Origin: Thermoplasmata archaeon
Lineage (GTDB): Archaea; Thermoplasmatota; Thermoplasmata; Lutacidiplasmatales; SKW197
Assembly: GCA_038874435.1 (NCBI GenBank)
Contig: JAVZCK010000001.1
Coordinates: 62,001 to 126,000 of the forward strand
Length of the DNA: 64,000 bases
Direction of reading: 5' to 3'
The notes below the pieces were generated by a model. That model was not told the DNA's origin. It saw only the letters and a list, made by a program, of their open reading frames with translations, and did no database searches. Shown one piece after another: positions 1 through 64,000 of the stretch (its first letter is position 1; each line of letters starts with the position of its first letter). Position numbers and translations under genes: made by a program.

Positions 1-2
1 GA

Positions 3-62
3 GGAATCATAGACAAGACACGAAGCGATGTTGCTTATGCTGTAATGTCTCGCAGAGTTTAG
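3..62 (+). CDS. 3' end of an unidentified gene (partial)
   Basis: An open frame enters from the left edge and reads 19 residues (ends AYAVMSRRV) to a TAG that overlaps the PPDK stop on the other strand by a few bases. Tail-to-tail packing of this kind is common elsewhere in the window, and the residues look protein-like, but the piece is too short to recognise. It could be chance. Confidence 0.35.
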   Translation, partial: GIIDKTRSDVAYAVMSRRV

Positions 63-2854
63 GGTTCCTTTTTTAGTGTTCCCATCTTCTCTTTTATTGC
101 CGCCTGGGCAGCAGCGACCCTTGCAATTGGAATTCTGTAGGGCGAGCAACTTACATAGTCCACGCCAATGGAATGACAGAACTCTATTGAACGAGGTTCG
201 CCTCCATGTTCACCACAAATTCCAACCTTCAGGTCAGGTCGTGTCTTTCTACCCCACTCTATGGTAATCATCATTAATCTGCCCACACCTTTCACATCTA
301 AAATCTCAAATGGGTTATCCTGGAGAATCTTCTTTTCGTTGTATAGGGGAAGGAACTTGTTCTCTGCATCCTCTCTTGAGAAACTGAAGGTTGCCTGTGT
401 CAAGTCATTTGTGCCAAAGCTGAAGAACTCTGCATATTCCGAGAGTTTTCCAGCACGCATGCAAGCCCTCACAACTTCAATCATTGTCCCGAATTTGTAT
501 GGCACTTTTATCCCATACTTCTCTTCAACCTCTCTGTGCACCTTCTTTAGAATGTCATGCACCCATTTCAACTCCTGAGCCGTGCACACCTGCGGCACCA
601 TGATCTCTGCATTTACCTGATTACCTTGTTTAAGCAACTCTGCTACCGCCTCAAGAATTGCTCTGATTTGCATCTCGTAAATCTCTGGATAAGTAATACC
701 CACACGCACACCTCTATGTCCAAGCATTGGATTTACTTCAGCCAAATTCTTCACTTTTCTCAGCACGTTTTCTTTAAGACGGAGAAGGTCTTCATCAACT
801 CTTTGCTCTCCTAACTTCATCAATTCGGCAGAAACTTTCTCAACTGGCTCTAGATACATATGAAGTTTTGGGTCCATGAGCTTAATCGTTTCTGGCAGTT
901 CATGCATTGCTTCTACAATTTTTCTGAAGTTCTTTAGGCGCTCGATTTCAGTCATCAGTTCTTCCTGGGACGGCAGGAATTCGTGGAGGGGTGGGTCAAG
1001 AAGTCGAATTGTGACTGGTTTTTCCTTCATCACCTTGAAAATTTCAATGAAGTCCTGTTTCTGGAATGGCAAGAGTTTATCAAGGCATTTCTTCCGCTCC
1101 TCGTATGTCTCTGCAAGAATCATTTCCTGGACTATTGGAAGGCGGTTGGTTTCGTTGAACATTCTTTCAGTTCTGCATAGCCCTATCCCTTCAGCACCGA
1201 ATGAAATCGCAAGTGCTGCCTCCTTAGGTGTGTTCGCATTTGCTCTCACGCCTAGTTTTCTTATTTCGTCTGCCCAGGCAAGAATGGTTTTGAATTCTTC
1301 ACTGATTTCCGGCTCAATTTTCGGTACATCTCCCAACCAAACTCTGCCAGATGTGCCATCGATTGTGACAATGTCCCCCTCACTTATCTTTATGTTTCCC
1401 ACAGTTGCAACCCTCGCTCTGGAATCAATTTTAATATCCTCACATCCAGTTACGCAGGGTTTTCCCATCCCTCTTGCGACCACAGCAGCATGGCTTGTTT
1501 TACCACCTTTGCTCGTAAGAATTCCTTGAGCTGCGAAGAAGCCATGAATGTCTTCTGGCTTCGTCTCCTCACGAAGCAAAATGACTTTCCAGCCAAGTCG
1601 GCCTCTCCGCTCTGCTTCATCAGCGTCAAAAATAACACTACCAGATGCTGCACCAGGTGAAGCTGGGATTCCCACCGCGATCGGTTTACCAGTGTACTTT
1701 GGATCAACCCTTCTATGCATCAATTGGTCAAGTTCAGAAGGATTTATTCGGAGCAAGGCCTCCTCTTTGGTGATTACCCCTTCTTTAACAAAATCCACAG
1801 CAGTTTTCACACGGGCCGCAGCATTCATCTTTCCATTTCTGGTTTGAAGCATGTAGAGTTTTCCTTTCTCAATTGTGAATTCCAGGTCCTGAACTTCTTT
1901 AAAGTGCTTTTCCAGCTTAGCTCTAACTTCCAGAAGTTGCTGATACACTGTGGGCATTTCCTCTTTGAGTTCCGCAATTGGCTTAGGTGTCCTTATCCCA
2001 GCCACAACATCTTCGCCTTGAGCGTTTACGAGATATTCTCCATAAAACACATTTTCTCCAGTAGCAGGGTCCCTTGTAAATGCAACACCTGTTGCAGAGT
2101 CATTTCCCATGTTACCAAACACCATCGTTTGCACATTCGCGGCAGTGCCGTTTGCCATATCCGGTGTAATCTTGAATTCTCTTCTATAGTCCACACATCT
2201 TTTTCCATTCCAGGATTCAAATACAGCTTTGACTGCCGTAAAGAGCTGCGCATATGGGTCTGTTGGAAAATCTCCTTTTTCTCTCTTGGTTATAGCTTTG
2301 AATTCTTCGCAAAGTTGTTTGAGGTCTTCAGCAGTTAGGTCTGTATCATATTTGTAGCCCTTGTTTTTCTTCATTTTTTCAAGGGCATGGGAAAAGAGTT
2401 CGTCATCAACACCCATTGCAATTTTGCTGAACAGCGAAATGAATCGTCTATAGGCATCGTAGGCAAATCTTTCATTCTGTGTTGCTTCAGCCAGTGCCTT
2501 CACAGTTTCATCGTTTAATCCTAAATTTAGAATTGTGTCCATCATGCCGGGCATTGAAATTGCGGCACCACTTCTCACGGAGACCAGAAGCGGAGGTTTC
2601 CCGCCGAATTTTTTTCCGCTTGCCTCCTCAAGTTTTTTAATTGCATCCATGACCTGCTCTCTCAAACCATCTGGCAATTCCCTGTTTCTCTCATAATACT
2701 CCAAGCAAGCCTCTGTAGTTATCACAAAACCGGGAGGTACCGGCAACCCTATCTGAGTCATTTCACATAGTCCAGCACCTTTGCCACCTAATAACTTCTT
2801 GTTTTTTCCATCTCCTTCAGTGAACAGATACACATACTTCTTCATGGTCATCAT
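59..2854 (-). CDS. ppdK: pyruvate, phosphate dikinase
   Basis: Interconverts pyruvate + ATP + Pi and PEP + AMP + PPi in the cytoplasm. The order is classic: an N-terminal nucleotide-binding domain (LLGGKGAGLCEMT, SVRSGAAISMPGMMDT), the swivelling phosphohistidine domain (GGKTSHAAVVARGMGKPC) and a C-terminal PEP-binding barrel (NPMLGHRGVRVGITYPEI, GICGEHGGEP with the catalytic Cys). The open frame runs 58 codons further upstream, but that part overlaps the next gene. I start at the ATG ATG ACC ATG cluster, behind AAAGAG and about 30 nt below a TATA-like AATATTTAA (2881-2889). Oddity: about 87 residues lie between PLHEFLP and NPMLGHRG, where I recall about 35, so there may be a 50-residue insertion. 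About 931 aa. The PPi-type PFK at 22648-23670 suggests PPi-based glycolysis. Confidence 0.96.
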   Translation of the reverse strand: MMTMKKYVYLFTEGDGKNKKLLGGKGAGLCEMTQIGLPVPPGFVITTEACLEYYERNRELPDGLREQVMDAIKKLEEASGKKFGGKPPLLVSVRSGAAISMPGMMDTILNLGLNDETVKALAEATQNERFAYDAYRRFISLFSKIAMGVDDELFSHALEKMKKNKGYKYDTDLTAEDLKQLCEEFKAITKREKGDFPTDPYAQLFTAVKAVFESWNGKRCVDYRREFKITPDMANGTAANVQTMVFGNMGNDSATGVAFTRDPATGENVFYGEYLVNAQGEDVVAGIRTPKPIAELKEEMPTVYQQLLEVRAKLEKHFKEVQDLEFTIEKGKLYMLQTRNGKMNAAARVKTAVDFVKEGVITKEEALLRINPSELDQLMHRRVDPKYTGKPIAVGIPASPGAASGSVIFDADEAERRGRLGWKVILLREETKPEDIHGFFAAQGILTSKGGKTSHAAVVARGMGKPCVTGCEDIKIDSRARVATVGNIKISEGDIVTIDGTSGRVWLGDVPKIEPEISEEFKTILAWADEIRKLGVRANANTPKEAALAISFGAEGIGLCRTERMFNETNRLPIVQEMILAETYEERKKCLDKLLPFQKQDFIEIFKVMKEKPVTIRLLDPPLHEFLPSQEELMTEIERLKNFRKIVEAMHELPETIKLMDPKLHMYLEPVEKVSAELMKLGEQRVDEDLLRLKENVLRKVKNLAEVNPMLGHRGVRVGITYPEIYEMQIRAILEAVAELLKQGNQVNAEIMVPQVCTAQELKWVHDILKKVHREVEEKYGIKVPYKFGTMIEVVRACMRAGKLSEYAEFFSFGTNDLTQATFSFSREDAENKFLPLYNEKKILQDNPFEILDVKGVGRLMMITIEWGRKTRPDLKVGICGEHGGEPRSIEFCHSIGVDYVSCSPYRIPIARVAAAQAAIKEKMGTLKKEP

Positions 2855-2918
2855 CTCTTTCCCTGCCCAATAAAGAAGGGAATATTTAATCTTTGAGATT
2901 GATGATTTGGCCTTTAAT

Positions 2919-5174
2919 CTAAATTCTTCCAAGCTTCCCTTTGAGTTTTTTAACATAATAGCTGGCACCGATGGCCCCGAGAATTTCCAGGGCGCGGGCA
3001 TAGTATCGTTCTGCTTTTTCCATTTCATTCATTGCCTCATAGGTTCTTCCAAGTTCCCAGAGTTCACGACCAAGTTCGTACTGCACTCCCAGTGCCTGAT
3101 GAATCTCAAGTGCAAGCTCGAAGTATTCTATTGCGTTTAGATAATTTTTCAATTCTCGTTCTGCCCATCCTAGGACCCTGAATGCTCTCGCAGTTCCAAA
3201 CCTATTTTTGTTCATTCTGCATGTCTCTACAAATGCATAACATCGCTTCTTTGCTTCATCTATTTTGCCCAACTTTATCAGTGCAAAACCGTGATTGGTC
3301 TCTACCCACTGCACAAAGCTCTCGTTCTCTGTTTTTTTTGCATACTCTAATGCTTCTATGAATTTTGCATCTGCTTTGGCAAAATCCTCTTTCTGTACAT
3401 AGACCTCGCCCGCATTGCAGAGTGCTCTCCCCATGTCCAGGTAGTGCTTCCCTTTTTCAAAATTTTTGCATGCCATTGCATAATGCATCAACGCATCATC
3501 AAGGTTGCCTCTCATGTTGTACAGATTTCCAAGTTCCAAGAAAAGAATTCCATTTAACCATGTGTCATGAAGTTTCTGAGCAGTGCCAAGAGCTATGGAA
3601 TATTCATCCAGCGCTTTCCGCCAGTTTCCGAGACGAAGGTAAATGTATCCACAGCCCCTATGGGCCATTGCAATTTCCATTTCATGTTTCGAGCCGATTG
3701 CAATTTCCAGGGCTTTCTCATAAAATTTCAGGGCTTCCCAGTAATCAGCACGAAGATTTGCCAAATTCCCAAGTTTCAGATGGAGTGACGCATGAAGCTT
3801 TGCATCAGTTTTAACTACTGGTTCTTCAATCAACCTGTTGTATATTTCACCTGCCCTTTCAAACTCGCCCAGTCCGTAATATATGTCTCCTATTCTACTC
3901 TTAACTTCAGCTTGCAAAAAGATGTTACCGATGTATGCTGCACACTTCTCTGCCATCTTTAGAAATTCCAATGTGCGTTCGAATGCATATTCTTCATAAG
4001 ATAGCTCAGCGCTTCTCAGCAAATATCTAAGTGCAAGTTCGTAGTTTTCTCCGTGAAAATGATGGTATGCAAGTGCATAAATTTTTTCCTCACCTTCCCT
4101 GTATTTTCTAGATATGTATTCAGCAGCCATCTTATGTATATGGGCACGCACATCCTGTGGAAGTTGGGAATAGAGGTATGCCCGAATTACAGGAGTTTTA
4201 AACACATATTTATCTCCGACTTCTTCAATGACCTCAGAATTTATCAATTTTTCCAGAACATCTACGAGCTCTTCCTCGCTCTGATTGCACATCTTTGCCA
4301 AAAATCCCATTTCAAAGCTGAGTCCAATTACACTTGCAACTCTTGCCACTTCCAACTCTCGAGGGGATAATTTAGCGAGCTTGCTCTCAAATGATAGTTT
4401 AAGCTTTTCAGGTGCAATCAACCCAATTTCCCTATCTTTTTCCGCAGATAAATGTCTGCAGAGGTCCCGGATTAAGCCCGGATTGCCTCTGGAGTATGCA
4501 TAAATTTGTTCTAGAGTAAGGCGATTTGCGTCTTTCAAATACTTTTTAGCAACAGTAATACTCTCCTCCTTTCCTAGAGTTCCCAGACGTATTCTTACAC
4601 AGAGCTTCTCGGTATTTAGCATCGAAATCATTGTGACAATTCGCTCATTCTGATTTAGTTTTGCATCTTCTTGCGAATATGTGCACAATATCAGCAACCG
4701 TGACTGCTGCGCTTTCATTGTGAGATAGTGGAGCAGTCCCACACTTGATGCATCCATCCATTCGATGTTGTCAAAAAACAACACCAATCCTTCCGTGCTG
4801 ACTGCTTCCACAAATGCATAAACCTTTTCGTAGAGAAAACTCTGCGCTGTACGCAAATCAGGGATGTCCAGAGTTCTAGTTCCGAGAAAGGGCGCAAGCC
4901 CGAGAGGCACAAATTCTGGGTGCAGGTTCCTTATGTCATCGAGCATCTGAATAAAGGTGGAATAGGGGCGTCCCATGTCATATCTCCGAGCGTCTGCACC
5001 GACGAAGAGAATTCCCTTTTCTCTGCAGTATTCCTCAAATTTTTCACAGAGGTAGGTTTTTCCAACTCCATGCTCTCCCTCTATTATAACTGTGTTGCCC
5101 CTTCCTTTTTGCATCTCCTCGAGTATCCTTACCAGTTGTCGGAATTCGTTCTCTCTACCTATCATTTCCTCCAT
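2919..5174 (-). CDS. AAA ATPase with TPR array (STAND/COG3899-like)
   Basis: A signalling-type ATPase of about 751 aa, the first of three paralogues here. An N-terminal GREN-type AAA domain carries Walker A (GEHGVGKT, residues 33-40) and Walker B (VLFFDNIEW, about 131-139). A helical winged region follows to about 350, then TPR repeats to the C-terminus (YWEALKFYEKALEIA, NWRKALDEYSIALGTA, NYLNAIEYFELALEIH). No DNA-binding or catalytic effector domain is visible. The start at MEEMIGREN leaves an 11-nt gap after the upstream tail-anchored TPR protein, so the two are probably co-transcribed. Known relatives (MalT/AfsR type) oligomerise on ligand binding; the ligand and output here are unknown. 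Confidence 0.85.
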   Translation of the reverse strand: MEEMIGRENEFRQLVRILEEMQKGRGNTVIIEGEHGVGKTYLCEKFEEYCREKGILFVGADARRYDMGRPYSTFIQMLDDIRNLHPEFVPLGLAPFLGTRTLDIPDLRTAQSFLYEKVYAFVEAVSTEGLVLFFDNIEWMDASSVGLLHYLTMKAQQSRLLILCTYSQEDAKLNQNERIVTMISMLNTEKLCVRIRLGTLGKEESITVAKKYLKDANRLTLEQIYAYSRGNPGLIRDLCRHLSAEKDREIGLIAPEKLKLSFESKLAKLSPRELEVARVASVIGLSFEMGFLAKMCNQSEEELVDVLEKLINSEVIEEVGDKYVFKTPVIRAYLYSQLPQDVRAHIHKMAAEYISRKYREGEEKIYALAYHHFHGENYELALRYLLRSAELSYEEYAFERTLEFLKMAEKCAAYIGNIFLQAEVKSRIGDIYYGLGEFERAGEIYNRLIEEPVVKTDAKLHASLHLKLGNLANLRADYWEALKFYEKALEIAIGSKHEMEIAMAHRGCGYIYLRLGNWRKALDEYSIALGTAQKLHDTWLNGILFLELGNLYNMRGNLDDALMHYAMACKNFEKGKHYLDMGRALCNAGEVYVQKEDFAKADAKFIEALEYAKKTENESFVQWVETNHGFALIKLGKIDEAKKRCYAFVETCRMNKNRFGTARAFRVLGWAERELKNYLNAIEYFELALEIHQALGVQYELGRELWELGRTYEAMNEMEKAERYYARALEILGAIGASYYVKKLKGKLGRI

Positions 5175-5185
5175 AATTTCTCTTC

Positions 5186-6097
5186 TCACCGTATTACGAA
5201 GAACCACAAGGCAAGACCAAGGATAATCACGCTGATTATCAGGCCTATGACCAGAACTTGATTTACAGGATCATCAAAAAATTTAATTTTCTTTTCTTCT
5301 GGTTTCGGAATTTCATTAACAGCACTCATGCTTTCTAGATAAATTCGTAGGTCTTCCGTTGCACTCTTTTTATTCTCCTCTACATTTGGTGGGATTTCGT
5401 TTGGCTCTAATCTCTCATTTTTTTTTGAAATTTTTAAAACTTCCCCCTCTTTCTTAGAGGGGCTTATTACCTGCGGGATCTGGGTCCCCTCTGTTTCCTT
5501 CTCAGATTTTGCTTGGGTTGATTCCACTGGCGTGGATGCGGGAGTCGCTGGTGGAATTACAGTATGTTTCAACTCTCGCCTTAGAATGTGCACCAAGTTT
5601 GGGTCTGGTGGGTGTTCATCAAATATGAGCACACCACAGCATGGGCAGGAACTGGCGTTGAAATCCACCTTTGCACCACAAAGTGGACAGTGATAAATAT
5701 CGCCAGATATGAGTGGAACAGCATCTTGAAAATCCTCGCTGGCGAACACAAAGCCACATACTTTGCATACTTGGTCTTCCCCTTTGATTTCCTTTCCGCA
5801 TCTTGGACAAAGATTTGGAAGTGTAGTGTCCTTCGTCGCAGTCGCCACAACCTTCTTGTAGCACTCCACTGCCTTCTCCTTTTCCCCAATTTCCATGTAA
5901 ACATCGCCAAGTGCATCCCAGGCCTCGAAATAATCTGGCTTTATGCTTGTTGCTGTTTGAAAAGCATTAATTGCCTTATCTATGTCTCCGATTGTGCTCA
6001 GCAACTTTCCCATTTCAAACCATAACACAGGATTATTTGGTTCTTTTTTGATTGCCTCTTCATACTCTTTTATTTTCTTTTCAATCATTCTTTCCAT
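5186..6097 (-). CDS. tail-anchored TPR / double zinc-ribbon protein
   Basis: 303 aa. Residues 1-90 form two or three TPR units (AINAFQTATSIKPDYFEAWD, EKAVECYKKVVA). Two zinc ribbons follow (CPRCGKEIKGEDQVCKVC; CPLCGAKVDFNASSCPCC), then a long Pro/Ser/Glu/Lys-rich linker. A single hydrophobic helix lies at the very C-terminus (VLVIGLIISVIILGLALWFF) with only a few residues after it, so the protein should be anchored by its tail with the TPR and zinc domains in the cytoplasm. The start has AGAGGA five bases upstream and an AT-rich TATA-like stretch before that. It is first in an operon with the AAA-TPR ATPase and could be its membrane adaptor (inference). Confidence 0.8.
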   Translation of the reverse strand: MERMIEKKIKEYEEAIKKEPNNPVLWFEMGKLLSTIGDIDKAINAFQTATSIKPDYFEAWDALGDVYMEIGEKEKAVECYKKVVATATKDTTLPNLCPRCGKEIKGEDQVCKVCGFVFASEDFQDAVPLISGDIYHCPLCGAKVDFNASSCPCCGVLIFDEHPPDPNLVHILRRELKHTVIPPATPASTPVESTQAKSEKETEGTQIPQVISPSKKEGEVLKISKKNERLEPNEIPPNVEENKKSATEDLRIYLESMSAVNEIPKPEEKKIKFFDDPVNQVLVIGLIISVIILGLALWFFVIR

Positions 6098-6255
6098 ATA
6101 TCCTCTTCTTGGATATAAAAATTTTTATTGGTTTATTTTTTGTTTGTTTGGTATGTTTGGAAGTTGCAGGGATTGCGAAATGGACAATCCCATTTTTCAT
6201 GAAAATTCACAAAAAACTTTAAGTGCAGAGAAGTATTAACTTATTCCTGATAAAT

Positions 6256-6723
6256 ATGCTACCAATACCAACGAAATTTTTCGTAACATCTGGAAAGGCG
6301 ATAAGCAAGGTATCGGACCTAAATGCGTTTGACTTAGCCCTTCTGCGTGCAGGCATCGGTGAGCAGAACTTGGTATCAGTTTCATCGATTCTACCAGTAG
6401 GCATAAAACAGGTGGAGAAACGAACACTGCCGATGGGTGCAATTACATACTGTGTGCTTGCCCAGCAGAGAGGTGGTGAGGGTGAAATGATTTCAGCGGG
6501 AATTGCATATGCATTTCGAAAGGACGGGCTTGGGGGCTATGTGGCAGAGGGGCACATGCACGGCACCCAAAAAAGTTTGAAAGAAGTGCTTCGCTGGAAA
6601 ATGGAGGAAATGGCGAAGTTGAGGGGCGTAGAACTGGAGAAGATTAACTTCAAAACAGAAGAACTTGCAATTCCAATGGACCATTACGGCGTGTGCCTGG
6701 CAGCGTGTGTGTTTATATTCTGA
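6256..6723 (+). CDS. pdaD: pyruvoyl-dependent arginine decarboxylase
   Basis: Decarboxylates arginine to agmatine, the precursor of archaeal polyamines and of the agmatidine made by TiaS (57994-59328). The 155-residue proenzyme carries the self-cleavage region LVSVSSILPVGI. The Ser-Ser pair at residues 43-44 is where the family splits into beta and alpha chains, turning the second Ser into the pyruvoyl group. Further conserved parts are TSGKAISKVSDLNAFD and GEMISAGIAYAF. The start is at MLPIPTKFF; the 11 upstream codons do not belong to the family. A 6-nt gap leads to the ATP-grasp gene, so they form an operon. Confidence 0.93.
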   Translation: MLPIPTKFFVTSGKAISKVSDLNAFDLALLRAGIGEQNLVSVSSILPVGIKQVEKRTLPMGAITYCVLAQQRGGEGEMISAGIAYAFRKDGLGGYVAEGHMHGTQKSLKEVLRWKMEEMAKLRGVELEKINFKTEELAIPMDHYGVCLAACVFIF

Positions 6724-6729
6724 GACAAC

Positions 6730-7611
6730 ATGAAGATTGGGATTCTCACATATGATGATGAGTGGGTGCAGGAATTAATCCATAAATTGAGTCTGCATTT
6801 AGAAAATGTAGAGATAAGGGTTATTGGAATTTCAGAAGTCGCCCTCTCCAAGCCCATTGAGTACGACATAATTCTAGACAGACAGTCCTACCTTGAACCG
6901 TATCTCAGATGTGCAATGAAGCATGCGGCCCTGCATGGAACCTATGTGATAAACAATCCTTTTTCTTGCTCGTTGGATGACAAATTTTTTTTCTATGGGA
7001 TTGCTGAGAAGCTGGGAATGAAGGTGCCTAAGACCTTGATGCTCCCTCCATTTGATCCCGACTACGAGTTTGGACATGTGCTGCCACCGATATCGTGGGA
7101 TTGGGTGAAGAAAGAGATAAGCTTTCCAGCGGTGTTAAAGCCTGTGAATGGATATGCCTGGCGGAATGTTTTCTTTGTCAATACCCTGGAGGACCTCGCA
7201 GAGATTTACAAACAAACTGATAATGAAACCATGATTTTGCAGGAAAAAGTTGCCTACGAAGAGTATGTGCGCGCGTTTGTAATTGGCAAGAAGCATGTAT
7301 TGCCAGTTAAGTATGTGCCCAGCGAACGAAAGTATGTTTACACAAATAACTTTCTCTCACTAGAGATGCACCAAAGAATTGTAGAAATCTGCACAAAGTT
7401 AAACACTGTGCTCGACTATGACATCAACACAGTAGAGATAGGGATTGCAGGAGGGATTCCCTATCTCATTGATTTCTCGAATTATGTCCCAGAAATAAAA
7501 ACCTATAATCTTCCTTCGGAGTATTATCGATGGATTGTTGATAAGATTGCAGAAATGATAGCAGAATATGCAAAAAATTGTGTAAAAAACAGAAACATGT
7601 TTTTATTCTAA
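6730..7611 (+). CDS. ATP-grasp ligase-like protein, substrate unknown
   Basis: 293 aa. The N-terminal Rossmann-like segment (MKIGILTYDDEW) and the central ATP-grasp parts are visible: a lysine strand (FPAVLKPVNGYAWRNVFFV, about 136-154), the QEKV strand, and a metal-binding end (NTVEIGIAGGIPYLIDFSNY). This matches RimK/D-Ala-ligase-like carboxylate-amine ligases in outline, but no known subfamily is clear. It sits 6 nt after pdaD, so an amine such as agmatine or a downstream polyamine is a reasonable substrate guess. The 3' end overlaps the convergent KaiC-like gene by 9 nt. Confidence 0.7.
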   Translation: MKIGILTYDDEWVQELIHKLSLHLENVEIRVIGISEVALSKPIEYDIILDRQSYLEPYLRCAMKHAALHGTYVINNPFSCSLDDKFFFYGIAEKLGMKVPKTLMLPPFDPDYEFGHVLPPISWDWVKKEISFPAVLKPVNGYAWRNVFFVNTLEDLAEIYKQTDNETMILQEKVAYEEYVRAFVIGKKHVLPVKYVPSERKYVYTNNFLSLEMHQRIVEICTKLNTVLDYDINTVEIGIAGGIPYLIDFSNYVPEIKTYNLPSEYYRWIVDKIAEMIAEYAKNCVKNRNMFLF

Positions 7612-8322
7612 GGGAATCTTTTCCTTGTGAATGACAATTCCTGTTTCGGTAATTTCATACATTAAGGGGTGTCTAGGGGTTTTTGTTGCCCGCAACTTTC
7701 TCACATACATCAGTTGGATTGGTCTTGTAGTGTAAGGGTCATGTTGGTAAGTGAGCCGTATAAATCCATGCATGGGTGCAGCGACAGCTCTTAGCACATT
7801 TGGCTCCACGGCTTCATCCATGATTAGAAGAGCAGTCAGTCGCTTTTCTCTAAAAGTGGTCATGATTTCAGTTGCGGTCTCCCGTGCCATCGTTGCATTC
7901 ATTGGTAGGAAGTATGGTGTAATTGTGTCTATGACTACACAGTCCACACCCGACGGGATAGCACTAAGGAGGTCCCTAAAACTCTGGATGAGATAGTCGC
8001 CAGTTGGAGTCGCAAACGAGGCCTCTATTGCCCTGTGAAGTGAAGTATCCACCACTTTCAATTCGTTGCCCACATACTTATCTAGTGGCATTCCAACCAA
8101 TGATGCCTGGAGTAAGATTGATTCAAGTGGTTCCTCTGTGGTCACTAACCCAACCTTATGACCGTCTTTGAGGGCTTTACTCATAAAATGGATTGAGAAA
8201 ATGGTTTTGCCAGTGCCTGGCTCTCCACTTATTAGATAGCTTCGGTCCTTTACAAAACCCTCAATAATCGCATCGAGATCTGGTACACCTGTCGGCATCC
8301 GCTCAACATGAATTTTAGACAT
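7603..8322 (-). CDS. KaiC/RadA-like RecA-superfamily ATPase
   Basis: A single KaiC domain of 239 aa. It begins with the family's TGVPDLDAIIEG and has Walker A GEPGTGKT (about residues 34-41) and Walker B CVVIDTITPY. No kinase-type second domain is present. A GAGGAG ribosome site precedes the ATG, with a TATA-like element at 8358-8367. Proteins of this family are widespread in archaea, and most have no assigned role; some regulate motility or transcription. It is transcribed alone. Confidence 0.85.
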   Translation of the reverse strand: MSKIHVERMPTGVPDLDAIIEGFVKDRSYLISGEPGTGKTIFSIHFMSKALKDGHKVGLVTTEEPLESILLQASLVGMPLDKYVGNELKVVDTSLHRAIEASFATPTGDYLIQSFRDLLSAIPSGVDCVVIDTITPYFLPMNATMARETATEIMTTFREKRLTALLIMDEAVEPNVLRAVAAPMHGFIRLTYQHDPYTTRPIQLMYVRKLRATKTPRHPLMYEITETGIVIHKEKIPLE

Positions 8323-8357
8323 AATTTCACTCCTCGATAGAGAGAGTATAAAATGGG

Positions 8358-8367
8358 ATAATATATA
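8358..8367 (-). promoter_or_regulatory. TATA box for the KaiC-like gene
   Basis: TTATATATTA on the minus strand, centred about 42 nt before the ATG. This allows a short leader holding the GAGGAG site. A second TATA-like string (8346-8353) is too close to leave room for it. Confidence 0.5.
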
Positions 8368-8426
8368 ACTTGCCTCTATTTGGCAATCTTTGTTTCATTG
8401 CGTCTCTGTGGTGCCATGGGAAAATC

Positions 8427-8434
8427 CTTTTATC
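8427..8434 (+). promoter_or_regulatory. TATA box for the cyclophilin-like/cgi121 operon
   Basis: CTTTTATC lies about 27 nt before the ATG at 8457, the spacing of a leaderless archaeal transcript. It supports that ATG over the longer open frame upstream. Confidence 0.5.
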
Positions 8435-8456
8435 TATTGTGTTCATCTCGCATACT

Positions 8457-8831
8457 ATGGCAAAATTCGTTATTGAGACAAGGAGCACCGGGTGTGTCGA
8501 AGCAGAGACCACAGGTGAGAATCCCAACACTGCGAGTAAAATCTTGGCAGCAATTCCATTCAAAGGTAAAGCAAGTTTCTGGGGCGATGAAATTTACTTC
8601 GAAATCCCAGTTGAAGCAAATTTAGAGAGTGGGCGAGTTTATGTGGAGGTAGGAGATATTGCCTACTGGCCAGAGGGTAAGTGCCTCTGCATCTTCTTTG
8701 GAAAAACTTTGAGTAGTGAGGATGAAAGACCAAAGGCATACTCCCCAGTAAATGTATTTGCGAAAATTCAGAAGCCAGAAATTTTTAAGAAGGTAAAAAA
8801 TGGAGAAGAAATTGTTGTTAGAAGGCCTTGA
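8457..8831 (+). CDS. cyclophilin-like domain protein (PF04126/DUF369 type)
   Basis: A 124-residue beta-rich protein. Recognisable parts are the N-terminal strand AKFVIETRSTG, then GENPNTASKILAAIPFKGKASFWGDEIYFEIP, VEVGDIAYWPEGKCLCIFFG and the PVNVFAKI end strand. This is the small cyclophilin-fold family found in archaea and Thermotoga, whose function is unknown; peptidyl-prolyl isomerase activity cannot be assumed. The open frame extends 29 codons upstream, but the TATA box and family length place the start at MAKFVIETRS. It overlaps cgi121 by 32 nt, so the two are translated together. Confidence 0.75.
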   Translation: MAKFVIETRSTGCVEAETTGENPNTASKILAAIPFKGKASFWGDEIYFEIPVEANLESGRVYVEVGDIAYWPEGKCLCIFFGKTLSSEDERPKAYSPVNVFAKIQKPEIFKKVKNGEEIVVRRP

Positions 8832-9294
8832 TTACGAAATTTTCGGGGCCGAAGGTAAGAGTAAGGACATAGTACCAAAGCTAAAGGAGATTTCACAAAG
8901 AATCATCGTTTTTGATGCTGACTGGGTTCTTGGTAGAGTTCACATTAAATTTGCCTTGTTCCATGCCCGGAGGGCCTTCGAAAAAAAAATTCATAAAGTA
9001 AATACTTTTGAAAATTGCGTTCTTCTTTATGTTGGTCTCTCCAGCCAAATTTATGAGGCGAGAAGAAATGCAGGTGTGAAGCCAGAAACTAGAAGGTTTG
9101 CGATCGTATCACCTCGAGACATTGAAAAGGTCCGAATCCTGAATGTTCTCGACCTTGAGGAGCGTGAGGAGGTAATTCAGTTTAGCGAGGCAAAAGCCAG
9201 GAGGGTTTTTTCACAAGAGGAGCTCGAGGCAACACCAATTGTGAAATGGCAATATCTAGTGCTTGAGAGAATGGCACTATTGAACCTACCATAA
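8800..9294 (+). CDS. cgi121: KEOPS complex subunit Cgi121
   Basis: 164 aa. The protein matches Cgi121 in outline: DADWVLGRVHIKFALFHARR, then ENCVLLYVGLSSQIYEARRNAGV, where the family has a conserved His/Ala helix followed by the xQI..A....G tract. In archaea Cgi121 binds Bud32 and helps bring the tRNA 3' end to KEOPS for t6A37 synthesis. Sua5, which makes the donor threonylcarbamoyl-AMP, is at 34942-35961; Kae1 and Bud32 are not in the window. AAGGT lies just upstream of the ATG. Confidence 0.75.
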   Translation: MEKKLLLEGLDYEIFGAEGKSKDIVPKLKEISQRIIVFDADWVLGRVHIKFALFHARRAFEKKIHKVNTFENCVLLYVGLSSQIYEARRNAGVKPETRRFAIVSPRDIEKVRILNVLDLEEREEVIQFSEAKARRVFSQEELEATPIVKWQYLVLERMALLNLP

Positions 9295-9993
9295 CTACCA
9301 TGTCCAGCTCCAGGTATAGTTTGTATTGTTTGTAGAAAGCAGTTGCTTAAGATGGATGATTCTATGGGGAAGATTTCTCTGGGAAAGTTTCTTTGAGATA
9401 CCATCAATGTGACCCTCTCCCACAACGCAGACAATGTTTGTATATTCTTTTGCTAGCATTGAAATTCGCCAAGCCATGTAATCGTTTCTATCATCTATCA
9501 GAATTTTCTTGAGGGTTGGAAACTCTTTTCCAAACTCTTCAATTACCTTCGTTTCTGCTGTCATAAATTCCTCTATGCTCTTTTCTACCTTCTTCTTAGG
9601 TAAAAAAATTCCAAATAGAATGCTAGCAAGAAGTTTTCCACGTTCCACAAACGACATCTCTCGCCAGATTCTTTCAGCGATAGTAACTGCATCTATGTCT
9701 ATAAATTCAAGTTTTGCGTTCAAGCTTCTCGCAGCATGTATTGCAGCGAGCATTTCCATACCTGGCTCAGTCTCAAATTTGTCAGCTATAATTTTCTGAA
9801 ATACCGCAAGCATCTGATACATTACCGGCACATTTCTTCCCGCTACCTCTTTGCTTTGATTTGGCTGTAAAAGTGCTTTTGCTCTATCTTGGTCCAATTC
9901 TATACAAACAATTTCTGGTTCTGCAGCAGCAATTTCATGTCTTACCTTTTCACTTATGTCGAAAACATGTCCCACACCGATAAGCACTATCAT
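9295..9993 (-). CDS. TraB/PrgY family protein
   Basis: 232 aa. It has the TraB hallmarks: N-terminal GVGHVFDIS, ELDQDRAKAL, a central IAERIWREMSFVERGKL region, DDRNDYMAWRI, and VVGEGHIDGI near the C-terminus. These GxGH/E motifs suggest a TIKI/TraB-type metal-dependent hydrolase fold. The transmembrane tail of longer archaeal members is missing; only one weakly hydrophobic stretch (LLASILFGIFL) is present. It is the last gene of the KaiC-like operon, 4 nt after the preceding stop. Its role is unknown. Confidence 0.85.
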   Translation of the reverse strand: MIVLIGVGHVFDISEKVRHEIAAAEPEIVCIELDQDRAKALLQPNQSKEVAGRNVPVMYQMLAVFQKIIADKFETEPGMEMLAAIHAARSLNAKLEFIDIDAVTIAERIWREMSFVERGKLLASILFGIFLPKKKVEKSIEEFMTAETKVIEEFGKEFPTLKKILIDDRNDYMAWRISMLAKEYTNIVCVVGEGHIDGISKKLSQRNLPHRIIHLKQLLSTNNTNYTWSWTW

Positions 9994-9997
9994 AAAC

Positions 9998-10744
9998 TTA
10001 CTTCATCGGCTTTGCAACGAACCCCTTCTCTCCGATTTCAAGTAGTAAAGTTTCTCCCTTCTCAGGGTGATTCCTCACCTTTTTCACAAAAAGCTTGAGA
10101 CGAGTTTCAAGCTGCGCCTTTTCCTTCTGGAGTTCCACCACGCAATCAGCAATCTCCTCGAGCCCACTCTGTGTTGCTCTATCGTAGACATCCTTTAACA
10201 TTGTGATACAAACCACACCGCCATGATGCTGAGAATGTGCCTTAATCAATCGCATTGTTGAAAGCACGTCGCTTCTGTCATAAATTTCCATAAAAAAATC
10301 AATTGAGTCTATCACTATTCTAAATGGGGGTTTAAGCCGTGAAACTCTATAATTTGCAAGGGTTAGAAAGTTCGTAGCTCTCATTTTGCTTTCATCAAGA
10401 GTTATGTTTTTAACATCATTCACACCAATACCTTCCTGACGATATTTGCTGATCTCCAACTCCTTTGCAAGAATTTCTTCATAGTACATTGTAGCAATGT
10501 TAACTATTTGCATATCAGACTTCCACCCGAACTCATGCATGGTGTTGATTATATCTTCTGTTCTTTCTGTAGTAGTAATGTAAAGCACATTTTCTTTACC
10601 AATTCCTGCAGTTGCAAACTGTTTTGCGAAAAGCTCAGTGCCGCTGCCCGGCTCTCCCGAAACCAGCAGGGTGTACCCTTTTGGTAAACCCTTCAACAGC
10701 GCCTCATCCAGTCCTTCTATTCCCACACTTACAGTTTCTACCAT
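9998..10744 (-). CDS. RecA-superfamily (KaiC-like) protein with altered P-loop
   Basis: 248 aa. It opens like KaiC (VGIEGLDEALLKGLPKGYTLLVS). Its P-loop reads GEPGSGTE (about residues 31-38), so the Walker lysine is replaced by Thr and the next Thr/Ser by Glu. The Walker B strand is kept (RIVIDSIDFFMEIY), as is the C-terminal KVRNHPEKGETLLLEIGEKG. It may bind nucleotide weakly or not at all. It lies between a P-loop-less relative and TraB in one operon (gaps of 8 and 4 nt), so a non-catalytic partner role for the intact KaiC-like protein is likely. Confidence 0.8.
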   Translation of the reverse strand: MVETVSVGIEGLDEALLKGLPKGYTLLVSGEPGSGTELFAKQFATAGIGKENVLYITTTERTEDIINTMHEFGWKSDMQIVNIATMYYEEILAKELEISKYRQEGIGVNDVKNITLDESKMRATNFLTLANYRVSRLKPPFRIVIDSIDFFMEIYDRSDVLSTMRLIKAHSQHHGGVVCITMLKDVYDRATQSGLEEIADCVVELQKEKAQLETRLKLFVKKVRNHPEKGETLLLEIGEKGFVAKPMK

Positions 10745-10752
10745 CTCACCAC

Positions 10753-11325
10753 CTATTTCACAATAATCGTATCATCGCAGACCAAGCTGAGCATGTTTGA
10801 GATTTCATCACTGTTCTTTTCCTCAACACCTAGTATGATAGTGAATACTCCCTTTGATTTAAGGTTGTTCACAAGAATGTGCAAGAACTCTGCCAGGATT
10901 CGATTGCCATTGTGAATTGCAAGAGTGTTGATTGAATCCAGAATCAGGAGTTTATTCTCATTTGCCAGCTTTTTCAGCAGAAACTCAATTTTCAGCAGTA
11001 TGTTTTCAAGCATTGTTGGGCTCTCGATGTAAGTTGTTCGCTCCATCTGGGTGGAAACATTCATCATGATGTGGGAGATTGCATCTACGAAGTAGATGTT
11101 GCTTACGTCCACCTCAAACATTTCAAACAGGTTCTTGCAGAGATGGGAAGGAGTGGTAGTGGTGACATAGATACAGGTGTATCTCCTTTCAGGCATGAAT
11201 TCCTTGAGCACGCCTGTAAGTGCCGCCACATAATTGTCCGCAAAGTTAGTTTCACCGATTTTCAGGGCTATTGAGGATCCATCAGGCATACTCTTCAGTC
11301 GTTCTGCTACTTCTGTGCTCTTCAT
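10753..11325 (-). CDS. RecA-fold protein without a P-loop
   Basis: 190 aa. No Walker A is present: the position that should hold it reads IALKIGETNFADNYVAAL. The rest follows the RecA/KaiC layout: YTCIYVTTTTPSHLCKNL, a Walker B-like strand KLLILDSINTLAIHN, and the closing FTIILGVEEKNSDEI strand. Its ATG overlaps the stop of the upstream intact KaiC-like gene (ATGA), so the two are translationally coupled. Probably a regulatory or structural partner; a truncated KaiC relic is less likely because the frame is intact. Confidence 0.7.
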   Translation of the reverse strand: MKSTEVAERLKSMPDGSSIALKIGETNFADNYVAALTGVLKEFMPERRYTCIYVTTTTPSHLCKNLFEMFEVDVSNIYFVDAISHIMMNVSTQMERTTYIESPTMLENILLKIEFLLKKLANENKLLILDSINTLAIHNGNRILAEFLHILVNNLKSKGVFTIILGVEEKNSDEISNMLSLVCDDTIIVK

Positions 11326-12092
11326 TTTTCTGCCCCCATTCCACCCTTCAGCAGTGGCACAAGGAGAATGCCTATTGGTGTGAGGTCAAGCACATACTTT
11401 GCTCTCGAATGGCTCGTTCCTCTCATTTTCACAACTTGAAGGGTTCTTAACAGATCGCCCTTCCTTTCTAGATTTCCTAATATAATTATTCCGTCTGCAA
11501 TTGCTTCTTCGACACCATACATTGAATACCGCTGTTCTGCTGGTGAAATTTCAGAAACAAGTAAGCTCGTGCAACCAAAGTCAGAAAGTGCCTTTCCTAA
11601 CTTTAGAATAAACTCTCTAATTTTCTCCTCAGTTTTCAACTGGAAGCAAACAGAGGTAACAGAATCTATTACAAGCCGTTTAATCTGGAGTTCTCGCACA
11701 ATCCCCGAAATTGCGCTCACAAGCATGTGGATTTCTTCAAATGTAAACTCAGTTTTTCGTAATCCAAGGCGTTCATAGAGTGCGGGCATGTCTATAAAAA
11801 CAAGTAAGCCCTGCTCAATCAATCTGTCATCAAAGAACTCGTAAGGAATTAAGTTTGCAAGGAGCTTGGATGACGGCTCAGTAACTGAAATGAAGAGGCA
11901 CTTTTCACCGCTTAGAGCTCCATGAACTAGAAATTCTAGAGAGAGTGTAGTTTTGCCAGTGCCACAGCTACCGGTGACAAGAATTGTGTTTCCTCTGGGT
12001 ATCCCACCATTTAGAATGTTGTCCAGGCCTTCAATTCCGGTCTTGCATCTTTCCCTTTGAACCCCTTTCTTCTCAGCTAATACATCAGTCAT
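11322..12092 (-). CDS. KaiC-like ATPase (intact)
   Basis: 256 aa from the first ATG; a TTG four codons upstream is also in frame. It carries TGIEGLDNILNGGIPRGNTIL, Walker A GSCGTGKT (about 42-49), the catalytic-glutamate region ISVTEPSS, Walker B RLVIDSVTSV, and the end strand VVKMRGTSHSRAKY. This is the archetypal single-domain archaeal KaiC homologue. It heads a four-gene minus-strand operon with two degenerate relatives and TraB. Confidence 0.85.
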   Translation of the reverse strand: MTDVLAEKKGVQRERCKTGIEGLDNILNGGIPRGNTILVTGSCGTGKTTLSLEFLVHGALSGEKCLFISVTEPSSKLLANLIPYEFFDDRLIEQGLLVFIDMPALYERLGLRKTEFTFEEIHMLVSAISGIVRELQIKRLVIDSVTSVCFQLKTEEKIREFILKLGKALSDFGCTSLLVSEISPAEQRYSMYGVEEAIADGIIILGNLERKGDLLRTLQVVKMRGTSHSRAKYVLDLTPIGILLVPLLKGGMGAEK

Positions 12093-12224
12093 TGCAATAC
12101 CCAATAGTGTGAAAGGTTATATTAATTTTGCCTCACAAATATCAGATAAACCATCACCGCAGACCTCCCATTTTATCCTAGACCCTGATGTGCTTTGCAG
12201 ATCTGACGGTCATCACCATAATCC

Positions 12225-12232
12225 CTATATAC
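12225..12232 (+). promoter_or_regulatory. TATA box for pdxS
   Basis: CTATATAC lies about 35 nt before the ATG at 12264. It is too close (about 8 nt) to the in-frame ATG at 12237, so that longer start is unlikely. Confidence 0.55.
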
Positions 12233-12263
12233 TCACATGAATATTGTATGCACAGGGATAGAT

Positions 12264-13271
12264 ATGCCGTTCCAGTTGAACATTGAAAATCTGATGCATG
12301 GCACAGAACTCGTGAAGAGAGGGTTTGCCAAGATGCAGAAGGGTGGAGTGATAATGGATGTGACAAATGCAGAGCAGGCGAGAATTGCAGAGGAAGCAGG
12401 TGCAGTCGCTGTTATGGCACTTGAGAGGGTGCCCGCAGACATCAGGGCAGAGGGTGGTGTTGCCAGAATGGCGGATGTGACAAAAATTCAGGAAATCATG
12501 GATGCGGTGAGCATCCCTGTGATGGCGAAGTGCAGAATTGGTCATATTGCTGAGGCAAAGGCACTTGAAGTGATTGGGGTTGACATGATAGACGAATCTG
12601 AGGTGCTTACTCCCGCAGACCCTTTTTACCATGTTGACAAGCGAAAATTCACTGTGCCATTTGTGTGTGGCTGCAGAAATTTAGGTGAGGCTGTGAGGCG
12701 AATCTGGGAAGGGGCTGCAATGATTCGCACCAAGGGTGAGGCAGGCACAGGTAATGTAATTGAAGCAGTGAGACACCAGCGGATGGTGATGGGAGCAATC
12801 AAAAAACTTGAAACACTGGATGAGAACGAGATTAGAAAACTTGCTGTTAGTTATGCCCAAAGTTATGTTAAAGCTGCACTTGAGTTTTTCCCAGACCAAA
12901 AGATTGATGAGAGCACACCTGTATTTTATGAGAATACCTATGGAGAGGTTGTGCAGGGTATTTTTGAACTTCTGAAGGAAATAAAGAGAATCCAGCGTCT
13001 TCCTGTTGTGAATTTTGCAGCTGGTGGAATTGCAACCCCTGCAGATGCAGCGTTGATGATGATGCTGGGTTCTGATGGAGTTTTTGTCGGTTCAGGCATC
13101 TTCAAGTCAGAAAATCCTGCAAAGAGGGCAAGGGCAATTGTAGAAGCAGTAACCAATTTTGATGACCCAAGTGTGATTGCCCAGAATTCAAAGGCACTGG
13201 GAGAGGCGATGAAGGGCATAGAAATTTCTACATTAACTGAGGAAAAAAGATTGCAGGAAAGGGGCTGGTAG
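12264..13271 (+). CDS. pdxS: pyridoxal 5'-phosphate synthase subunit PdxS
   Basis: Builds PLP from ribose 5-phosphate, glyceraldehyde 3-phosphate and ammonia as the TIM-barrel half of the PdxS-PdxT complex. 335 aa. The two Schiff-base lysines are both present: K89 in VMAKCRIGH and K157 in [11 protein letters not shown], 68 residues apart as in characterised PdxS. The phosphate-binding [13 protein letters not shown] and the [12 protein letters not shown] segment follow. The start at [10 protein letters not shown] has GGG just upstream. The glutaminase pdxT is not adjacent and not in the window. The gene ends one base before the convergent C11/M14 gene. Confidence 0.96.
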
Positions 13272-16200
13272 TTAGAGAGGCACTGTTACATCTTGGGGCA
13301 CATAGACCCAGTATCCCTTGCCAGGTAAAATTGTTGCTGATGAGGTGAGTGTGTAAGGCATACCAGCATCAAAAGTTTCAATTGTCGAGCCAGAGGGTAG
13401 GAGGGCAAGAAACTGTCCTGCTGTGATGCTCTTGTTGAGGTTGATGCCCACCATGTTCCAGCCCTGCTTCAAATAAAGTGTTGTGTTCCCAGTAATCTGG
13501 AATTCTGAGAGGGTGATGGCACAATTAATTGTGGCATTAATTGCAATTGCCATCGTTGAGTTTATTGTCGTGAGTGTGTTTGCAGATTGCCAGGGTACAT
13601 ACTTGAGCCATTTGTTGGTTCCTGGTGAGAAGTACCACACAATATTGTATTTGCCGTTGATCTGGCCAAGCACCTCTGTGATACTTTTCTCGCCTGAGAC
13701 AGGCAGTGTGATAAAGTTAAGTCCCTTCTTCAGCTGCACTGTAAATTGACTTGCTTCCACGAAAAAGATTGTGGTCCTCTGGTTGTTAGATGGCAATTCA
13801 TCTGTGCATGTGGAGACAGTAGCCACCACCTTGTAAGCTGAGGCGGTGAAAGGCATTGTGAAGCCCTGTGTAACTGAGGAGCCATAGGTGATACTAGGCA
13901 ATGTGAAGTTCCTTGTCTCAAGGTAAGTTTCAGAGTTCAAGGAAATTGCCACAATTGAGATGTCGTCAATGTACCAGCCGTCGTAGGTGATGTAGTAATC
14001 AGAGGTGATTCTGAACCTGAGCTTTATGTTCTGCCCTGCATAGCTGGATAAATCGAAAGATGCCATTGTCCAGCTTGTTAGATTTCCAGTGTATTTTCCA
14101 AGCTGTTGCCAGGTGCTTCCATCTGTGCTTAATTCCACATATCCATAGTCATAGTTGTTCTCAAGATAATACTTGTGCCAGAAACTGAAATTTACGATTT
14201 GGGCATCTGCAGGAATTGAAATGAAGTTGTTGTAAGTGGCTGAGATGTTAATGCTGTTCTGGTAGTTACCAGATGGTGAATCTGTGAGCGCATAGGTGCC
14301 TGTGTGGGCAGTTGTGGTAAGTCCCCAGGGTGATTGGAGTGTCCAGCTGGTGGTACCACTCTCAAATGTCTCATTGAGAAGTTCAGTCCTTGTAGCGTTA
14401 TAGGAATAGATGGCAAATGAGAGTAAACTGCTTCCACAGGTTTGGGCACCATAGTTTCGTACCACTGCAGAAATTTCACCAACACCTAATGGCTGGATAC
14501 TTCCATTCTGAGGAGAGAGGTCATCAATTCCTATGTCATGCTGAACATTCAACCATGTAAGAATTCTTCGCATTATCTCATTCTTGTTTGTGGGCGTGTC
14601 ACTACCTTCAAAATACTCGCAACCAAGATAGTACACCTTGTAAACGCCAGTATCAACACGGAGTGCTGCACCTTTGGTAGAGCCGTGATAATAGAAGGAA
14701 ATAGTTGCACTGGCATCTGCAGATGCAATCACATCTGGATAGTTTCCATAGATTGCAATGTTTGTAAACCCATCTGAAACAGGGTCTCCCGAGATTCCAT
14801 CAAGATATGCTATGGCTGCATTGTCTGAGATGTAGGAGGCATGTAGATAGTTCCGGTAGAATTGGTCTGAATCACTGGCAATATCATACCCAATGTCCTC
14901 GCCACTTATGAATAACCGTCCCCCAGCATCTAGGAAAGAGGCAAGTGCAGTTTTTTCACTACTATCGAGCGTAGTCATACCCTTGCAAATCCAAAGCACG
15001 GTCTGATAGTTTGTAAGGATTGAAATTGCATTTGCGGAAGTGGCAGTATCGTATGTAATCCCAAGAGAATTAAGTATTGTAGTGTAATAACTCAGGTAGC
15101 TTCCAGATGTGTCGTCCACAAGGAGAAGCGTAGGTTTTACCTGGGTTTGTGTGAGCACAGTTCTCACCCTTAAATTGTTGCCTTGAGAAGTTCCCACTAC
15201 GGTGATGTTAGCCATTTCTAATGGCTGTGCACTTGTAGGTGCTGTTACTGTGAGATTTACAATTCTGCTCTCATTTGGCAAGAGAGTTACATTGTATGTG
15301 AGGGTCTCATTCTGCACTTTGAACCAGTAGAGTTGTTCTGGGGCATACTGGGGTAGTGTGGCTGTTGTGTTTGCATTCTTCGCTTCTATGTAATAGTAAA
15401 TCGTTGTTCCCACGGGCTGTGCAGGTATGGTTCCAGTGTAGTTCTTACCATCCGTTGTGCTCATCTGGATTTCATTGAAATTGCCAGTTGTCTTCCAGTA
15501 AAGTTTGACAGAGGTGAGCGTGAGATTTGAGGTTATTGAAGAGTTCACTGTGTAACCGTTGTGAGTGTCCGATGTGTTCTGGAGTGGCGTGTGATGGATT
15601 GTTGGAGCTTCATAGTATAGGTCACTTGCTCTCTCGATAGCATAAAGTGCACCTTCAAGATTTGCCTGGCAAATTTGAGTTATGGCAGAGGCAGGTGGCT
15701 GGAAACTTGTGCCAAGTTCTATTGTGAATGGGAATGTGGGCTTGCCCCAGACATACTTTGAATACCCATAGGTCCAGTCATCAGTATCTCCTGTGGTTAG
15801 ATAGGAGTCTCCGCTCTGCATTGGATCATAGGTCCCACTGCCAGATTGAGATGTAATTCTTGATGCAATCTCCTGGGCAATCTTTTTCTGGTAGGTTACA
15901 TCAGGTGTTGTTAATACGGGGCTACCACCATGCTCCGGGGAGTAGGCGTAACCCCAGGGATAGTAAACAATCTCTCCGTAGCTATGATAGGAAATTGAGA
16001 TTGCAAGCTGGTTGTTCTGGTTGTGCAAACTTGTTACAAAGTCCCTTACTGCCTGTGTCTCTGGCTCTGAAAATGCAGATGGGCCGCAATAGGTCTCACT
16101 TGAAGTTGTGTGGCTAGAGCCAGCACCACCCCAGGCACCATTTGGGTCTCCATTTTGCGAGCCATTGTAATTGCGGTTGAGGTCAACTCCGTAAGTTCCA

Positions 16201-19200
16201 TCTCCATTATTTCGCCTGTTTTTTCTCCAGTCATGTCCTGCCTGGCAATATTCCAATCCATCAGGGTTAACAACTGGGATAATATAAATCTCCCTGTTGT
16301 TTACGAGGTATGTAGACCTCGGATCAATGTTATAGTTATCCACAAGATACTGGGCAAGGTAGAGCGGAACCTCTGCAGAAATCCACTCTCTGGCATGGTG
16401 CAAACCATAGAATGCAATGTCTGGCTCATCGGTTTCATTCACATTTACATTGTCAGAAATCTTAAGACACCAAATGTTCCTGCCTTCCCAGGTCGTGCCT
16501 ATGCTCCACAGCTTTGCAATTGAGGAATAATTTGCAGCAATTCCCTGAAGAATTGAGGTAATCTCTGCGTAGGTGTGGTACCCGTTTACAGTTCTCAGTT
16601 TTGATGTTGTTGCAATTAACTTATTGTCGTTGAAATTTGCACTCCAGTTTGTCGGATTGTTTATTGTTAACTGAATTGTATCAGTGATTGTACCAGTGTT
16701 TTTTACAGTAATTGGATAGATGTGTGAGCCGCCTGCAGCCACAAAACTCGTGTTTTGGGCACAGGTAAGTTCAAAGTTGTAGCCCAGCACCGTTACACTG
16801 ATGTTTCCTGTGTTGTTAAAATCAGTGAGTTCGGGAATTGCATAGAATGGGTCTGCAACCACATAGATTGTGTTTATGCCTGCATAACCAGTAGTGTCAA
16901 ATGTTGTGGTGGCAGTTTTGCTGTTTCCTGCAGCAATATCACCCACATTCACCACTGAAAATGGAGTTCCTGTGAGTGAGTTCACATAAAATCCTACATC
17001 CACATTGGTTGCACTCCAGTTTACACCTACATTTGCGATTGTGGCGTTAATCGTGATAATCTGCCCTTCAGTCGGGCTGGCATTGGAGACGGAAATTGAA
17101 GTTACTGTAAGGTCTGGGAGATTCGTGTTTGTGGTTACAGTCACATTTACGGAAGCAAACAAAGAGTAGTCCTTTCCATCATAACTCCTTGCAAAAATTC
17201 TATGAACTCCTGGCTCAAGTTTACTTGCGTCAAGCGAATAGCTCCAGGATGTGGTGCCTGTTGCATTCTGCCAGTCCTCTCTATCGACCTTTACCTGCAC
17301 ATACTGGACCGTACCACTATCTCCGTTATCGTCTGCGGTGCCTGTTACACTAACTACTCCAGTTTGATAGACAACACTGCCTTCCGTCGGTGAGGTAATG
17401 CTCACATGCGGTTCTACATTTGGCACATTTGTACCAGCAATGAACGCTTTCAAAAACTCATCCCAGGAGGTTTCTCTCGGGTACATCAGCGTATCAAACT
17501 CACTGCTATAAGATGTGCTGATGTAACACTTCAGCCCATGGGCATTTGGAGCGTAGGAATTGTGGCCTTCCCACATAACCGCTTTTGATGGGTTTGGTGT
17601 AAGGGCATTCTTCAGAGCAACGGCTGCAGCGTAAATCTCCGGGTCGCTTGATTGGGGAATCTGTCCAATGAGTAAGTCCACAAAATGGTAGAAGTCCCTG
17701 TCAAAACCATAGCCAACACTCGCCTGGAATCCCTGGGCATTGCTCCTTGCATAATCTATCTGGCTCTTGAAATCGCCAGCACGGTGTCTCAACTTCTGGG
17801 CTAAATTGTTTGCAAGAGGCACTACTTCATAATCAAACAGGGTGTTGTTTAAAACGCTCAATGTATCCAGCTGAGATGTTGCATACTCTCTCACATATTC
17901 GTCCCAGGCATGATAGGCAAATTCTTCCACTGTCATATTTGGATAGTCCTTCAGCCACTTAAATGTCTTGTCATAGGGCCAGCCATCACCCCCGATGCTA
18001 TCTTCAGAGTTTATAGTGTAGTTTGTGAACGCCTTTGCCTGGTATGCAACAGCTTCGGAAGCCATTAAACACTCATCTCCTGTCCAGATATCCCAGAGCA
18101 CTTTCCTACCCGTAAGATTTCTGAGCATCTCAAGTTCCTGACGGAACTCAGACATCTCCTGATTGTCCCCGTTTGTGTCGTCCCAGCACTGCCCTGTCCA
18201 TGAACCACCATGGTTCCAGAAATCAAATAATGTATATTTTGCAGGGAAATTTGTAAACACGAATTTTGCAAAGTCCACAACTGTGTTGACAGCTCCCATG
18301 TTGAGCTCATTTCCCCATGAGGAATTTACCTGGTTCAAAGGGATAGTGGGAGATGTGATTGTGCCAGTATTGCTGTCCTGCTCTATGTAATACAAACATG
18401 AGTCACCATTACTAGCACCATCAAAAAGCACCACAATATTCAACCAATCCTGCGACCCCACAGTTTCCATTTCGTTCACATCATCGCTACCATAACTTGC
18501 AAGGTTGTTGTCTCCATCGAGAAACACGACAAGCGTCCAGTTTTTCATTGGCAGAGGTAAAGGAGGTACTGGCTTCTCATTTTTCGGGTCCTCGGGCTTG
18601 TTTGCAGGTTTGAGAGTGATTTCGCCACTGTCAATTCTCCCATTGGCGTTTAAAATATGGTCACCTTTGTCCTCAATCCAGCTCAGCCATAGCCCGTAGT
18701 CTACCCTGAAGGAAAGGTTTGTTGGTAGAAACTCTGTTTCCCAGAATCTTATCTCCTCCCAGAATTTTGTCTCCTTGCTCTGGTAAATGTGGACACCCTT
18801 TCCCATCTCGTTTTTACCGCTCACAGCAGCATAAAAAATTCCGTTGTAGTAAGCAAGAGAAACATTTCTTCCCTGAATTCCAAGTGGAAACATTGTAGGT
18901 TGACTTTCGTCTGGAAATACTGTGAGCCATACCTCACCGAGGTTTCCAATGGTAGCTGCGATTATGTTGCCGTCTGCAGAAAGCACCGCAGGTCTGGAAT
19001 ATCCTAACCACACCGGTTTTCCAAATCTTTTGCCTTCGAACCAAGTAATGTAGGACTTGATACTTCTGCTGGTTGCATCTTCCCATACAAAACCAAACTT
19101 GCCAGGTAGATGAACTGGGAGAAGAGAGGAGGCATGTTCTCCAAATTTATAGTTGACTCCTTCATCACCAATCTGATACTTTATTCTCCCTTCCTCTATC

Positions 19201-19361
19201 CATACTTTCACATTCTGGCCATTCTCAGTGAAAAATAGTATATTGCTGGGTTCGTAGCTTGCTGACGCAAAGATGGAATCGCTTCCTACAGTAGATGGGT
19301 AGAGCGGTAAAAGCACTGCAGAGAGCACCAAACCAACAAAGATTCTCCATTTAGAGTTCAT
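13272..19361 (-). CDS. giant secreted peptidase: clostripain-like C11 plus M14 carboxypeptidase
   Basis: 2029 aa with an N-terminal signal peptide (about 1-27). Domains in order: a beta-propeller-like region (30-250); a C11 domain (274-640) with catalytic His384 in FWNHGG and Cys431 in GDECLMA; an Ig-like and a CARDB-like domain (650-860); the first part of a NEW3-like beta sandwich (863-914); an M14 domain (925-1245) with H989xxE992, H1126 and catalytic Glu1215 (PFTIELG); an Ig-like domain (1254-1350); the rest of the NEW3-like sandwich (1351-1405); a ThuA/DUF4350-like fold (1408-1605); a MAM-like jelly roll (1660-1805); and two C-terminal GxNxI/V-type modules. All catalytic residues are intact, so it probably digests proteins outside the cell. 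No membrane anchor is seen. A TATA box (19381-19391) lies about 25 nt before the ATG. Confidence 0.9.
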   Translation of the reverse strand: MNSKWRIFVGLVLSAVLLPLYPSTVGSDSIFASASYEPSNILFFTENGQNVKVWIEEGRIKYQIGDEGVNYKFGEHASSLLPVHLPGKFGFVWEDATSRSIKSYITWFEGKRFGKPVWLGYSRPAVLSADGNIIAATIGNLGEVWLTVFPDESQPTMFPLGIQGRNVSLAYYNGIFYAAVSGKNEMGKGVHIYQSKETKFWEEIRFWETEFLPTNLSFRVDYGLWLSWIEDKGDHILNANGRIDSGEITLKPANKPEDPKNEKPVPPLPLPMKNWTLVVFLDGDNNLASYGSDDVNEMETVGSQDWLNIVVLFDGASNGDSCLYYIEQDSNTGTITSPTIPLNQVNSSWGNELNMGAVNTVVDFAKFVFTNFPAKYTLFDFWNHGGSWTGQCWDDTNGDNQEMSEFRQELEMLRNLTGRKVLWDIWTGDECLMASEAVAYQAKAFTNYTINSEDSIGGDGWPYDKTFKWLKDYPNMTVEEFAYHAWDEYVREYATSQLDTLSVLNNTLFDYEVVPLANNLAQKLRHRAGDFKSQIDYARSNAQGFQASVGYGFDRDFYHFVDLLIGQIPQSSDPEIYAAAVALKNALTPNPSKAVMWEGHNSYAPNAHGLKCYISTSYSSEFDTLMYPRETSWDEFLKAFIAGTNVPNVEPHVSITSPTEGSVVYQTGVVSVTGTADDNGDSGTVQYVQVKVDREDWQNATGTTSWSYSLDASKLEPGVHRIFARSYDGKDYSLFASVNVTVTTNTNLPDLTVTSISVSNASPTEGQIITINATIANVGVNWSATNVDVGFYVNSLTGTPFSVVNVGDIAAGNSKTATTTFDTTGYAGINTIYVVADPFYAIPELTDFNNTGNISVTVLGYNFELTCAQNTSFVAAGGSHIYPITVKNTGTITDTIQLTINNPTNWSANFNDNKLIATTSKLRTVNGYHTYAEITSILQGIAANYSSIAKLWSIGTTWEGRNIWCLKISDNVNVNETDEPDIAFYGLHHAREWISAEVPLYLAQYLVDNYNIDPRSTYLVNNREIYIIPVVNPDGLEYCQAGHDWRKNRRNNGDGTYGVDLNRNYNGSQNGDPNGAWGGAGSSHTTSSETYCGPSAFSEPETQAVRDFVTSLHNQNNQLAISISYHSYGEIVYYPWGYAYSPEHGGSPVLTTPDVTYQKKIAQEIASRITSQSGSGTYDPMQSGDSYLTTGDTDDWTYGYSKYVWGKPTFPFTIELGTSFQPPASAITQICQANLEGALYAIERASDLYYEAPTIHHTPLQNTSDTHNGYTVNSSITSNLTLTSVKLYWKTTGNFNEIQMSTTDGKNYTGTIPAQPVGTTIYYYIEAKNANTTATLPQYAPEQLYWFKVQNETLTYNVTLLPNESRIVNLTVTAPTSAQPLEMANITVVGTSQGNNLRVRTVLTQTQVKPTLLLVDDTSGSYLSYYTTILNSLGITYDTATSANAISILTNYQTVLWICKGMTTLDSSEKTALASFLDAGGRLFISGEDIGYDIASDSDQFYRNYLHASYISDNAAIAYLDGISGDPVSDGFTNIAIYGNYPDVIASADASATISFYYHGSTKGAALRVDTGVYKVYYLGCEYFEGSDTPTNKNEIMRRILTWLNVQHDIGIDDLSPQNGSIQPLGVGEISAVVRNYGAQTCGSSLLSFAIYSYNATRTELLNETFESGTTSWTLQSPWGLTTTAHTGTYALTDSPSGNYQNSINISATYNNFISIPADAQIVNFSFWHKYYLENNYDYGYVELSTDGSTWQQLGKYTGNLTSWTMASFDLSSYAGQNIKLRFRITSDYYITYDGWYIDDISIVAISLNSETYLETRNFTLPSITYGSSVTQGFTMPFTASAYKVVATVSTCTDELPSNNQRTTIFFVEASQFTVQLKKGLNFITLPVSGEKSITEVLGQINGKYNIVWYFSPGTNKWLKYVPWQSANTLTTINSTMAIAINATINCAITLSEFQITGNTTLYLKQGWNMVGINLNKSITAGQFLALLPSGSTIETFDAGMPYTLTSSATILPGKGYWVYVPQDVTVPL

Positions 19362-19400
19362 GAGGGAATATGGTTCTTTTCCTATATATTACTAACGGAA

Positions 19401-20825
19401 TTATCTTGGGAAGAGATACACATGGAACAAAATCGTAAGCAGCATTGCAAGGAGTGTCTGGAGAACTGCTACGATAATACCTGGCTTTAACCACTGCCAG
19501 AATGTAATTGTCAGATTTCTCTCCTTCTGCACCTTATCCACAGCAATCACATTTGCAGAGCTGCCAATGATTGTGAGGTTGCCCATGTAACACGAACCAA
19601 ACAGAATTGCCCACCACAGTGGAAATGTGTTGAAAGGAAGTGTGCTCACCACACTTGCTAGAGTGGCAACTGCAAGCACATTCGCCATGAACGCAGAGAT
19701 TATGCCAGAGAGCCAGATAAATATTGCAATATTCAGGGTCATGTCGCCCCCTGTTACATTTGTTATTGCTTCGCCAATTCTGGTTGTGATATTTGCATAC
19801 TCAAGTGCGCCAACAGATGCAAAGAAGAAGATGAAGAACACGAGCGTGGGCCACTCAATTCTTTTTTCAATGACTTCTATTGAGTTTCCTCTTCCATAGG
19901 CAAGGGAAATTGCAGCAGCGAATATTGGCACGCCTAGAAGTAGTGAGTTTGGCTGGAGGTGGAGGATTTCCTCAAGTGGATGATGGAGCATCAAGCCAAG
20001 AATTGTGAGGAGAAATACAGCTAAAGGCACCCACATCTCTCTATGCGTGAGAAATTTCTTGTAGAAGTCCTTTGCTTTGGTAAGCTTCCTACTTATCTGG
20101 TAGTCCTGTCGCATCTTTCTATCCATCTCATGAATTTCCTTCCGATAATACAGCATCAACAATCCGATTGTGAAGAAGAGAACAAGCAATCCTGTCGGGA
20201 GCGCCCACATCAGGAAGTCAATGAAGCTGAGCTTTCCCTCAAATGCAATCAGCACACCCACTGGGTTACCGATAAGTGTGAATGTGCTTCCCACATTTGT
20301 TGCAAACACTACCGATAGAATGTATGGTACAGGAGAGACATTATATTTTTTTGTCACTTTCAGAACCATCGTGGTCATAAAAAGAACAGAGGTAACTTCA
20401 TCCACGATTGCTGCAAAGCAGGCGGACATGATGAGCAGCCCAGCAAAAAACAACTTCGCATTTTTTCCAAACTTGCTCAAGAAAAGTGAAAGCAGAACTT
20501 CAAAGAAGCCCCTGTCCTCAAGGAATGCAACCACAATCATCATTCCCAGCAAAAAAGCAATCACATCAAATCTTGCATACCTTATGAATGCATCAATACT
20601 CAATATGTTCAGGAAAAACATGATGCCTATTGTTAAAAGAAGAATGGGTATTCTATGCTGCCAGAAAATCACAACACTTGCAAGCATTGTAAAAAAGAGA
20701 ATAAAAGTAATGCCCATCACTGGATTTTCTGGTGTCAGGAATTTGAAGTAAACTGAGAGAATTGTGACTATTATAAGGATGTCCGCGAACGCAATGAGTT
20801 TCAAATGTTCAATGTTGCGATGCAT
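19401..20825 (-). CDS. ArsB/NhaD-type ion transporter (PF03600)
   Basis: 474 aa with about 11-12 hydrophobic helices. The two inverted half-site motifs of the ion transporter superfamily are present: ATNVGSTFTLIGNPVGVLIA and GNLTIIGSSANVIAVDKV, with DEVTSVLF in between. The family includes arsenite pumps, Na+/H+ antiporters and dicarboxylate carriers, and the sequence alone does not choose between them. No ArsR or ArsA neighbour argues for arsenic. A TATA-like CTTATAAG about 28 nt upstream and no ribosome site suggest a leaderless, single-gene transcript. Confidence 0.85.
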   Translation of the reverse strand: MHRNIEHLKLIAFADILIIVTILSVYFKFLTPENPVMGITFILFFTMLASVVIFWQHRIPILLLTIGIMFFLNILSIDAFIRYARFDVIAFLLGMMIVVAFLEDRGFFEVLLSLFLSKFGKNAKLFFAGLLIMSACFAAIVDEVTSVLFMTTMVLKVTKKYNVSPVPYILSVVFATNVGSTFTLIGNPVGVLIAFEGKLSFIDFLMWALPTGLLVLFFTIGLLMLYYRKEIHEMDRKMRQDYQISRKLTKAKDFYKKFLTHREMWVPLAVFLLTILGLMLHHPLEEILHLQPNSLLLGVPIFAAAISLAYGRGNSIEVIEKRIEWPTLVFFIFFFASVGALEYANITTRIGEAITNVTGGDMTLNIAIFIWLSGIISAFMANVLAVATLASVVSTLPFNTFPLWWAILFGSCYMGNLTIIGSSANVIAVDKVQKERNLTITFWQWLKPGIIVAVLQTLLAMLLTILFHVYLFPR

Positions 20826-20863
20826 CTGTCAGGAGGATAGAGTGGGCTTATAAGAGAGTTTTG

Positions 20864-21625
20864 TTACTGTAAGCGATTAAGCTCCTCAATTAAATTCACC
20901 AGCCCTCCAATCATTGCCTCCCACATCTCTTTCCCTTTCTCTTTGCTTGCCTTCTCTGGATTGCCCAGCACCCCATTGCTCGAGACCGCATCCATAAACG
21001 GGAAATAAATGGCTTTCTCGGAAGCACCGAACTCGAGGAATCTCGAGGGGAATTTTATCTTTCCCTCCTTTGCTTTTTCAAGTTGCACAAGGGCTTTGCG
21101 ATTGTAAAGCGAGGTGGAGGTTTCGTATTCGCCAGCATGCACATCGTTTCTGCCTTTAAACAACCTCTTCCTTGTTATCTCTGCAAGCCCTCCATTGTCC
21201 AGCACAAATAAAACATCCTCAAACTGGTAGCTCAGTTTCTGGAGTGCACAGCAGAGTGCGTGGGCATTTCCACCATGGCCATTAACCACCACAATTTTTT
21301 TCGCACCATGCCTCACAAGAGAAGTGCAGACATCCACAACAACAGCAATTAGTGTTTCTGGCTGTACCGTTATCGTACCTTTATAGTGCATATGATGGAG
21401 AGAAACACCATAATAAATTGGTGGGAGCACAATGGGCTTTGGTTTCTTGCAGCGCTTTGCTGCCTCAACACAAAGATAGTTTGCATCAAAAGCATCTGTA
21501 TCTAGAGGGAGATGAGGCCCATGCTGCTCAACACTTCCCACTGGCAACAGAAAAACGGTTTTTGGATTAAATTTTTCTCTCGCTTCCTCTCTCGTCATCT
21601 CTCCGAGAAGAATCTTATCCATCAT
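20864..21625 (-). CDS. creatininase-family amidohydrolase
   Basis: 253 aa. Metal-site motifs of the family are all present: LPVGSVEQHGPHLPLDTDAF, VVNGHGGNAHAL and NDVHAGEYETSTSLYN. In archaea one member (ArfB) deformylates a riboflavin/F420 precursor; others act on creatinine or in cofactor maturation. I cannot tell which applies. The start is the ATG whose first bases overlap the mtnA stop (ATGATG), with GGAGG five bases upstream, so it is translationally coupled to mtnA. It is the last gene of the PFK-mtnA operon. Confidence 0.88.
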   Translation of the reverse strand: MMDKILLGEMTREEAREKFNPKTVFLLPVGSVEQHGPHLPLDTDAFDANYLCVEAAKRCKKPKPIVLPPIYYGVSLHHMHYKGTITVQPETLIAVVVDVCTSLVRHGAKKIVVVNGHGGNAHALCCALQKLSYQFEDVLFVLDNGGLAEITRKRLFKGRNDVHAGEYETSTSLYNRKALVQLEKAKEGKIKFPSRFLEFGASEKAIYFPFMDAVSSNGVLGNPEKASKEKGKEMWEAMIGGLVNLIEELNRLQ

Positions 21626-22638
21626 CTTCTCCTCCACTTCTCTTTCAACGCAAAAATTTGAGATGGTTTGAATATTCCAAATGCGGTAATAAATCCAGTT
21701 ACATACCTTGAGGGTGTGACATCAAATGCAGGATTGAGTGCCTTGCTATTTTCTGGCGTTATTCTTGTCTTGCCTACAAAATGCACTTCTTCCTCGCTCC
21801 GCATCTCCACCTTAATCTGGCTTCCTGTTTTAAGATTGAAATCAAAAGTGCTCAGCGGTGCAGCTACATAAAATGGGATACCATTCTCTTTGGCTACAAC
21901 TGCCTTTTCGTAGGTGCCTATCTTGTTTGCAAAATCCCCGTTTGCTGTGATTCTATCTGCACCAGTCAGGACAAGGTCAACCTCTCCTTTTGCCATGTAG
22001 TAGCCAGCAGCATTGTCAGCAATCACAGCATGCTCAATTCCTTCATTTTCAAGCTCCCAGGCAGTCAGCTTTGCTCCCTGCAATCTCGGCCTCGTTTCGT
22101 CCACAAACACGAAAAAATTTTTTCCCTTCCGCTTAGCCATTCTCAAGGGGGCAAGTGCTGTGCCCCAATCTATGGTAGCAAGAGCACCGGCATTGCAATG
22201 CGTAAGCACCTTTGCACCCTCAAAAATCAGTTTTTCACCAACCTCTCCAATCTTTCTGCATTCCTCAACAATCTGGTTGCAGTATTCAGCAGCCACCTTT
22301 GCTGGCTCCTTCCCACGCTCTATTTCCGCTACACAAAAATCAACAGCATAAAAAAGGTCATGCGCTGTAGGTCTCTGGCTCTTGATTTTTTCTGCCACTT
22401 CCCTCAGGTTCCTCCCCTGCATTTTTGCTTGAGCGACTCCAAATGCTGCAGCAACACCTATCGCAGGTGCACCTCTCACCACCATCTCTTTTATAGCAAA
22501 ACAGAGTTCCTCTGTATTCTGCGCTCTAAACCACTCAAGTTTCTCTGGCAGATGACGCTGGTCAATCATTACAATCTCCGAATTTTCCATCCACACAGAG
22601 GTTATTTCTTTCGTCTCATTTTCTATTTTTACAAGCAT
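21622..22638 (-). CDS. mtnA: S-methyl-5-thioribose-1-phosphate isomerase
   Basis: 338 aa of the eIF2B-like aldose-ketose isomerase family. Motifs: MVVRGAPAIGVAAAFG, THCNAGALATIDWGTA, VDETRPRLQGAKLTAWEL and TGADRITANGDFANKIGTY. The catalytic Cys (THCNAG) and Asp (TGADRI) are in place. MtnA salvages methylthioribose 1-phosphate left from spermidine/SAM metabolism; ribose-1,5-bisphosphate isomerase is the main alternative, but the sequence is closer to MtnA. It lies 9 nt after the PFK gene and overlaps the creatininase gene. Confidence 0.9.
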   Translation of the reverse strand: MLVKIENETKEITSVWMENSEIVMIDQRHLPEKLEWFRAQNTEELCFAIKEMVVRGAPAIGVAAAFGVAQAKMQGRNLREVAEKIKSQRPTAHDLFYAVDFCVAEIERGKEPAKVAAEYCNQIVEECRKIGEVGEKLIFEGAKVLTHCNAGALATIDWGTALAPLRMAKRKGKNFFVFVDETRPRLQGAKLTAWELENEGIEHAVIADNAAGYYMAKGEVDLVLTGADRITANGDFANKIGTYEKAVVAKENGIPFYVAAPLSTFDFNLKTGSQIKVEMRSEEEVHFVGKTRITPENSKALNPAFDVTPSRYVTGFITAFGIFKPSQIFALKEKWRRR

Positions 22639-22647
22639 GCTCTGCCT

Positions 22648-23670
22648 TTACCTGTAAAACACCTTTGTTAGTTTTACCCACTCCTCGCTTACCTTCTTGT
22701 TTTTTGCCACTGCATCTTCAAGTTTAACTTCCACAATCTGATTGCCTCTCAACGACGCCATCATCCCTGCTTTTCCTTCGTGTAACATCTCTACCGCTTT
22801 CACGCCGAGTCGAAGTGCCAGCATTCTGTCAAACACAGTTGGGGGACCACCACGCTGGATATGTCCAATAACTGCATACCTCGTCTCAAAGCCCGTGTTT
22901 TTCTCAATTTGGGAAGCGATATAAGACCCCACACCTTTTTCTTTCAAAAGCTCATGTCCAAATCCATCTGCCTTTGCCTCTGCCCCTTTCATGCCTGGGA
23001 TTTCAATACCTTCAGAGACCACAACGAGTCCATAGCCCTTTCTTGCATACACTGTTTTCAGCACCTGGTACATTTTCTCAAGGTCCACTTTTTCTTCAGG
23101 AATCAAAATGTAGTCGGCCCCTCCAGCAAGCCCGGTGAAAAGTGCAACCCAGCCAGCATGTCTCCCCATGACCTCAAGCACCATAACCCGGCAGTGTGAC
23201 TTTGCAGTATCCCTCAGCTTTTCCAGTGCGTCAACAGCAATGCTTACTGATGTATCGAACCCAAATGTGTAGTCCGTCTCGGAAATGTCGTTATCCATTG
23301 TCTTGGGTACTCCTACAACTGGAAAACCCTCTTTCGTGAGTTTCATTGCAGCAGTAAGTGTGTCGTCGCCACCAATTGCCACAAGTGCTTCAAGTCTCAT
23401 CTTTTTTATGTTGTCCAGCATCTTTTTCTTATCTTCCTCTTTTTTGAACGGATTGGTTCTCGTGCTCCCAAGTATTGTTCCTCCTTTTCCCATAATTTCA
23501 TCCACATCTTCCAATTTCAGGGGGGCTGAAAGCCCTTCAACCATTCCAAGCCAGCCCTTCTTGATTCCAATCACTTCGTCGCCATACTCCGCTGCTTTGA
23601 ACACCACACCTCTGATTGCCGGGTTTAACCCAGGGCAATCTCCGCCACCTGTTAGAACGCCTATCCTCAT
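22648..23670 (-). CDS. pfp: phosphofructokinase, pyrophosphate-dependent type
   Basis: 340 aa, group A PFK fold (GVLTGGGDCPGLNPAIRG, GSTRTNPF, VMGRHAGWVAL, GHIQRGGPPTVFDR). Two residues decide the donor. Where ATP enzymes have Gly-Gly-Asp-Gly this one reads GGDD (D103), and where they have PGTIDND it reads PKTMDND (K123). The Asp plus Lys pair is the established signature of PPi-dependent enzymes, so fructose 6-phosphate is probably phosphorylated with PPi. The start is at MRIGVLTGG; the open frame extends five codons further to a TTG. It is first in the operon with mtnA and the creatininase gene. Confidence 0.9.
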   Translation of the reverse strand: MRIGVLTGGGDCPGLNPAIRGVVFKAAEYGDEVIGIKKGWLGMVEGLSAPLKLEDVDEIMGKGGTILGSTRTNPFKKEEDKKKMLDNIKKMRLEALVAIGGDDTLTAAMKLTKEGFPVVGVPKTMDNDISETDYTFGFDTSVSIAVDALEKLRDTAKSHCRVMVLEVMGRHAGWVALFTGLAGGADYILIPEEKVDLEKMYQVLKTVYARKGYGLVVVSEGIEIPGMKGAEAKADGFGHELLKEKGVGSYIASQIEKNTGFETRYAVIGHIQRGGPPTVFDRMLALRLGVKAVEMLHEGKAGMMASLRGNQIVEVKLEDAVAKNKKVSEEWVKLTKVFYR

Positions 23671-23759
23671 GGTCCCACAGAGCAAGAGATATTTGGTGGG
23701 GTAATAAATTTTTTGGGAAGTTTAAAATAGAATGAGAAAATCTCGGTGCTGGTGATAGC

Positions 23760-24815
23760 ATGATGGACAAGAAACTGAGGAAACGAATTCTCAGCAAGCC
23801 AGTGGAAATGATTGACCTTGAAAAAAGTAAGACAGTGCTTGAGCTGGTGGAGGCATACAAAAATGCATCAATTCAGGCAAGGAACATTGGCAAATGCATG
23901 GAAGTTTATGAAAACATGCTTCTTGATAAAGATAGACCAACTGTTATAATGGGGTTAAGTGGTGCGTTGATTGCAGGAGGTATGAGAAAGGTAATTGCAG
24001 ACATGATAAAATACGGTATTGTGGATGTTGTGGTTTCCACAGGTGCAATCCTCTATCAAGATATTTATCAAGCAAGGGGCCACAAACACTATGTTGGCTC
24101 TCCAGATATGGATGATACGAAACTGCGGGACTTTTACATTGACAGAATTTATGACACCCTTGTGGATGAACTTAAATTTGAAGAAACAGACAGATACATT
24201 GGGAAAATTACGGAGCGGCTTGAACCAAGGGACTACTCCAGCAGGGAATTTCTTGAATTTCTGGCAGGAGAAATTGAGGATGAGAATTCAATTCTTTACA
24301 ATGCCAGAAAATACGGCGTCCCTGTTTTCTCCCCGGCAATAAATGATTCCTCAATAGGCATAGGGCTTACCATTTACTACCATAAGCACAGAGGCAAACC
24401 CCATGCTTACATCCACTCAATAAGGGATAACTACGAACTCACCCAGATAATCCTGAAATCCAAAAAGACGGGTGTGATTTATATTGGCGGTGGTGTGCCT
24501 AAGAACTGGATAAACGATGCAGAAGTTATGGCGAGCTATGTGTTCAATCCAAAGATTCAGGGTCACACCTATGCCTTCCAGATAACAACAGCAACACCAA
24601 TAGACGGTGGTTTGAGTGGAAGCACTCTGCATGAGGCACAATCCTGGGGTAAAATTTCTAAGAAGGCAACGAAGGCAACTGCCTATGTGGAAACCACTGT
24701 AGCACTGCCTCTGATTGTTGGAGCAATTCTTGAAAAGGGTGTCTGGAAGGGAAGGCAACGGCTTAAATTCGTGTGGAAAAAAGACATTCTGGAGAAGATT
24801 GAGAAGGTAGATTAA
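23760..24815 (+). CDS. dys: deoxyhypusine synthase (or DHS-like enzyme)
   Basis: 351 aa. Transfers the aminobutyl group of spermidine to a lysine of aIF5A. The NAD-binding and active-site blocks are present: MGLSGALIAGGMRKVIADMI, VVVSTGAILYQDIYQARGH, YIGGGVPKNWI, and the catalytic lysine region EAQSWGKISKKA (K298). The first block (GLSGALIAGG) is closer to the DHS-like enzymes than to the classic T/SANM(I/V)S form, so a related aminopropyl/aminobutyl transferase is possible. A TATA-like TTTAAAATAG lies about 35 nt upstream. Confidence 0.85.
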   Translation: MMDKKLRKRILSKPVEMIDLEKSKTVLELVEAYKNASIQARNIGKCMEVYENMLLDKDRPTVIMGLSGALIAGGMRKVIADMIKYGIVDVVVSTGAILYQDIYQARGHKHYVGSPDMDDTKLRDFYIDRIYDTLVDELKFEETDRYIGKITERLEPRDYSSREFLEFLAGEIEDENSILYNARKYGVPVFSPAINDSSIGIGLTIYYHKHRGKPHAYIHSIRDNYELTQIILKSKKTGVIYIGGGVPKNWINDAEVMASYVFNPKIQGHTYAFQITTATPIDGGLSGSTLHEAQSWGKISKKATKATAYVETTVALPLIVGAILEKGVWKGRQRLKFVWKKDILEKIEKVD

Positions 24816-24851
24816 CAAAGTTTTTATTTGTGGTTGCAATCTGCATATCAA

Positions 24852-26798
24852 ATGCCACTAAGAACAGTTTGTGCCAGGGACTGCTATGACAGCTGTTTGA
24901 TGGAGGTTCACTTAGAAGACGGGAAAATAAAGAAAGTTTCAGGCCTAAAGACCCATCCCTTTACCAAGGGATTTCTATGTCCAAAGGCGTATTCCTACCC
25001 CAAATACCAGTATTCCGAAAAACGGATTCTTTATCCTATGAAACGCACGGGTAAAAAGGGAGAGGGAAAATTTGAGAGATGTAGTTGGAGCGAAGCCCTG
25101 AAAATGATTAGAGAAAATATAGAATCAATTTCGGCTGAATTCTCACCGCTTTCAATCCTGGTTTACGATTATGCTGGGCACATGGGTTTTCTTAATAGGT
25201 ATTTTCCTTATAGGTTCTTCAATAAGATCAATGCCTCTTTTCTGGACCACACGCTCTGTGATGTGGCTGGTGCTGCAGGTCTCCAACTGCATTTTGGGAC
25301 CACTTGTGGAGTATCTCCATTGCAGATTGAAAATGCAAAGCTAATTGTGGTCTGGGGTGCAAATTTATACAACACTTCACTTCATGCATACAACAAGGTC
25401 CTAAAGGCAAGGGGGAAAGGGGCAATTGTTACGGTAATTGATCCCATCAGAAACAAACTTGCAGAAAATGCAGATATTTATTTTCAAATTAAGCCAGGTA
25501 CAGATGCGTTTCTCGCTTACGCGCTCATAAAAATTATGATAAAGAGCCAGGTATTGGATTATGACTTTATCAACAATCTTACAGTAGGGTTTGAAGAATT
25601 GAAGGCAGTGGCGGAAACGGTCAATTTAGAGAATGTAGAGAAAATTACTGGGATATCGTTAGAAAAATTGAGTGATTTTGCAGGTTTACTTGCAACACTC
25701 AAACCTCAGATATTCATAATTGGTTATGGAATGCAACGCAGGGCGCTTGGAGGAAATGCGGTAAGGACAATTTCAATGCTACCTGTTCTTACAGGAAGTA
25801 TTGCAGGTAATGGGGGCATCATTTATAGCAACACCACACCACCTGTAGACATTACGAAGTTCACAGGAAAGCATCTAAGAAAGGTGGAGGAGCGGAAGTT
25901 TAACATGGTCGAAATTGGAAAGCTACTTGCAAATTCTCGGCTAAATCCACCTATAAAAATGATTTTTGTTTACAACTCAAACCCCTGTGCCACTCTACCA
26001 AACCAGAAACTTGTGCAGAAGGGATTCGAGAGAGAGGATTTGTTCACAGTAGTCCACGACCTTTTCCTTACAGAAACCGCGATGTATGCGGACCTTCTTC
26101 TGCCCGCAAAATCAATGTTTGAATTTGATGACGTTGTTTTCAGCTATTTCTTTCCCTCAGTAGCGAAACAAAATAAGGTTGTGGAGCCAGATGGAGAGCC
26201 CCTCTCGAATTTAGAACTTGCAAGAGAGCTTGCCAAAGCAATGAATTTTCAGGACCCGGAGCTTCTGGAGAATGACGAGCAACTCATGGCATCAGTTCTT
26301 GAATTTTTGCCTGAGAAAGCAAGGAGTGAGTTTGTAAAGGAGGGATATATCATCTTGGAAATGAACCCTGCAATCACTGGCTTTCCTACAAAAACAGGCA
26401 AGATTGAGATTGCCTCAACAAATGCATGGAGAACTGGTGCACCGAAAGTTCCACTTCCAATTTACGAGAGAAACGAGGATTTTTGGCTTCTTACTCCTCT
26501 CAACAGAAACACAATTCATACTCAGTTCACCCATGCAGAACCGGAATCGATAAATACGGTATATTTGAATCCTGAAGATGCGGATAAGCTAGAGGTCTCA
26601 AATGGGGATTGTGTAGTTCTTGAAAGTCCTAATGGGAAACTCGAGAGAATGGTGGAGATCTGGGAGGCAATCCCTGCAGGGACTGTTTTGTTCTACTTTG
26701 ATAAGAGCGTAAATCTTCTTACCACGGATGAAAAGGCAGACCTAGGAGGAGGTAGCGCCTACAATTCCACGGTGGTAAAGATAAAAAAGAAGGTTTAA
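24852..26798 (+). CDS. molybdopterin oxidoreductase catalytic subunit
   Basis: 648 aa, DMSO-reductase family. An N-terminal Fe-S motif (CARDCYDSC, then GFLCPKA) precedes two molybdopterin-binding halves (VVWGANLYNTSLHAYNKV; GYGMQRRALGGNAVRTISML; VYNSNPCATLPNQ) and a C-terminal dinucleotide-binding barrel (PLNRNTIHTQFTHAEPESIN, LNPEDADKLEV). LCDVAGAAGL is the likely Mo-ligand region, with Cys. No Tat signal is present, so it is cytoplasmic. No Fe-S or membrane subunit gene is next to it, so the redox partner and substrate are unknown. A TATA-like TTTTTATTT about 27 nt before the ATG indicates a leaderless mRNA. Confidence 0.88.
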   Translation: MPLRTVCARDCYDSCLMEVHLEDGKIKKVSGLKTHPFTKGFLCPKAYSYPKYQYSEKRILYPMKRTGKKGEGKFERCSWSEALKMIRENIESISAEFSPLSILVYDYAGHMGFLNRYFPYRFFNKINASFLDHTLCDVAGAAGLQLHFGTTCGVSPLQIENAKLIVVWGANLYNTSLHAYNKVLKARGKGAIVTVIDPIRNKLAENADIYFQIKPGTDAFLAYALIKIMIKSQVLDYDFINNLTVGFEELKAVAETVNLENVEKITGISLEKLSDFAGLLATLKPQIFIIGYGMQRRALGGNAVRTISMLPVLTGSIAGNGGIIYSNTTPPVDITKFTGKHLRKVEERKFNMVEIGKLLANSRLNPPIKMIFVYNSNPCATLPNQKLVQKGFEREDLFTVVHDLFLTETAMYADLLLPAKSMFEFDDVVFSYFFPSVAKQNKVVEPDGEPLSNLELARELAKAMNFQDPELLENDEQLMASVLEFLPEKARSEFVKEGYIILEMNPAITGFPTKTGKIEIASTNAWRTGAPKVPLPIYERNEDFWLLTPLNRNTIHTQFTHAEPESINTVYLNPEDADKLEVSNGDCVVLESPNGKLERMVEIWEAIPAGTVLFYFDKSVNLLTTDEKADLGGGSAYNSTVVKIKKKV

Positions 26799-27652
26799 TA
26801 GGTTGGTTTAGTCCTCTGATACATTTTCTTCAAATTTTCATTGTCTAAGTGTGTATAAATCTGGGTGGTGCTTACACTTGCATGCCCTAGAAGCGTCTGG
26901 ATGAATCTTATGTCTGCACCATGGTTAAGCAGTGTTGTGGCCAGCGTATGACGAAGCACATGTGGAGTAACTTTTTTCAAAATTCCAGCTTTTTTCCCAT
27001 ACTTTTTTACGAGTCGCTCCACTGAAAGCGGTGAAATTGGATGATTCTTTCTGGATATAAAGACCTTGGTGGTTTTCGTCTCCATTCTATAACGCACTGC
27101 AAGATAGTTTTTGAGTGCCTGGGCAGTTCCCTCCTCCAGAACTACGATTCTATCTTTATCACCTTTCCCGCTTCTCACATGTATTATTCCTTCTGCAAAA
27201 TCTATGTCCTCTATCTCAAGATTGCAGAGTTCGCCCACACGTAAGCCGGTGTAGGCAAGGGTCCTAAGAATTGCATAATCCCTCAAATCTTCTTTAGCAC
27301 TTTCAATCAGTGCATGGGTTTCTTCTTCGTTAAGGTATTTTGGTAGTTGCAGTGAACGTTTAGGTGCAGAAATTTCCTCAATTTTGATGCCTTTGGATTT
27401 TAGGAAGGCCTGGATTGCCTTAATAGCTATGTAAATTGAATTTTTTGCATACTGTTTTTCAATTGCCAGGTATTGTTTGAACCGTTCTATATCTTCTGCA
27501 GTAATTTTTTCTGGCTCCTTGTCTACAAATTTGAGAAAGTGGAGGAGGAAATGCGAGTATTGTTTGACAGTGTATTTGCTTCTCTTGTCTCCTGCCAGGT
27601 GTTCTCTGAACTCTTCAACAATTTTTTCAAGCTTGTTTGGAGGAAGCTGCAT
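26795..27652 (-). CDS. xerA: tyrosine recombinase XerA
   Basis: 285 aa. An N-terminal SAM-like core-binding domain precedes the catalytic domain. All catalytic residues are visible: Arg in TGLRVGEL, Lys in GKGDKDRIVVL, HxxR in HVLRHTLAT, His in LLGHASVSTT and Tyr in IYTHLD. Length and motifs fit the archaeal chromosome-dimer resolvase XerA rather than an integrase of a mobile element, and no element borders it. It overlaps the convergent oxidoreductase gene by 4 nt. Confidence 0.92.
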   Translation of the reverse strand: MQLPPNKLEKIVEEFREHLAGDKRSKYTVKQYSHFLLHFLKFVDKEPEKITAEDIERFKQYLAIEKQYAKNSIYIAIKAIQAFLKSKGIKIEEISAPKRSLQLPKYLNEEETHALIESAKEDLRDYAILRTLAYTGLRVGELCNLEIEDIDFAEGIIHVRSGKGDKDRIVVLEEGTAQALKNYLAVRYRMETKTTKVFISRKNHPISPLSVERLVKKYGKKAGILKKVTPHVLRHTLATTLLNHGADIRFIQTLLGHASVSTTQIYTHLDNENLKKMYQRTKPTY

Positions 27653-27728
27653 CAGTACAATGAAGTATAACTCGATAATAAAGGTTATGTGTGCGAAGAT
27701 TTTTTACTGTGAAGGATATTATCTACAT

Positions 27729-30296
27729 ATGAAACCCAGATTTGTGGGGAGGGAAAGGGAACTCACCCAGGTTTCTGTGGCCATTGAACAGGCGAGACAG
27801 GGAAAGGGGAGAATGTTTTTTATCACTGGTGAAGCTGGCATCGGAAAAACAAGGTTTCTTGAGGAGATTTCTAATGTAGCCAGAGAAAAGGGCATAAATG
27901 TATTTGCCAGTGCATGCATAGGTGAAAATGCAGTGCCATATCTTCCTCTTGAAGATGCACTGAGAGCTAGGGTTGGGGGTGAAGAGACAGAGGTCATCCC
28001 ACTTGGCTTAACTCCAGCAACACTTGGCTTGCCTCAGGTATCAGAAAATGAGTATGCATCTGGAAAAACACGCATTCTTGAGAAATATCTTCGTAGGATT
28101 GAGGAAATAACGAGTAAAAATCCTGCAGTTCTACTGCTAGACGATTTGCAATGGGCAGACACAGGCACTTTGAGTTTTCTTCATTATCTATCAAGGTGCA
28201 TTTCTGAAATGCGGTTAGTTTGTCTGTGCGCCTTTCTGGATGCACATGGTGAGCAAAACGAGACAATGAAAACCGTTCAGAATATCAACATCGAGAGAAA
28301 TTGCACTCTAATACATCTGGGACCTCTTCCGATAGATGCAGTGGGCAAGATTTTGACGGATATGCTTGGCACATGGAAAATTTCGGAGCGATGCCTTGCT
28401 GAGGTTTACGACAGATGTGGAGGAAACCCGCTTTACGCAGAGGAACTCTGCAAGGTAATCGTGGAACAGAACCTTTTCGATCCAGAAAAACATGATTTTA
28501 AAGCACCAATTACTCAGTCCGAGATACCTGAGACGGTCAGAAGCATGGTCTCATTTCGTATAATGAAACTGGGAGAAGAAGCCCAAAAGGTTTTAAAAAC
28601 CGCTGCAGTCATAGGAAGGGTGTTTGAATATTCTCTCTTGGAAAGATTGTCGGATGTAAAAAACGAGGCACTTCTTGAAACCCTTGAGAAATTAATCATT
28701 GAAGATTTTTTGAGAGAAGAACCAGGTGGAGAAGAAAAATATAGATTTTCCCAAAACCTGATGTACGAAGTTGTTTATTCGGAAATCTCTACACCTAGGA
28801 AAAGGTTGCTCCACAAAAGAACTGCGGAACTTCTTGAGAGTAGATACGGTAGCTCTCCTAAAATTTCTCCTGAAATTGGGCGTCATTACATGGAAGCAGG
28901 TGTTTTTGATAGAGCCGCCAAATATTATTATGCTGCAGCAGAATATAGTTTCAAGCAGTATACACTTGAAGAATGCATAAATTATGCGAAAATCGCTGAT
29001 GACTGCGTTAAAAAAATTGATAATGCAGATGCCTGGAAGGGGTTGAGATACCAACTGCTAGTGACCCTGGGTAAAGCTTATACACTCCTTTCAAAATTTG
29101 ATGATGCGGTTATTGCATTTGAAGAAGCAGTGGGATTTGCGAACGACAGCAACGGAGTGGCTGAGGTAAAAATGCTGCTCTGTGAACCACATCTCGGAAA
29201 GGGAAATGCAGACAAAGCAATGGAAATTGCAAATGAAGTGCAGAAACTTGTAGAAACACTAGAAGACAAGAAGCTCCTTGTGAAATCCCTCCTAAGTGTA
29301 GGCTGGGTCTATGAGAGAATGGGAAGTTATGTTGAGGCAGTTCTGAATTATGAAAAGGCCACTGTGATCGCCCAGGAATTAAACGATGAAAAACTATTAG
29401 GTGATGTGTATCACAGATTTGGAACTGCACTCATTTTCAAGTCAGATCTTGAAAAAGCGAAGGCCTATCTGGAAAAAGCGCTTGAGATTCGAAAGAAATA
29501 TGGTGAAAAGGAATTGATAGCGGGGACATACAACAACCTAGCGATTGCTGTAGACTATCTTGGCGATATCGATGCATCTCTCGAATATTACATCCAGTCA
29601 AAGAAAATTTACGAGGAAATTGGAGATGTTAGGGGTGTTGGAACCCTTTACAATAATATTGGTGGGATTTATTTGATAAAGGGAGAAATGGAAAAAGCAA
29701 TGGATTTTTACAACAAGTATTTCCAAATTGCAATGAAAATTGGAGACCTTGAGTCAATGTCCATTGCATGCTCTAACATTGCATGGATTTATGCAGATGA
29801 GAAGAAATATGATGGCGCACTTGAGTATTTGTATAGAACTATAGAACTTGCAGAAAAGACAAAAAACAAAGATATGCTTGCCCTTGGATTCTGTTACCTT
29901 GCGGAAGCCCTTGCAGCAAAGGGAAAGATTGAGGAGGCAATGAAAACAGCAAAAAAAGCAAGAGAGGTTGCCATTCAGACGGGGAGCGGTGAACTGGAAG
30001 GCCAAGTTGAAAGTACCTATGGAACGATTTACAAATTTTCGGGAGATTTTGATAAAGCGGAAGAGTATTTTAAGCGAGCTATAGGAATCTTTGCAAATCT
30101 GACAATGCCTCAAAATGTCAATTCTAACAGAGTCTATCTGGGAGAGGTGTATTTATTACAAGGTAGAAATTTAGAAGCAATAGAAATTTTAAGTGAAGCA
30201 AAAAAATATTACGAGAAAATTGCTGCTAAACGAATGCTAGAACGAATTGAGAATTTTTTGAAACAATCTAAAAATAACGCACATTCTCAGGTTTAG
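27729..30296 (+). CDS. AAA ATPase with TPR array, second paralogue
   Basis: 855 aa. An AAA domain starts at FVGRERELTQV with Walker A GEAGIGKT (34-41) and Walker B AVLLLDDLQWAD (133-144). A winged-helix/lid region runs to about 400. A long TPR array follows with many clear units (AKAYLEKALEIRKKYG, SLEYYIQSKKIYEE, AMDFYNKYFQIAMKIGD, AEEYFKRAIGIFANL). It matches the ATPases at 2919-5174 and 43540-46320 throughout, with the same ~95-residue Walker A-B spacing as the first. The open frame extends 84 codons upstream, but that part overlaps xerA on the other strand and lacks protein character. Confidence 0.87.
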   Translation: MKPRFVGRERELTQVSVAIEQARQGKGRMFFITGEAGIGKTRFLEEISNVAREKGINVFASACIGENAVPYLPLEDALRARVGGEETEVIPLGLTPATLGLPQVSENEYASGKTRILEKYLRRIEEITSKNPAVLLLDDLQWADTGTLSFLHYLSRCISEMRLVCLCAFLDAHGEQNETMKTVQNINIERNCTLIHLGPLPIDAVGKILTDMLGTWKISERCLAEVYDRCGGNPLYAEELCKVIVEQNLFDPEKHDFKAPITQSEIPETVRSMVSFRIMKLGEEAQKVLKTAAVIGRVFEYSLLERLSDVKNEALLETLEKLIIEDFLREEPGGEEKYRFSQNLMYEVVYSEISTPRKRLLHKRTAELLESRYGSSPKISPEIGRHYMEAGVFDRAAKYYYAAAEYSFKQYTLEECINYAKIADDCVKKIDNADAWKGLRYQLLVTLGKAYTLLSKFDDAVIAFEEAVGFANDSNGVAEVKMLLCEPHLGKGNADKAMEIANEVQKLVETLEDKKLLVKSLLSVGWVYERMGSYVEAVLNYEKATVIAQELNDEKLLGDVYHRFGTALIFKSDLEKAKAYLEKALEIRKKYGEKELIAGTYNNLAIAVDYLGDIDASLEYYIQSKKIYEEIGDVRGVGTLYNNIGGIYLIKGEMEKAMDFYNKYFQIAMKIGDLESMSIACSNIAWIYADEKKYDGALEYLYRTIELAEKTKNKDMLALGFCYLAEALAAKGKIEEAMKTAKKAREVAIQTGSGELEGQVESTYGTIYKFSGDFDKAEEYFKRAIGIFANLTMPQNVNSNRVYLGEVYLLQGRNLEAIEILSEAKKYYEKIAAKRMLERIENFLKQSKNNAHSQV

Positions 30297-30332
30297 AAAA
30301 CCTCATAAACCTGCTGGCCTTACCTCTCAACC

Positions 30333-31820
30333 ATGTTTGAAGACTACGAAGAACTTGCCAGAAGGTTTACATACGAGGTTGAAATGGAAGTTTACTTGAA
30401 TGCTGCAGGACTAAGAAGTGTGGTGAACACAGCTCAGATTTATGAAAGATATGCGCCGTTGTTTTCAGAGCAGAGAGTTCGCACATTCAAGAATGCCTCC
30501 CAGAATTACATCGGCGAGGAGAAGGAACGTGCTAGACGTCTCTACATGTTCGCATGTGAAAATTATCTAGAAAATGCAGTCAAAGTCCAGAGGGATGTAT
30601 TGCTCACAAAAGAGGCAACACTGGAGGTGGAGGCAGACGGTGAGAAATACCCATTCAGATTTCTTGATACAAAAATTCAAAATGAGGAGAATCGTGTGAG
30701 AAGAAAAAAATTATACAATGTGGAGCTGGCAGGAATAAAAGAGATGCAACCGCTGCACATTGCAATAATGAAGACATTGCATGAAAAAGCAGTTGAACTC
30801 GGCTACAAGGACTATTACGAACTTTACAAAGAATTGAAACAGGTTGATTTTATCCAGTTAAGCGAACTTCTTAACGCGTTTCTCTCTGCCACGGATAAGA
30901 TTTATGTGGAGGCAATGAACCGCTGGCTTGAGAAATATTCTCTTTCACTTGATGAACTAGAGAAGCACGACATTGCCTTTGTGTTTGCAGGCACTGAGTT
31001 TGATAAGTGGTTTCCTGCGGAAAATACGATGAATGCGATTGCTGAAGCAACTGCAGCAATGGGTATGGACATAACAAAACTGAATGGCAAGGAACGAAAT
31101 GTGATAATTGATCTTGAACAGCGTCCCACGAAATCTCCTAGAGCATTTGTATCTGCAGTTGACCCTCCATTTGAAATCTACATGGTGGTGATGCCTCAGG
31201 GCGGCGTATCTGACTATCTCTCGGTGTTTCACGAGTCAGGACATGCACTGCATTATGCCTTTGTGGTCCCGACACTTCCCTTCGTTTACAAGAAAATTGG
31301 CGAATCCTCTGTGTCAGAGACCTATGCATTTCTGTTTGAATATCTGCTCACCAACCCTCTGTTCGTAGATAAGAAATTAAATGGTGAAGTACTCAAGGAA
31401 TATATACAGTATCAAATGCTGTACAAACTCTATTTGGTTCGTCGTTACATTGGGAAACTTAACTATGAGCTTCAGCTTCACAGAGCTAAAGACATTGAGA
31501 GCATGGCAGCAGTGTATAAGCAGGAGATGGAGAAGGCACTTCATTTCCCGCATCCGGAAGAGATATTCCTTTCGGACATTGACCATGGCTTCTACTCTGC
31601 AGATTACCTCCGTGCCTGGATTTTTGAGCCAATGCTAAGAAAGAAACTAGAGGACCTTTACGGTGAGAGATGGTTTGAAAAGGAAGATGCTGGAAGATAC
31701 CTCCGTGCCCTGTGGTCTATCGGAGAGAAGCATAGCGTTGAAGAATTAGCCAGAAACATCAACATGGAGGAGTTGAATCCAAAATATCTCGAAGAGGAGA
31801 TGAAACAGGGGTTGGAGTAA
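30333..31820 (+). CDS. M3-family oligopeptidase
   Basis: 495 aa of mostly helical sequence with the thermolysin-like zinc site HESGHALH (H300, E301, H304) and a glutamate ligand about 25 residues downstream in SSVSETYAFLFEYL. Without a signal peptide it should act in the cytoplasm on short peptides, finishing the work of the exported C11 and M14 enzymes. It is shorter than PepF/Dcp (about 600-680 aa) and closer to the archaeal compact M3 group. A TATA-like CATAAA about 28 nt upstream suggests a leaderless mRNA. Confidence 0.85.
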   Translation: MFEDYEELARRFTYEVEMEVYLNAAGLRSVVNTAQIYERYAPLFSEQRVRTFKNASQNYIGEEKERARRLYMFACENYLENAVKVQRDVLLTKEATLEVEADGEKYPFRFLDTKIQNEENRVRRKKLYNVELAGIKEMQPLHIAIMKTLHEKAVELGYKDYYELYKELKQVDFIQLSELLNAFLSATDKIYVEAMNRWLEKYSLSLDELEKHDIAFVFAGTEFDKWFPAENTMNAIAEATAAMGMDITKLNGKERNVIIDLEQRPTKSPRAFVSAVDPPFEIYMVVMPQGGVSDYLSVFHESGHALHYAFVVPTLPFVYKKIGESSVSETYAFLFEYLLTNPLFVDKKLNGEVLKEYIQYQMLYKLYLVRRYIGKLNYELQLHRAKDIESMAAVYKQEMEKALHFPHPEEIFLSDIDHGFYSADYLRAWIFEPMLRKKLEDLYGERWFEKEDAGRYLRALWSIGEKHSVEELARNINMEELNPKYLEEEMKQGLE

Positions 31821-32723
31821 TTATTTCCACACCCTCATTGTATTCCCACAACTACAAACAAAATCCGGCTTTCTATAGTGCATTGTTTTTCCACATTTCT
31901 GGCACTTTGTGTGATTTGCAAAATGTTGCAGCCAGGCCTCAGCAACTTCCTGGATTTCCGCCTTTCGCAAATTTTCCAGTGCCTTTTTTTGCTCGGCGCT
32001 GACCACAAGGCCTGCGAGTTTTTCAAGGTCGGGCATAATCTCTGTGTTTATCTGTTTCCACTTTGTCCCAGAAAAAAACATCGCCACAAAAACACCCGCA
32101 ACAAATCCTCCCACATGGGCAAGGTGGGCAACTCCATCACTCATGCCAGTGAGCGAAAAGAAGCTCAGCATTGTTTCAATCAGGAAAAAGAAGAGAATTG
32201 CAATCCATGCCTTTACACGCATCAAAAAGATTGGCCCAAGGAACATTGGAATTTCTGCCTTCGGATGTCTTATTAGCATCGCACCAAGGATGCCGCTCAC
32301 GGCACCAGAGGCACCGATCGCATAGCTCAATCTTCCAAAATTAAACAATGTATCAAAGAGCACTGCAAAAACCATTGCGATAAAATACACCACACCCAAT
32401 TTTTTAAAACCCTCTCGTTCCTCAAAAGCCACCCCAACAAAAAAGAGCACAAGCATGTTGCCTAGAATGTGGTAAATACTTCCATGAAGGAAGGCATGAG
32501 TGAAGACCTGATAAAACCAAGTTAGAGAGAGTTTATACTGTGGAAAAGCAAGGGCAAAAACCATTTCCTCATACCACTCAGGCATAAACCTTGCAGAGAA
32601 AATCTGAAGCACAAATACAAGGAGATTTGCGAGAATTAGAGCGAGAGCCAGATTAGCTTTTTTAAGAAACGAATAAATGAGAGGAAGAAAAATTGAGGCA
32701 AAAAAGAGGAAAAAAACAATCAT
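31821..32723 (-). CDS. rhomboid intramembrane protease with C-terminal zinc ribbon
   Basis: 300 aa. Six or seven hydrophobic helices contain the rhomboid signature HGSIYHILGNM, the catalytic serine in GASGAVSG (S139) and the catalytic histidine in HLAHVGGF (H203). After the membrane domain comes a short linker and a zinc ribbon (CQKCGKTMHYRKPDFVCSC). Its ATG overlaps the stop of the acyl-CoA synthetase gene (ATGA). It abuts the M3 peptidase gene end to end. Substrates are unknown. Confidence 0.9.
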   Translation of the reverse strand: MIVFFLFFASIFLPLIYSFLKKANLALALILANLLVFVLQIFSARFMPEWYEEMVFALAFPQYKLSLTWFYQVFTHAFLHGSIYHILGNMLVLFFVGVAFEEREGFKKLGVVYFIAMVFAVLFDTLFNFGRLSYAIGASGAVSGILGAMLIRHPKAEIPMFLGPIFLMRVKAWIAILFFFLIETMLSFFSLTGMSDGVAHLAHVGGFVAGVFVAMFFSGTKWKQINTEIMPDLEKLAGLVVSAEQKKALENLRKAEIQEVAEAWLQHFANHTKCQKCGKTMHYRKPDFVCSCGNTMRVWK

Positions 32724-34369
32724 TTCTTTCGCTTTGCCAGTTCCATTTTTCGCAACTCAGCCCTTTTTATTTTTCCGCTCACTGTCTTTGGCAGTTCTTT
32801 CACAAATTCAATTTCTCTGGGATACTTATATGGCGCGGTGACCTTTTTCACATGCTCCTGCAACTCTTTTACAAGGGCTTCTGATGGCTCGTAGCCTGGC
32901 TTCAAAATCACAAACGCTTTGACAATCTGGCCCCGCATTTCATCAGGCACACCTATCACTGCTGACTCTGCAACCGCAGGATGCTCCTGGAGGGCACTTT
33001 CAACCTCAAACGGACCAATTCTGTATCCGCTAGATTTTATCACATCATCAGCTCTGCCCACAAACCAGAAGTAGCCATCACTGTCTTTGTAGGCCTTGTC
33101 GCCAGTGTAATACCAATCCCCTCTAAAGCATGACTGGGTTTTTTCCTCGTCTTTCCAGTAGCCCTTGAAAATGCCAGGTGGATGAACTGGCTTCACCTTA
33201 ACTGCAATGTTGCCTTCCTCACCAACAGGCAAAATATTGCCATCGTCATCTACAACCTCTATAACATGCCCTGGTGTTGGCTTTCCCATTGACCCATACT
33301 TTATTGGCATGCAGCGGAAGTTTGAGAGCAATGCAACGCTCTCGCTTTGACCATAGTAGTCATAGATGTCCAGTCCTGTGGCATCCTTCCAGACCTTGAT
33401 AACCTCCGGATTCAATGGCTCGCCTGCACTCACACAGTGTCTCAAACTCTTTAAATCGTAATTTTTCAAGTCCTCAAGAATTATCATTCTGAATGCCGTT
33501 GGAGGTGCGCAGAACACTGTTGGTCCAAACTTCTCAATAATTTTCAGCACAGTTGCACCTGAAAACTTGCCTTTGTGATTGTGCTGCATCACAGTTGCAC
33601 CCACAATAAACTGGCCAAAGAGCTTGCCCCAGGCGGTCTTAGCCCAGCCAGTGTCTGCAATCACCCAGATTATGTCTTCTGGCTTCAAATCCTGGCAGTA
33701 TTTTGCAGTCACTGTATGCCCTATTGCATAGGCCTGGGTATGGAGGACCATCTTCGGATAGGATTCTGTGCCCGATGTGAAATAAATCAGCATCGGGTCT
33801 TCTGTCTTCGTCTCTTCAACCTTGCTTCTATCAAGATTTGGTGAGAGTTCTGGGTATTCTTTGTCCCAAGCGACCCAGTTCTCTTCCGCGACTCCGATTC
33901 CAATCACTTTCTTGAGAGTTGGGCATTTATGCTGGATTTCCTTAATCTTAGGCGCATTTTCTTTATCCGTGACAACATACTGTGCCTCTGACTTTGTTAT
34001 TCTGTATTCAAGGTCATGAGCGGTAGATAGGGTGGGTGTGGGAATCACAATAATCCCAAGCTTTATTGCTCCAATAACTACATAATACCATTCAGGTATC
34101 TGAGGAAGAATGATGAGAATTTTTTCTCCCTTCTTCGCTCCTATCTTTAACAGCAAGTTCGCAAATTTGTTCGTCTCTCTGTTGAGTTCCCAGTATGTCA
34201 GCTTGTGGGCATCCGTGCCTTCGTTGTTCACTGTAATCAAAGCCAGCTTATTTCTGTCAGTGGTTGCACGCTTCTCAATCACGTCAAATCCAAAGTTGTA
34301 TTTTTCTGGCAGTTGCCATTTGAATGCCGCATACTCCTTGTTATAATCTTTCATGTTTGGCTCAATCAT
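32720..34369 (-). CDS. acyl-CoA synthetase (AMP-forming, medium-chain type)
   Basis: 549 aa. Adenylate-forming core motifs: YFTSGTESYPKMVLHT (A3; most members have TSGTTGxPK), YDYYGQSESV (A5), YYTGDKAYKDSDGYFWFVGR (A7/A8) and the catalytic lysine in PKTVSGKIKR (A10). The overall pattern resembles ACSM/AcsA-like enzymes that activate medium-chain, branched or aryl acids, as expected from amino-acid breakdown. The start is the ATG behind GAGGTG; a GTG three codons upstream is also in frame. Confidence 0.9.
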   Translation of the reverse strand: MIEPNMKDYNKEYAAFKWQLPEKYNFGFDVIEKRATTDRNKLALITVNNEGTDAHKLTYWELNRETNKFANLLLKIGAKKGEKILIILPQIPEWYYVVIGAIKLGIIVIPTPTLSTAHDLEYRITKSEAQYVVTDKENAPKIKEIQHKCPTLKKVIGIGVAEENWVAWDKEYPELSPNLDRSKVEETKTEDPMLIYFTSGTESYPKMVLHTQAYAIGHTVTAKYCQDLKPEDIIWVIADTGWAKTAWGKLFGQFIVGATVMQHNHKGKFSGATVLKIIEKFGPTVFCAPPTAFRMIILEDLKNYDLKSLRHCVSAGEPLNPEVIKVWKDATGLDIYDYYGQSESVALLSNFRCMPIKYGSMGKPTPGHVIEVVDDDGNILPVGEEGNIAVKVKPVHPPGIFKGYWKDEEKTQSCFRGDWYYTGDKAYKDSDGYFWFVGRADDVIKSSGYRIGPFEVESALQEHPAVAESAVIGVPDEMRGQIVKAFVILKPGYEPSEALVKELQEHVKKVTAPYKYPREIEFVKELPKTVSGKIKRAELRKMELAKRKK

Positions 34370-34461
34370 GTAAAGCACCTCAACAATGGGAGAAGGAGAT
34401 GGTATATTTAATTAGCGGTGAAAAATGTTCGTGCTTAGCCCATCATTGCCTCCTTCCCAAT

Positions 34462-34470
34462 CTATATATA
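34462..34470 (+). promoter_or_regulatory. TATA box for the thioredoxin gene
   Basis: CTATATATA, about 58 nt before the thioredoxin ATG. This allows a leader that holds an AAAGGTGG ribosome site. It overlaps the left arm of the inverted repeat by two bases. Confidence 0.5.
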
Positions 34471-34501
34471 TCGGTTTTGCATATTGATGTATAAACCGAT
34501 A
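34469..34501. promoter_or_regulatory. inverted repeat, possible operator for thioredoxin
   Basis: Perfect 9-bp arms TATCGGTTT (34469-34477) and AAACCGATA (34493-34501) with a 15-nt spacer. They sit directly after the TATA box, where a bound repressor would block transcription start. Confidence 0.45.
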
Positions 34502-34524
34502 GACAAAATGGAAAGGTGGTAAAA

Positions 34525-34941
34525 ATGCATGCAGAAGAAGATGAACTTGAGGCGATAAGGCAGAAAAAAATTGCAGAGATGATGGAAAACACGAGTAAGG
34601 CAAAAGAACCAGTAAAATCCGAACCAATCGAACTTACTGACGCTGAATTTCTCAGTTTCATCAAGAAACACCCAAATGTGATCGTGGATTTCTGGGCGTC
34701 ATGGTGCGGACCTTGCAGGGCGTTTGCACCTGTATTTCACAGAGCTGCAAAGGAGTATGCTGGCCAAATCGTGTTTGGAAAGCTGAATGTGGATGAAAAT
34801 CCCGTGACTCCTGAAAAATTTGGAGTCAGTGGAATCCCTACAATTCTCGCATTCAAGAATGGGAAGCTAGTTGAGAGATTTGTGGGTGCAATGCCCTATC
34901 CGATGCTTCAGCGTGCGTTGAAACAGGTTTATGGCGTCTAA
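34525..34941 (+). CDS. trxA: thioredoxin
   Basis: 138 aa. The thioredoxin fold has active site WCGPC (in DFWASWCGPCRAFAP), the cis-proline region GVSGIPTILAF and a typical C-terminal helix. A charged N-terminal tail of about 35 residues (EEDELEAIRQKKIAEMM) precedes it, a type of extension seen in some euryarchaeal thioredoxins that resembles the N-terminus of PDCD5-like proteins. Cytoplasmic disulfide reductase. The start follows AAAGGTGG; a GTG three codons upstream is in frame but has no ribosome site of its own. Confidence 0.93.
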   Translation: MHAEEDELEAIRQKKIAEMMENTSKAKEPVKSEPIELTDAEFLSFIKKHPNVIVDFWASWCGPCRAFAPVFHRAAKEYAGQIVFGKLNVDENPVTPEKFGVSGIPTILAFKNGKLVERFVGAMPYPMLQRALKQVYGV

Positions 34942-35961
34942 TCACTTTACAATCTTACTGGCACACTTCCGAAGACGGTTCATAATCGCAAGTCCAATTC
35001 CTTCCTCATCCACACCTTCCACAACCACAACTTCGTAACCTTTTTTATCCACATCTCTGAGCAACCTAAACAGATTTCTTGCATATTCTTCTTTTGAGCC
35101 ATGGGAACCAACAAACACATCCTGAGAAGAAATATTTCTATTTCTAAAGAGAATGAGGCAGGTTTTCCTGTTTTTCTGCACTTCTTCAAACACCTTAAAG
35201 AGTTTTTCCGATGCAGAATTTTCTACAAGCACCACTGTTGCCGCAGGAGAGTAATGTCTGTACTTCATGCCAGGTGCCAGCGCCTTCTCAAACTCTATTT
35301 CTGCCCTTGCCACGGGGTGCACTTCTATTTCTCCTAGAACTTCTCTGAGCATCTCAGGGGTTATTCCACCAGGGCGAAGAAGAATCGGCACACCATCTAG
35401 ATTTCCCACAACAGTGGATTCAAGTCCGATTTTCGTGCTTCCTCCGTCTATAATTGCCTCAATCTTTCCATAAAAATCTGCAATCACATGCTCTGCCTTT
35501 GTGGGGCTCACCTTTCCTGAAATGTTGGCACTTGGTGCAGCAATTGCACCCGCAAACTCAATTAGTTTTTTAGCCACAGGATGAGAGGGCATTCTCACAG
35601 CAACAGTGTCAAGATTTGCAGTGACAGAATATGGGATTTCCCTGCTCTTTGGAAGCACCATTGTCAGCGGTCCAGGCCAGAATTTTTCTGCGAGTTTCCA
35701 TGCCTTTTCTGGCATTTCAGAGACAACTCCATCAAGATGGGAAAGGTCTGAAATGTGAACAATCACTGGATTATCTGGAGGTCTCCCCTTCACCTCAAAA
35801 ATTTTTCTCACAGCAGCATCTGAGAATGCGTTTGCACCGAGCCCATAAACGGTTTCGGTAGGAAAGCCAACAAGCCCACCATTCTTTAAAATCTCGGCAC
35901 ACTCTTTAATTTTCCAGGTTGCTGGCCTTGACGAAGAGACCCTGTAGATTTTAGTTTCCAT
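34942..35961 (-). CDS. sua5: threonylcarbamoyl-AMP synthase (Sua5/YwlC)
   Basis: Makes threonylcarbamoyl-AMP from threonine, bicarbonate and ATP, the first step of tRNA t6A37. 339 aa. The YrdC domain (GGLVGFPTETVYGLGANAF, KGRPPDNPVIVHI, PSANISGKVSPTKAEHV, LESTVVG) is followed by a C-terminal Sua5 domain (APGMKYRHYSPAATVVLVE), so this is the long Sua5 form. GAGGAG lies four bases before the ATG. It starts 1 nt after the asparaginase stop, so they are an operon. Its KEOPS partner Cgi121 is at 8800-9294. Confidence 0.93.
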   Translation of the reverse strand: METKIYRVSSSRPATWKIKECAEILKNGGLVGFPTETVYGLGANAFSDAAVRKIFEVKGRPPDNPVIVHISDLSHLDGVVSEMPEKAWKLAEKFWPGPLTMVLPKSREIPYSVTANLDTVAVRMPSHPVAKKLIEFAGAIAAPSANISGKVSPTKAEHVIADFYGKIEAIIDGGSTKIGLESTVVGNLDGVPILLRPGGITPEMLREVLGEIEVHPVARAEIEFEKALAPGMKYRHYSPAATVVLVENSASEKLFKVFEEVQKNRKTCLILFRNRNISSQDVFVGSHGSKEEYARNLFRLLRDVDKKGYEVVVVEGVDEEGIGLAIMNRLRKCASKIVK

Positions 35962-35962
35962 G

Positions 35963-36820
35963 CTACTCCTCAACAATCACCCAGTGTGCCATGTCTCTGT
36001 TGCTTGCCACACCCACACCTTTCTTTGAGACCGCAATTATGCCCACAGAAATTTCATTTGGAAAGAGTGAGATGCCCCATTCACATGCCTTCTGGGGAGC
36101 CATGCCTCTTGCAATCTTGTCATACACGGACTTGCAAAGCACTCGTTTTATAATTTCTTCACCAATGCCTGTGGTTGTGACTGCACCGTGCTTCCCTGCA
36201 TAAAGCCCAGAACCAATTTGCGGAGAATCTCCAACTCTACCAGGTAGCATTATGCTTGTCCCTCCTGTGGAACTGCCAGCAGCAAAGTAGCCGGTTTCAT
36301 CCATTGCCACCGCACCGACTGTGCCTGTTAGGCCAGGATAAACAAATTTCTTCCATTTCTCAGCCCATGGAGGCAAATCACCTGTCTTCAATTTTTCCTT
36401 CACCTCAGCCAATCTCTTCCTTGCCTTTTCTGTCATCGGGTCGTAGTCTGGAAAACCCTTCATTCTCGCAAATTCAACCGCACCATCGCCCACCAGCAGC
36501 ACATGGGGTGTCTCCATCACGCATCTTGCCACTCTGATCGGGTTCTTTACCCTCTTTATCGCAGCCACACCTCCTGCCTGCATCCTGGAATCCATCAGAG
36601 CAGCGTCCATTTCAATTTCGCCATTCAGCTTTGCATAAGAACCAGTACCAGCATTGAAACGCTCATCATCCTCCAGCACCACAATTGCTTCTACCACAGC
36701 ATCCAGTGCATTACCCTTGTTTCGCAAAACCTCCATCCCTTTCTCAGCCGCCTTCTGCGTGCCATCTGAATATTCTTTGCCAGCACCAGCACCGCCATGT
36801 GTGATGACGACCCTTGTCAT
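35963..36820 (-). CDS. isoaspartyl peptidase / L-asparaginase (T2 Ntn hydrolase)
   Basis: 285 aa. Motifs: THGGAGAG at the N-terminus, NAGTGSYAKLNGEIEMDAALMD, the autoprocessing site with nucleophile threonine in GLTGTVGAVAMDETGYFAAG, and the substrate loop GRVGDSPQIGSGLYAG. The precursor should cleave itself before that Thr and then hydrolyse asparagine and isoaspartyl peptides. The upstream 18 codons of the open frame lie in the AT-rich promoter and are not part of the family. Confidence 0.92.
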   Translation of the reverse strand: MTRVVITHGGAGAGKEYSDGTQKAAEKGMEVLRNKGNALDAVVEAIVVLEDDERFNAGTGSYAKLNGEIEMDAALMDSRMQAGGVAAIKRVKNPIRVARCVMETPHVLLVGDGAVEFARMKGFPDYDPMTEKARKRLAEVKEKLKTGDLPPWAEKWKKFVYPGLTGTVGAVAMDETGYFAAGSSTGGTSIMLPGRVGDSPQIGSGLYAGKHGAVTTTGIGEEIIKRVLCKSVYDKIARGMAPQKACEWGISLFPNEISVGIIAVSKKGVGVASNRDMAHWVIVEE

Positions 36821-37027
36821 AGTATCACAACGAGGTGTATGATAAAGAATTAAATAATACTTATTATTTGGCATACCAACAGCATTACTTGCAAATGCAA
36901 CTGAGGTATTACGATGAAAAGAAGTTCAAGAGCATGGAAGAAAAGAGGCCAGATGCGCTGGAAATGGCAGAAAAAAAGGATGCGAAGAAGAAAGAGGGCA
37001 ATGAAGCTCAGAACACAGTAATCACAA

Positions 37028-37195
37028 GGGAGTATGGGGTAACCAGGTATCCTAACGGGCTCCAGTTAGGGGATGATAGCATACGGGTATACTGACTCCA
37101 GAATGATGAGTAACTGGAGCATAGACCCGAAAAGAGGTTGAAAACAACCTCGAAGATACCCGTTGATCTGGGTTCGAATCCCAGTGCTCCCACCA
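37028..37195 (+). tRNA. trnW: tRNA-Trp(CCA) with intron, 3' CCA encoded
   Basis: The acceptor stem GGGAGTA pairs with TGCTCCC, the D stem GGGT with ATCC, the anticodon stem ACGGG with CCCGT, and the T arm is CTGGG-TTCGAAT-CCCAG. The anticodon loop CT-CCA-G (37060-37065) gives anticodon CCA. The gene is split after position 37: exon 1 is 37028-37065, the intron 37066-37157 (92 nt), and exon 2 37158-37192, followed by genomic CCA. Intron 37/38 in tRNA-Trp is a known archaeal arrangement. A run of seven T follows at once. Confidence 0.93.
37066..37157 (+). ncRNA. tRNA-Trp intron carrying a box C/D guide RNA
   Basis: A GGG/CCC terminal stem (37070-37072 with 37126-37128) encloses box C ATGATAG (37073-37079), box D' CTGA (37092-37095), box C' ATGATGA (37103-37109) and a box D-like TAGA (37122-37125). 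The D' guide ACGGGTAT pairs with ATACCCGT at the exon 2 junction; the fifth base above D' meets position 39. The D guide TAACTGGAGC pairs with GCTCCAGTTA; the fifth base above TAGA meets C34. In Haloferax the same intron guides 2'-O-methylation at positions 34 and 39. A separate 7-bp hairpin (37134-37140 with 37145-37151) follows. Intron ends are inferred from the tRNA fold; the bulge-helix-bulge is imperfect (3 of 4 central pairs). Confidence 0.85.
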
Positions 37196-37196
37196 A

Positions 37197-37203
37197 TTTT
37201 TTT
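37197..37203 (+). terminator. poly-T terminator after tRNA-Trp
   Basis: Seven consecutive T residues begin one base after the encoded CCA. T-runs are the usual archaeal termination signal. Confidence 0.6.
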
Positions 37204-37284
37204 GTGTTTCCTCGTTTTCATTTCTGATAATTGGGTAGATGAGTTTAAAACTCAAGGGAGAGATTGAGTTTTGGGGGTGATAAA

Positions 37285-37692
37285 ATGAAAATCTCAACCT
37301 TCCTCCTCATTGGAATGCTCCTGTTATCTATTTCATACTTTAGCGCAAGAGAAAATCCAGATGCAAGTGTGTCAGGGAATGTGAAACTTGTGCCAGGAGC
37401 ACATGCAGTTATCGATACAGATGGGAATTTGAAAATTGATTTTGGGACAGTTATGTCTGGAACAAGAATTGTTTACACGAATGCATTTGGTATTCAGAAT
37501 CTAAATGAAGTACCAGTGAAAATCTCAAAAATCCAGATTATCACCAATGGAAAGGGGGCCACATTTACCGTGATTCCGTCAGAAAACATCGTGATCTCTC
37601 AAAGTGAAACAATGTGGTTTACTGTGTCCATAGAAGTTGGTAATGAAACAGGAATAGTTGTTGGAGGAAAGATAGTACCAGTAATTGCCTAG
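37285..37692 (+). CDS. small exported protein, function unknown
   Basis: 135 aa. It has a signal peptide or N-terminal anchor (ISTFLLIGMLLLSISYFSA) and about 110 residues of beta-rich sequence without cysteines (VNVKLVPG-like strands, SGTRIVYTNAFGIQNLNEVPV). The layout recalls archaeal DUF1102-like surface proteins, but I do not recognise a family with confidence. A strong GGGGGTGAT site precedes the ATG. It ends one base before the convergent MBL gene. Confidence 0.7.
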   Translation: MKISTFLLIGMLLLSISYFSARENPDASVSGNVKLVPGAHAVIDTDGNLKIDFGTVMSGTRIVYTNAFGIQNLNEVPVKISKIQIITNGKGATFTVIPSENIVISQSETMWFTVSIEVGNETGIVVGGKIVPVIA

Positions 37693-38520
37693 CTATATTT
37701 TCACCACATCGCTCTTTTTTCCCTCAGTGGCACCACGGCGATAAGTACGATGAAGTTCTGGTTTCAATCTGAAGGTCTTCAAGTGTTGCATCACTCTTCT
37801 CCTTGCAATTACAAAAGAATTGTTATCCTTGCTAGGTTCGGCGTGGTTTTCACTAAGATGGGCTAGAAATACATGCTTTGTGTTTTGTGTAACAATCATG
37901 GAGAGAAGCTCAGAGCACTGAGTGTTAGAAAGATGACCCTTTGAACTTGCAACCCATTCCAAATAGTTCCATTCTTCAGCATATGCTGGGTCTCGCAATT
38001 TTCTTCTCACAATGTTTTCCTCGTAGTTCGCCTCAACATGAATGCAATCTGCCCCTTTTACAACTTCCAGCATCTCAGTTGTGTACGTGCCAAGGTCTGT
38101 TATGTGGGCATAGGTTGCGTTTCTATCTTTGATAACAAAATTTACTGGCTTGCCTGCAGACCCTTCATCACCATGGGGAACTGGAAACCACAGAATTTCT
38201 ACATCGCTGAATCTTTCTTCGGGTTCACAAAAATTCCATGGATACTCTCCAAGTTTTTTGACTGCTACTTTCTGTGTGTTAGTTGTTGCGAACACTGGCG
38301 TCCCGAATTTTCTCTCGAATGTACCTATGCTTCTTATGTGGTCAATGTGGGCATGGGTCAGGAGAATTGCGTCAATTTCGTTAGTCAGAACTCCAAGTTC
38401 TGCAAGCCGTGAGGCAATCACTCGAAAGGGAAGTCCGGCATCGATAAGGATTTTGGTTTTCTCTGTTTCCAAATAAGTTGCATTCCCAGAACTACCGCTG
38501 CCAAGCACACAGATACGCAT
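37693..38520 (-). CDS. metallo-beta-lactamase fold hydrolase (YycJ-like)
   Basis: 275 aa. It opens with VLGSGSSGNATYLE and carries the di-metal motif THAHIDH, the ITDLGTYT strand, and the HLS..NH end (FLAHLSENHAEPS). The GSGSSGN start and HxHxDH form are typical of YycJ/WalJ-type MBL proteins, which are linked to nucleic-acid phosphodiesterase functions in bacteria. The archaeal role is unknown. About 110 nt separate it from the divergently transcribed GTPase gene. Confidence 0.88.
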   Translation of the reverse strand: MRICVLGSGSSGNATYLETEKTKILIDAGLPFRVIASRLAELGVLTNEIDAILLTHAHIDHIRSIGTFERKFGTPVFATTNTQKVAVKKLGEYPWNFCEPEERFSDVEILWFPVPHGDEGSAGKPVNFVIKDRNATYAHITDLGTYTTEMLEVVKGADCIHVEANYEENIVRRKLRDPAYAEEWNYLEWVASSKGHLSNTQCSELLSMIVTQNTKHVFLAHLSENHAEPSKDNNSFVIARRRVMQHLKTFRLKPELHRTYRRGATEGKKSDVVKI

Positions 38521-38632
38521 TGAAGGTTGAATGCCATGAAACTATCTAAAAGTTTGGGTGGGCGAACAATTATATAATCACTCGTAATATCCTACTTAGA
38601 AATCCTAAATCGGCAGCTTGGAATGTGGATGT

Positions 38633-39151
38633 ATGAAGGCAGCGAATGTTGTGGTGCTTGGAGAAGCGGGTGTCGGAAAAACGGCGTTAATTCAGCGTTT
38701 AGTATCAAATGTGTTCACACTTGGCTACCACGCCACAGTGGGTGTTAGAGTGAGTAGGAAAGATTATTTTCCATGCGCAATTTCATTTTATTTCTACGAT
38801 GTCCAAGGAGTGCATATGCCCGATACACTTCTAGAGACCTACCTTCAAAATGCTGATGCCTACATTCTTTTGTGTGATGCTGCAAGACGGCGAACCTACA
38901 GTAGTATGGAATTTTACTGGGCAGAGAAGATAAAGCAGGAGAGGCCAGTGATACTCGTTGAAAATAAAGTTGATATGGTAAAAAATCTTGTAGCTCATGC
39001 AAAGTCCCTTTTCAGGTTAGAGCAGAAAATGCGTGCAAAAGGTATAAATGTTTGCTATTCTACAATAACAAGTGCAAAAACGGGCTTTCGTGTGAGCAAA
39101 ATTCTCCAGAAAGTAGGTGAGGCATGTCTCAGAACATACTCTTACCAGTAG
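38633..39151 (+). CDS. Ras-like small GTPase
   Basis: 172 aa. All five G motifs are present: G1 GEAGVGKT (10-17), a switch I threonine in HATVGV (T35), G3 DVQG (56-59), G4 NKVD (111-114) and G5 TSAK (146-149). Spacing is that of Rab/Ras-type proteins rather than of translation GTPases. Where Ras has Gln61 this protein has Val-His after DVQG, so hydrolysis may be slow or need a partner. No lipid-modification signal is apparent. A TATA-like ATTATATAA lies at 38570-38578. The start at MKAANVVVLG is chosen over an in-frame TTG. It overlaps the V4R/DUF835 gene by 28 nt. Confidence 0.9.
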   Translation: MKAANVVVLGEAGVGKTALIQRLVSNVFTLGYHATVGVRVSRKDYFPCAISFYFYDVQGVHMPDTLLETYLQNADAYILLCDAARRRTYSSMEFYWAEKIKQERPVILVENKVDMVKNLVAHAKSLFRLEQKMRAKGINVCYSTITSAKTGFRVSKILQKVGEACLRTYSYQ

Positions 39152-40149
39152 AAACAATTCGAATTTGGCAGCAAATTCTGTTCAAAAAGGAGGGTGAAGG
39201 TGGACAGAAGCAGCACTGGTTCCTTGTTGGACGCCTTGTAGGAATGGCTTTAGCGAAGGAGTTGCTTGGAAAGGGTAAGCTAGAAAATTACATTTCGCAG
39301 ATAGAAGCTGTGTGGAGGGGAAGTGGATATTCTAAAATTCGACTGGAGGTGAGGGAAGATGGCGTTCATGCGTATCTAGCGGAATTGTTCCCAGAGTTTT
39401 TCCCTGAACACCCATATGCTGCTGGAACCCTTGCAGGTATAATTGTTTACATTACAGGGCAGCCCTATTCTACATTTGTTACAATCCAGAAGGAGAACAT
39501 CACCGAGATAATTCTTAAGAAAGGTGATGAGAAGCCGCAAGTGTTAAAGGAAGTAGAGATGGCAAGGAAAACTGTGACTGCAGAGATAAGTCAGGAAAAA
39601 GTAGAAGAAGAGGTGGTTGTAGAGGAAGAGACAGAGATGGAGCAGAGTGCATTTGAGGCGTTTGTGGATGAGCAGGGCATCGAAATCGGAAGAGTGAACA
39701 TCCTTGAAGATAGAGAAAAGGCAAAGGTAATTGTAGCCTCGCTTCAGAGAATTCCCTCCTGCAAAATTTTATACATCACTCAAACCCATCCAAAGCATGT
39801 GAAAAAGGACTTGCCTAATTTACATCAGATTATCTGGCTCAAAGAAGAGAGTGCAGAGAAAGGAGAGGGTTACATAGTGGTTTCGCCTTCGAGAATAGAG
39901 CATCAACTCGTGCAGATACCCAAAGAGTTCATTCTCGCCCAGAAATCTGAAAATAAGGACCCTGTGATTGTGCTAACTCACATTGAACCCTTCCGCTTCA
40001 CACTTCAGGATTGGGAAGCAAAGTTCATAAAATACATAACGAAAATCAACAATCTCTGTGCAGACTATGACTGCACAGGCATTCTTCTCATAGAGCCAGA
40101 AACACTCTCAAAGAACTTCATTTCTACACTGAAACATGTGCTCGCTTGA
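39124..40149 (+). CDS. V4R-like plus DUF835-like protein
   Basis: 341 aa. Residues 30-135 look like a V4R (TRAPP/Bet3-superfamily) ligand-sensing domain: FLVGRLVGMALAKELLG, then the hydrophobic HPYAAGTLAGIIVYITGQ. An acidic linker (150-180) follows. The C-terminal 150 residues resemble DUF835: GRVNILEDREKAKVIV, CKILYITQTHPKHVKKDLP, QIIWLKEE, and GILLIEPETLSKN, a RecA-like fold with no P-loop. The start lies behind AGGTGAGG inside the GTPase gene, so they are translated together and may act as a pair. V4R is inferred from pattern, not identity. Confidence 0.6.
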   Translation: MSQNILLPVETIRIWQQILFKKEGEGGQKQHWFLVGRLVGMALAKELLGKGKLENYISQIEAVWRGSGYSKIRLEVREDGVHAYLAELFPEFFPEHPYAAGTLAGIIVYITGQPYSTFVTIQKENITEIILKKGDEKPQVLKEVEMARKTVTAEISQEKVEEEVVVEEETEMEQSAFEAFVDEQGIEIGRVNILEDREKAKVIVASLQRIPSCKILYITQTHPKHVKKDLPNLHQIIWLKEESAEKGEGYIVVSPSRIEHQLVQIPKEFILAQKSENKDPVIVLTHIEPFRFTLQDWEAKFIKYITKINNLCADYDCTGILLIEPETLSKNFISTLKHVLA

Positions 40150-40208
40150 CCAAGATTTCTCGCATCATGTAAGCAAATTTTATATTCTGTTTTGCCATAA
40201 GGGGCATC

Positions 40209-40580
40209 ATGGAGAAGAGGAAGCTAATTTGGTGTAGCGCATGGCTGCTTTCGTTTTTAATAGTCTTTGGAATCTGCATTTTTCTACGGAGTTCCACAAT
40301 AGCAGGGGTCTTTGTCCTTGTAGGAATAATCATTGCGATTATCGCCCAGATTGTTTTCGGAAGTGCTACATGGGCAAGTACACCGCAGAGCGTAGGTTAT
40401 AGCAGGGGCACACATCCAGCCATGATTTCAAGTACAATAATGAGGGAGACGGGAAAGGAAAGATACATGCAAGAGGAGAAAAGCACAGAATGGACCTTTG
40501 GCTTTGGGCTCACGATAATTGGTTTCCTGCTGTTTCTTGCAGGACTTCTTGCCTCTGTTTACCTGCGATATTTTGTCTGA
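40209..40580 (+). CDS. small membrane protein, three TM helices
   Basis: 123 aa. Two helices (SAWLLSFLIVFGICIFL; AGVFVLVGIIIAIIAQIVF) are followed by a polar loop of about 45 residues and a third helix (LTIIGFLLFLAGLLASVYL). No family is recognised. A TTTTATATTC TATA box about 30 nt upstream suggests its own promoter. Confidence 0.65.
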   Translation: MEKRKLIWCSAWLLSFLIVFGICIFLRSSTIAGVFVLVGIIIAIIAQIVFGSATWASTPQSVGYSRGTHPAMISSTIMRETGKERYMQEEKSTEWTFGFGLTIIGFLLFLAGLLASVYLRYFV

Positions 40581-40645
40581 TAGTATTTCCAACAGGTGAG
40601 AGGCAATTCACAACAGTTATATACCCTCACACAATTACTTGCATC

Positions 40646-42514
40646 ATGTTGCAAAAAACTCTCCTTCCTTTTCTATGCTTTGTTATGTTACTGGTCTCGG
40701 TAGGATTTATCAGCACAACCAGAGCAGTTGGTGAGAGCGAGAGAGTATCAGCTCCCATGCTCTGGGAAAATTACCATTCTTACAATTCTACTAACAGCTT
40801 AACCCAGGAACTCTTCAATCTTTCCGCCCAGCACCCTGACATTATGAAGGTAATAAGCATCGGAAAAAGCTGGGAAGGGCGAGACATCTGGGCAGTGAAA
40901 ATCTCAAAGGATGTAAACATTGAAGACCCAGATAAGCCAGAGATTATTTTTGACTCTAACCATCATGCAAGGGAATGGCTCACCATTGAGCTGGGAATGT
41001 TCATTATTCACAAATTTGTTGATGAATACGGCACAAATTCAACGATAAGCGAACTTGTAAACACCACACAGATTTGGGTTATCCCAACGATGAATCCGGA
41101 TGGTAGGGTTTACGATGGAAACCCTTCTGATGGCATTGACCCTGCATCCAACAACATGTGGCGAAAAAATAAGCGAGATAACAACGGAAATGGCCAGTTT
41201 GACGAGAACTACGATGGTGTGGACATAAACAGAAACTATCCGTTCGCCTGGGGTTCTGGCTCAAGCTCAAATCCAAGTGCGGACGATTATCGTGGCCCAT
41301 ATCCCGCCTCTGAGCCAGAAGTTCAGGCCTACATGAACTTTGTAAAGCAACACCACTTCATCGTCGGTGTGTCTTACCATACCTATGGCCAGTACATTCT
41401 CTACCCCTGGGGCTATACCTCTGCAAACACACCAGATGAGCAATACTTCAACGCCACCGCCTACAAACTCAAGTCCCTGTTTAGAAACACCGCTGGCTCC
41501 ACCAGGTCTTGGATAATTGGGCAACCTCCAGATGTGCTTTATTCGGTTGGTGGTTCTACACTGGATTACCTTTATGGAGTGCATCGCACGCTCTCATTTT
41601 CACCAGAACTCTACCCCTCTTTCTACGACGCAATCTCCGATGGCTTCCACCCACCAGCTAACAAAATTTATCCTGCCTGCTATGACCAGATTGAGGCTGT
41701 GGTTTATCTGGTGGATTCTGTAAAAAATCCATACTACATTTTAAACAACATGGACGATGTTGGAGTGATGAAGATAGAGCCATTCACAAACACCTCTACC
41801 TATGAACCAGGTGCTTACAACATCACTGGCTATGTGGAGAACTATGGAAGCCAGAGCCAGAGTAACATCGGTGTAAAAATTACGATTGCGAAAAATGTGA
41901 GCGGAAGTGAGACAGTGGTCTATACGGATACTAAGACAATTACAGAGACCCTTATCCAGAACCAGACACATAAATTGAGCTGGAGCTACACATTTACGGA
42001 GCAGGGAAATTACACAATCTCGGTTGAGACCCTGAAAGCAGATAACTACAGTGCCAACAACAAAAAGAAAATGGAGATTACGATTAAGTCAAGTGATACA
42101 ACACCACCTGCGATTGTTCACACTCCCGTTAGTGTTGCAGAACCAGATGCTTTAATTTACATAAATGCGACGATTACCGATGATTTTAGCGGTGTCAAAA
42201 ATGCGACTGTTTTCTATTCCTATGACAACATCACATTTACTCCCGTACAGATGACTGCCAATGGCTCTGTGTACTCTGCCGTGGTACCAGCACCATCATC
42301 AGGGTTTGTTTACTATTACATCGCTGCCTATGATAATGTGTTTAATCTTGGAAAACTGCCCTCAAACGCCCCTGCAAATGTGTTTGTGATAACCGTTAGC
42401 CCAGCAAACGAAATTCAGGTTTCGCTTGTGCTTTATGGTCTCCTCATTTGCTTAGCAGCCATTGGAATGCACAGAAACGGAAAAGAGAAACCATCTCGCA
42501 CTGGGGGAGGTTAG
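40646..42514 (+). CDS. secreted M14 zinc carboxypeptidase
   Basis: 622 aa with a signal peptide (1-27). The M14 domain (42-360) has zinc ligands H107xxE110 (NHHAREW) and H245 (VSYHTYG) and catalytic Glu321 (SFSPELYPS), plus the NPDGR and DINRNYP substrate motifs. Two Ig-like domains follow (370-480; 487-590). A C-terminal hydrophobic helix (VSLVLYGLLICLAAIGM) with a basic tail probably anchors it to the cell surface. The M14 plus Ig-like unit closely parallels residues 925-1350 of the giant peptidase at 13272-19361. The TATA box GTTATATAC (40616-40624) is 26 nt before the ATG: leaderless. Confidence 0.92.
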   Translation: MLQKTLLPFLCFVMLLVSVGFISTTRAVGESERVSAPMLWENYHSYNSTNSLTQELFNLSAQHPDIMKVISIGKSWEGRDIWAVKISKDVNIEDPDKPEIIFDSNHHAREWLTIELGMFIIHKFVDEYGTNSTISELVNTTQIWVIPTMNPDGRVYDGNPSDGIDPASNNMWRKNKRDNNGNGQFDENYDGVDINRNYPFAWGSGSSSNPSADDYRGPYPASEPEVQAYMNFVKQHHFIVGVSYHTYGQYILYPWGYTSANTPDEQYFNATAYKLKSLFRNTAGSTRSWIIGQPPDVLYSVGGSTLDYLYGVHRTLSFSPELYPSFYDAISDGFHPPANKIYPACYDQIEAVVYLVDSVKNPYYILNNMDDVGVMKIEPFTNTSTYEPGAYNITGYVENYGSQSQSNIGVKITIAKNVSGSETVVYTDTKTITETLIQNQTHKLSWSYTFTEQGNYTISVETLKADNYSANNKKKMEITIKSSDTTPPAIVHTPVSVAEPDALIYINATITDDFSGVKNATVFYSYDNITFTPVQMTANGSVYSAVVPAPSSGFVYYYIAAYDNVFNLGKLPSNAPANVFVITVSPANEIQVSLVLYGLLICLAAIGMHRNGKEKPSRTGGG

Positions 42515-42575
42515 ATAACTCCTAGTTCAGCAAAATCCAAAAATGTTATATCTTGCTGTTGCATACCCAGTTCAG

Positions 42576-43502
42576 ATGAACACTGAGATTGAGGAATTGA
42601 TTATTGAGGTTCTAGAGAATTATGGCTATCATGTGATAAATGTGGCTGAAAAGATTATCCGTGCAGAGCGAAGGAGTGATGAAATTATTGTGACTTATGC
42701 ACTACCTGATGAAGTGCTGGAGGAGGCGGTCTGGGAGAGGATAACTAGAATCAGAAAAATCGTGGCCAGCACAAAACTTTTCATAAATCTCACACAGTGC
42801 CAGGATGTGCCTGAAGAGGTTCTAAGGACATTGAGGGAACAGAGCATTGTCCTTGTGTCAAGGGAAAACTTTGAGAGAGAAATTGGCAGGGTGAAGCTCT
42901 CAAAAATTCTTACGAATTATGAAGTAGTTGAGTCATCGGTTGACACTAGTGTTGATTTTTCTCCTGAGGAAAGGTTTTTTGTGCTGAAGGTTGATAGAAA
43001 TGGAATTGAAAAAGAGGGTGAAAAGGTTTCTGGTTTTAATTATGAACTCAGGTATGTGCCCCATCACCTCTTCACCTACTCATGCGAGATAAAAAGGAAT
43101 GGAATGGGGACGAAGATAGAAGGGCTTCTTGCGGTGGATGCATTGAACGGACAGATAAAGAAGTGGAGAAAGGTGCCTGGAATTGCGAGCATGCCTGAGT
43201 ATCCAGGTTCTTTGAAGGCAGTGGTGTTGAGTGCTGAGGAAGCCAAAACACTCTCAATTGAATGGATTTTGCACAACGAATCAAGGGAGATAAGTCCAGT
43301 GGAGATGAAAATTGATAACATCATAGTGATTGAAAAGAGGATGGAGCGTCCTGACCCAGAGACGATAGTGCTGAAATATCTTGGAATCTTTCATCTTCCA
43401 ATATGGTATGTGGAAGGAAGTGCTGGCGTTATGGTTGTGAATGCTGCCGAAGGCACAGTTATAGATATGGAATTTTTTGGATTGGGAAACCAAAATAGAT
43501 AA
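42576..43502 (+). CDS. conserved-looking protein of unknown function
   Basis: 308 aa. The first 110 residues alternate helix and strand (EELIIEVLENYGYHVINVAEKIIRA, RSDEIIVTYALPDE, SIVLVSRENFEREIG) in a way that recalls Mrr/Holliday-resolvase-like nuclease folds, but no catalytic motif is clear. The C-terminal half contains repeats like PepSY units (EGLLAVDALNGQIKKWRKVPG; AGVMVVNAAEGTVIDMEFFG). No signal or membrane helix. The start at MNTEIEELII is 27 nt after TATA-like GTTATATC. Confidence 0.6.
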   Translation: MNTEIEELIIEVLENYGYHVINVAEKIIRAERRSDEIIVTYALPDEVLEEAVWERITRIRKIVASTKLFINLTQCQDVPEEVLRTLREQSIVLVSRENFEREIGRVKLSKILTNYEVVESSVDTSVDFSPEERFFVLKVDRNGIEKEGEKVSGFNYELRYVPHHLFTYSCEIKRNGMGTKIEGLLAVDALNGQIKKWRKVPGIASMPEYPGSLKAVVLSAEEAKTLSIEWILHNESREISPVEMKIDNIIVIEKRMERPDPETIVLKYLGIFHLPIWYVEGSAGVMVVNAAEGTVIDMEFFGLGNQNR

Positions 43503-43539
43503 ATAAAGGAAGAGCGATAAGCCCATTAGAGTGTTTCGG

Positions 43540-46320
43540 ATGAAAATTCCACCCAACTGTGAGTTTGTAGGAAGAGAGAAATACATAGAATACCTCAAAC
43601 AGAAGTTTGCAGGTGTGGAAAAGAATAGAAGCAAAATGATAGTGGTAATTGGAGACACAGGTGTAGGCAAAACGCGGATTGTAGAGGAATTCTTAAAGAA
43701 GGAGGCTAGAGATGCTTTTATCTTGAGAACTGCATGTGTTGCTGGGCTTGCTCTTCCATATTCTTCGTTGAGAAAAGCACTGGAGGGGCAGGGACTTGAG
43801 GACTTGCTCAAAATCGTGCAGAACCCAAGAATTGAGGCAATATTTGCTGTAACAAAATCTGGGCTTATGGTTTCAAAATTAGAACGAGAAGAAACAATTG
43901 ATTCAGATATTTTGGTAGGGATGCTTAACGCAGTTAGTGCGTTTGTGAGAGAATCTCTTTCCTACATCCGCAAATCTGCAGAAATCCGAGAGGATGTGCA
44001 GAGCATGCGTTACGGCGCCTTCAACCTTCTCAGTGTCCCAGGAGAACACCTGAATTTAGTTGCCGTGCTCACGGGCAAGGAAAACGAAAACTTGATCTTC
44101 GAGATGGACGAAATTCTTAAAAAAATTGAGGGAGAAAATAGGAGCTTGCTCATGAACTGGGATGGCAACATGACCAAAGCTGCGGGACTCACTAAGTATT
44201 TTTCAGTGCTCTTGACAGATGGAAGGTACTCAGGAGCTCCGATTGAAACTAACTTTCAAAGGTTGAACCTCTACGAAAATGTTCTTTATGGAATTAAGAG
44301 AAAGGCAGGCGGAAAAAAAGTGCTAATTTTTGTCGATGACTTGCAGTGGGTAGATGTTGAAACTCTGGAGTTTCTTAAATTTCTGTTGAGGAGTGCTGGA
44401 GAGCTGCCTATTTTCGTGCTTAGTACCTATAATGAGAATGCAAGTAATGTACAAGTTGAGAAGAGAATGCTTGAGCCGCTGGCAAAGGAGGAAAATCTGG
44501 AATATTTGAAAATAGAAGGTTTGAATCAAAATGAATTTTCTACATTCTTGGCCAAGGTGCTAGGATATGAACTAGACGATGAAGTTGTTTCTCAACTATT
44601 TACACAGACACGTGGTAACCCATTGTTTACGATAGAATTGCTTAAGGAAGTGAAAGATGAGAAGAAAATCGAGGCTGAAATCGCACGTTGGAAGTACGAA
44701 AAAAATCTCCCAAAGAGAATTTATGAAATTCTCGAGGAAAGGGTGCAGCGACTACCCCGAGAGGATATAGAGATACTCCAGTGTGGCGCGATAGAGGGCT
44801 ACGAGTTTTCTCCGGACACGGTATCAAGATTGTTGGAACTCTCAAAACTAAGCGTTCTTAGGAGGTTGAGTGCACTTGAGTCCAGCGGTTTCGTCAGTAA
44901 GGTGGATGAAAATCATTATAGGTTTGCTCATCCGATGTTGAGGGACACTCTCTATTCAATCCTTGATGAAGGGCTTAAGAAAGCGTATCATGAGTGCTTG
45001 GCTGAAATTTATGAAGCAGAGTATCTCGCAGGGAAACATGAGGCAATTCTGCGAATGGTTGAGCACTATCTATCTGCAGGCATAGCTTCAAAAGTGGAGG
45101 AATTTGCAGCAGTTGCTGGTAGGTATGCACTTGCAAATTTCGCGAATGAGAAGGCAGTGGAAGTTCTCAAGCGAGGGCTGGAAATAGCTAGTAGACCCGA
45201 AAAGAGAATGGAAATTCTCAGATTACTAATTGAAGCTCTTGAGAGCGATGCAAGATTCGGGGAAGAGATTGCGTTCATTGATAAGATGCTCGAGACCATC
45301 AAGGACAGTGAGAATAGCCGGGAAATTGCTTTTGCATGGAAAAAGAGGGCAGAAGCCCACATTGCAATTGGCGAATACACGACAGCACTGAAAGATGTTG
45401 AGCATGCTCTTTCTCTTAAGCCTGAGAAAGCACTCACTGGGAGATTGGTGTGTATCCAAGGGTTGGTGCATGAGCGAATGGCAGAACATGCTGAGGCAAT
45501 AAAGTATTATGAAGAGGCTGTTAGAATTCTGGAAAATACAGATAGTTATGGAGATATTGCCTATGTCCACATGCGTCTCGGCACAGCAAATCATTCTCTT
45601 GGGCGAATTGTAGAAGGTGAAAACAATTTGAAGAAAGCACTTGAAATTTATACAAAGATTGAGGATTTGCGGGGCATTTCTGCAACCTCAAACAATTTGG
45701 GGGAATTTTACAGAAGTCTGGGGGAGCGGGAACAGGCAAGAGAACATTACCTAAAAGCCCTTGAAATAGACAGGAGAATCGGAGACAGAAGAGGCCTTTC
45801 AGTGGTGTACAGCAGCCTTGGAGATATTGCACTGGATTACGAGGAGTATCCTGAGGCAATCAGGAATTACAATGAAAGTTTGAAGCTCTGTAGAAGGATA
45901 GACAACAAGTATGGAATTGCCTGGAATATCTGTGGAATTGCTGAAGCACTTGTGAAGACAGGGCAGTTTCAGGGTGTGATGGGAAACCTCACAACAGCAT
46001 TTGAGATTGCAAATAGGATCAATGCAAGGGATGTGGTTGGCTGGGCATATCGAGTGCATGCAGAGTACGAGGAGGCCACAGGCAATCTGGATGAGGCAAA
46101 ACTGCTTTATGCAAAAAGCGTGAGAATTTTTGAAGTTGCAGGGATGGAGATAGAGAAGGGCAAAACCCTTTGTGAATATGGAAGGATGCTGGTTGAAAGT
46201 GGCACGGAATCTGAAAGAGGAATTGAGCTTTTGATGAGTGCGAGAAGAATTTTCAAGGAAAAAAATGCAAAGAACTATCTTGCTAAGTGCAAGCGGGTGC
46301 TTGATAAAGTTGGGATTTGA
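43540..46320 (+). CDS. AAA ATPase with inserted roadblock-like domain and TPR array
   Basis: 926 aa, third paralogue. AAA start FVGREKYIEYL, Walker A GDTGVGKT (38-45), Walker B VLIFVDDLQWVD (261-272). The two paralogues have about 95 residues between these motifs; this one has about 220. The extra stretch (about 97-219) reads IEAIFAVTKSGLMVSKLERE, DSDILVGMLNAVSAFVRESL, GAFNLLSVPGEHLNLVAVLTG and ends LMNWDGN, the pattern of the roadblock/LC7-like sensor domain of archaeal regulators. The TPR array (about 560-920) is regular (EGENNLKKALEIYTKI, AREHYLKALEIDRRIGDRRG). The start is the ATG after an in-frame GTG. Confidence 0.85.
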   Translation: MKIPPNCEFVGREKYIEYLKQKFAGVEKNRSKMIVVIGDTGVGKTRIVEEFLKKEARDAFILRTACVAGLALPYSSLRKALEGQGLEDLLKIVQNPRIEAIFAVTKSGLMVSKLEREETIDSDILVGMLNAVSAFVRESLSYIRKSAEIREDVQSMRYGAFNLLSVPGEHLNLVAVLTGKENENLIFEMDEILKKIEGENRSLLMNWDGNMTKAAGLTKYFSVLLTDGRYSGAPIETNFQRLNLYENVLYGIKRKAGGKKVLIFVDDLQWVDVETLEFLKFLLRSAGELPIFVLSTYNENASNVQVEKRMLEPLAKEENLEYLKIEGLNQNEFSTFLAKVLGYELDDEVVSQLFTQTRGNPLFTIELLKEVKDEKKIEAEIARWKYEKNLPKRIYEILEERVQRLPREDIEILQCGAIEGYEFSPDTVSRLLELSKLSVLRRLSALESSGFVSKVDENHYRFAHPMLRDTLYSILDEGLKKAYHECLAEIYEAEYLAGKHEAILRMVEHYLSAGIASKVEEFAAVAGRYALANFANEKAVEVLKRGLEIASRPEKRMEILRLLIEALESDARFGEEIAFIDKMLETIKDSENSREIAFAWKKRAEAHIAIGEYTTALKDVEHALSLKPEKALTGRLVCIQGLVHERMAEHAEAIKYYEEAVRILENTDSYGDIAYVHMRLGTANHSLGRIVEGENNLKKALEIYTKIEDLRGISATSNNLGEFYRSLGEREQAREHYLKALEIDRRIGDRRGLSVVYSSLGDIALDYEEYPEAIRNYNESLKLCRRIDNKYGIAWNICGIAEALVKTGQFQGVMGNLTTAFEIANRINARDVVGWAYRVHAEYEEATGNLDEAKLLYAKSVRIFEVAGMEIEKGKTLCEYGRMLVESGTESERGIELLMSARRIFKEKNAKNYLAKCKRVLDKVGI

Positions 46321-46354
46321 AAATCTTTATCTTTGTTTGAGGGTTGTGTGTGAT

Positions 46355-46897
46355 GTGCAAGGCAGATTGACGCTCGGGCTTTACAATTCGTATGGAACTA
46401 AATTTCATGAGGTGCATAGAAGAGCAGTAACAAGAGCATTGGCACTCTGCACGGGCTTTGATTGTAACCTTGCGCTCTTCGGTTTTCCATTGCCCCCAGA
46501 GGCAGAAACTCCGAAGGAAATTTCCGAGTTTCTGGCAGATAAAACTACAATTTCAACGAAGGATGCTTTGATGAAGCTATCTAGTGAGGGCAGGTTCCAT
46601 CTTTTCCCTTTTCCCGATAGGGGCTTTCCCCCGCAGCTTGGCATGGTTGTGGTGACTACCCAGCACCCTGAGGAAAAAAAAGCAGTGAGTGCAGCGTTCA
46701 TTGCCAATGCGTTGCTCAATGGAAAATCTGTTTGCCTCGTTTTCGGGCTTGGACACCGAGGTTTAGGGAAGGTTGAGGAGATTGCGGAGTATCATTTCGA
46801 AGTAACTGGCAGGAATGTGGGGCTTGAGACCTGCACTGCACTCGGTGCTGTCGTGGGTGTTGTGAGTGCGACGCTCAAGTGCATGCGGAGGGAGTGA
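46355..46897 (+). CDS. DUF531 family protein
   Basis: About 180 aa, start uncertain. Motifs I recognise as DUF531: LTLGLYNSYGTKFHEVHRRA, ALCTGFDCNLALFGFP, DKTTISTKDALMKL, PDRGFPPQLGMVVVTTQHP, LVFGLGHRGLGK and LETCTALGAVVGVV. The family is archaeal and uncharacterised. No ATG is in frame before the conserved start; the GTG at 46355 is about 28 nt below a TTTATC TATA-like string, and a TTG three codons later is the alternative. It ends 2 nt before the JAMM protease gene, so the two are an operon. Confidence 0.8.
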   Translation: MQGRLTLGLYNSYGTKFHEVHRRAVTRALALCTGFDCNLALFGFPLPPEAETPKEISEFLADKTTISTKDALMKLSSEGRFHLFPFPDRGFPPQLGMVVVTTQHPEEKKAVSAAFIANALLNGKSVCLVFGLGHRGLGKVEEIAEYHFEVTGRNVGLETCTALGAVVGVVSATLKCMRRE

Positions 46898-46899
46898 AA

Positions 46900-47322
46900 A
46901 TGCCAATTTTTGCACCACCAAGGAAAAGGCAGAGAGAGTTCAGAGGAATTGCAATGGAGTTGCTGGAAGCAATTTTTGAAAACGCAAGAAATGCCCATCC
47001 GAACGAGTTTGCTGCGTTGCTTCGCCTCGGAAGGACTGGTGTGATAAACCAGTATGTGGTTCTGCCAGGAACAATTTCAAGCAACGAATCTGCAGTTTTC
47101 ATGCTTCATATGAAGCCAGCGGATTTTTCAATTGTTGGCACAATTCACTCGCATCCAAGCCCTTATCCAATCCCCTCTGCTGCAGACCTTTCTCTGTTTG
47201 AGCGTTTCGGCTGGTTCCACATCATTGTGGCTTATCCCTACAACATGCGAAGCTGGAAGGCCTACAATGGGCATGGAGAGGAAATAAAGGTAGAGGTTGT
47301 GGAGAGGAAAAGGAGGGAATGA
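46900..47322 (+). CDS. JAMM/MPN+ metalloprotease
   Basis: 140 aa. The JAMM zinc site is complete: an upstream glutamate in NEFAALL, then HSHPSPYPIPSAADLSLF (HxH, Ser, Asp spaced as in the MPN+ motif). Archaeal JAMM proteins of this size remove ubiquitin-like SAMPs from conjugates or act on small-molecule amides. GGAGGGAGTG lies just upstream of the ATG. It is the second gene after DUF531. Confidence 0.9.
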   Translation: MPIFAPPRKRQREFRGIAMELLEAIFENARNAHPNEFAALLRLGRTGVINQYVVLPGTISSNESAVFMLHMKPADFSIVGTIHSHPSPYPIPSAADLSLFERFGWFHIIVAYPYNMRSWKAYNGHGEEIKVEVVERKRRE

Positions 47323-47335
47323 ATTTGGACCCTGG

Positions 47336-48355
47336 CTATGGTCTTCGTTTCCTTCCGTGTGGTACTATTTCTTGAATCGCTTCTTCCATTGATGGGGGAT
47401 TTATTATCTGTTTTGGGTCTATCGGCATCTCTATAATGTTGTAAATTGTATTGTAAAATGCCTCTCTACCCTTTTGCGTGACCACGATCATGTTGTAATC
47501 CTGAAGAATATTCAGCCTATGGTAGAGAGTACTGCGAGAAATTCCAAGTGTTTCTTCTGCATATTTTGAAAGAAGCATTAATGGTATTCCACCAGATGAT
47601 GCCCGTTCATGCAAGCAACTCAAAACACCCCTAGCAACCTTATCCATTTCCTGTAAATAGCCCCTGTCAATCGTCCAGATTGCCTTGAACATCAATTCTT
47701 TTCCAATCTTCTCATTTTTATCCACTAATCTGTAAGCTTCACGGCAGTATTTGAAAAATTCACGAAGATTCGTGAAAGCACGGCGTGCAGCCACATAGAC
47801 TCCATCATGCTCAAAATTATCGCAGTAACCTGTATTTTTCAATCGCTGACGCAGAAAATTCTCCATTTCGTTTGGGCTTACAGCAAGGTCTATGTATGTT
47901 CCTGTGCTGACCTCCTTGCGAAGTTTTAATACATTTTCGCCCCTGTGTGCTCTATCAGTGAGACAAATACAGGTGTACTCATTCTTCGTCAACAAACTAT
48001 CTATGGCTTCGTATACTCTTGCTGCTTCACTGTCGTCCAGAAAGGCAATGTCATCCACAAGAAGATGCTCAATTTTTGCAGTAGTATCAGGAACAGGCAG
48101 TAGTCTGGTATTTTCTCTGCTAATCTTATCCAGAATTTTTCGTCCAGTTGTGTATTCGGCTTTCTCTTCCAGCCATGCTTTGATGATATTCAAGAAACTA
48201 GTTTTGCCAACGCCCTTCTCCCCCAGAATAACAATACATTCACCTTCACTGCCGATTCTCTCTTTCACATACTCTAACGAACCCTCTCTGTCTATGAATA
48301 AATGGTCTTTGTTTGCGGCATCTATCGGACCTAGGTAAAACGGATTTGGACACAT
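47336..48355 (-). CDS. AAA ATPase with C-terminal HTH (Cdc6-like)
   Basis: 339 aa. Walker A GEKGVGKT (about residues 38-45) and Walker B HLLVDDIAFLDD, with a sensor-like ICLTDRAH strand, form an Orc1/Cdc6-type AAA domain. A helical region follows, and a winged helix at about 250-310 (SKYAEETLGISRSTLYHRLNILQDYNMI). This looks like a transcription regulator or an Orc-like protein rather than the main initiator, which is at the right edge. The start at MCPNPFYLG is 28 nt from a strong TATA (48379-48386), and three TGTCC motifs flank the promoter. The open frame extends 67 codons upstream across this promoter and is rejected. Confidence 0.78.
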   Translation of the reverse strand: MCPNPFYLGPIDAANKDHLFIDREGSLEYVKERIGSEGECIVILGEKGVGKTSFLNIIKAWLEEKAEYTTGRKILDKISRENTRLLPVPDTTAKIEHLLVDDIAFLDDSEAARVYEAIDSLLTKNEYTCICLTDRAHRGENVLKLRKEVSTGTYIDLAVSPNEMENFLRQRLKNTGYCDNFEHDGVYVAARRAFTNLREFFKYCREAYRLVDKNEKIGKELMFKAIWTIDRGYLQEMDKVARGVLSCLHERASSGGIPLMLLSKYAEETLGISRSTLYHRLNILQDYNMIVVTQKGREAFYNTIYNIIEMPIDPKQIINPPSMEEAIQEIVPHGRKRRP

Positions 48356-48436
48356 ATTATATATTATACTAATCATACTATATATATTTTTTCTTATCAG
48401 TTTTATGTGTCCGAACATGTCTGATATGTCCAAATG
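48344..48436. promoter_or_regulatory. promoter with three TGTCC-type motifs, possible autoregulation
   Basis: ATTTGGACACAT (48344-48355) overlaps the start codon of the AAA-HTH gene. Its near-perfect inverted copies are ATGTGTCC (48405-48412) and ATATGTCCAAAT (48425-48436). The TATA box (48379-48386) lies between them. The gene encodes an HTH, so it may bind here (inference). Confidence 0.45.
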
Positions 48437-48494
48437 GTGAACCATGTGATTCCAGATGATTGGGACTCTCCATGTGGAGAATGGTAGAGGAGGG

Positions 48495-49163
48495 CTAAGA
48501 GATACCTTCCTCTCTTCCCAAAATCTGCATCCAGATTTTATTTGATTCAAGTGCAAACCAGTAGGCGAAGAGTTCTTTTTCCAATTCTACAAAGTTTGGA
48601 AATTTTTTCCTCAGCATACGAACAAAATTGCTATTGTGCCTTTTTTCTTTCAGGTGCAGGAGTTCGTGGTAAACCAGGTATTCCATTAGCTCTTGAGGGA
48701 GTGCAAGCATCTTGAGGTTGAAACTTAGGTTCTTTTTTGTAGAGCAACTTGCCCATTTTGTTTTCTGGCATTTTATGAAGATTTTGTTAGGTTGCACGCC
48801 TAACTCTTTTGAAAAAGAGGCTACAATGGGTTTGAGGTTTTTCCTCAGTAATCTCCTGAATTTTTTCCTTGTCTTTTTGACATCGTCCAGTTTTTGAGGC
48901 GATGCTTTGCCCATTACAATGCATTTCTTTAAAAGTTCCGGGTGTTGTCTTAAAGCGTTCTCTATTTTGGCGTGCTTTTTTATCAGCCAGTCCCTTCTCG
49001 AATCAAGGATTTTTCTTGGATCTTTGATGGTTCTAGGGAGAATGAGATGTAGTATTGGTGTGGAAAATTCCAAGCGAGGATATTTTACATTCTTCCATTC
49101 AACAGTGTATTTTATACCGAAATAGCTAGAAATTCTCTTTGAGCATCTGGAGGATTTGGTCAT
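48495..49163 (-). CDS. YgjP-like (DUF45/M48-type) metallopeptidase of the R-M locus
   Basis: 222 aa. The zinc motif HELLH sits in YLVYHELLHLKEKRHNSNF, preceded by the family's KWASCSTKKNLSFNLKML block. YgjP-type proteins are frequent neighbours of type I restriction genes. It starts 38 nt inside the 3' end of hsdR, so it is the last member of that operon. The N-terminal 40 residues are strand-rich (YTVEWKNVKYPRLEFS), as in other members. The role in the system is not established. Confidence 0.85.
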   Translation of the reverse strand: MTKSSRCSKRISSYFGIKYTVEWKNVKYPRLEFSTPILHLILPRTIKDPRKILDSRRDWLIKKHAKIENALRQHPELLKKCIVMGKASPQKLDDVKKTRKKFRRLLRKNLKPIVASFSKELGVQPNKIFIKCQKTKWASCSTKKNLSFNLKMLALPQELMEYLVYHELLHLKEKRHNSNFVRMLRKKFPNFVELEKELFAYWFALESNKIWMQILGREEGIS

Positions 49164-52149
49164 ATACCCTGTCCCTCTTTTCTTTCTCTATCTTTTTTTC
49201 TATCAGAAAAGTCCTTATCTCTCTTCCCACGCTTTTTACAGCGCTGGGTTTGTTTACCCAGGCATAAAACATGTGCGGCTTGATTTTCCGCTCAAGTTCT
49301 CTCAGTTCTTCGTCCTGGAACTCTATTTTATTCCTCACAAGGACTTGGCCGATGGAATAAGCCATTTCAGAAAGTCCACGCTCCTCAATCAGAATTGGTA
49401 TGTTTTCAAGCTCCTCAAGGTTCTCCTTAATTTCCTTACATGTTTGCTCTGCTGAGATTTTTTTCTTTTTCCAGTCATCAATTATTCTTTCCACTTTTTC
49501 CACAATCTGCTGATAAACTGGCTTAGGAATCTTATGGTTGCTCCTTATGATGTTCCTTACTTTTGCGTATGCATCAAACACACCTACGATGCTGGGTTTT
49601 ACTTCATCAATGAATTTTGTGTCAATTTGAACTTTTTCCTCTGTAGTCCTTAGACCGTAAAACTCTGTGCCTTCCTTTACAGCATTCATGGTATGTTTAT
49701 AAAGTTTCTCAACAAGTACATCCTCAACATCTGGATTTATCATCTTGTAGTATTCGTAGAGAAGGCAGAGCCATTGATAGTAAGTATGGAAATCTGTTTT
49801 TATCTCGTTTGGTCCAAGCAGTTCGTAAAGCTTTCTAATCTTTCGGAAACTGTTCACAAACTCTTTTTCCTTTCCCCCCTGGAGAATCTCCATCACCTTG
49901 GCTTTCATAAATTCTTCGTTCTGGTTAGTATTTTCACCCAGACGTTCTTTCATTTTTTTCATTTCCTCCTTAAATTCTGTTGCATACTCGGCTATCGGTC
50001 TTGCGACATTTGCTATGTCCTCTCTTTGGTACATTTCGAGAGCTTTCTCTAATCTTCCGAGAATTCCTACATAGTCAACCACTCGTCCAAAGTCCTTGCC
50101 CTTGTAGGGTCTATTAACTCTTGCAATGGTCTGGAGGAGTCGATGCCCTTTTAGAAATTTGATAAGGTAGAGTGTATGGAGAATAGGGGCATTAAAGCCA
50201 CGCAAGAGCATGTCAGTAACAATCAAAATTTTTGGCAAATTTTCTCTATTGAAATCCTCCCTTATTTTCTGGTTGATTTCATCAATTTCGTTAGTTCCGT
50301 ATCTCTTTTTGAGTTCTCTCTCGTATTCTTTGATGAGTTCGTCGTCATCTGGCGTATAGGTCATCACAATTTCACTGTACTCTTTTGGAAGATGTATGTC
50401 CAGTTCTCTTTTATAGAGGACACATGCTTTTCTGCTTGCGGTGACAACCAAGGCCTTAAATCTGTCATCCAGATTTTCACGAAAATCCTTGGCAATGTCC
50501 TTTGCGACCTCTTCAATCATTTTTTGATTCTCCAGCACTACATTGCAAACATTCAACTTTTTTGCAACCTCGCTCTCCAGTTGTTTTATTGTCTCCTCAG
50601 AGAGTTCTTCTACATCTGCTACTGCAAGAAAGCTTTCTACAGCATCATCAAGTTTTTCCTTGTAGAAGTTTACTACGCTCTCAACTTTGAGTTGCCAGGC
50701 AATGGGGAGAGTGAAACCATCTTCTATGGAAGCATCAATGAAGTATTTGTCAAGGTAATCTTCGCCTTCTGGGGAGAAAGCAGCGAAAGTGTCCTTTCCT
50801 TTGGTAGCGAGCGGTGTTCCGGTGAAACCCACAAAAAAAGCACTTTTGAACATGGCTCTCATTGTACCAGCCAGGATTCCATACTGGGTTCTGTCTGCCT
50901 CATCAACAAGCACAATTATGTTCTTTCTTTTAAGGATTGTTTCATTTACTGGTCTCTGTTCAAGCGGGGTTTTCACTTCCTGAAGTTCTCCGGGCCTGAA
51001 CTTGTGCACAAGCACAACAAAGATTCCTCTTTTTCCTCTACCTTCGTCCCAGAGAAGCGTCTCTTTTAATTCAGAAATGGAAGTAATTGTAGAGGGCTGG
51101 AAGCCAATTTTTACAGATTTAATTTCATCCGTGGTCTGGTCTTCCAGTTCTTTCCTGTCAAGAACGAAAAGAATTGTAGGATTTTCAAGGTCTGGGAGAC
51201 GCATGAGCTTGTTGGCTGCAAAAATCATAGTGAGGGTTTTACCAGAACCTTGCCAGTGCCAGATAAGACCAAATGCCTTGTCGTCCTCGCCCTTCACATA
51301 CTTCTTTGCCCGCTCAACAATTTTGTTGACTGCACGGTATTGCATGTATCTAACTAGAACTTTTTTTTCGCACCCTTTCTCCTCTCTGAAAAACGAGAAA
51401 TATTTTACGATGTCCAGAAGGATTTTTGGCTGGAGAAACTCGCAAAGCCCGTTCTCTGATTTCCAGACATGCACTTGGGTATTTTCATTCCATGGCTCTG
51501 CTGGGAAATATCTTGCTTTTTCTTCCCATTTTTCTATGATTGTGTTGATTTGAATGTATTTGAATAGTTCAGGCACTTTTTTTTCGTAGTCCTTTATCTG
51601 AAGGTAAGCGTTTTCCCAGGAAACTGTCGGGTTTGTGGGGTCCTTGCATTCTACGAGCACGAGTGGTATGCCGTTGACGAAAAGAACGAGGTCTGCTCGA
51701 ATCTTTCCATTGATGCTTGTGAATGTGACCTGGTTTGAGACAATAAACTCGTTTTTTTCGATGTTTATATAGTCAAAAAGTTGAATAGTAGCCAGACCTT
51801 TTTTTCCGAGATTTACTGGAAGTCCGTACTTTAGCAAGTCCATTATCTGTTTGTGCCCTTCAATTCCTGAACCTCTGGTTTTAAGTTCCCGAATAACCTC
51901 TTCCACAACCTCTTTTTTTTCATTCTGGGATATCCCTTCAAGCATTCTTTCATTTATGCGTAACAGTGCTGCTCTGAGATTGGAGAGTAAAAGGACATCT
52001 TCTGGACTTTCCCTGCCAAGTGTTTCAGCTGGAATGTATTTCCAGCCATGGTTCTGAAGTTGTTCCAATAGCGGCTTTTCTACAATCTCTTTTTCCCACA
52101 AAAAGTGAGGTGTAGTTCCTTCCTCTGCATTCATGTAATTCTTCTCCAT
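49126..52149 (-). CDS. hsdR: type I restriction endonuclease subunit R
   Basis: 1007 aa. An N-terminal nuclease domain has the PD-(D/E)xK-like RADLVLFVNGIPLVLVECK. The SF2 translocase follows: motif I WHWQGSGKTLTM, Ia FVLDRKELEDQ, II VDEADRTQYG, III FVGFTGTPL, V/VI TDMLLRGFNAPILHTLYL and LLQTIARVNRP. A C-terminal helical region binds the MTase core. All ATPase motifs are intact, so it looks active. It follows hsdS by 2 nt. Confidence 0.96.
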   Translation of the reverse strand: MEKNYMNAEEGTTPHFLWEKEIVEKPLLEQLQNHGWKYIPAETLGRESPEDVLLLSNLRAALLRINERMLEGISQNEKKEVVEEVIRELKTRGSGIEGHKQIMDLLKYGLPVNLGKKGLATIQLFDYINIEKNEFIVSNQVTFTSINGKIRADLVLFVNGIPLVLVECKDPTNPTVSWENAYLQIKDYEKKVPELFKYIQINTIIEKWEEKARYFPAEPWNENTQVHVWKSENGLCEFLQPKILLDIVKYFSFFREEKGCEKKVLVRYMQYRAVNKIVERAKKYVKGEDDKAFGLIWHWQGSGKTLTMIFAANKLMRLPDLENPTILFVLDRKELEDQTTDEIKSVKIGFQPSTITSISELKETLLWDEGRGKRGIFVVLVHKFRPGELQEVKTPLEQRPVNETILKRKNIIVLVDEADRTQYGILAGTMRAMFKSAFFVGFTGTPLATKGKDTFAAFSPEGEDYLDKYFIDASIEDGFTLPIAWQLKVESVVNFYKEKLDDAVESFLAVADVEELSEETIKQLESEVAKKLNVCNVVLENQKMIEEVAKDIAKDFRENLDDRFKALVVTASRKACVLYKRELDIHLPKEYSEIVMTYTPDDDELIKEYERELKKRYGTNEIDEINQKIREDFNRENLPKILIVTDMLLRGFNAPILHTLYLIKFLKGHRLLQTIARVNRPYKGKDFGRVVDYVGILGRLEKALEMYQREDIANVARPIAEYATEFKEEMKKMKERLGENTNQNEEFMKAKVMEILQGGKEKEFVNSFRKIRKLYELLGPNEIKTDFHTYYQWLCLLYEYYKMINPDVEDVLVEKLYKHTMNAVKEGTEFYGLRTTEEKVQIDTKFIDEVKPSIVGVFDAYAKVRNIIRSNHKIPKPVYQQIVEKVERIIDDWKKKKISAEQTCKEIKENLEELENIPILIEERGLSEMAYSIGQVLVRNKIEFQDEELRELERKIKPHMFYAWVNKPSAVKSVGREIRTFLIEKKIEKEKRDRVYDQILQMLKENF

Positions 52150-52151
52150 AC

Positions 52152-53390
52152 CTATTCACCTCCAATCTTTTCCCACATTTCCTTGGGAATTCTTCGCTTC
52201 CCAGTCAACAAATCGTTCATAAGCCCTTTCTTTATTCGCTCAAGCTTTTCTTTTCGCTTTCGCTCAAGTTCGAGTTTCTTGTCAATTGTTGAGAGAATCT
52301 CGGCAATTTTTTGCTGCTCCAACAAAGGAGGTAACGGGACCTTAATTTCTGCAACTTGAGATTCATTCAAAGCAGGATATTGACCTCCTACCATCATTCT
52401 GGTGCATTGGTTGATTACCATATCTGAGAAAATTGTGTATAACAGATATCTCGGCACAACTTCTTCTCCACAACTCAAAACGGCAAAGCCAGTAGAACAA
52501 ATCTGATTATCTAGTTCTTTGGGGATTATAGCAAAGGCTTTTAAATATGGTCTCACAGTTGACATGATCACATCGTTGTAGTGTAACACTCTTCTTGCAC
52601 GTAATGGCGCTTCTTTTCCACGAATTTTCTTTGCGTCACATATCACACCAGTATTGTTCTCTACGGACTCAATATCAACATAAAGAAATTCGTCATCTGG
52701 AAATCTGGTTGGGTCAATGGATTCCCTGTTTATTTTGACAGCCTCCTCTAACTTCACCACCTCCCACTCCTTCGGAATCCTCCCAATCTCTGTGTCCTTG
52801 AACTCCTTGTGCCCAATTCCCTTCGTCAAAAGCTCCCGCATCAGCCCCTGCTTCAGCCGCTCCGTTTTTGCTATGAGTTCATTGCATTTCTGAATGGCTT
52901 CATCCACTGTTGAGAGCACCTTTGCGATGGCTTTTTGCTCGGGGAGAGGCGGGAGGGGGAGATTAATAGAATTCAAAAAACTTTGAGTTATTATTGGGTG
53001 AGTTGATTTAGTAGCAAATTTGCTAAGATTTTTAAACTTGAGTAAATAAAAGAGTAATGGTAAATACACTTTGCTTTTATCATAACTTTCACTATAGATC
53101 GCATTGTCGCTTATCCATATTTTTCCATTCCCAATATGAACTTCACCAGATGCTCCAACTCTTCCGATTACTAATGTAAAATCGTTATCAACTAAAAACT
53201 TTGATGTATAACCCATCACCCCATTAGCTCCATACACAGGAACAACATTATTATCATTAATCATTAAAGGACGTTCACCATTTTTAAGAGTTGTAATATC
53301 TCCAAGCTTCACAATCTCCCACTTCTTTGGAATCCTTCCAATCTCTGTGTCCTTGAATTCCTCATCATCACGACCATCAACATTGAGCAT
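52152..53390 (-). CDS. hsdS: type I restriction-modification specificity subunit S
   Basis: 412 aa with two target-recognition half-subunits, each opening with EFKDTEIGRIPK-W and closing with a conserved coiled coil (LPPLPEQKAIAKVLSTVDEAI; LPPLLEQQKIAEILSTIDKKL). The two variable TRDs differ, so the enzyme should read a bipartite asymmetric site. The start is the ATG behind GGGGTGG; a GTG three codons earlier is in frame. Confidence 0.95.
   Translation of the reverse strand: MLNVDGRDDEEFKDTEIGRIPKKWEIVKLGDITTLKNGERPLMINDNNVVPVYGANGVMGYTSKFLVDNDFTLVIGRVGASGEVHIGNGKIWISDNAIYSESYDKSKVYLPLLFYLLKFKNLSKFATKSTHPIITQSFLNSINLPLPPLPEQKAIAKVLSTVDEAIQKCNELIAKTERLKQGLMRELLTKGIGHKEFKDTEIGRIPKEWEVVKLEEAVKINRESIDPTRFPDDEFLYVDIESVENNTGVICDAKKIRGKEAPLRARRVLHYNDVIMSTVRPYLKAFAIIPKELDNQICSTGFAVLSCGEEVVPRYLLYTIFSDMVINQCTRMMVGGQYPALNESQVAEIKVPLPPLLEQQKIAEILSTIDKKLELERKRKEKLERIKKGLMNDLLTGKRRIPKEMWEKIGGE
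52749..52805. repeat. hsdS internal repeat, copy 2
   Basis: 57 bp encoding EFKDTEIGRIPKEWEVVKL, nearly identical to 53304-53360. Repeats of this kind allow recombination between TRDs. Confidence 0.85.
53304..53360. repeat. hsdS internal repeat, copy 1
   Basis: 57 bp encoding EFKDTEIGRIPKKWEIVKL at the first half-subunit. Same orientation as copy 2, 555 bp apart. Confidence 0.85.
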
Positions 53391-53670
53391 TTCTACCACC
53401 CCATCTCAAATAGATTAAAATTTCAAGATGTCTTGTCTGCATCATCTGAGTGAACAAATACGCACTCCCAAAAAGTTTATGTAGACATGTAGGTATATAC
53501 ATATTGCGGGTAAGTCCATGCTGACGCGTGTACCGGATGGTGCACATGAATGGAAGCATGGGGCCGCATTTTATGCTTGATTTTTCCATAGTAGCATCCT
53601 CTCTTTATTCCCGAACTTTTTTTTATCTGTCCCATAATAAATGTTTTCTAACTCCTCGATGCTTTCTATT

Positions 53671-55458
53671 TTATTTCTCATCTTCTCCACCATACCCTAT
53701 CACTCTCAGATACTCCTCAATCTTTTTCTCCACATCTACAATTTCCTGCTCCACTTCATTCAGTTCTCTCCATTCTCTCTGGATATCTATCTCTTCTGCT
53801 TTCTCTTCCGCAAACACATACAGTGTGACATTCAGATTGTAATCGTTGTTTTTAATTTCCTCAAGCGGAACAACCCTTGCAATGTCCTTCACATCCCTAA
53901 ATTCTCTGTAGATTTTCGCGATTTTCTCAATATGCTGGCTCCCAATCCTGTTCAATTTCCTCACTTCTGGATGTTTCTCATACTCTTGGCTTGCATTAAT
54001 GAATAAAACCTTTCTTCTTCTTTCAGGCGGCTTACCCTTGTTAAAGAGAATTATTCCACCAGGTGCACCAGTGTTATAAAACAACTTTTCTGGCAAAAGA
54101 ATCACACAATCTACAAGGTCTGCATCCAGAATTTTGGCTCTCACATTTTTCTCTTTCCCTCCCCTGAAAAGACATCCATTATCTATCACAAGTCCCACTT
54201 TTCCGCTCTGCTTTGTAGAAGCCAGTGCATGCTGAACCCATACCCAATCTGCGGACTGGCTAGGCGTGAACCCATAACTAAATCGTTCCTGCCAGGCCTC
54301 CGCCTTTTTGAGCTTTTCTTCCTCATAACCATCCTGGTTCCATGGAGGATTGAAAATCACAACATCAAACCTCTTAATTTTTCCATCCTCATCCTTCAAT
54401 TTGGGCCACATCAAAGTGTCTCCGATTTCAATCCTGTGATCCCTGATGTCATGAATGAACATATTCATTTTGCAGAGCGCAGCCGTGAGCGGATTTACTT
54501 CCTGGCCACAGAGAAAAACTTTCTTAACACCTTCCTCTCCAAACTTCTTTTTTATGTGATTATAAGCACAGATGAGCATGCCCCCAGAGCCACACGCAGG
54601 GTCATAGATTTCAATTCCACCATCAACCGCAGGGTCAATGAGTTCAACCAGTAAGTTTATCACTTCCCTGGGTGTATAAACTTCCCCTTCTTTTGCCTTC
54701 TGGGGTGCAAAATAGCTCAGTATCCACTCATAGGCATCGCCAAGAATGTCTGGCGAAACATGGTAAAGTTTTCTTTCGCTGAATACCTCCATCAACTGTC
54801 TCAGAATCTCAGTATTCTCCCTGTTCCTCGCAAATTGGAGAAAATCAAACCTCTCAAAGACGGGCTTGAGGTCTGGTTCACGTTCAGCTATTTTCTTCAT
54901 AGCGTTTTCGAGCTTCATTGGAAGATTTTCAACATCTTTCCTCAAATTATCCCACAAGTACTCTTCTGGAATGTCAAATTCATGGAACACACCTTCTTTT
55001 GCCTCTTCCCTTGCTTCCTCCTCACTCAATCCTTTCTCCGTGAACTCCTTCACATTCGTCTCATATTCTATTTCCCATCTATCACTTATCCTTTTCAAAA
55101 AGAGCAAGAGCAGAATAAACTCATAGTTCACTCTTGTTCTTATCAGATCTGCAGCTTTTTTAAGAATTCTTATGAGTTCATCTCTAGATAGATTTTCTCC
55201 TCCACCTAAAAACTCCATAATTGGCTTCAATTTGTAGATACTTTTTCTGCCGTCATGTGGATCTCTCCTTGTCTCTACCAGATTACAATCCCTCAACTCT
55301 GAGAAAATTTCGTTAGCTGCAGATTCATCGCTAATTTCCTTTTTCTCCTTCAGAACGCGGACGCCTTCTTCAAATGTAAACTCACTGTCTTTCAACTCAC
55401 TCCACAGAGCCAGGTACTTGTTCCTCACCCATGGAGTTAGATCATTTTCTTTATTCAT
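53671..55458 (-). CDS. hsdM: type I DNA methyltransferase subunit M
   Basis: 595 aa. N6-adenine methyltransferase with AdoMet motif I DPACGSGGML and catalytic motif IV NPPW, after the HsdM N-terminal helical bundle (FILLLLFLKRISDRWE). About 90 extra residues at the N-terminus form a winged-helix-like domain (FTFEEGVRVLKEKKEISDES, LVETRRDPHDGRKSIYKL), not usual for HsdM. A TATA-like TATTTAAATT lies 28 nt before the ATG. The 280 nt to hsdS (53391-53670) hold no supported gene. Confidence 0.95.
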   Translation of the reverse strand: MNKENDLTPWVRNKYLALWSELKDSEFTFEEGVRVLKEKKEISDESAANEIFSELRDCNLVETRRDPHDGRKSIYKLKPIMEFLGGGENLSRDELIRILKKAADLIRTRVNYEFILLLLFLKRISDRWEIEYETNVKEFTEKGLSEEEAREEAKEGVFHEFDIPEEYLWDNLRKDVENLPMKLENAMKKIAEREPDLKPVFERFDFLQFARNRENTEILRQLMEVFSERKLYHVSPDILGDAYEWILSYFAPQKAKEGEVYTPREVINLLVELIDPAVDGGIEIYDPACGSGGMLICAYNHIKKKFGEEGVKKVFLCGQEVNPLTAALCKMNMFIHDIRDHRIEIGDTLMWPKLKDEDGKIKRFDVVIFNPPWNQDGYEEEKLKKAEAWQERFSYGFTPSQSADWVWVQHALASTKQSGKVGLVIDNGCLFRGGKEKNVRAKILDADLVDCVILLPEKLFYNTGAPGGIILFNKGKPPERRRKVLFINASQEYEKHPEVRKLNRIGSQHIEKIAKIYREFRDVKDIARVVPLEEIKNNDYNLNVTLYVFAEEKAEEIDIQREWRELNEVEQEIVDVEKKIEEYLRVIGYGGEDEK

Positions 55459-55503
55459 GATATCTTGATGTCATACCCTGTATTTAAATTTTCCGCAATT
55501 CGG

Positions 55504-55525
55504 TAAGTAAAAATAAATTTACTTA
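55504..55525. promoter_or_regulatory. inverted repeat between hsdM and the C11-like gene
   Basis: Arms TAAGTAA and TTACTTA flank an 8-nt A/T spacer. The site lies about 18 nt upstream of the hsdM TATA box and could bind a regulator. It is A/T rich, so chance is possible. Confidence 0.3.
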
Positions 55526-55599
55526 TTTATCTGATAGATTGACTTTCACTGCTCCATCTATAGATACTCAACAAAAATAAAAATTAGAGATGGTAGATT

Positions 55600-57918
55600 T
55601 TAGTGTTCATTTGCTCCAGCCAGAAATTCAGGCCCACTTGCAAATCCATTGAGCTTTGCGTAGAATTCATCCCACTGTGTGTTCTTTGCGAAGTCAGAGA
55701 TTGTGAAGTAGGTCTGGTTTGCCTGGTAGGTGTACCAGTCCTTCGGGAACATTATCCCAATCCCATAGGCATTCTGCAGATTCTCGCCCCAGCCACTTGC
55801 CCACTTCTTTGCCACAACTGTCTGGTTCACAGCATTCATCACTTCGCTGCACAGCCCCTGGATTTCCGCATCATCCACATTTGCCTTCAGCTTCAGCGCA
55901 AAGTGGTAGAGGTCTGCGTAAGGTGCACCATAGTGCTCCTCAAATTCCTGGGTTTGGTTTCTTGCCTCAATTATCTTTGCCTTGTAAGTGCCCATCTTCG
56001 CTATCAGTTTCTGGCTCAACGCATTCACCTTCTCTGCAAGCATCGGGACTTTTGCTAAATCAACGCCACCATATGCATACGGTGCACCACCTCCTGCAGC
56101 AACAAGGTTCACTGCCTCAACCAACACATCCCTTGCGGCCATGCCTGGGTTTGACTTCAGTTTTGAAATCGGGGCTCGCATTGGATGGCTATCTGTGTGT
56201 TCAGAACCACCCATGTATTCCACATAGTTGTAGATCTGGTAGGCAGCAGCAATGTTCATCTGCCAGCAACCACCATACCAGAAAATGTCAATCTTCTTGT
56301 GAATCATGTTGTAGAGCTCTGCAAGTGCACTCTTTATCTCGGTGAAGTCCATCCTGTCGTAGTTTGTTTCATCGTAAAGAATGGAAAGTCCGCATCTAGA
56401 ATGACTGTCTGTGTGGAGATAGTAATGCTCTGCAGGATAGTTTGTGACTGCATAGCGGAAGAAACTCAGAAGCACATTCTTGTCACCAGTGTTTACCTCA
56501 TTACTCCAGGCACTGTTTATCTGGTTCAGTGGAATTTCTCTGGCCTGATTGTCCGCAGTGATGTAATAGGCATGGCTGTTGCCATGCCCGTATTCGTCTG
56601 TAAGGAGGAGAATATTTACATTGCTAGAGGAGCCAATGTTCTTGAACCAGCTTACAGTGGAGTTCACCATTGTGGTAAGGTCATCTGCATCGTAGCCAGC
56701 AATCCCAACATATGTCCATTTTGCAACATTTCCGTTTCCACCGCCGTTTCCGTTTTCAACCGTTGCCGTAATTGTATAACTGCCAGAGCCAGAGTATCTG
56801 TTCACCATGATGTAGTAAGTGCCAGAAGGATTGCTCACACTCACCTGCTCATCCGCAGAATTTGTGTATCCGCGAACATCATAGCTGGATGTTGTGGGTA
56901 GAGCCCCTTTCTTCACATACAAATCAAAGTCAGCACCACTGGGACCGTCGAGGACAACCTTGAGTGATGTGCCAGAGCTGACTGTGATTTTGTAGTATGC
57001 CTTTGTGTTTGTTGCATCCAGAGAACCGGTCTTTGCAACCCCACTTGTTAGTTCAACTGGGTCACTATTGTTCCCACCACCATTTCCACCGCCGTTACCT
57101 CCACCATTGCCATTTTCGATTGTTGCCGTGATTGTATAACTGCCAGAGCCAGAGTATCTGTTCACCATGATGTAGTAAGTGCCAGCGGGATTACTCACAC
57201 TCACCTGCTCATCAGCAGAATTTGTGTATCCACGAACATCATAGCTGGATGTTGTGGGTAGAGCCCCTTTCTTCACATACAAATCAAAGTCAGCACCGTT
57301 AGGACCATCAAGCATCACCCTGAGTGATGTGCCAGAGCTGACTGTAATTTTGTAGTATGCTTTTGTGTTTGTTGCATCCAGAGAACCGGTCTTTGCAACT
57401 CCACTTGTCAACTCAACTGGCTCGCCACTACCTCCACCGTTTCCACTACCGTTGTCTCCACCATTACCCCCACCATTTCCGTTTTCCACAGTTGCCGTGA
57501 TTGTGTAATTGCCAGAGCCCTTATAGGCATAGACCATCACATAGTATGTGCCAGAGGGATTGCTCACACTCACCTGCTCATCACTAGAGCTTGTGTAACC
57601 CCTTGCAAGATAACTTGAGGTTGTTGGCTTTGCGTCTTTCTGAATGTAGAGGTCAAAATCAATGCTCCCACCATTTGGTCCATCAGTTTTCACAATCAGC
57701 TTGCTCCCGCTGTTTACAACAATCTTGTAATAGTCCTTCTTTCCAGCCCCGCTTAAATTTCCGCTCAAAGTGGAATTAATCGCAAGGTCTGTTTCCACAT
57801 CATCTGCACTTCCCATCCTTACACTCACGATTGTGAACAACATGCTGATAACCAGCATGGCTATCACTGCACTCGCCACACCCGCGACCATTCTGCCTTT
57901 TCTTTTCTTTGGCTCCAT
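55600..57918 (-). CDS. secreted clostripain-like protein with three PPC domains
   Basis: 772 aa. A basic N-terminus and one hydrophobic helix (about 10-35) serve as signal or anchor. Three prepeptidase C-terminal (PPC) beta domains follow (about 42-145, 165-268, 285-388), separated by Gly/Asn linkers (GGGNGG types). The C-terminal half (400-770) is C11-like. Its His lies in TDSHSRCGLSILYDE, where clostripains have NHG..W....YDE, and its Cys in WYGGCWQMN instead of DACLM. Both nucleophile and base are kept in an altered frame, so activity is likely but specificity may differ. GAGGTG precedes the ATG; TATA at 57957-57965. Confidence 0.85.
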   Translation of the reverse strand: MEPKKRKGRMVAGVASAVIAMLVISMLFTIVSVRMGSADDVETDLAINSTLSGNLSGAGKKDYYKIVVNSGSKLIVKTDGPNGGSIDFDLYIQKDAKPTTSSYLARGYTSSSDEQVSVSNPSGTYYVMVYAYKGSGNYTITATVENGNGGGNGGDNGSGNGGGSGEPVELTSGVAKTGSLDATNTKAYYKITVSSGTSLRVMLDGPNGADFDLYVKKGALPTTSSYDVRGYTNSADEQVSVSNPAGTYYIMVNRYSGSGSYTITATIENGNGGGNGGGNGGGNNSDPVELTSGVAKTGSLDATNTKAYYKITVSSGTSLKVVLDGPSGADFDLYVKKGALPTTSSYDVRGYTNSADEQVSVSNPSGTYYIMVNRYSGSGSYTITATVENGNGGGNGNVAKWTYVGIAGYDADDLTTMVNSTVSWFKNIGSSSNVNILLLTDEYGHGNSHAYYITADNQAREIPLNQINSAWSNEVNTGDKNVLLSFFRYAVTNYPAEHYYLHTDSHSRCGLSILYDETNYDRMDFTEIKSALAELYNMIHKKIDIFWYGGCWQMNIAAAYQIYNYVEYMGGSEHTDSHPMRAPISKLKSNPGMAARDVLVEAVNLVAAGGGAPYAYGGVDLAKVPMLAEKVNALSQKLIAKMGTYKAKIIEARNQTQEFEEHYGAPYADLYHFALKLKANVDDAEIQGLCSEVMNAVNQTVVAKKWASGWGENLQNAYGIGIMFPKDWYTYQANQTYFTISDFAKNTQWDEFYAKLNGFASGPEFLAGANEH
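56742..57420. repeat. tandem 360-bp repeat encoding PPC domains 2 and 3
   Basis: 56742-57060 and 57102-57420 align without gaps at an offset of exactly 360 bp, with only a few percent of bases differing. The first PPC domain is clearly diverged. This indicates a recent in-frame duplication of a 120-residue unit. Confidence 0.9.
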
Positions 57919-57976
57919 TTTTAACACCTCATTGTAGTTAATACCAAAACTAAGGAATATATAAACGTTTCGTTGT

Positions 57977-57997
57977 TTAACTATATACTATAGTTAA
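57977..57997. promoter_or_regulatory. perfect 21-bp palindrome upstream of the C11-like gene
   Basis: TTAACTATA-TAC-TATAGTTAA with 9-bp arms. It overlaps the tiaS stop codon and lies about 11 nt upstream of the TATA box of the C11-like gene, the usual place for an archaeal activator or BRE-proximal regulator. Confidence 0.5.
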
Positions 57998-59328
57998 CAA
58001 TGGCCAGAACCGAAAATCAATTTGAGCGGCTTAGAAAGATGCCTCCTGCTGCACACTGCCGGTTCATACCAGCCCTCAAGTTCTTTTCTTTCTATCAAAA
58101 CCCATTCTGCCTCCTCTCTTTTTTTCTTCACATGGCATTTTTTACACACAAAACCCGCATCTCTTCCAATTGACTTCATTCGTTTCCCACATCTGGGGCA
58201 TGTAGGGTTTGCCTCCTTTCGTTGCACAGTGATGGCATTCACAATGTGCAATTTTTCCACATTAACAGTTCTGGGTGCTTCTCGCACTGCACCAAACACC
58301 TCAACAACATCGCCCGAAACAAGTTTTCTTCCAATCGCAGTGAACTCTTTTGAGGGTTCGTAGATTGTGCAGTCAATCGCTCCACTTCTATCTTTCAACC
58401 TGAAAATTACATGTCCCCCTTTGATTACTTTTGGCTCGGAGGAAACCTTTCCTTTAATTCGAACAGAGTTTCCTGGTGTGCAGTCAGCAATCTTCTTTCT
58501 TACTATGTGGTCGTCTGTTGCCTGATTTGTAATAAAGATGCACCATCTTGCAATCTCCTCACCAGGATTCACTGTTCGCATCGCCTCAATCAACTCGTCT
58601 GGAGCCGTTGCCCGAATTCCGAATAAGATGGGGCAGGGAGAATGAGGTGCGATAGCCACTCTCTTGTTTTCGTAATCATAGTTGTTGAAAGTGCTCTTGA
58701 ATTTTTTGTCCATGGCAACCACAGAAGCGGGTTCTATTTGCCGCTCCGTGCCCCAGCGGTCCTCTTTTCTGTAGGCAAGAATTTCAAAGGTGTGACGGAA
58801 TGGCCTCCAGGCAACTGCGCAGAAAGCACCAATGATACCGCGTCCATTTTTGTAGCCCTTACAGTGTCCACCTAATTTCTCAATTTCTTTTTCAACCTCA
58901 TTTTTATTCAGAATTTCCCTTACTCCACGAATGTAAAATCGGTAGCTCGGTTTTTTTCTAAGAAATACCACGCCTGGATTTGTTTTTTCTTCTTCAAACC
59001 TTGCCTTTTTTTCAATCAGGGCAATGACTTCCTCAATTATGTTCTCTTCAATTTTCTCACTCGCATTCATACCCTTCTCCCACGCAAGAATCTGTTTACC
59101 CTCAATTTCTCCGCACACCCGGTTTTTGCCAGAGCCATTGGCAACAGCAATTGAAAGGGCAGCATTGCCTCTGGTTTTCCATGGAACAGAAGGGTTCAGT
59201 CGCACCAGTCGTGGGTAGCCAATTAGCGAAAGCCCATAGCTCTCCACGATTCTTATCACTTCTGTCATCAGATAGGTGGTGCACATGCCGTTAACTGCAT
59301 CCGTGTCATCAATTCCAATGTAGAGCAT
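57994..59328 (-). CDS. tiaS: tRNA(Ile2) 2-agmatinylcytidine synthetase
   Basis: 444 aa. Conjugates agmatine to C34 of tRNA-Ile2(CAU) so it reads AUA. The N-terminal part MLYIGIDDTDAVNGMCTTYL and the RLNPSVPWKTRGNAA segment are diagnostic. The kinase/THUMP-like core, an OB fold (SVRIKGKVSSEPKVIKGG) and a C-terminal zinc ribbon (CPRCGKRM ... CKKCH) follow. Essential in archaea that use this modification. Agmatine is provided by PdaD at 6256-6723. A TATA-like TTAATATC about 27 nt before the ATG suggests a leaderless mRNA. Confidence 0.96.
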   Translation of the reverse strand: MLYIGIDDTDAVNGMCTTYLMTEVIRIVESYGLSLIGYPRLVRLNPSVPWKTRGNAALSIAVANGSGKNRVCGEIEGKQILAWEKGMNASEKIEENIIEEVIALIEKKARFEEEKTNPGVVFLRKKPSYRFYIRGVREILNKNEVEKEIEKLGGHCKGYKNGRGIIGAFCAVAWRPFRHTFEILAYRKEDRWGTERQIEPASVVAMDKKFKSTFNNYDYENKRVAIAPHSPCPILFGIRATAPDELIEAMRTVNPGEEIARWCIFITNQATDDHIVRKKIADCTPGNSVRIKGKVSSEPKVIKGGHVIFRLKDRSGAIDCTIYEPSKEFTAIGRKLVSGDVVEVFGAVREAPRTVNVEKLHIVNAITVQRKEANPTCPRCGKRMKSIGRDAGFVCKKCHVKKKREEAEWVLIERKELEGWYEPAVCSRRHLSKPLKLIFGSGHC

Positions 59329-59558
59329 TGAGGAGCAATAGGTGGGGAGATATTAATGGTTTTAGAGGGTTCCGATTTCAGGACAAGATTAGAGAGGGTA
59401 AAGAGCTAGCAAAAGGGTATTTCCCTCATTGTGAGAATTGCTAGAATTCTCTCTCCATTCTTTGCTAAATATTGTCTACCTCACTCGGAAACAGAGAGAT
59501 ATTCGTTGAAAAAGTTACAAACAAACTTTATGCACATGACCACAAAAGATTTATATAC

Positions 59559-59579
59559 AAAAAAAAAAAAAAAAAAAAA
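59559..59579 (+). repeat. poly-A tract of 21 bases
   Basis: Twenty-one consecutive A residues between a TTATATAC TATA-like element and the start of the frameshifted gene. The surrounding 59329-59590 holds no gene. Runs this long are rare in the window and prone to slippage and sequencing error. Confidence 0.9.
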
Positions 59580-59590
59580 TATAATGTAAT

Positions 59591-60252
59591 ATGAGCAAAA
59601 TAACCGTTTCATTTGCATTATATGTGTGGTGATTCTTGTGGTACTAGTGCAGTTTCCATCTGCTACAGGAGAGAAGCCGAAACTACAGGAAAGCCAGACG
59701 AATACGCAAACAGTAGGTAGTGGAGAAGCATGGCAATATGATAATCTCACAGCAAACGCCAGCATTTCGCCTAAGCTCTGCTATGCCTTCGGCACGCTCT
59801 ATGCTGTCTGGGCTGAGGGCTCTGCACTCTGGTTTGCAAAAAGCAGGGATGCAGGGCAGAGTTGGGAGAAGAAGGTGATTTACACTGGCACTTACACTCT
59901 TTCCAAGCTTGACTTCAAAATTTACGAGTTCACTCTCGTGGTTGTGTTAGAGGAAAATTTCACAAAGTGGGCACTTCGTGGGCTATCGTGTTGGGAGTGG
60001 TTTATTCGCCAAATGCAAGATTACAAAAGTATATTGCATTTTAGTGAAACAGCTAGAGAACCTAACTATCGCCCGCAGAGTTCTTCATTGAGTGAGTTGC
60101 CCATAATTCCTGATTTTATAGATATTAACCTTCAATTTTCAGAGTTTGCTCGAGAACATTTTGATTGGGATTTTGCAGAAATTTACTTCACCTCACCACC
60201 TAACTTTGATCTTCTGTCCTTCAATGCAATTCAGATAGAAGTTTGGGAGTGA
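59591..60252 (+). pseudogene. frameshifted and internally deleted exported protein
   Basis: The open frame downstream of 59626 begins inside a hydrophobic stretch without a good start. One more A in the run at 59597-59600 would join it to the ATG at 59591 and give a normal signal peptide, MSKNNRFICIICVVILVVLV. The first part is a BNR/sialidase-like repeat (LYAVWAEGSALWFAKSRDAG). After ENFTKWAL it switches to RGLSCWEWFIRQM, which matches RGKSCWEWFIEEM near the C-terminus of the metallopeptidase at 60834-61724. The peptidase core between is missing. Best read as a decayed copy. Confidence 0.65.
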
Positions 60253-60257
60253 TGTGT

Positions 60258-60785
60258 ATGGAGATTTCCATCTTGACAAAAAAGTGGTTGAAGGTTTTCG
60301 CAATATTAGCCGTCCTTATACTCATCAGTGTAGTCCTCTATTCCTACTGGCAATATACCCTATATTATCATCGGGAAGGTGGTTATACGGTAGATGGAGA
60401 GCTAGAAGTGATATACCACAATAGAAGCACTACGATATTCAGGGTCGTTATTCGCAGTATCACTATTGGCCCCTCTTCCAAGGCATTATCTCCTGATAGT
60501 ATCCCTTTTCCAAAGAGATATGGAGAATACTATGACCCAACAGCACCTTGTGTAGGAGAGATTAGAGACAGAGGATATAAAATCTCTCTTTGGCCGGGTC
60601 ATATTGAATGCGATCCTTCTAACCATGCGTTGATTGATACCCAAAAAGACGGAAGATTAAATACAGATGATCTTCTCATTCTCAATGAGTTTGGGGTTAT
60701 TTATGGAGGGTACGAAGTCCAGATGTATCTGTTCTCTTTAGCGACTATAAGCATCCCCTATATTTGTGGTACTATACCTTCATGA
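60258..60785 (+). CDS. membrane-anchored protein, function unknown
   Basis: 175 aa. One N-terminal helix (VFAILAVLILISVVLYSYW) and an outside domain of about 140 residues. A calcium-loop-like DTQKDGRLNTDDLLILNEFG near the C-terminus resembles a dockerin/EF-hand half. The start at MEISILTKK has GGGAG eight bases upstream; an ATG two codons earlier overlaps the pseudogene stop. It is the second gene of the first cassette copy. Confidence 0.65.
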   Translation: MEISILTKKWLKVFAILAVLILISVVLYSYWQYTLYYHREGGYTVDGELEVIYHNRSTTIFRVVIRSITIGPSSKALSPDSIPFPKRYGEYYDPTAPCVGEIRDRGYKISLWPGHIECDPSNHALIDTQKDGRLNTDDLLILNEFGVIYGGYEVQMYLFSLATISIPYICGTIPS

Positions 60786-60833
60786 AAAACATTTAAGGAT
60801 GTGAAATAATATAATGAAGCGTGGTGAATAGAG

Positions 60834-61724
60834 ATGAGGTGCATAGAAGTCGTGGATGGTGAGAGATTACCAAATGCAGAGGAACTAACAGCATGGGAAG
60901 TGAGGGCAGATATGAATGGTGATGGCGTAATTGGAAATACTGAGAAATGGAAGACCATATCAAACCCCAGCACAAGCGATACAGATTGGGATGACGCAAG
61001 TGATCCATTAGATATAAATCCGTTACAGAACACAAAATTGATTTACAATAATAAAGGCAACTGGGACAATGTAAATCTGAGAATATATCCTGCGGTTGCA
61101 CATCTGGGCGAGGGTTACTGGCCACGAACAGAAGGAGTCGGTGGTTATTGGGATGGAATAAGTTGGTGGGAACCATGGCCAGGTATGTTTTTTGCAGCGG
61201 AGGAAATCCTTCCGACAACATTTGTATTCAACGGAGTTAATGTGGACATAGGAGATGCCTTTTATTCCTGTATGATAGTGCATGAACTGGGACATTATGT
61301 GTTTGGATTATACGAGGAGTACGCAAAAAATGGTTATGCTGACTTAAATAGAGATACCTTAATGTGCAGGAATGGCTACTACCTAAGTTACAGAACTCTC
61401 TACGGACAACAAAACCCGCCAAACACGATGCAGTGGGCCAAGAGAGGAAAATCCTGCTGGGAATGGTTTATTGAAGAGATGAGAAGGCATGGATTACTCG
61501 CAGACACACTCAATGTAGATGTGAGAAGACCAGAACATGTGCCATATGCTGCTCTTAGGGACCAGGGACGAGATGTTCATAATGTAAATCACTGGCCATT
61601 TTCTAGTGATTGCTATGACGCAGGGGTTTCACGGATAGATAGGACATTTGAAGAGGTATATAATGATGCACTTCCAATCCTTCAAAATCAATTTAATGTA
61701 GTTCCATTAATGGAGTGGGGATAG
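60834..61724 (+). CDS. CLCA-like metallopeptidase, no signal peptide
   Basis: 296 aa. Zinc motif HELGHYVFGLYEEY (H150, E151, H154, G158, E162) has the spacing HExxHxxxGxxxEY known from the CLCA peptidase domain. Before it are calcium-binding loops of the thrombospondin-3/EF-hand kind (DMNGDGVIGNTEKW, DTDWDDASDPLD). Cys in TLMCRNG and RGKSCWEWF may pair. No signal peptide exists and an in-frame stop lies just upstream, though the loops imply an extracellular life, so the N-terminus is probably lost. It may not be functional. Confidence 0.7.
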   Translation: MRCIEVVDGERLPNAEELTAWEVRADMNGDGVIGNTEKWKTISNPSTSDTDWDDASDPLDINPLQNTKLIYNNKGNWDNVNLRIYPAVAHLGEGYWPRTEGVGGYWDGISWWEPWPGMFFAAEEILPTTFVFNGVNVDIGDAFYSCMIVHELGHYVFGLYEEYAKNGYADLNRDTLMCRNGYYLSYRTLYGQQNPPNTMQWAKRGKSCWEWFIEEMRRHGLLADTLNVDVRRPEHVPYAALRDQGRDVHNVNHWPFSSDCYDAGVSRIDRTFEEVYNDALPILQNQFNVVPLMEWG

Positions 61725-61725
61725 T

Positions 61726-62265
61726 ATGTTCAAGAAAAAGGAAAAACAAGATAGACGAAAGAAAATAATTGGAGCTATTATTGCAATCTCTACTTGTTGC
61801 ATTATACTTTTCTCAATTCTTTATGTTAACACACTACCACCTGAAGACTGGCCACCACCAGTAGGTGTGGTGCTCTTTCTTACTTATATTGACAAGAGTA
61901 AAGACATTGGTATATTCATATTTCATGTAGTGGGTACACCTGAAAACATTTCGGTGGTAAGATGCGACGCCATGAATGACTCACACAAATTTTCTTCCCT
62001 CCCATACAAGGTAGTGTATAGAGACCCCAATGCCACTACGATTAGGTCATACGATCTGTTCATTTTATATAACATTTCACGATATGCTGGTTATTTTCTC
62101 TTTGTCTTCCTGAATGGGACACTGCAGTATTGGTATCATGAGAAGGACTATCACAGCCCAGTGGAGTTGGCTCACATGCTCGATGGCCCTATTCCCGCTT
62201 CCTACCCGCCTGATGAAACCTTATGTAAAAAAGAGACCTATTCACGAGCGAAACCTTCAACTTAA
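61726..62265 (+). CDS. membrane-anchored protein, function unknown
   Basis: 179 aa. A basic N-terminus (KKKEKQDRRKK) precedes one helix (IIGAIIAISTCCIILFSILYV) and an outside domain of about 140 residues with several N-glycosylation-type sequons. No family is recognised. It starts 1 nt after the CLCA-like gene, behind GGAGTGGGG. This repeats the arrangement of the upstream pair. Confidence 0.65.
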   Translation: MFKKKEKQDRRKKIIGAIIAISTCCIILFSILYVNTLPPEDWPPPVGVVLFLTYIDKSKDIGIFIFHVVGTPENISVVRCDAMNDSHKFSSLPYKVVYRDPNATTIRSYDLFILYNISRYAGYFLFVFLNGTLQYWYHEKDYHSPVELAHMLDGPIPASYPPDETLCKKETYSRAKPST

Positions 62266-62495
62266 AGAAAGTTTTTAAGTGGGGGACTAGTCAAGAGGGA
62301 CATGGAAAAAGGGATGGGAATTATACAGTCAAATCTATGCGGAAATGGATAAAGTCATTTGCCTACTTTAGAAATTTTCTCAAACTTCAGAAGGTATTAA
62401 GTTGAAGGTGCCATATTGGCATCTCAAATTTTTATCTCCCTAATTCACAAACACCCAATCTAAAACCTTTTTTAGTTATCCTCTATCTGTGTATC

Positions 62496-63359
62496 ATGAA
62501 GATGCGTGCAGAATGTGTTCCCTGCCTTCTTGGCAGAGTGCTGTATGAAACCAATCTGGTGAATCCTGAGATTGGACTGGAGGTGATGGCAGAGGCCTGC
62601 GAAATCCTTGGAAGAAGGGTGAGGAAGAACTGTGTCTCCAGCGAGGTGGCAACTGAGGTGCATGCTGCAGCATACCGTAGAGTGGGTCCGGACCCATACT
62701 GTGAGCTCAAGAAGAATGCGAATAAAGTGGTTATGGAAATGGTTCCAGCAATTATTGAGAGAGCTGAGAAAGAAACAGATAGATTCAGATTTCTTACATT
62801 GTGTGCAATTGTTGCCAACACCCTGGATTTCGGAATAAAAGGAGGGATGAGAGATGTGGAAATGTTGAGAACAAAATTCTGGGATTTGGTTACGCAAGGA
62901 CTTGGAATTGACGATACTCAAAAGATAAAGGCACGGATTCCAGGCGGAAGAGTACTTTACTTTACCGATAACTGCGGAGAGATTGTTCTGGACCGTTTGC
63001 TCCTTGAGGAAATCCAGAAGTTGGAGCCAGCATACTTAGGTGTCGTGGTGAAAGGGGTGCCTGTGCTTTCAGATGCCACAATGGAGGATGCACTTGAACT
63101 CAAGTTAGAAGCAATCGTGGATGAGATTTTGACAACGAAGGGGTTTGCAGTTGGCGTAAACATCCATGATTTTGGTGTGAATCTTGAAGAGAGATTAAAA
63201 TCTGCCACACTCGTAATTTCAAAAGGGATGGCGAATTTTGAAGCCCTTTCGGAAACACGGATAAAGCCCATTGCCTATCTTCTCAGGGCAAAATGTTCGC
63301 CAGTGGCTGAGAGCATTGGAGCCAAAGTGGGAGATAATGTGGCTAAAATGGTAGAATGA
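62496..63359 (+). CDS. DUF89/ARMT1-type metal-dependent phosphatase
   Basis: 287 aa. DUF89 marks: N-terminal ECVPCLLGR, ANTLDFGI, the metal-binding DNCGEIVLDRLLLEE, KGVPVLSDATMEDA and SKGMANFEALSE. Family members remove damaged phosphometabolites (sugar phosphates, phosphopantetheine derivatives). Cytoplasmic. A TATA-like TTTTTTAG is about 25 nt before the ATG. The 230 nt upstream hold no gene. Confidence 0.9.
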   Translation: MKMRAECVPCLLGRVLYETNLVNPEIGLEVMAEACEILGRRVRKNCVSSEVATEVHAAAYRRVGPDPYCELKKNANKVVMEMVPAIIERAEKETDRFRFLTLCAIVANTLDFGIKGGMRDVEMLRTKFWDLVTQGLGIDDTQKIKARIPGGRVLYFTDNCGEIVLDRLLLEEIQKLEPAYLGVVVKGVPVLSDATMEDALELKLEAIVDEILTTKGFAVGVNIHDFGVNLEERLKSATLVISKGMANFEALSETRIKPIAYLLRAKCSPVAESIGAKVGDNVAKMVE

Positions 63360-63366
63360 ACTTTTC

Positions 63367-64000
63367 TCATTCTTTAACATCATCTAATGTTTTTTCTATG
63401 TATGCCTTTGGATGCAATTTTTGCGTTAGTGGCTTTATCACTTGATCACTTTCTAAGATTTCTATTGTTTCCTTGAGGGGAATGTTGAGTTCTACCTGCT
63501 TTGTTCGTCCGCCACGCCCCTTGGACTGGACATATGCAGAAACCAACCCAAGCTCGTCCATGTTTGAGAGAAATTCTGTGATGCGTCTTGGCGATAGTGG
63601 CGTCGTTTTCAGAATTTTTGCTATGTTTACATAGGTGCCGTAGACGGAGCCAGTTGTAACAGATTCTTTTCTAGACGTGAGATAACATATTGCATAAAGC
63701 GTAACTTTCTCATGGTCTCTCAATTTCTGAATGGTTTCCTTTATAACATCTTTTTCTATGGAATTTTTTGCCTCGTAAATGTGCTTTTCTTCAATTCTTT
63801 CTGCTCCATCAGCTTCACATATTTCTGCAGCAGTGCGGAGAATTCTAAGTGCCCTTCTTGCATCTCCAGATTCTTTTGCAGCAATTGCTGCACAGAGCGA
63901 AATCTCGTTCTCTCTCCACTTTCCCTCAATAAATGCCTGTTTTGCCCTGTCTTCTAGGATGGTTTTCAATTGTTCCGCAGTGTATGGGTTAAATGTGAGT
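63367..64000 (-). CDS. cdc6: Orc1/Cdc6 replication initiator, C-terminal part (cut by window edge)
   Basis: Open to the right edge. The visible 211 residues start LTFNPYTAEQLKTILEDRAKQ and continue SGDARRALRILRTAAEICE, the sensor-2/lid region of Orc1/Cdc6. A C-terminal winged helix follows (YGTYVNIAKILKTTPLSPRRITEFLSNMDELGLV), which contacts origin DNA. The AAA core with Walker A and B lies beyond the window. No origin recognition box was seen in the 137 bases nearest or in 62266-62495; the origin, if linked, would be upstream of the gene. Confidence 0.93.
   Translation of the reverse strand, partial: LTFNPYTAEQLKTILEDRAKQAFIEGKWRENEISLCAAIAAKESGDARRALRILRTAAEICEADGAERIEEKHIYEAKNSIEKDVIKETIQKLRDHEKVTLYAICYLTSRKESVTTGSVYGTYVNIAKILKTTPLSPRRITEFLSNMDELGLVSAYVQSKGRGGRTKQVELNIPLKETIEILESDQVIKPLTQKLHPKAYIEKTLDDVKE

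Follow-up and report, generated by a model that had tools for sequence, protein, structure and literature searches.

Three adjoining genes in the genome of an archaeon (2.16 Mb, 95% complete) encode one intact KaiC-like ATPase (A) and two relatives, one without a P-loop (B) and one with an altered P-loop (C). A-B-C is the constant unit across the varying neighborhoods in which these genes are found. We infer from these data a heteromeric KaiC-type regulatory complex, along with the division of labor within it and its target: A would be the sole ATPase, C would complete the active site of A, and the complex would be tied to a pilus in part of the phylum. We put the probability of this reading at about one-half. 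The trio is best called a variation on the archaeal theme of KaiC and inactivated KaiC.

Gene layout, motifs, and predicted folds

The genes lie in a window of 64,000 nucleotides, the whole stretch of DNA that was analyzed (Table 1). The intergenic gaps, which are exact from the ORF coordinates, are −4 nt between A and B, 8 nt between B and C, and 4 nt between C and the TraB-family gene, as the original prediction had them. An alternative TTG start codon for A is possible 12 nt further upstream. Near the trio is a further KaiC-like gene, which has a long branch in the tree and is not close to A or C. The Cgi121-like gene scores just under its Pfam cut-off; it adjoins the cyclophilin-like gene, and the pair is convergent with the TraB-family gene. 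In the ORF list, the 762-amino acid protein has apparent repeats in its C-terminal half.

Table 1. Positions in the window of the A-B-C genes and of other genes nearby.
Feature	Coordinates	Strand	Length (aa)	Match or motif
A, single-domain KaiC-like ATPase	11322–12092	−	256	PF06745; intact Walker A and Walker B
B, minimal RecA-fold protein without P-loop	10753–11325	−	190	
C, KaiC-like protein	9998–10744	−	248	GEPGSGTE at Walker A position
TraB/PrgY/GumN-family gene	9295–9993	−	232	PF01963
Cgi121-like (KEOPS) gene	8800–9294	+		Pfam, 23.8 bits (cut-off 25)
Cyclophilin-like gene	8370–8831	+		PF04126
Further KaiC-like gene	7603–8322	−		Intact GEPGTGKT
P-loop protein	2919–5207	−	762	GEHGVGKT

The original prediction described A as an intact KaiC-like ATPase, B as lacking Walker A while keeping a Walker B-like strand, and C as having both the Walker lysine and the following Thr/Ser changed. 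The sequence bears out all three descriptions. A has Walker A (GSCGTGKT) and Walker B (LVIDS) motifs, along with Glu72 and a trans-acting strand (KMRGTSHSR), and belongs to the KaiC family (PF06745, 199.5 bits; Pfam cut-off 26.6). Its Walker lysine is present in 116 of 118 sequences (120 loci, two rows being gaps), and nine A sequences sampled across the phylum form one clade (support 100/98). A resembles cyanobacterial KaiC in fold, Walker motifs, and trans K-x-R, but differs in having one KaiC domain instead of the two tandem domains of the clock protein. The genus of the source organism is expanded in KaiC-like proteins, with 26 matches to A in each of its two genomes; no other genome of the order has more than 12.

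B falls within the same family marginally, at 30.7 bits (cut-off 26.6) and over residues 48–188 only. The P-loop signature GxxxxGK[ST] occurs in none of 120 B proteins, and B therefore does not qualify as a KaiC-family ATPase; its Walker B-like strand reads LLILDSIN. The AlphaFold2 model of B, made with an alignment of related loci (pLDDT 92), has a RecA/KaiC fold. Its RecA core is cut short, stopping after the strand at residues 185–189; the C-terminal finger hairpin and the trans-acting K-x-R strand are both missing. The invariant columns among 47 B sequences include Y32, D81, P103, L106, E107, D130, H138, N139, E146, F147, H149, and L155, so that B is most conserved around a pseudo-site formed by D130-S131, H138-N139, and E146-F147-x-H149.

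The closest structural match to the B model is the KaiC-like protein PH0284 (2dr3; Z 15.8, rmsd 2.7, 175 aligned), followed by PH0321 (3bs4; Z 15.6, rmsd 2.8, 173 aligned) and KaiC (3k09; Z 15.1, rmsd 2.8, 164 aligned). Some Elp chains come within ~1.6 to 2.3 Z of the best match, namely the Elp456 chains 4ejs_A (Z 14.2, rmsd 2.7, 162 aligned) and 4a8j_C (Z 13.5, rmsd 3.1, 167 aligned). The B model thus matches Elp456 almost as well as it does KaiC, and there are weak Pfam matches, below cut-off, to the Elp4 and Elp5 families. Like the trio, the Elongator subcomplex Elp456 consists of three different RecA-fold subunits, in its case a heterohexameric ring that binds RNA. It is nonetheless very unlikely that the A-B-C unit is its archaeal counterpart. 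The sequence-profile matches include no Elp chain, and no clear sequence relationship was found; A and C are plainly of the KaiC family. Moreover, A is an intact ATPase with a full Walker A motif, whereas the consensus for this motif is absent from Elp4–6 according to an excerpt of PMC11050213.

C belongs firmly to the KaiC family (PF06745, 105.1 bits; cut-off 26.6) and aligns to A by hhalign with an E value of 3.7e-11, its K-x-R falling on that of A (KMRGTxHSR). The altered P-loop GEPGSGTE occupies residues 30–37, while Glu60, Walker B (IVIDSID), and the trans strand (KVRNHP) are kept. Among the 91 C sequences from the 120 loci, the trans lysine is kept in 87 and the trans arginine in 71 (KVRNHP and variants). 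The Walker lysine is present in just three of the 91, always as GxGKE, and the Lys-Thr/Ser pair occurs in none of them, so C does not qualify as an ATPase. The position following that of the Walker lysine is glutamate in 52 of the 91. The three exceptions (L208, L209, and L215) read GSGKE or GAGKE, the lysine being kept and glutamate replacing Thr/Ser, and perhaps represent an intermediate stage in the degeneration of C. Because the lysine-bearing forms always have Lys-Glu, loss of the Mg-binding Thr/Ser may predate loss of the lysine. Nine C sequences sampled across the phylum form one clade (support 100/100).

The AlphaFold2 model of C, likewise made with an alignment of related loci (pLDDT 90), also has a RecA/KaiC fold, with further C-terminal strands (residues 213–223, 231–238, and 241–246) beyond those of B. 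Its best structural match is KaiC (7s65; Z 26.7, rmsd 2.2, 206 aligned); ArlH/FlaH is also matched (4yds; Z 24.3, rmsd 2.6, 212 aligned), and there are no Elp chains among the 50 matches listed.

The features retained by C raise the question of whether it, and perhaps B, is a sensor with some unorthodox mode of binding a nucleotide or other ligand. The glycines of the P-loop are still present in C, along with Glu60 and the Walker B aspartate, its three GxGKE relatives have the lysine as well, and the pseudo-site of B is highly conserved. We consider a sensor role unlikely, given that C varies at both the Walker lysine and the Thr/Ser positions. In P-loop NTPases, losing these two residues normally abolishes binding of MgNTP.

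Conservation of the trio in the order and the phylum

Within the order to which the window belongs, B is present in 81 of 106 genomes and in all nine genera. All 60 loci that we took from other genomes of the order have A-B-C contiguous, in the same sequence, and on one strand; these came from 60 of the 80 other genomes with B and were all chosen because B is present. The median gap at these loci is 2 nt between A and B (53 measurable) and −1 nt between B and C (51 measurable). PAC2 and Methyltransf_28 genes adjoin the trio at many of them.

A, B, and C are inherited all-or-none within the order. Every one of the 81 genomes with B has C, and 80 have A (in the exception, G077, B is at a contig end); of the 25 genomes without B, one has C and two have A. 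Each of the four exceptions is truncated at a contig end. The three genes are likewise all absent from six genomes of at least 90% completeness. The lists behind these counts were compiled by hand, with cut-offs of ~60 bits for C and 139 bits for A, and five of the genomes without B were identified by elimination.

Beyond the order, the B profile matches 206 of 389 sampled genomes of the phylum Thermoplasmatota, in 88 of 155 genera, although the weaker matches may be other relatives. We chose 40 loci by hand, from among matches with printed coordinates, to spread over the families of the phylum. A-B-C is contiguous in 27 of these. Another 11 have A-B without an adjoining C, which is either missing or shifted; at two of them (L211 and L212), it lies downstream of B beyond an insert of ~1.1 kb. 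No A was recognized beside B in the remaining two loci (L195 and L196). In one family (L179, L183, L216, and L217), another conserved ORF of ~361 amino acids follows C with almost no gap.

A species genome collection provided a further set of named loci, of which the best 80 of 157 relatives comprise 62 A-B-C and 18 A-B arrangements. Of these best 80, 79 are labeled as Thermoplasmata, Thermoplasmatota, Methanomassiliicoccales, or unplaced Euryarchaeota MAGs; the other, labeled as a bacterium, we take for a mislabeled bin. The nearest named relative, from the same genus, has a B that is 97% identical. The named loci (L099–L178) come partly from the same genomes as the order (L039–L098) and phylum (L179–L218) loci, and the sets are not additive. 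A search for C elsewhere in the genome gave none in 18 of 18 A-B-only genomes tested, with scores of 358 and 205 bits in the two genomes with C that were included as positive controls (20 searched). As A-B occurs without C in several families, and no C lies elsewhere in these 18 genomes, C is not indispensable.

A comparison of the two genomes of the genus gives 97–98% identity for A, B, and C and dN/dS ratios of 0.010 for A, 0.018 for B, and 0.008 for C, the ratios being approximate because dS is near saturation. To judge from these ratios, B and C are under strong purifying selection. The loss of P-loop motifs from B and C might in principle mark them as decaying copies of A. Orthologues with the same losses occur throughout the phylum, however, and together with purifying selection and co-inheritance these refute decay, a reading now hardly conceivable. 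For the original prediction, normal P-loops in relatives of the altered proteins B and C would have pointed to local decay, and a search for such forms found none. It had also proposed a synteny search for all four genes, which found A-B-C kept together and not scattered among relatives.

The fourth gene fared otherwise. It belongs to the TraB/PrgY/GumN family (67.2 bits; cut-off 26.8), and scores 121.3 bits against TIGR00261, under that model's own cut-off of 178.35. The original prediction had grouped it with the trio, and in this genus it does begin 4 nt downstream of C. A TraB gene adjoins the trio in only one of the 60 order loci (L039, the other genome of the genus) and in one of the best 80 of 157 named loci, which is again the other genome of the genus. 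It also evolves much faster than its neighbors, with 72% identity between the two genomes as compared with 97–98% for A-C. Synteny and divergence thus led us to reject TraB as a partner; that it is a working part of the module is improbable in the extreme, and it adjoins the trio in this genus only.

Association with type IV pilins

A gene for a short type IV pilin follows the trio in part of the phylum. The pilin motif was searched for within 900 bp downstream, and the order membership of named loci was assigned by hand. Among named loci outside the window's order, a pilin is the next gene downstream on the same strand in 28 of 31 with at least 400 bp of downstream sequence (35 in all). Pilins also lie downstream on the same strand in 15 of 37 phylum loci (40 in all), spanning 12 family labels. 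They follow A-B-C units as well as A-B units; at three loci of one family (L197, L205, and L206), the distance from C to the start of the pilin ORF is −7 to 32 nt. For the order of the window, by contrast, the count is zero: of its 60 loci, 57 extend 400 bp or more past the trio, and none of these has a pilin there.

The order does show a difference in pilin number. Among genomes with a completeness of 80% or more, the 61 with the trio have 3.3 copies of Pilin_N as compared with 1.0 in the 13 without (Mann-Whitney, one-sided, p 5e-6). The test takes no account of relatedness or genome size, and most of the genomes without the trio are smaller, with nearly all belonging to a single genus. The six genomes that are at least 90% complete and have no trio all retain T2SSE, the pilus/archaellum ATPase family. 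We counted this lack of co-loss with T2SSE against a simple pilus link in the window's order. No motor genes adjoin the window's unit, and two tandem short pilins of the source genome lie on another contig. One pilin alignment (A5) was applied to the source genome only, since its N-termini are near-invariant and its heads divergent. Judged by position, the pilin link is strong in some parts of the phylum; in the order of the window it is weak.

A proposed complex and its relation to known systems

In rings of KaiC, the K-x-R strand reaches the ATP site of the neighboring subunit. A KaiC-type interface in the proposed complex would likewise take the P-loop from one subunit and the K-x-R strand from the next. 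A would be the only subunit to bind ATP in the usual way and would provide both elements. C would not bind MgATP normally and would provide only the K-x-R strand; as this is kept as in KaiC rings, C could complete or gate the site of A. B would provide neither element. With the roles so distributed, A-C interfaces would be capable of hydrolysis, C-A interfaces would not, and B would be a cap or adaptor. B lacks both sites and retains just a pseudo-active face, itself strongly conserved, so a role as scaffold or adaptor is probable. The complex would act as an ATP-dependent conformational switch, in line with the hetero-oligomeric switch suggested by the original prediction and much as ArlH does for the archaellum motor, and its target in pilin-linked lineages would probably be the type IV pilus.

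B and C might instead be KaiC-derived adaptors that bind clients or A transiently, with the operon as a signaling relay, not a mixed ring. Such a relay is possible, if not our favored account. It suits the missing finger hairpin of B and the existence of A-B units without C, and A, with a K-x-R strand of its own, could form rings without the other two, which counts against a mixed complex. Inactivated KaiC-like domains (iKaiC) are also an accepted theme in archaea and known parts of signaling, according to an excerpt of PMC5847659. Stable subunits are nevertheless a better fit to the strict co-inheritance, the overlapping genes, and the conserved trans strand of C. A bolder form of it would have a KaiC ring throughout the phylum, with ATP sites in A, activating fingers from C, and B as cap or coupler, that sets type IV pilus assembly. 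This we find doubtful; if true, it would be a prokaryotic three-gene ring design comparable to Elp456 or clock KaiC.

Archaeal KaiC-like ATPases and their inactivated homologues were reportedly described as signaling hubs by Makarova, Galperin, and Koonin in 2017. As in these hubs, a KaiC-family ATPase stands alongside homologues with inactivated ATPase domains. The trio differs in that its members are encoded separately, by three genes in a constant sequence that are inherited all-or-none in one order and widespread in the phylum, and in having no fused receiver or other signaling domain. A literature search of titles and abstract openings returned no description of the trio, and the 2017 study may mention these families.

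Several KaiC-like proteins have been connected with pili. ArlH (FlaH) is a KaiC-like regulator that can gate the type IV pilus-type archaellum motor, according to an excerpt of PMC8978795. The trio is like ArlH in its single RecA/KaiC domains and, in many lineages, its type IV pilus-like link. It differs in having three subunits instead of one, in the absence of motor genes beside the window's unit, and in its scores against the ArlH model (NCBIfam NF052589; cut-off 215), which are 34.1 bits for A and 49.2 bits for C, B having no match. KaiC ATPase genes near archaeal type IV pili were noted by Makarova, Koonin, and Albers in 2016 (PMC4858521); an excerpt of that paper gives no account of a pair of inactive partners or of a lone pilin beside such a trio. 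CirA, which is KaiC-like, is tied to the control of pilin-mediated motility in Haloferax by the title of a reference in PMC13286277.

Gene-by-gene annotation (KaiC, hypothetical, KaiC) hides the three-gene unit. Archaea have many KaiC-like regulators, which are poorly understood; the source genome alone has 36 matches to PF06745. With one live and two dead subunits, the trio offers a defined module for testing how dead relatives may control a live KaiC, and in lineages where trio and pilin adjoin, the type IV pilin is the candidate target of that control.

Follow-up and report, generated by a model that had tools for sequence, protein, structure and literature searches.

A conserved domain nested in an archaeal STAND-type ATPase, a probable distant relative of roadblock and longin domains, and its Ras-like GTPase neighbours

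In eukaryotes, roadblock and longin domains working with small GTPases have a central part in membrane traffic and in the sensing of nutrients; to our knowledge, discussion of their archaeal representatives has been mainly about the Asgard group. The Roadblock/LC7 fold runs alpha-beta-beta-alpha-beta-beta-beta-alpha and begins with an N-terminal helix. In STAND ATPases of the MalT type, the repeats act as ligand sensor and the NTPase alternates between a closed ADP and an open ATP state. Longins have no N-terminal helix and carry an additional C-terminal helix instead (PMC10933270). Known prokaryotic pairings with Ras-like GTPases include MglA with MglB and the conservons (PMC4316618), and a roadblock-related output domain, NitrOD3, has been reported in three response regulators of thaumarchaea (PMC5847659). 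A search of the literature, mostly outside the subscription journals, returned no report of AAA domains that harbour a roadblock or longin domain, nor of archaeal surface receptors with such a domain as their tail.

Here we describe a domain, probably of this general kind, from a Thermoplasmata archaeon. The window analysed is a stretch of 64,000 nucleotides (positions 62,001 to 126,000 of contig JAVZCK010000001.1, assembly GCA_038874435.1), to which all coordinates refer unless another contig or locus is named. An earlier sequence-only reading had proposed that one of its AAA-TPR ATPases harbours a roadblock-like sensor between the nucleotide-binding strands.

The nested domain and its host ATPase

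The gene at 43540-46320 on the forward strand (ATG at 43540, stop codon at 46318-46320) encodes 926 residues with the layout of a STAND protein: an AAA_16 NTPase domain (PF13191, E 1e-19) with Walker A and Walker B motifs, then a TPR sensor (TPR_12, E 2e-34). Walker A, GDTGVGKT, occupies residues 38-45 (43651-43674), its Gly, Lys and Thr being invariant in alignment A2, and Walker B, VLIFVDDLQW, occupies residues 261-270 (44320-44349). Behind the AAA core lies a probable winged-helix region (residues ~391-475, 44710-44964), suggested by the sequence and by a weak three-sequence model with pLDDT mostly 57-91. Pfam TPR families then cover a superhelix at residues ~540-920 (45157-46299). No separate effector domain is recognisable at either end of the protein. 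The gene directly upstream (42543-43502) encodes 319 residues with no Pfam match, and its position is conserved in the sister genome (L229).

Two paralogous AAA-TPR ATPases in the window, at 2919-5174 on the reverse strand (PF13191, E 1e-22) and at 27729-30296 on the forward strand (PF13191, E 2e-23), served as controls without the insert. Walker A (residue 38) and Walker B (residue 261) are 223 residues apart in the 43540-46320 protein, against 98 and 100 in the paralogues, close to the lengthening from about 95 to about 220 residues that had been claimed. The Pfam AAA_16 match, unbroken in both paralogues, is split here by the insert. Family alignments A1 and A3, together with the profile-profile match described below, place the nested domain at residues 95-210 (43822-44169), a length of ~116 residues; alignment A3 and its propensity profile add a conserved C-terminal helix and an SGKYDG-like linker at residues 211-237 (44170-44250). 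The sequence-only reading had spoken of about 120 extra residues bearing four motifs, and all four are there in the order it gave. The helix and linker segment recurs in members without an AAA domain and lies outside the part that aligns with Robl_LC7. The insertion point comes after AAA strand 2 with its helix and before the Walker B strand. This is a usual variable region of AAA_16 proteins, so that contact of the insert with the active site is not required.

The insert is a real conserved domain, recurring beyond chance. In the organism's own genome (2.16 Mb in 43 contigs) it is carried by nine AAA-TPR ORFs, that at 43540-46320 included, at a constant offset after Walker A, with one of the nine (on contig C9) holding a degenerate form; a tenth copy is joined to TPRs in a protein that has no AAA domain. 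The sister genome contains nine copies. Homologues with the same insertion, whose search had been recommended, are thus found in eight further AAA-TPR ORFs of the same genome, and profile searches recovered relatives of the domain in 132 of 300 sampled genomes of the class and in 32 of 293 of the phylum. The window gene and its full-length sister copy are 90% identical over the insert, compared with 75% over the AAA region including the insert and 77% over the whole protein, from which it follows that the insert is more constrained than its host domain.

Two other copies in the same genome have individual peculiarities. An AAA-TPR copy with the insert at 7191-10214 of locus L224 (contig C2) is interrupted by a TGA, the first ORF being without Walker A, and may represent a pseudogene or an assembly error. 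The degenerate insert mentioned above (8342-11326 of locus L227, contig C9) lacks part of the central helix, as does its sister copy (L033), and is apparently decaying or diverging.

The domain is a module and not an element specific to AAA proteins. It forms the C-terminal cytosolic end of surface proteins with PKD or Ig-like repeats, right behind a membrane helix (L104 and L112, and the longer L248 and L251), the helices of such members having been read by eye from the sequence. Tandem pairs also occur behind membrane helices (L102, L108), and single copies are found behind a receiver domain (L116) and ahead of TPRs (L065). Searches with family members showed that no Pfam or NCBIfam model covers the domain, and the window insert has no significant sequence match in Pfam, NCBIfam or the PDB; its weak matches to SLATT_4, SlmA and a designed helix were judged to be due to chance. 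No homologue was found in the viral contigs scanned, and a contig scan with the full-length protein matched bacterial TPR relatives only. A role in a defence system was considered and set aside, PADLOC giving only generic TPR and NTPase matches.

Ras-like GTPase genes near the domain

A Ras-like GTPase had been said to lie some 5 kb from the ATPase. The gene in question (38618-39151, forward strand) does encode a Ras-family protein (PF00071, E 3.7e-18), a candidate partner located 4.4 kb upstream with several genes in between. It shares 28 bp with the next ORF (the pair spanning 38618-40149), and the protein encoded by that ORF ends in a DUF835-like region (E 1.1e-6, under the curated cut-off). 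This overlap makes the DUF835-like ORF a more obvious operon partner of the GTPase than the ATPase is. Within the window alone the GTPase link is weak and, given the distance of 4.4 kb, adjacency was tested over 12 genomes.

The sample comprised 150 listed copies of the domain and the best 150 of 174 Ras-like GTPase matches, plus the window GTPase. Among the matches listed, a Ras-like GTPase gene on the same strand lies within 1 kb of at least 10 of the 150 copies, where random placement would give 0.92; the corresponding figures are at least 15 against 1.73 within 2.5 kb and at least 19 against 3.25 within 5 kb, the 12 genomes including close relatives and the counts being non-independent events. 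None of 2000 simulations of random placement reached the observed adjacency at 1, 2.5 or 5 kb. The association suspected from a single window is therefore seen genome-wide, and it is the pairing to be looked for in roadblock/longin platforms for GTPases. Nor is it a general trait of AAA-TPR genes: among the matches listed, a same-strand GTPase lies within 5 kb of 12 of the 59 insert-bearing AAA-TPR genes and of none of the 64 without it (Fisher p 8e-5). For the two sister genomes taken alone, the counts among the matches listed are 4 of 16 and 0 of 46, respectively.

Several of these neighbourhoods have an operon-like order. Two AAA genes and a GTPase gene follow one another with 4-bp gaps at one locus (L258), a GTPase gene precedes an AAA-TPR gene by 21-76 bp at three others (L253, L254, L255) and, in the organism's own genome, a GTPase gene, a gene for 97 residues and an AAA-TPR gene stand in a row (L226). 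Elsewhere (L248-L252) between one and six GTPase genes come after the gene for a surface protein. One of these loci (L252, 3130000-3149000 of contig C1 of genome G129) encodes a giant protein, with an open frame of 5179 residues and the domain at its C-terminal end; six Ras-like GTPase genes stand in tandem behind it, on its own strand.

The GTPases near the domain (L223, L250, L251, L252, L253-L258) are ~280-305 residues long, and most are extended at the C-terminus by ~110 conserved residues that match no Pfam family. The possibility that this extension is itself a roadblock/longin domain was rejected on hhalign scores of at most 0.5%, and it shows no similarity to PAS or receiver domains either.

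We think it moderately likely that the insert is a docking or regulatory platform for Ras-like GTPases, nested in a MalT-like STAND ATPase whose sensor is made of TPRs. It could instead be a dimerisation or scaffolding module of roadblock/longin fold which assembles a STAND oligomer, with the neighbouring GTPases belonging to separate signalling islands and not binding to it, but this appears unlikely. Roadblock and longin domains usually form dimers, and not all have a GTPase role (PMC10933270), which would suit a scaffold, as would the fact that most copies of the domain, among the matches listed, have no GTPase nearby. Such a scaffold does not, however, account for the difference between insert-bearing and insert-lacking AAA-TPR genes (12 of 59 against 0 of 64 among the matches listed), nor for the copies in quite different proteins that also precede one to six GTPase genes.

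Relationship to roadblock and longin domains

Comparison by hhalign of the 49-sequence family alignment A3 with 46 archaeal Robl_LC7 proteins collected from relatives gave a score of 93.6% with an E-value of 2e-7, a figure for a single comparison that corresponds to ~0.005 over a Pfam-sized library. The match spans columns 4-89 and is collinear also when forced to be global. A second profile-profile run with a 16-sequence roadblock alignment gave 93.9%. All controls scored far lower (0-8.1%): the reversed alignment reached 0.9%, 20 column shuffles at most 2.1%, receiver domains 0.4% and PAS domains 0.5%, while among the longins, whose sequences were checked against PDB chains and whose profiles are very thin, adaptin sigma (two sequences) gave 0.7% and the TRAPP longins (three) 8.1%. 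Members nested in AAA domains score 94.1% alone and those of other architectures 75.3%. True roadblock subgroups score 99.8% against each other, compared with ~94% for the insert family, so the kinship is remote.

Direct matches to the Pfam model are fainter. Robl_LC7 is one of the two commonest weak Pfam matches of single members, obtained for 3 of the 49 with a best E of 0.029. Residues 1042-1094 of one copy (L256) match PF03259 directly with E 7.7e-4 and 19.6 bits. As the curated cut-off is 23 bits and the window insert gives no match, the domain falls outside PF03259 as curated. Taken together, the profile comparisons support a distant homology of the domain with Roadblock/LC7. The roadblock/LC7 assignment made in the sequence-only reading thus holds in part: the family profile and the L256 match provide the PF03259-type similarity whose absence would have spoken against it, but the window insert has no Pfam match of its own and its C-terminal helix points in a longin-like direction.

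Two features bear on the layout of the fold. In membrane-attached members the first strand begins a few residues past the membrane helix, leaving no space for the N-terminal helix of a roadblock. In addition, a C-terminal segment recurs in nearly all members: its Trp (in WDGD) is almost invariant, and the stretch that comes next is helix-prone according to alignment A3 and residue propensities. These point to a layout that is probably longin-like in a domain whose sequence is closer to roadblock, and we accordingly name it roadblock/longin-like. We infer the fold from sequence profiles, AlphaFold having given the insert a pLDDT of 33 alone and below 50 in an AAA region aligned with the two window paralogues. 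Most likely, the insert belongs to a widespread, as yet unnamed branch of the roadblock/longin superfamily in archaea.

It is quite improbable, in our judgement, that the domain is an archaeal invention that resembles roadblocks and longins only in the order of strands and helices and shares no descent with them. Against it stand a profile-profile score well above all controls, collinear along nearly the whole roadblock length, the direct PF03259 match of one copy (E 7.7e-4), and the association with GTPases that is expected of the roadblock/longin superfamily. What agrees with independent origin is the window insert itself, for which neither a significant direct match in Pfam or the PDB nor an AlphaFold structure model was obtained.

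A working model and its closest parallels

Under our preferred interpretation of the insert as a GTPase platform, the TPR superhelix would detect a ligand and the ADP/ATP switch would alter the exposure or dimerisation of the nested domain, which, once the ATPase has opened or formed oligomers, would bind or regulate a Ras-like GTPase. In this way the insert would provide the output for a STAND protein that lacks a separate effector domain; since neither end of the protein has a recognisable effector, the nested domain is the best output candidate. The reverse direction, in which the GTPase would control the ATPase, fits the data equally well. Like the fold, we infer GTPase binding, the direction of signalling and a coupling to ATP turnover. 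The mechanism suggested in the sequence-only reading, a putative small-molecule sensor that directly gates ATP hydrolysis, is very unlikely: although a position in the AAA core could couple the insert to nucleotide state and related folds bind ligands in other proteins, the family lacks PAS similarity (0.5%) and is found at the cytosolic end of surface proteins, in which it is the outer PKD/Ig parts that resemble sensors, so that a relay or output role fits better.

The domain probably couples sensors to small GTPases, since it also forms the tail of surface proteins and adjoins Ras-like GTPase genes beyond chance. A wider proposal, which we put forward tentatively as possible, is that it is the common adaptor of an undescribed form of archaeal signalling, in which giant surface receptors with the domain as cytosolic tail and STAND ATPases with the domain nested would both signal to arrays of Ras-like GTPases, in lineages where two-component response regulators are few or absent. 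The arrays near the domain reach six GTPase genes in a row, most members having the conserved C-terminal extension. AAA-TPR ATPases are hugely expanded in the organism's own genome and its sister (39 and 36 match places, respectively), and no receiver domain was found in either; taken together, this suggests that AAA-TPR ATPases may substitute for two-component signalling in the two genomes. A divergent branch of the superfamily spread across another archaeal phylum, as receptor tail and as nested part of an ATPase, would widen the view of where GTPase signalling arose, and would offer concrete receptor-GTPase and ATPase-GTPase pairs for testing.

How the locus compares with described systems depends on which of its parts is considered. 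As a STAND or MalT-like AAA_16-TPR ATPase, the 43540-46320 protein has the same Walker A, Walker B and GNP motifs and TPR array as the window paralogues, and differs from them in the ~116 additional residues that form a domain behind strand 2 and its helix, ahead of the Walker B strand. With longins such as TRAPPC1/Bet5 and adaptin sigma, the domain would share an extra helix at its C-terminus and not its N-terminus (PMC10933270), whereas profile scores to the three TRAPP and two adaptin sigma sequences are low, the profiles being very thin. NitrOD3 is likewise a roadblock-related domain joined to a receiver in archaea, as is the receiver-fused relative L116 of our family; compared by description, it differs in being known from three thaumarchaeal proteins only and in not being nested in an AAA domain (PMC5847659).

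The closest parallels are with Roadblock/LC7 proteins (PF03259; MglB, CvnB, LAMTOR2). The insert family has remote profile similarity to these over the first two strands, the central helix and the next strands and, as in MglA/MglB and the conservons, genes for the domain adjoin those for Ras-like GTPases (PMC4316618). It is set apart by the want of a significant direct match for the window insert, by the conserved C-terminal WDGD-helix segment and by its setting, nested in an AAA domain or forming the tail of a surface protein, where roadblocks are small stand-alone proteins. If the GTPase link is right, the insert, while not a PF03259 member by the curated threshold, would work in the same manner as the MglB/CvnB or TRAPP/Ragulator platforms.
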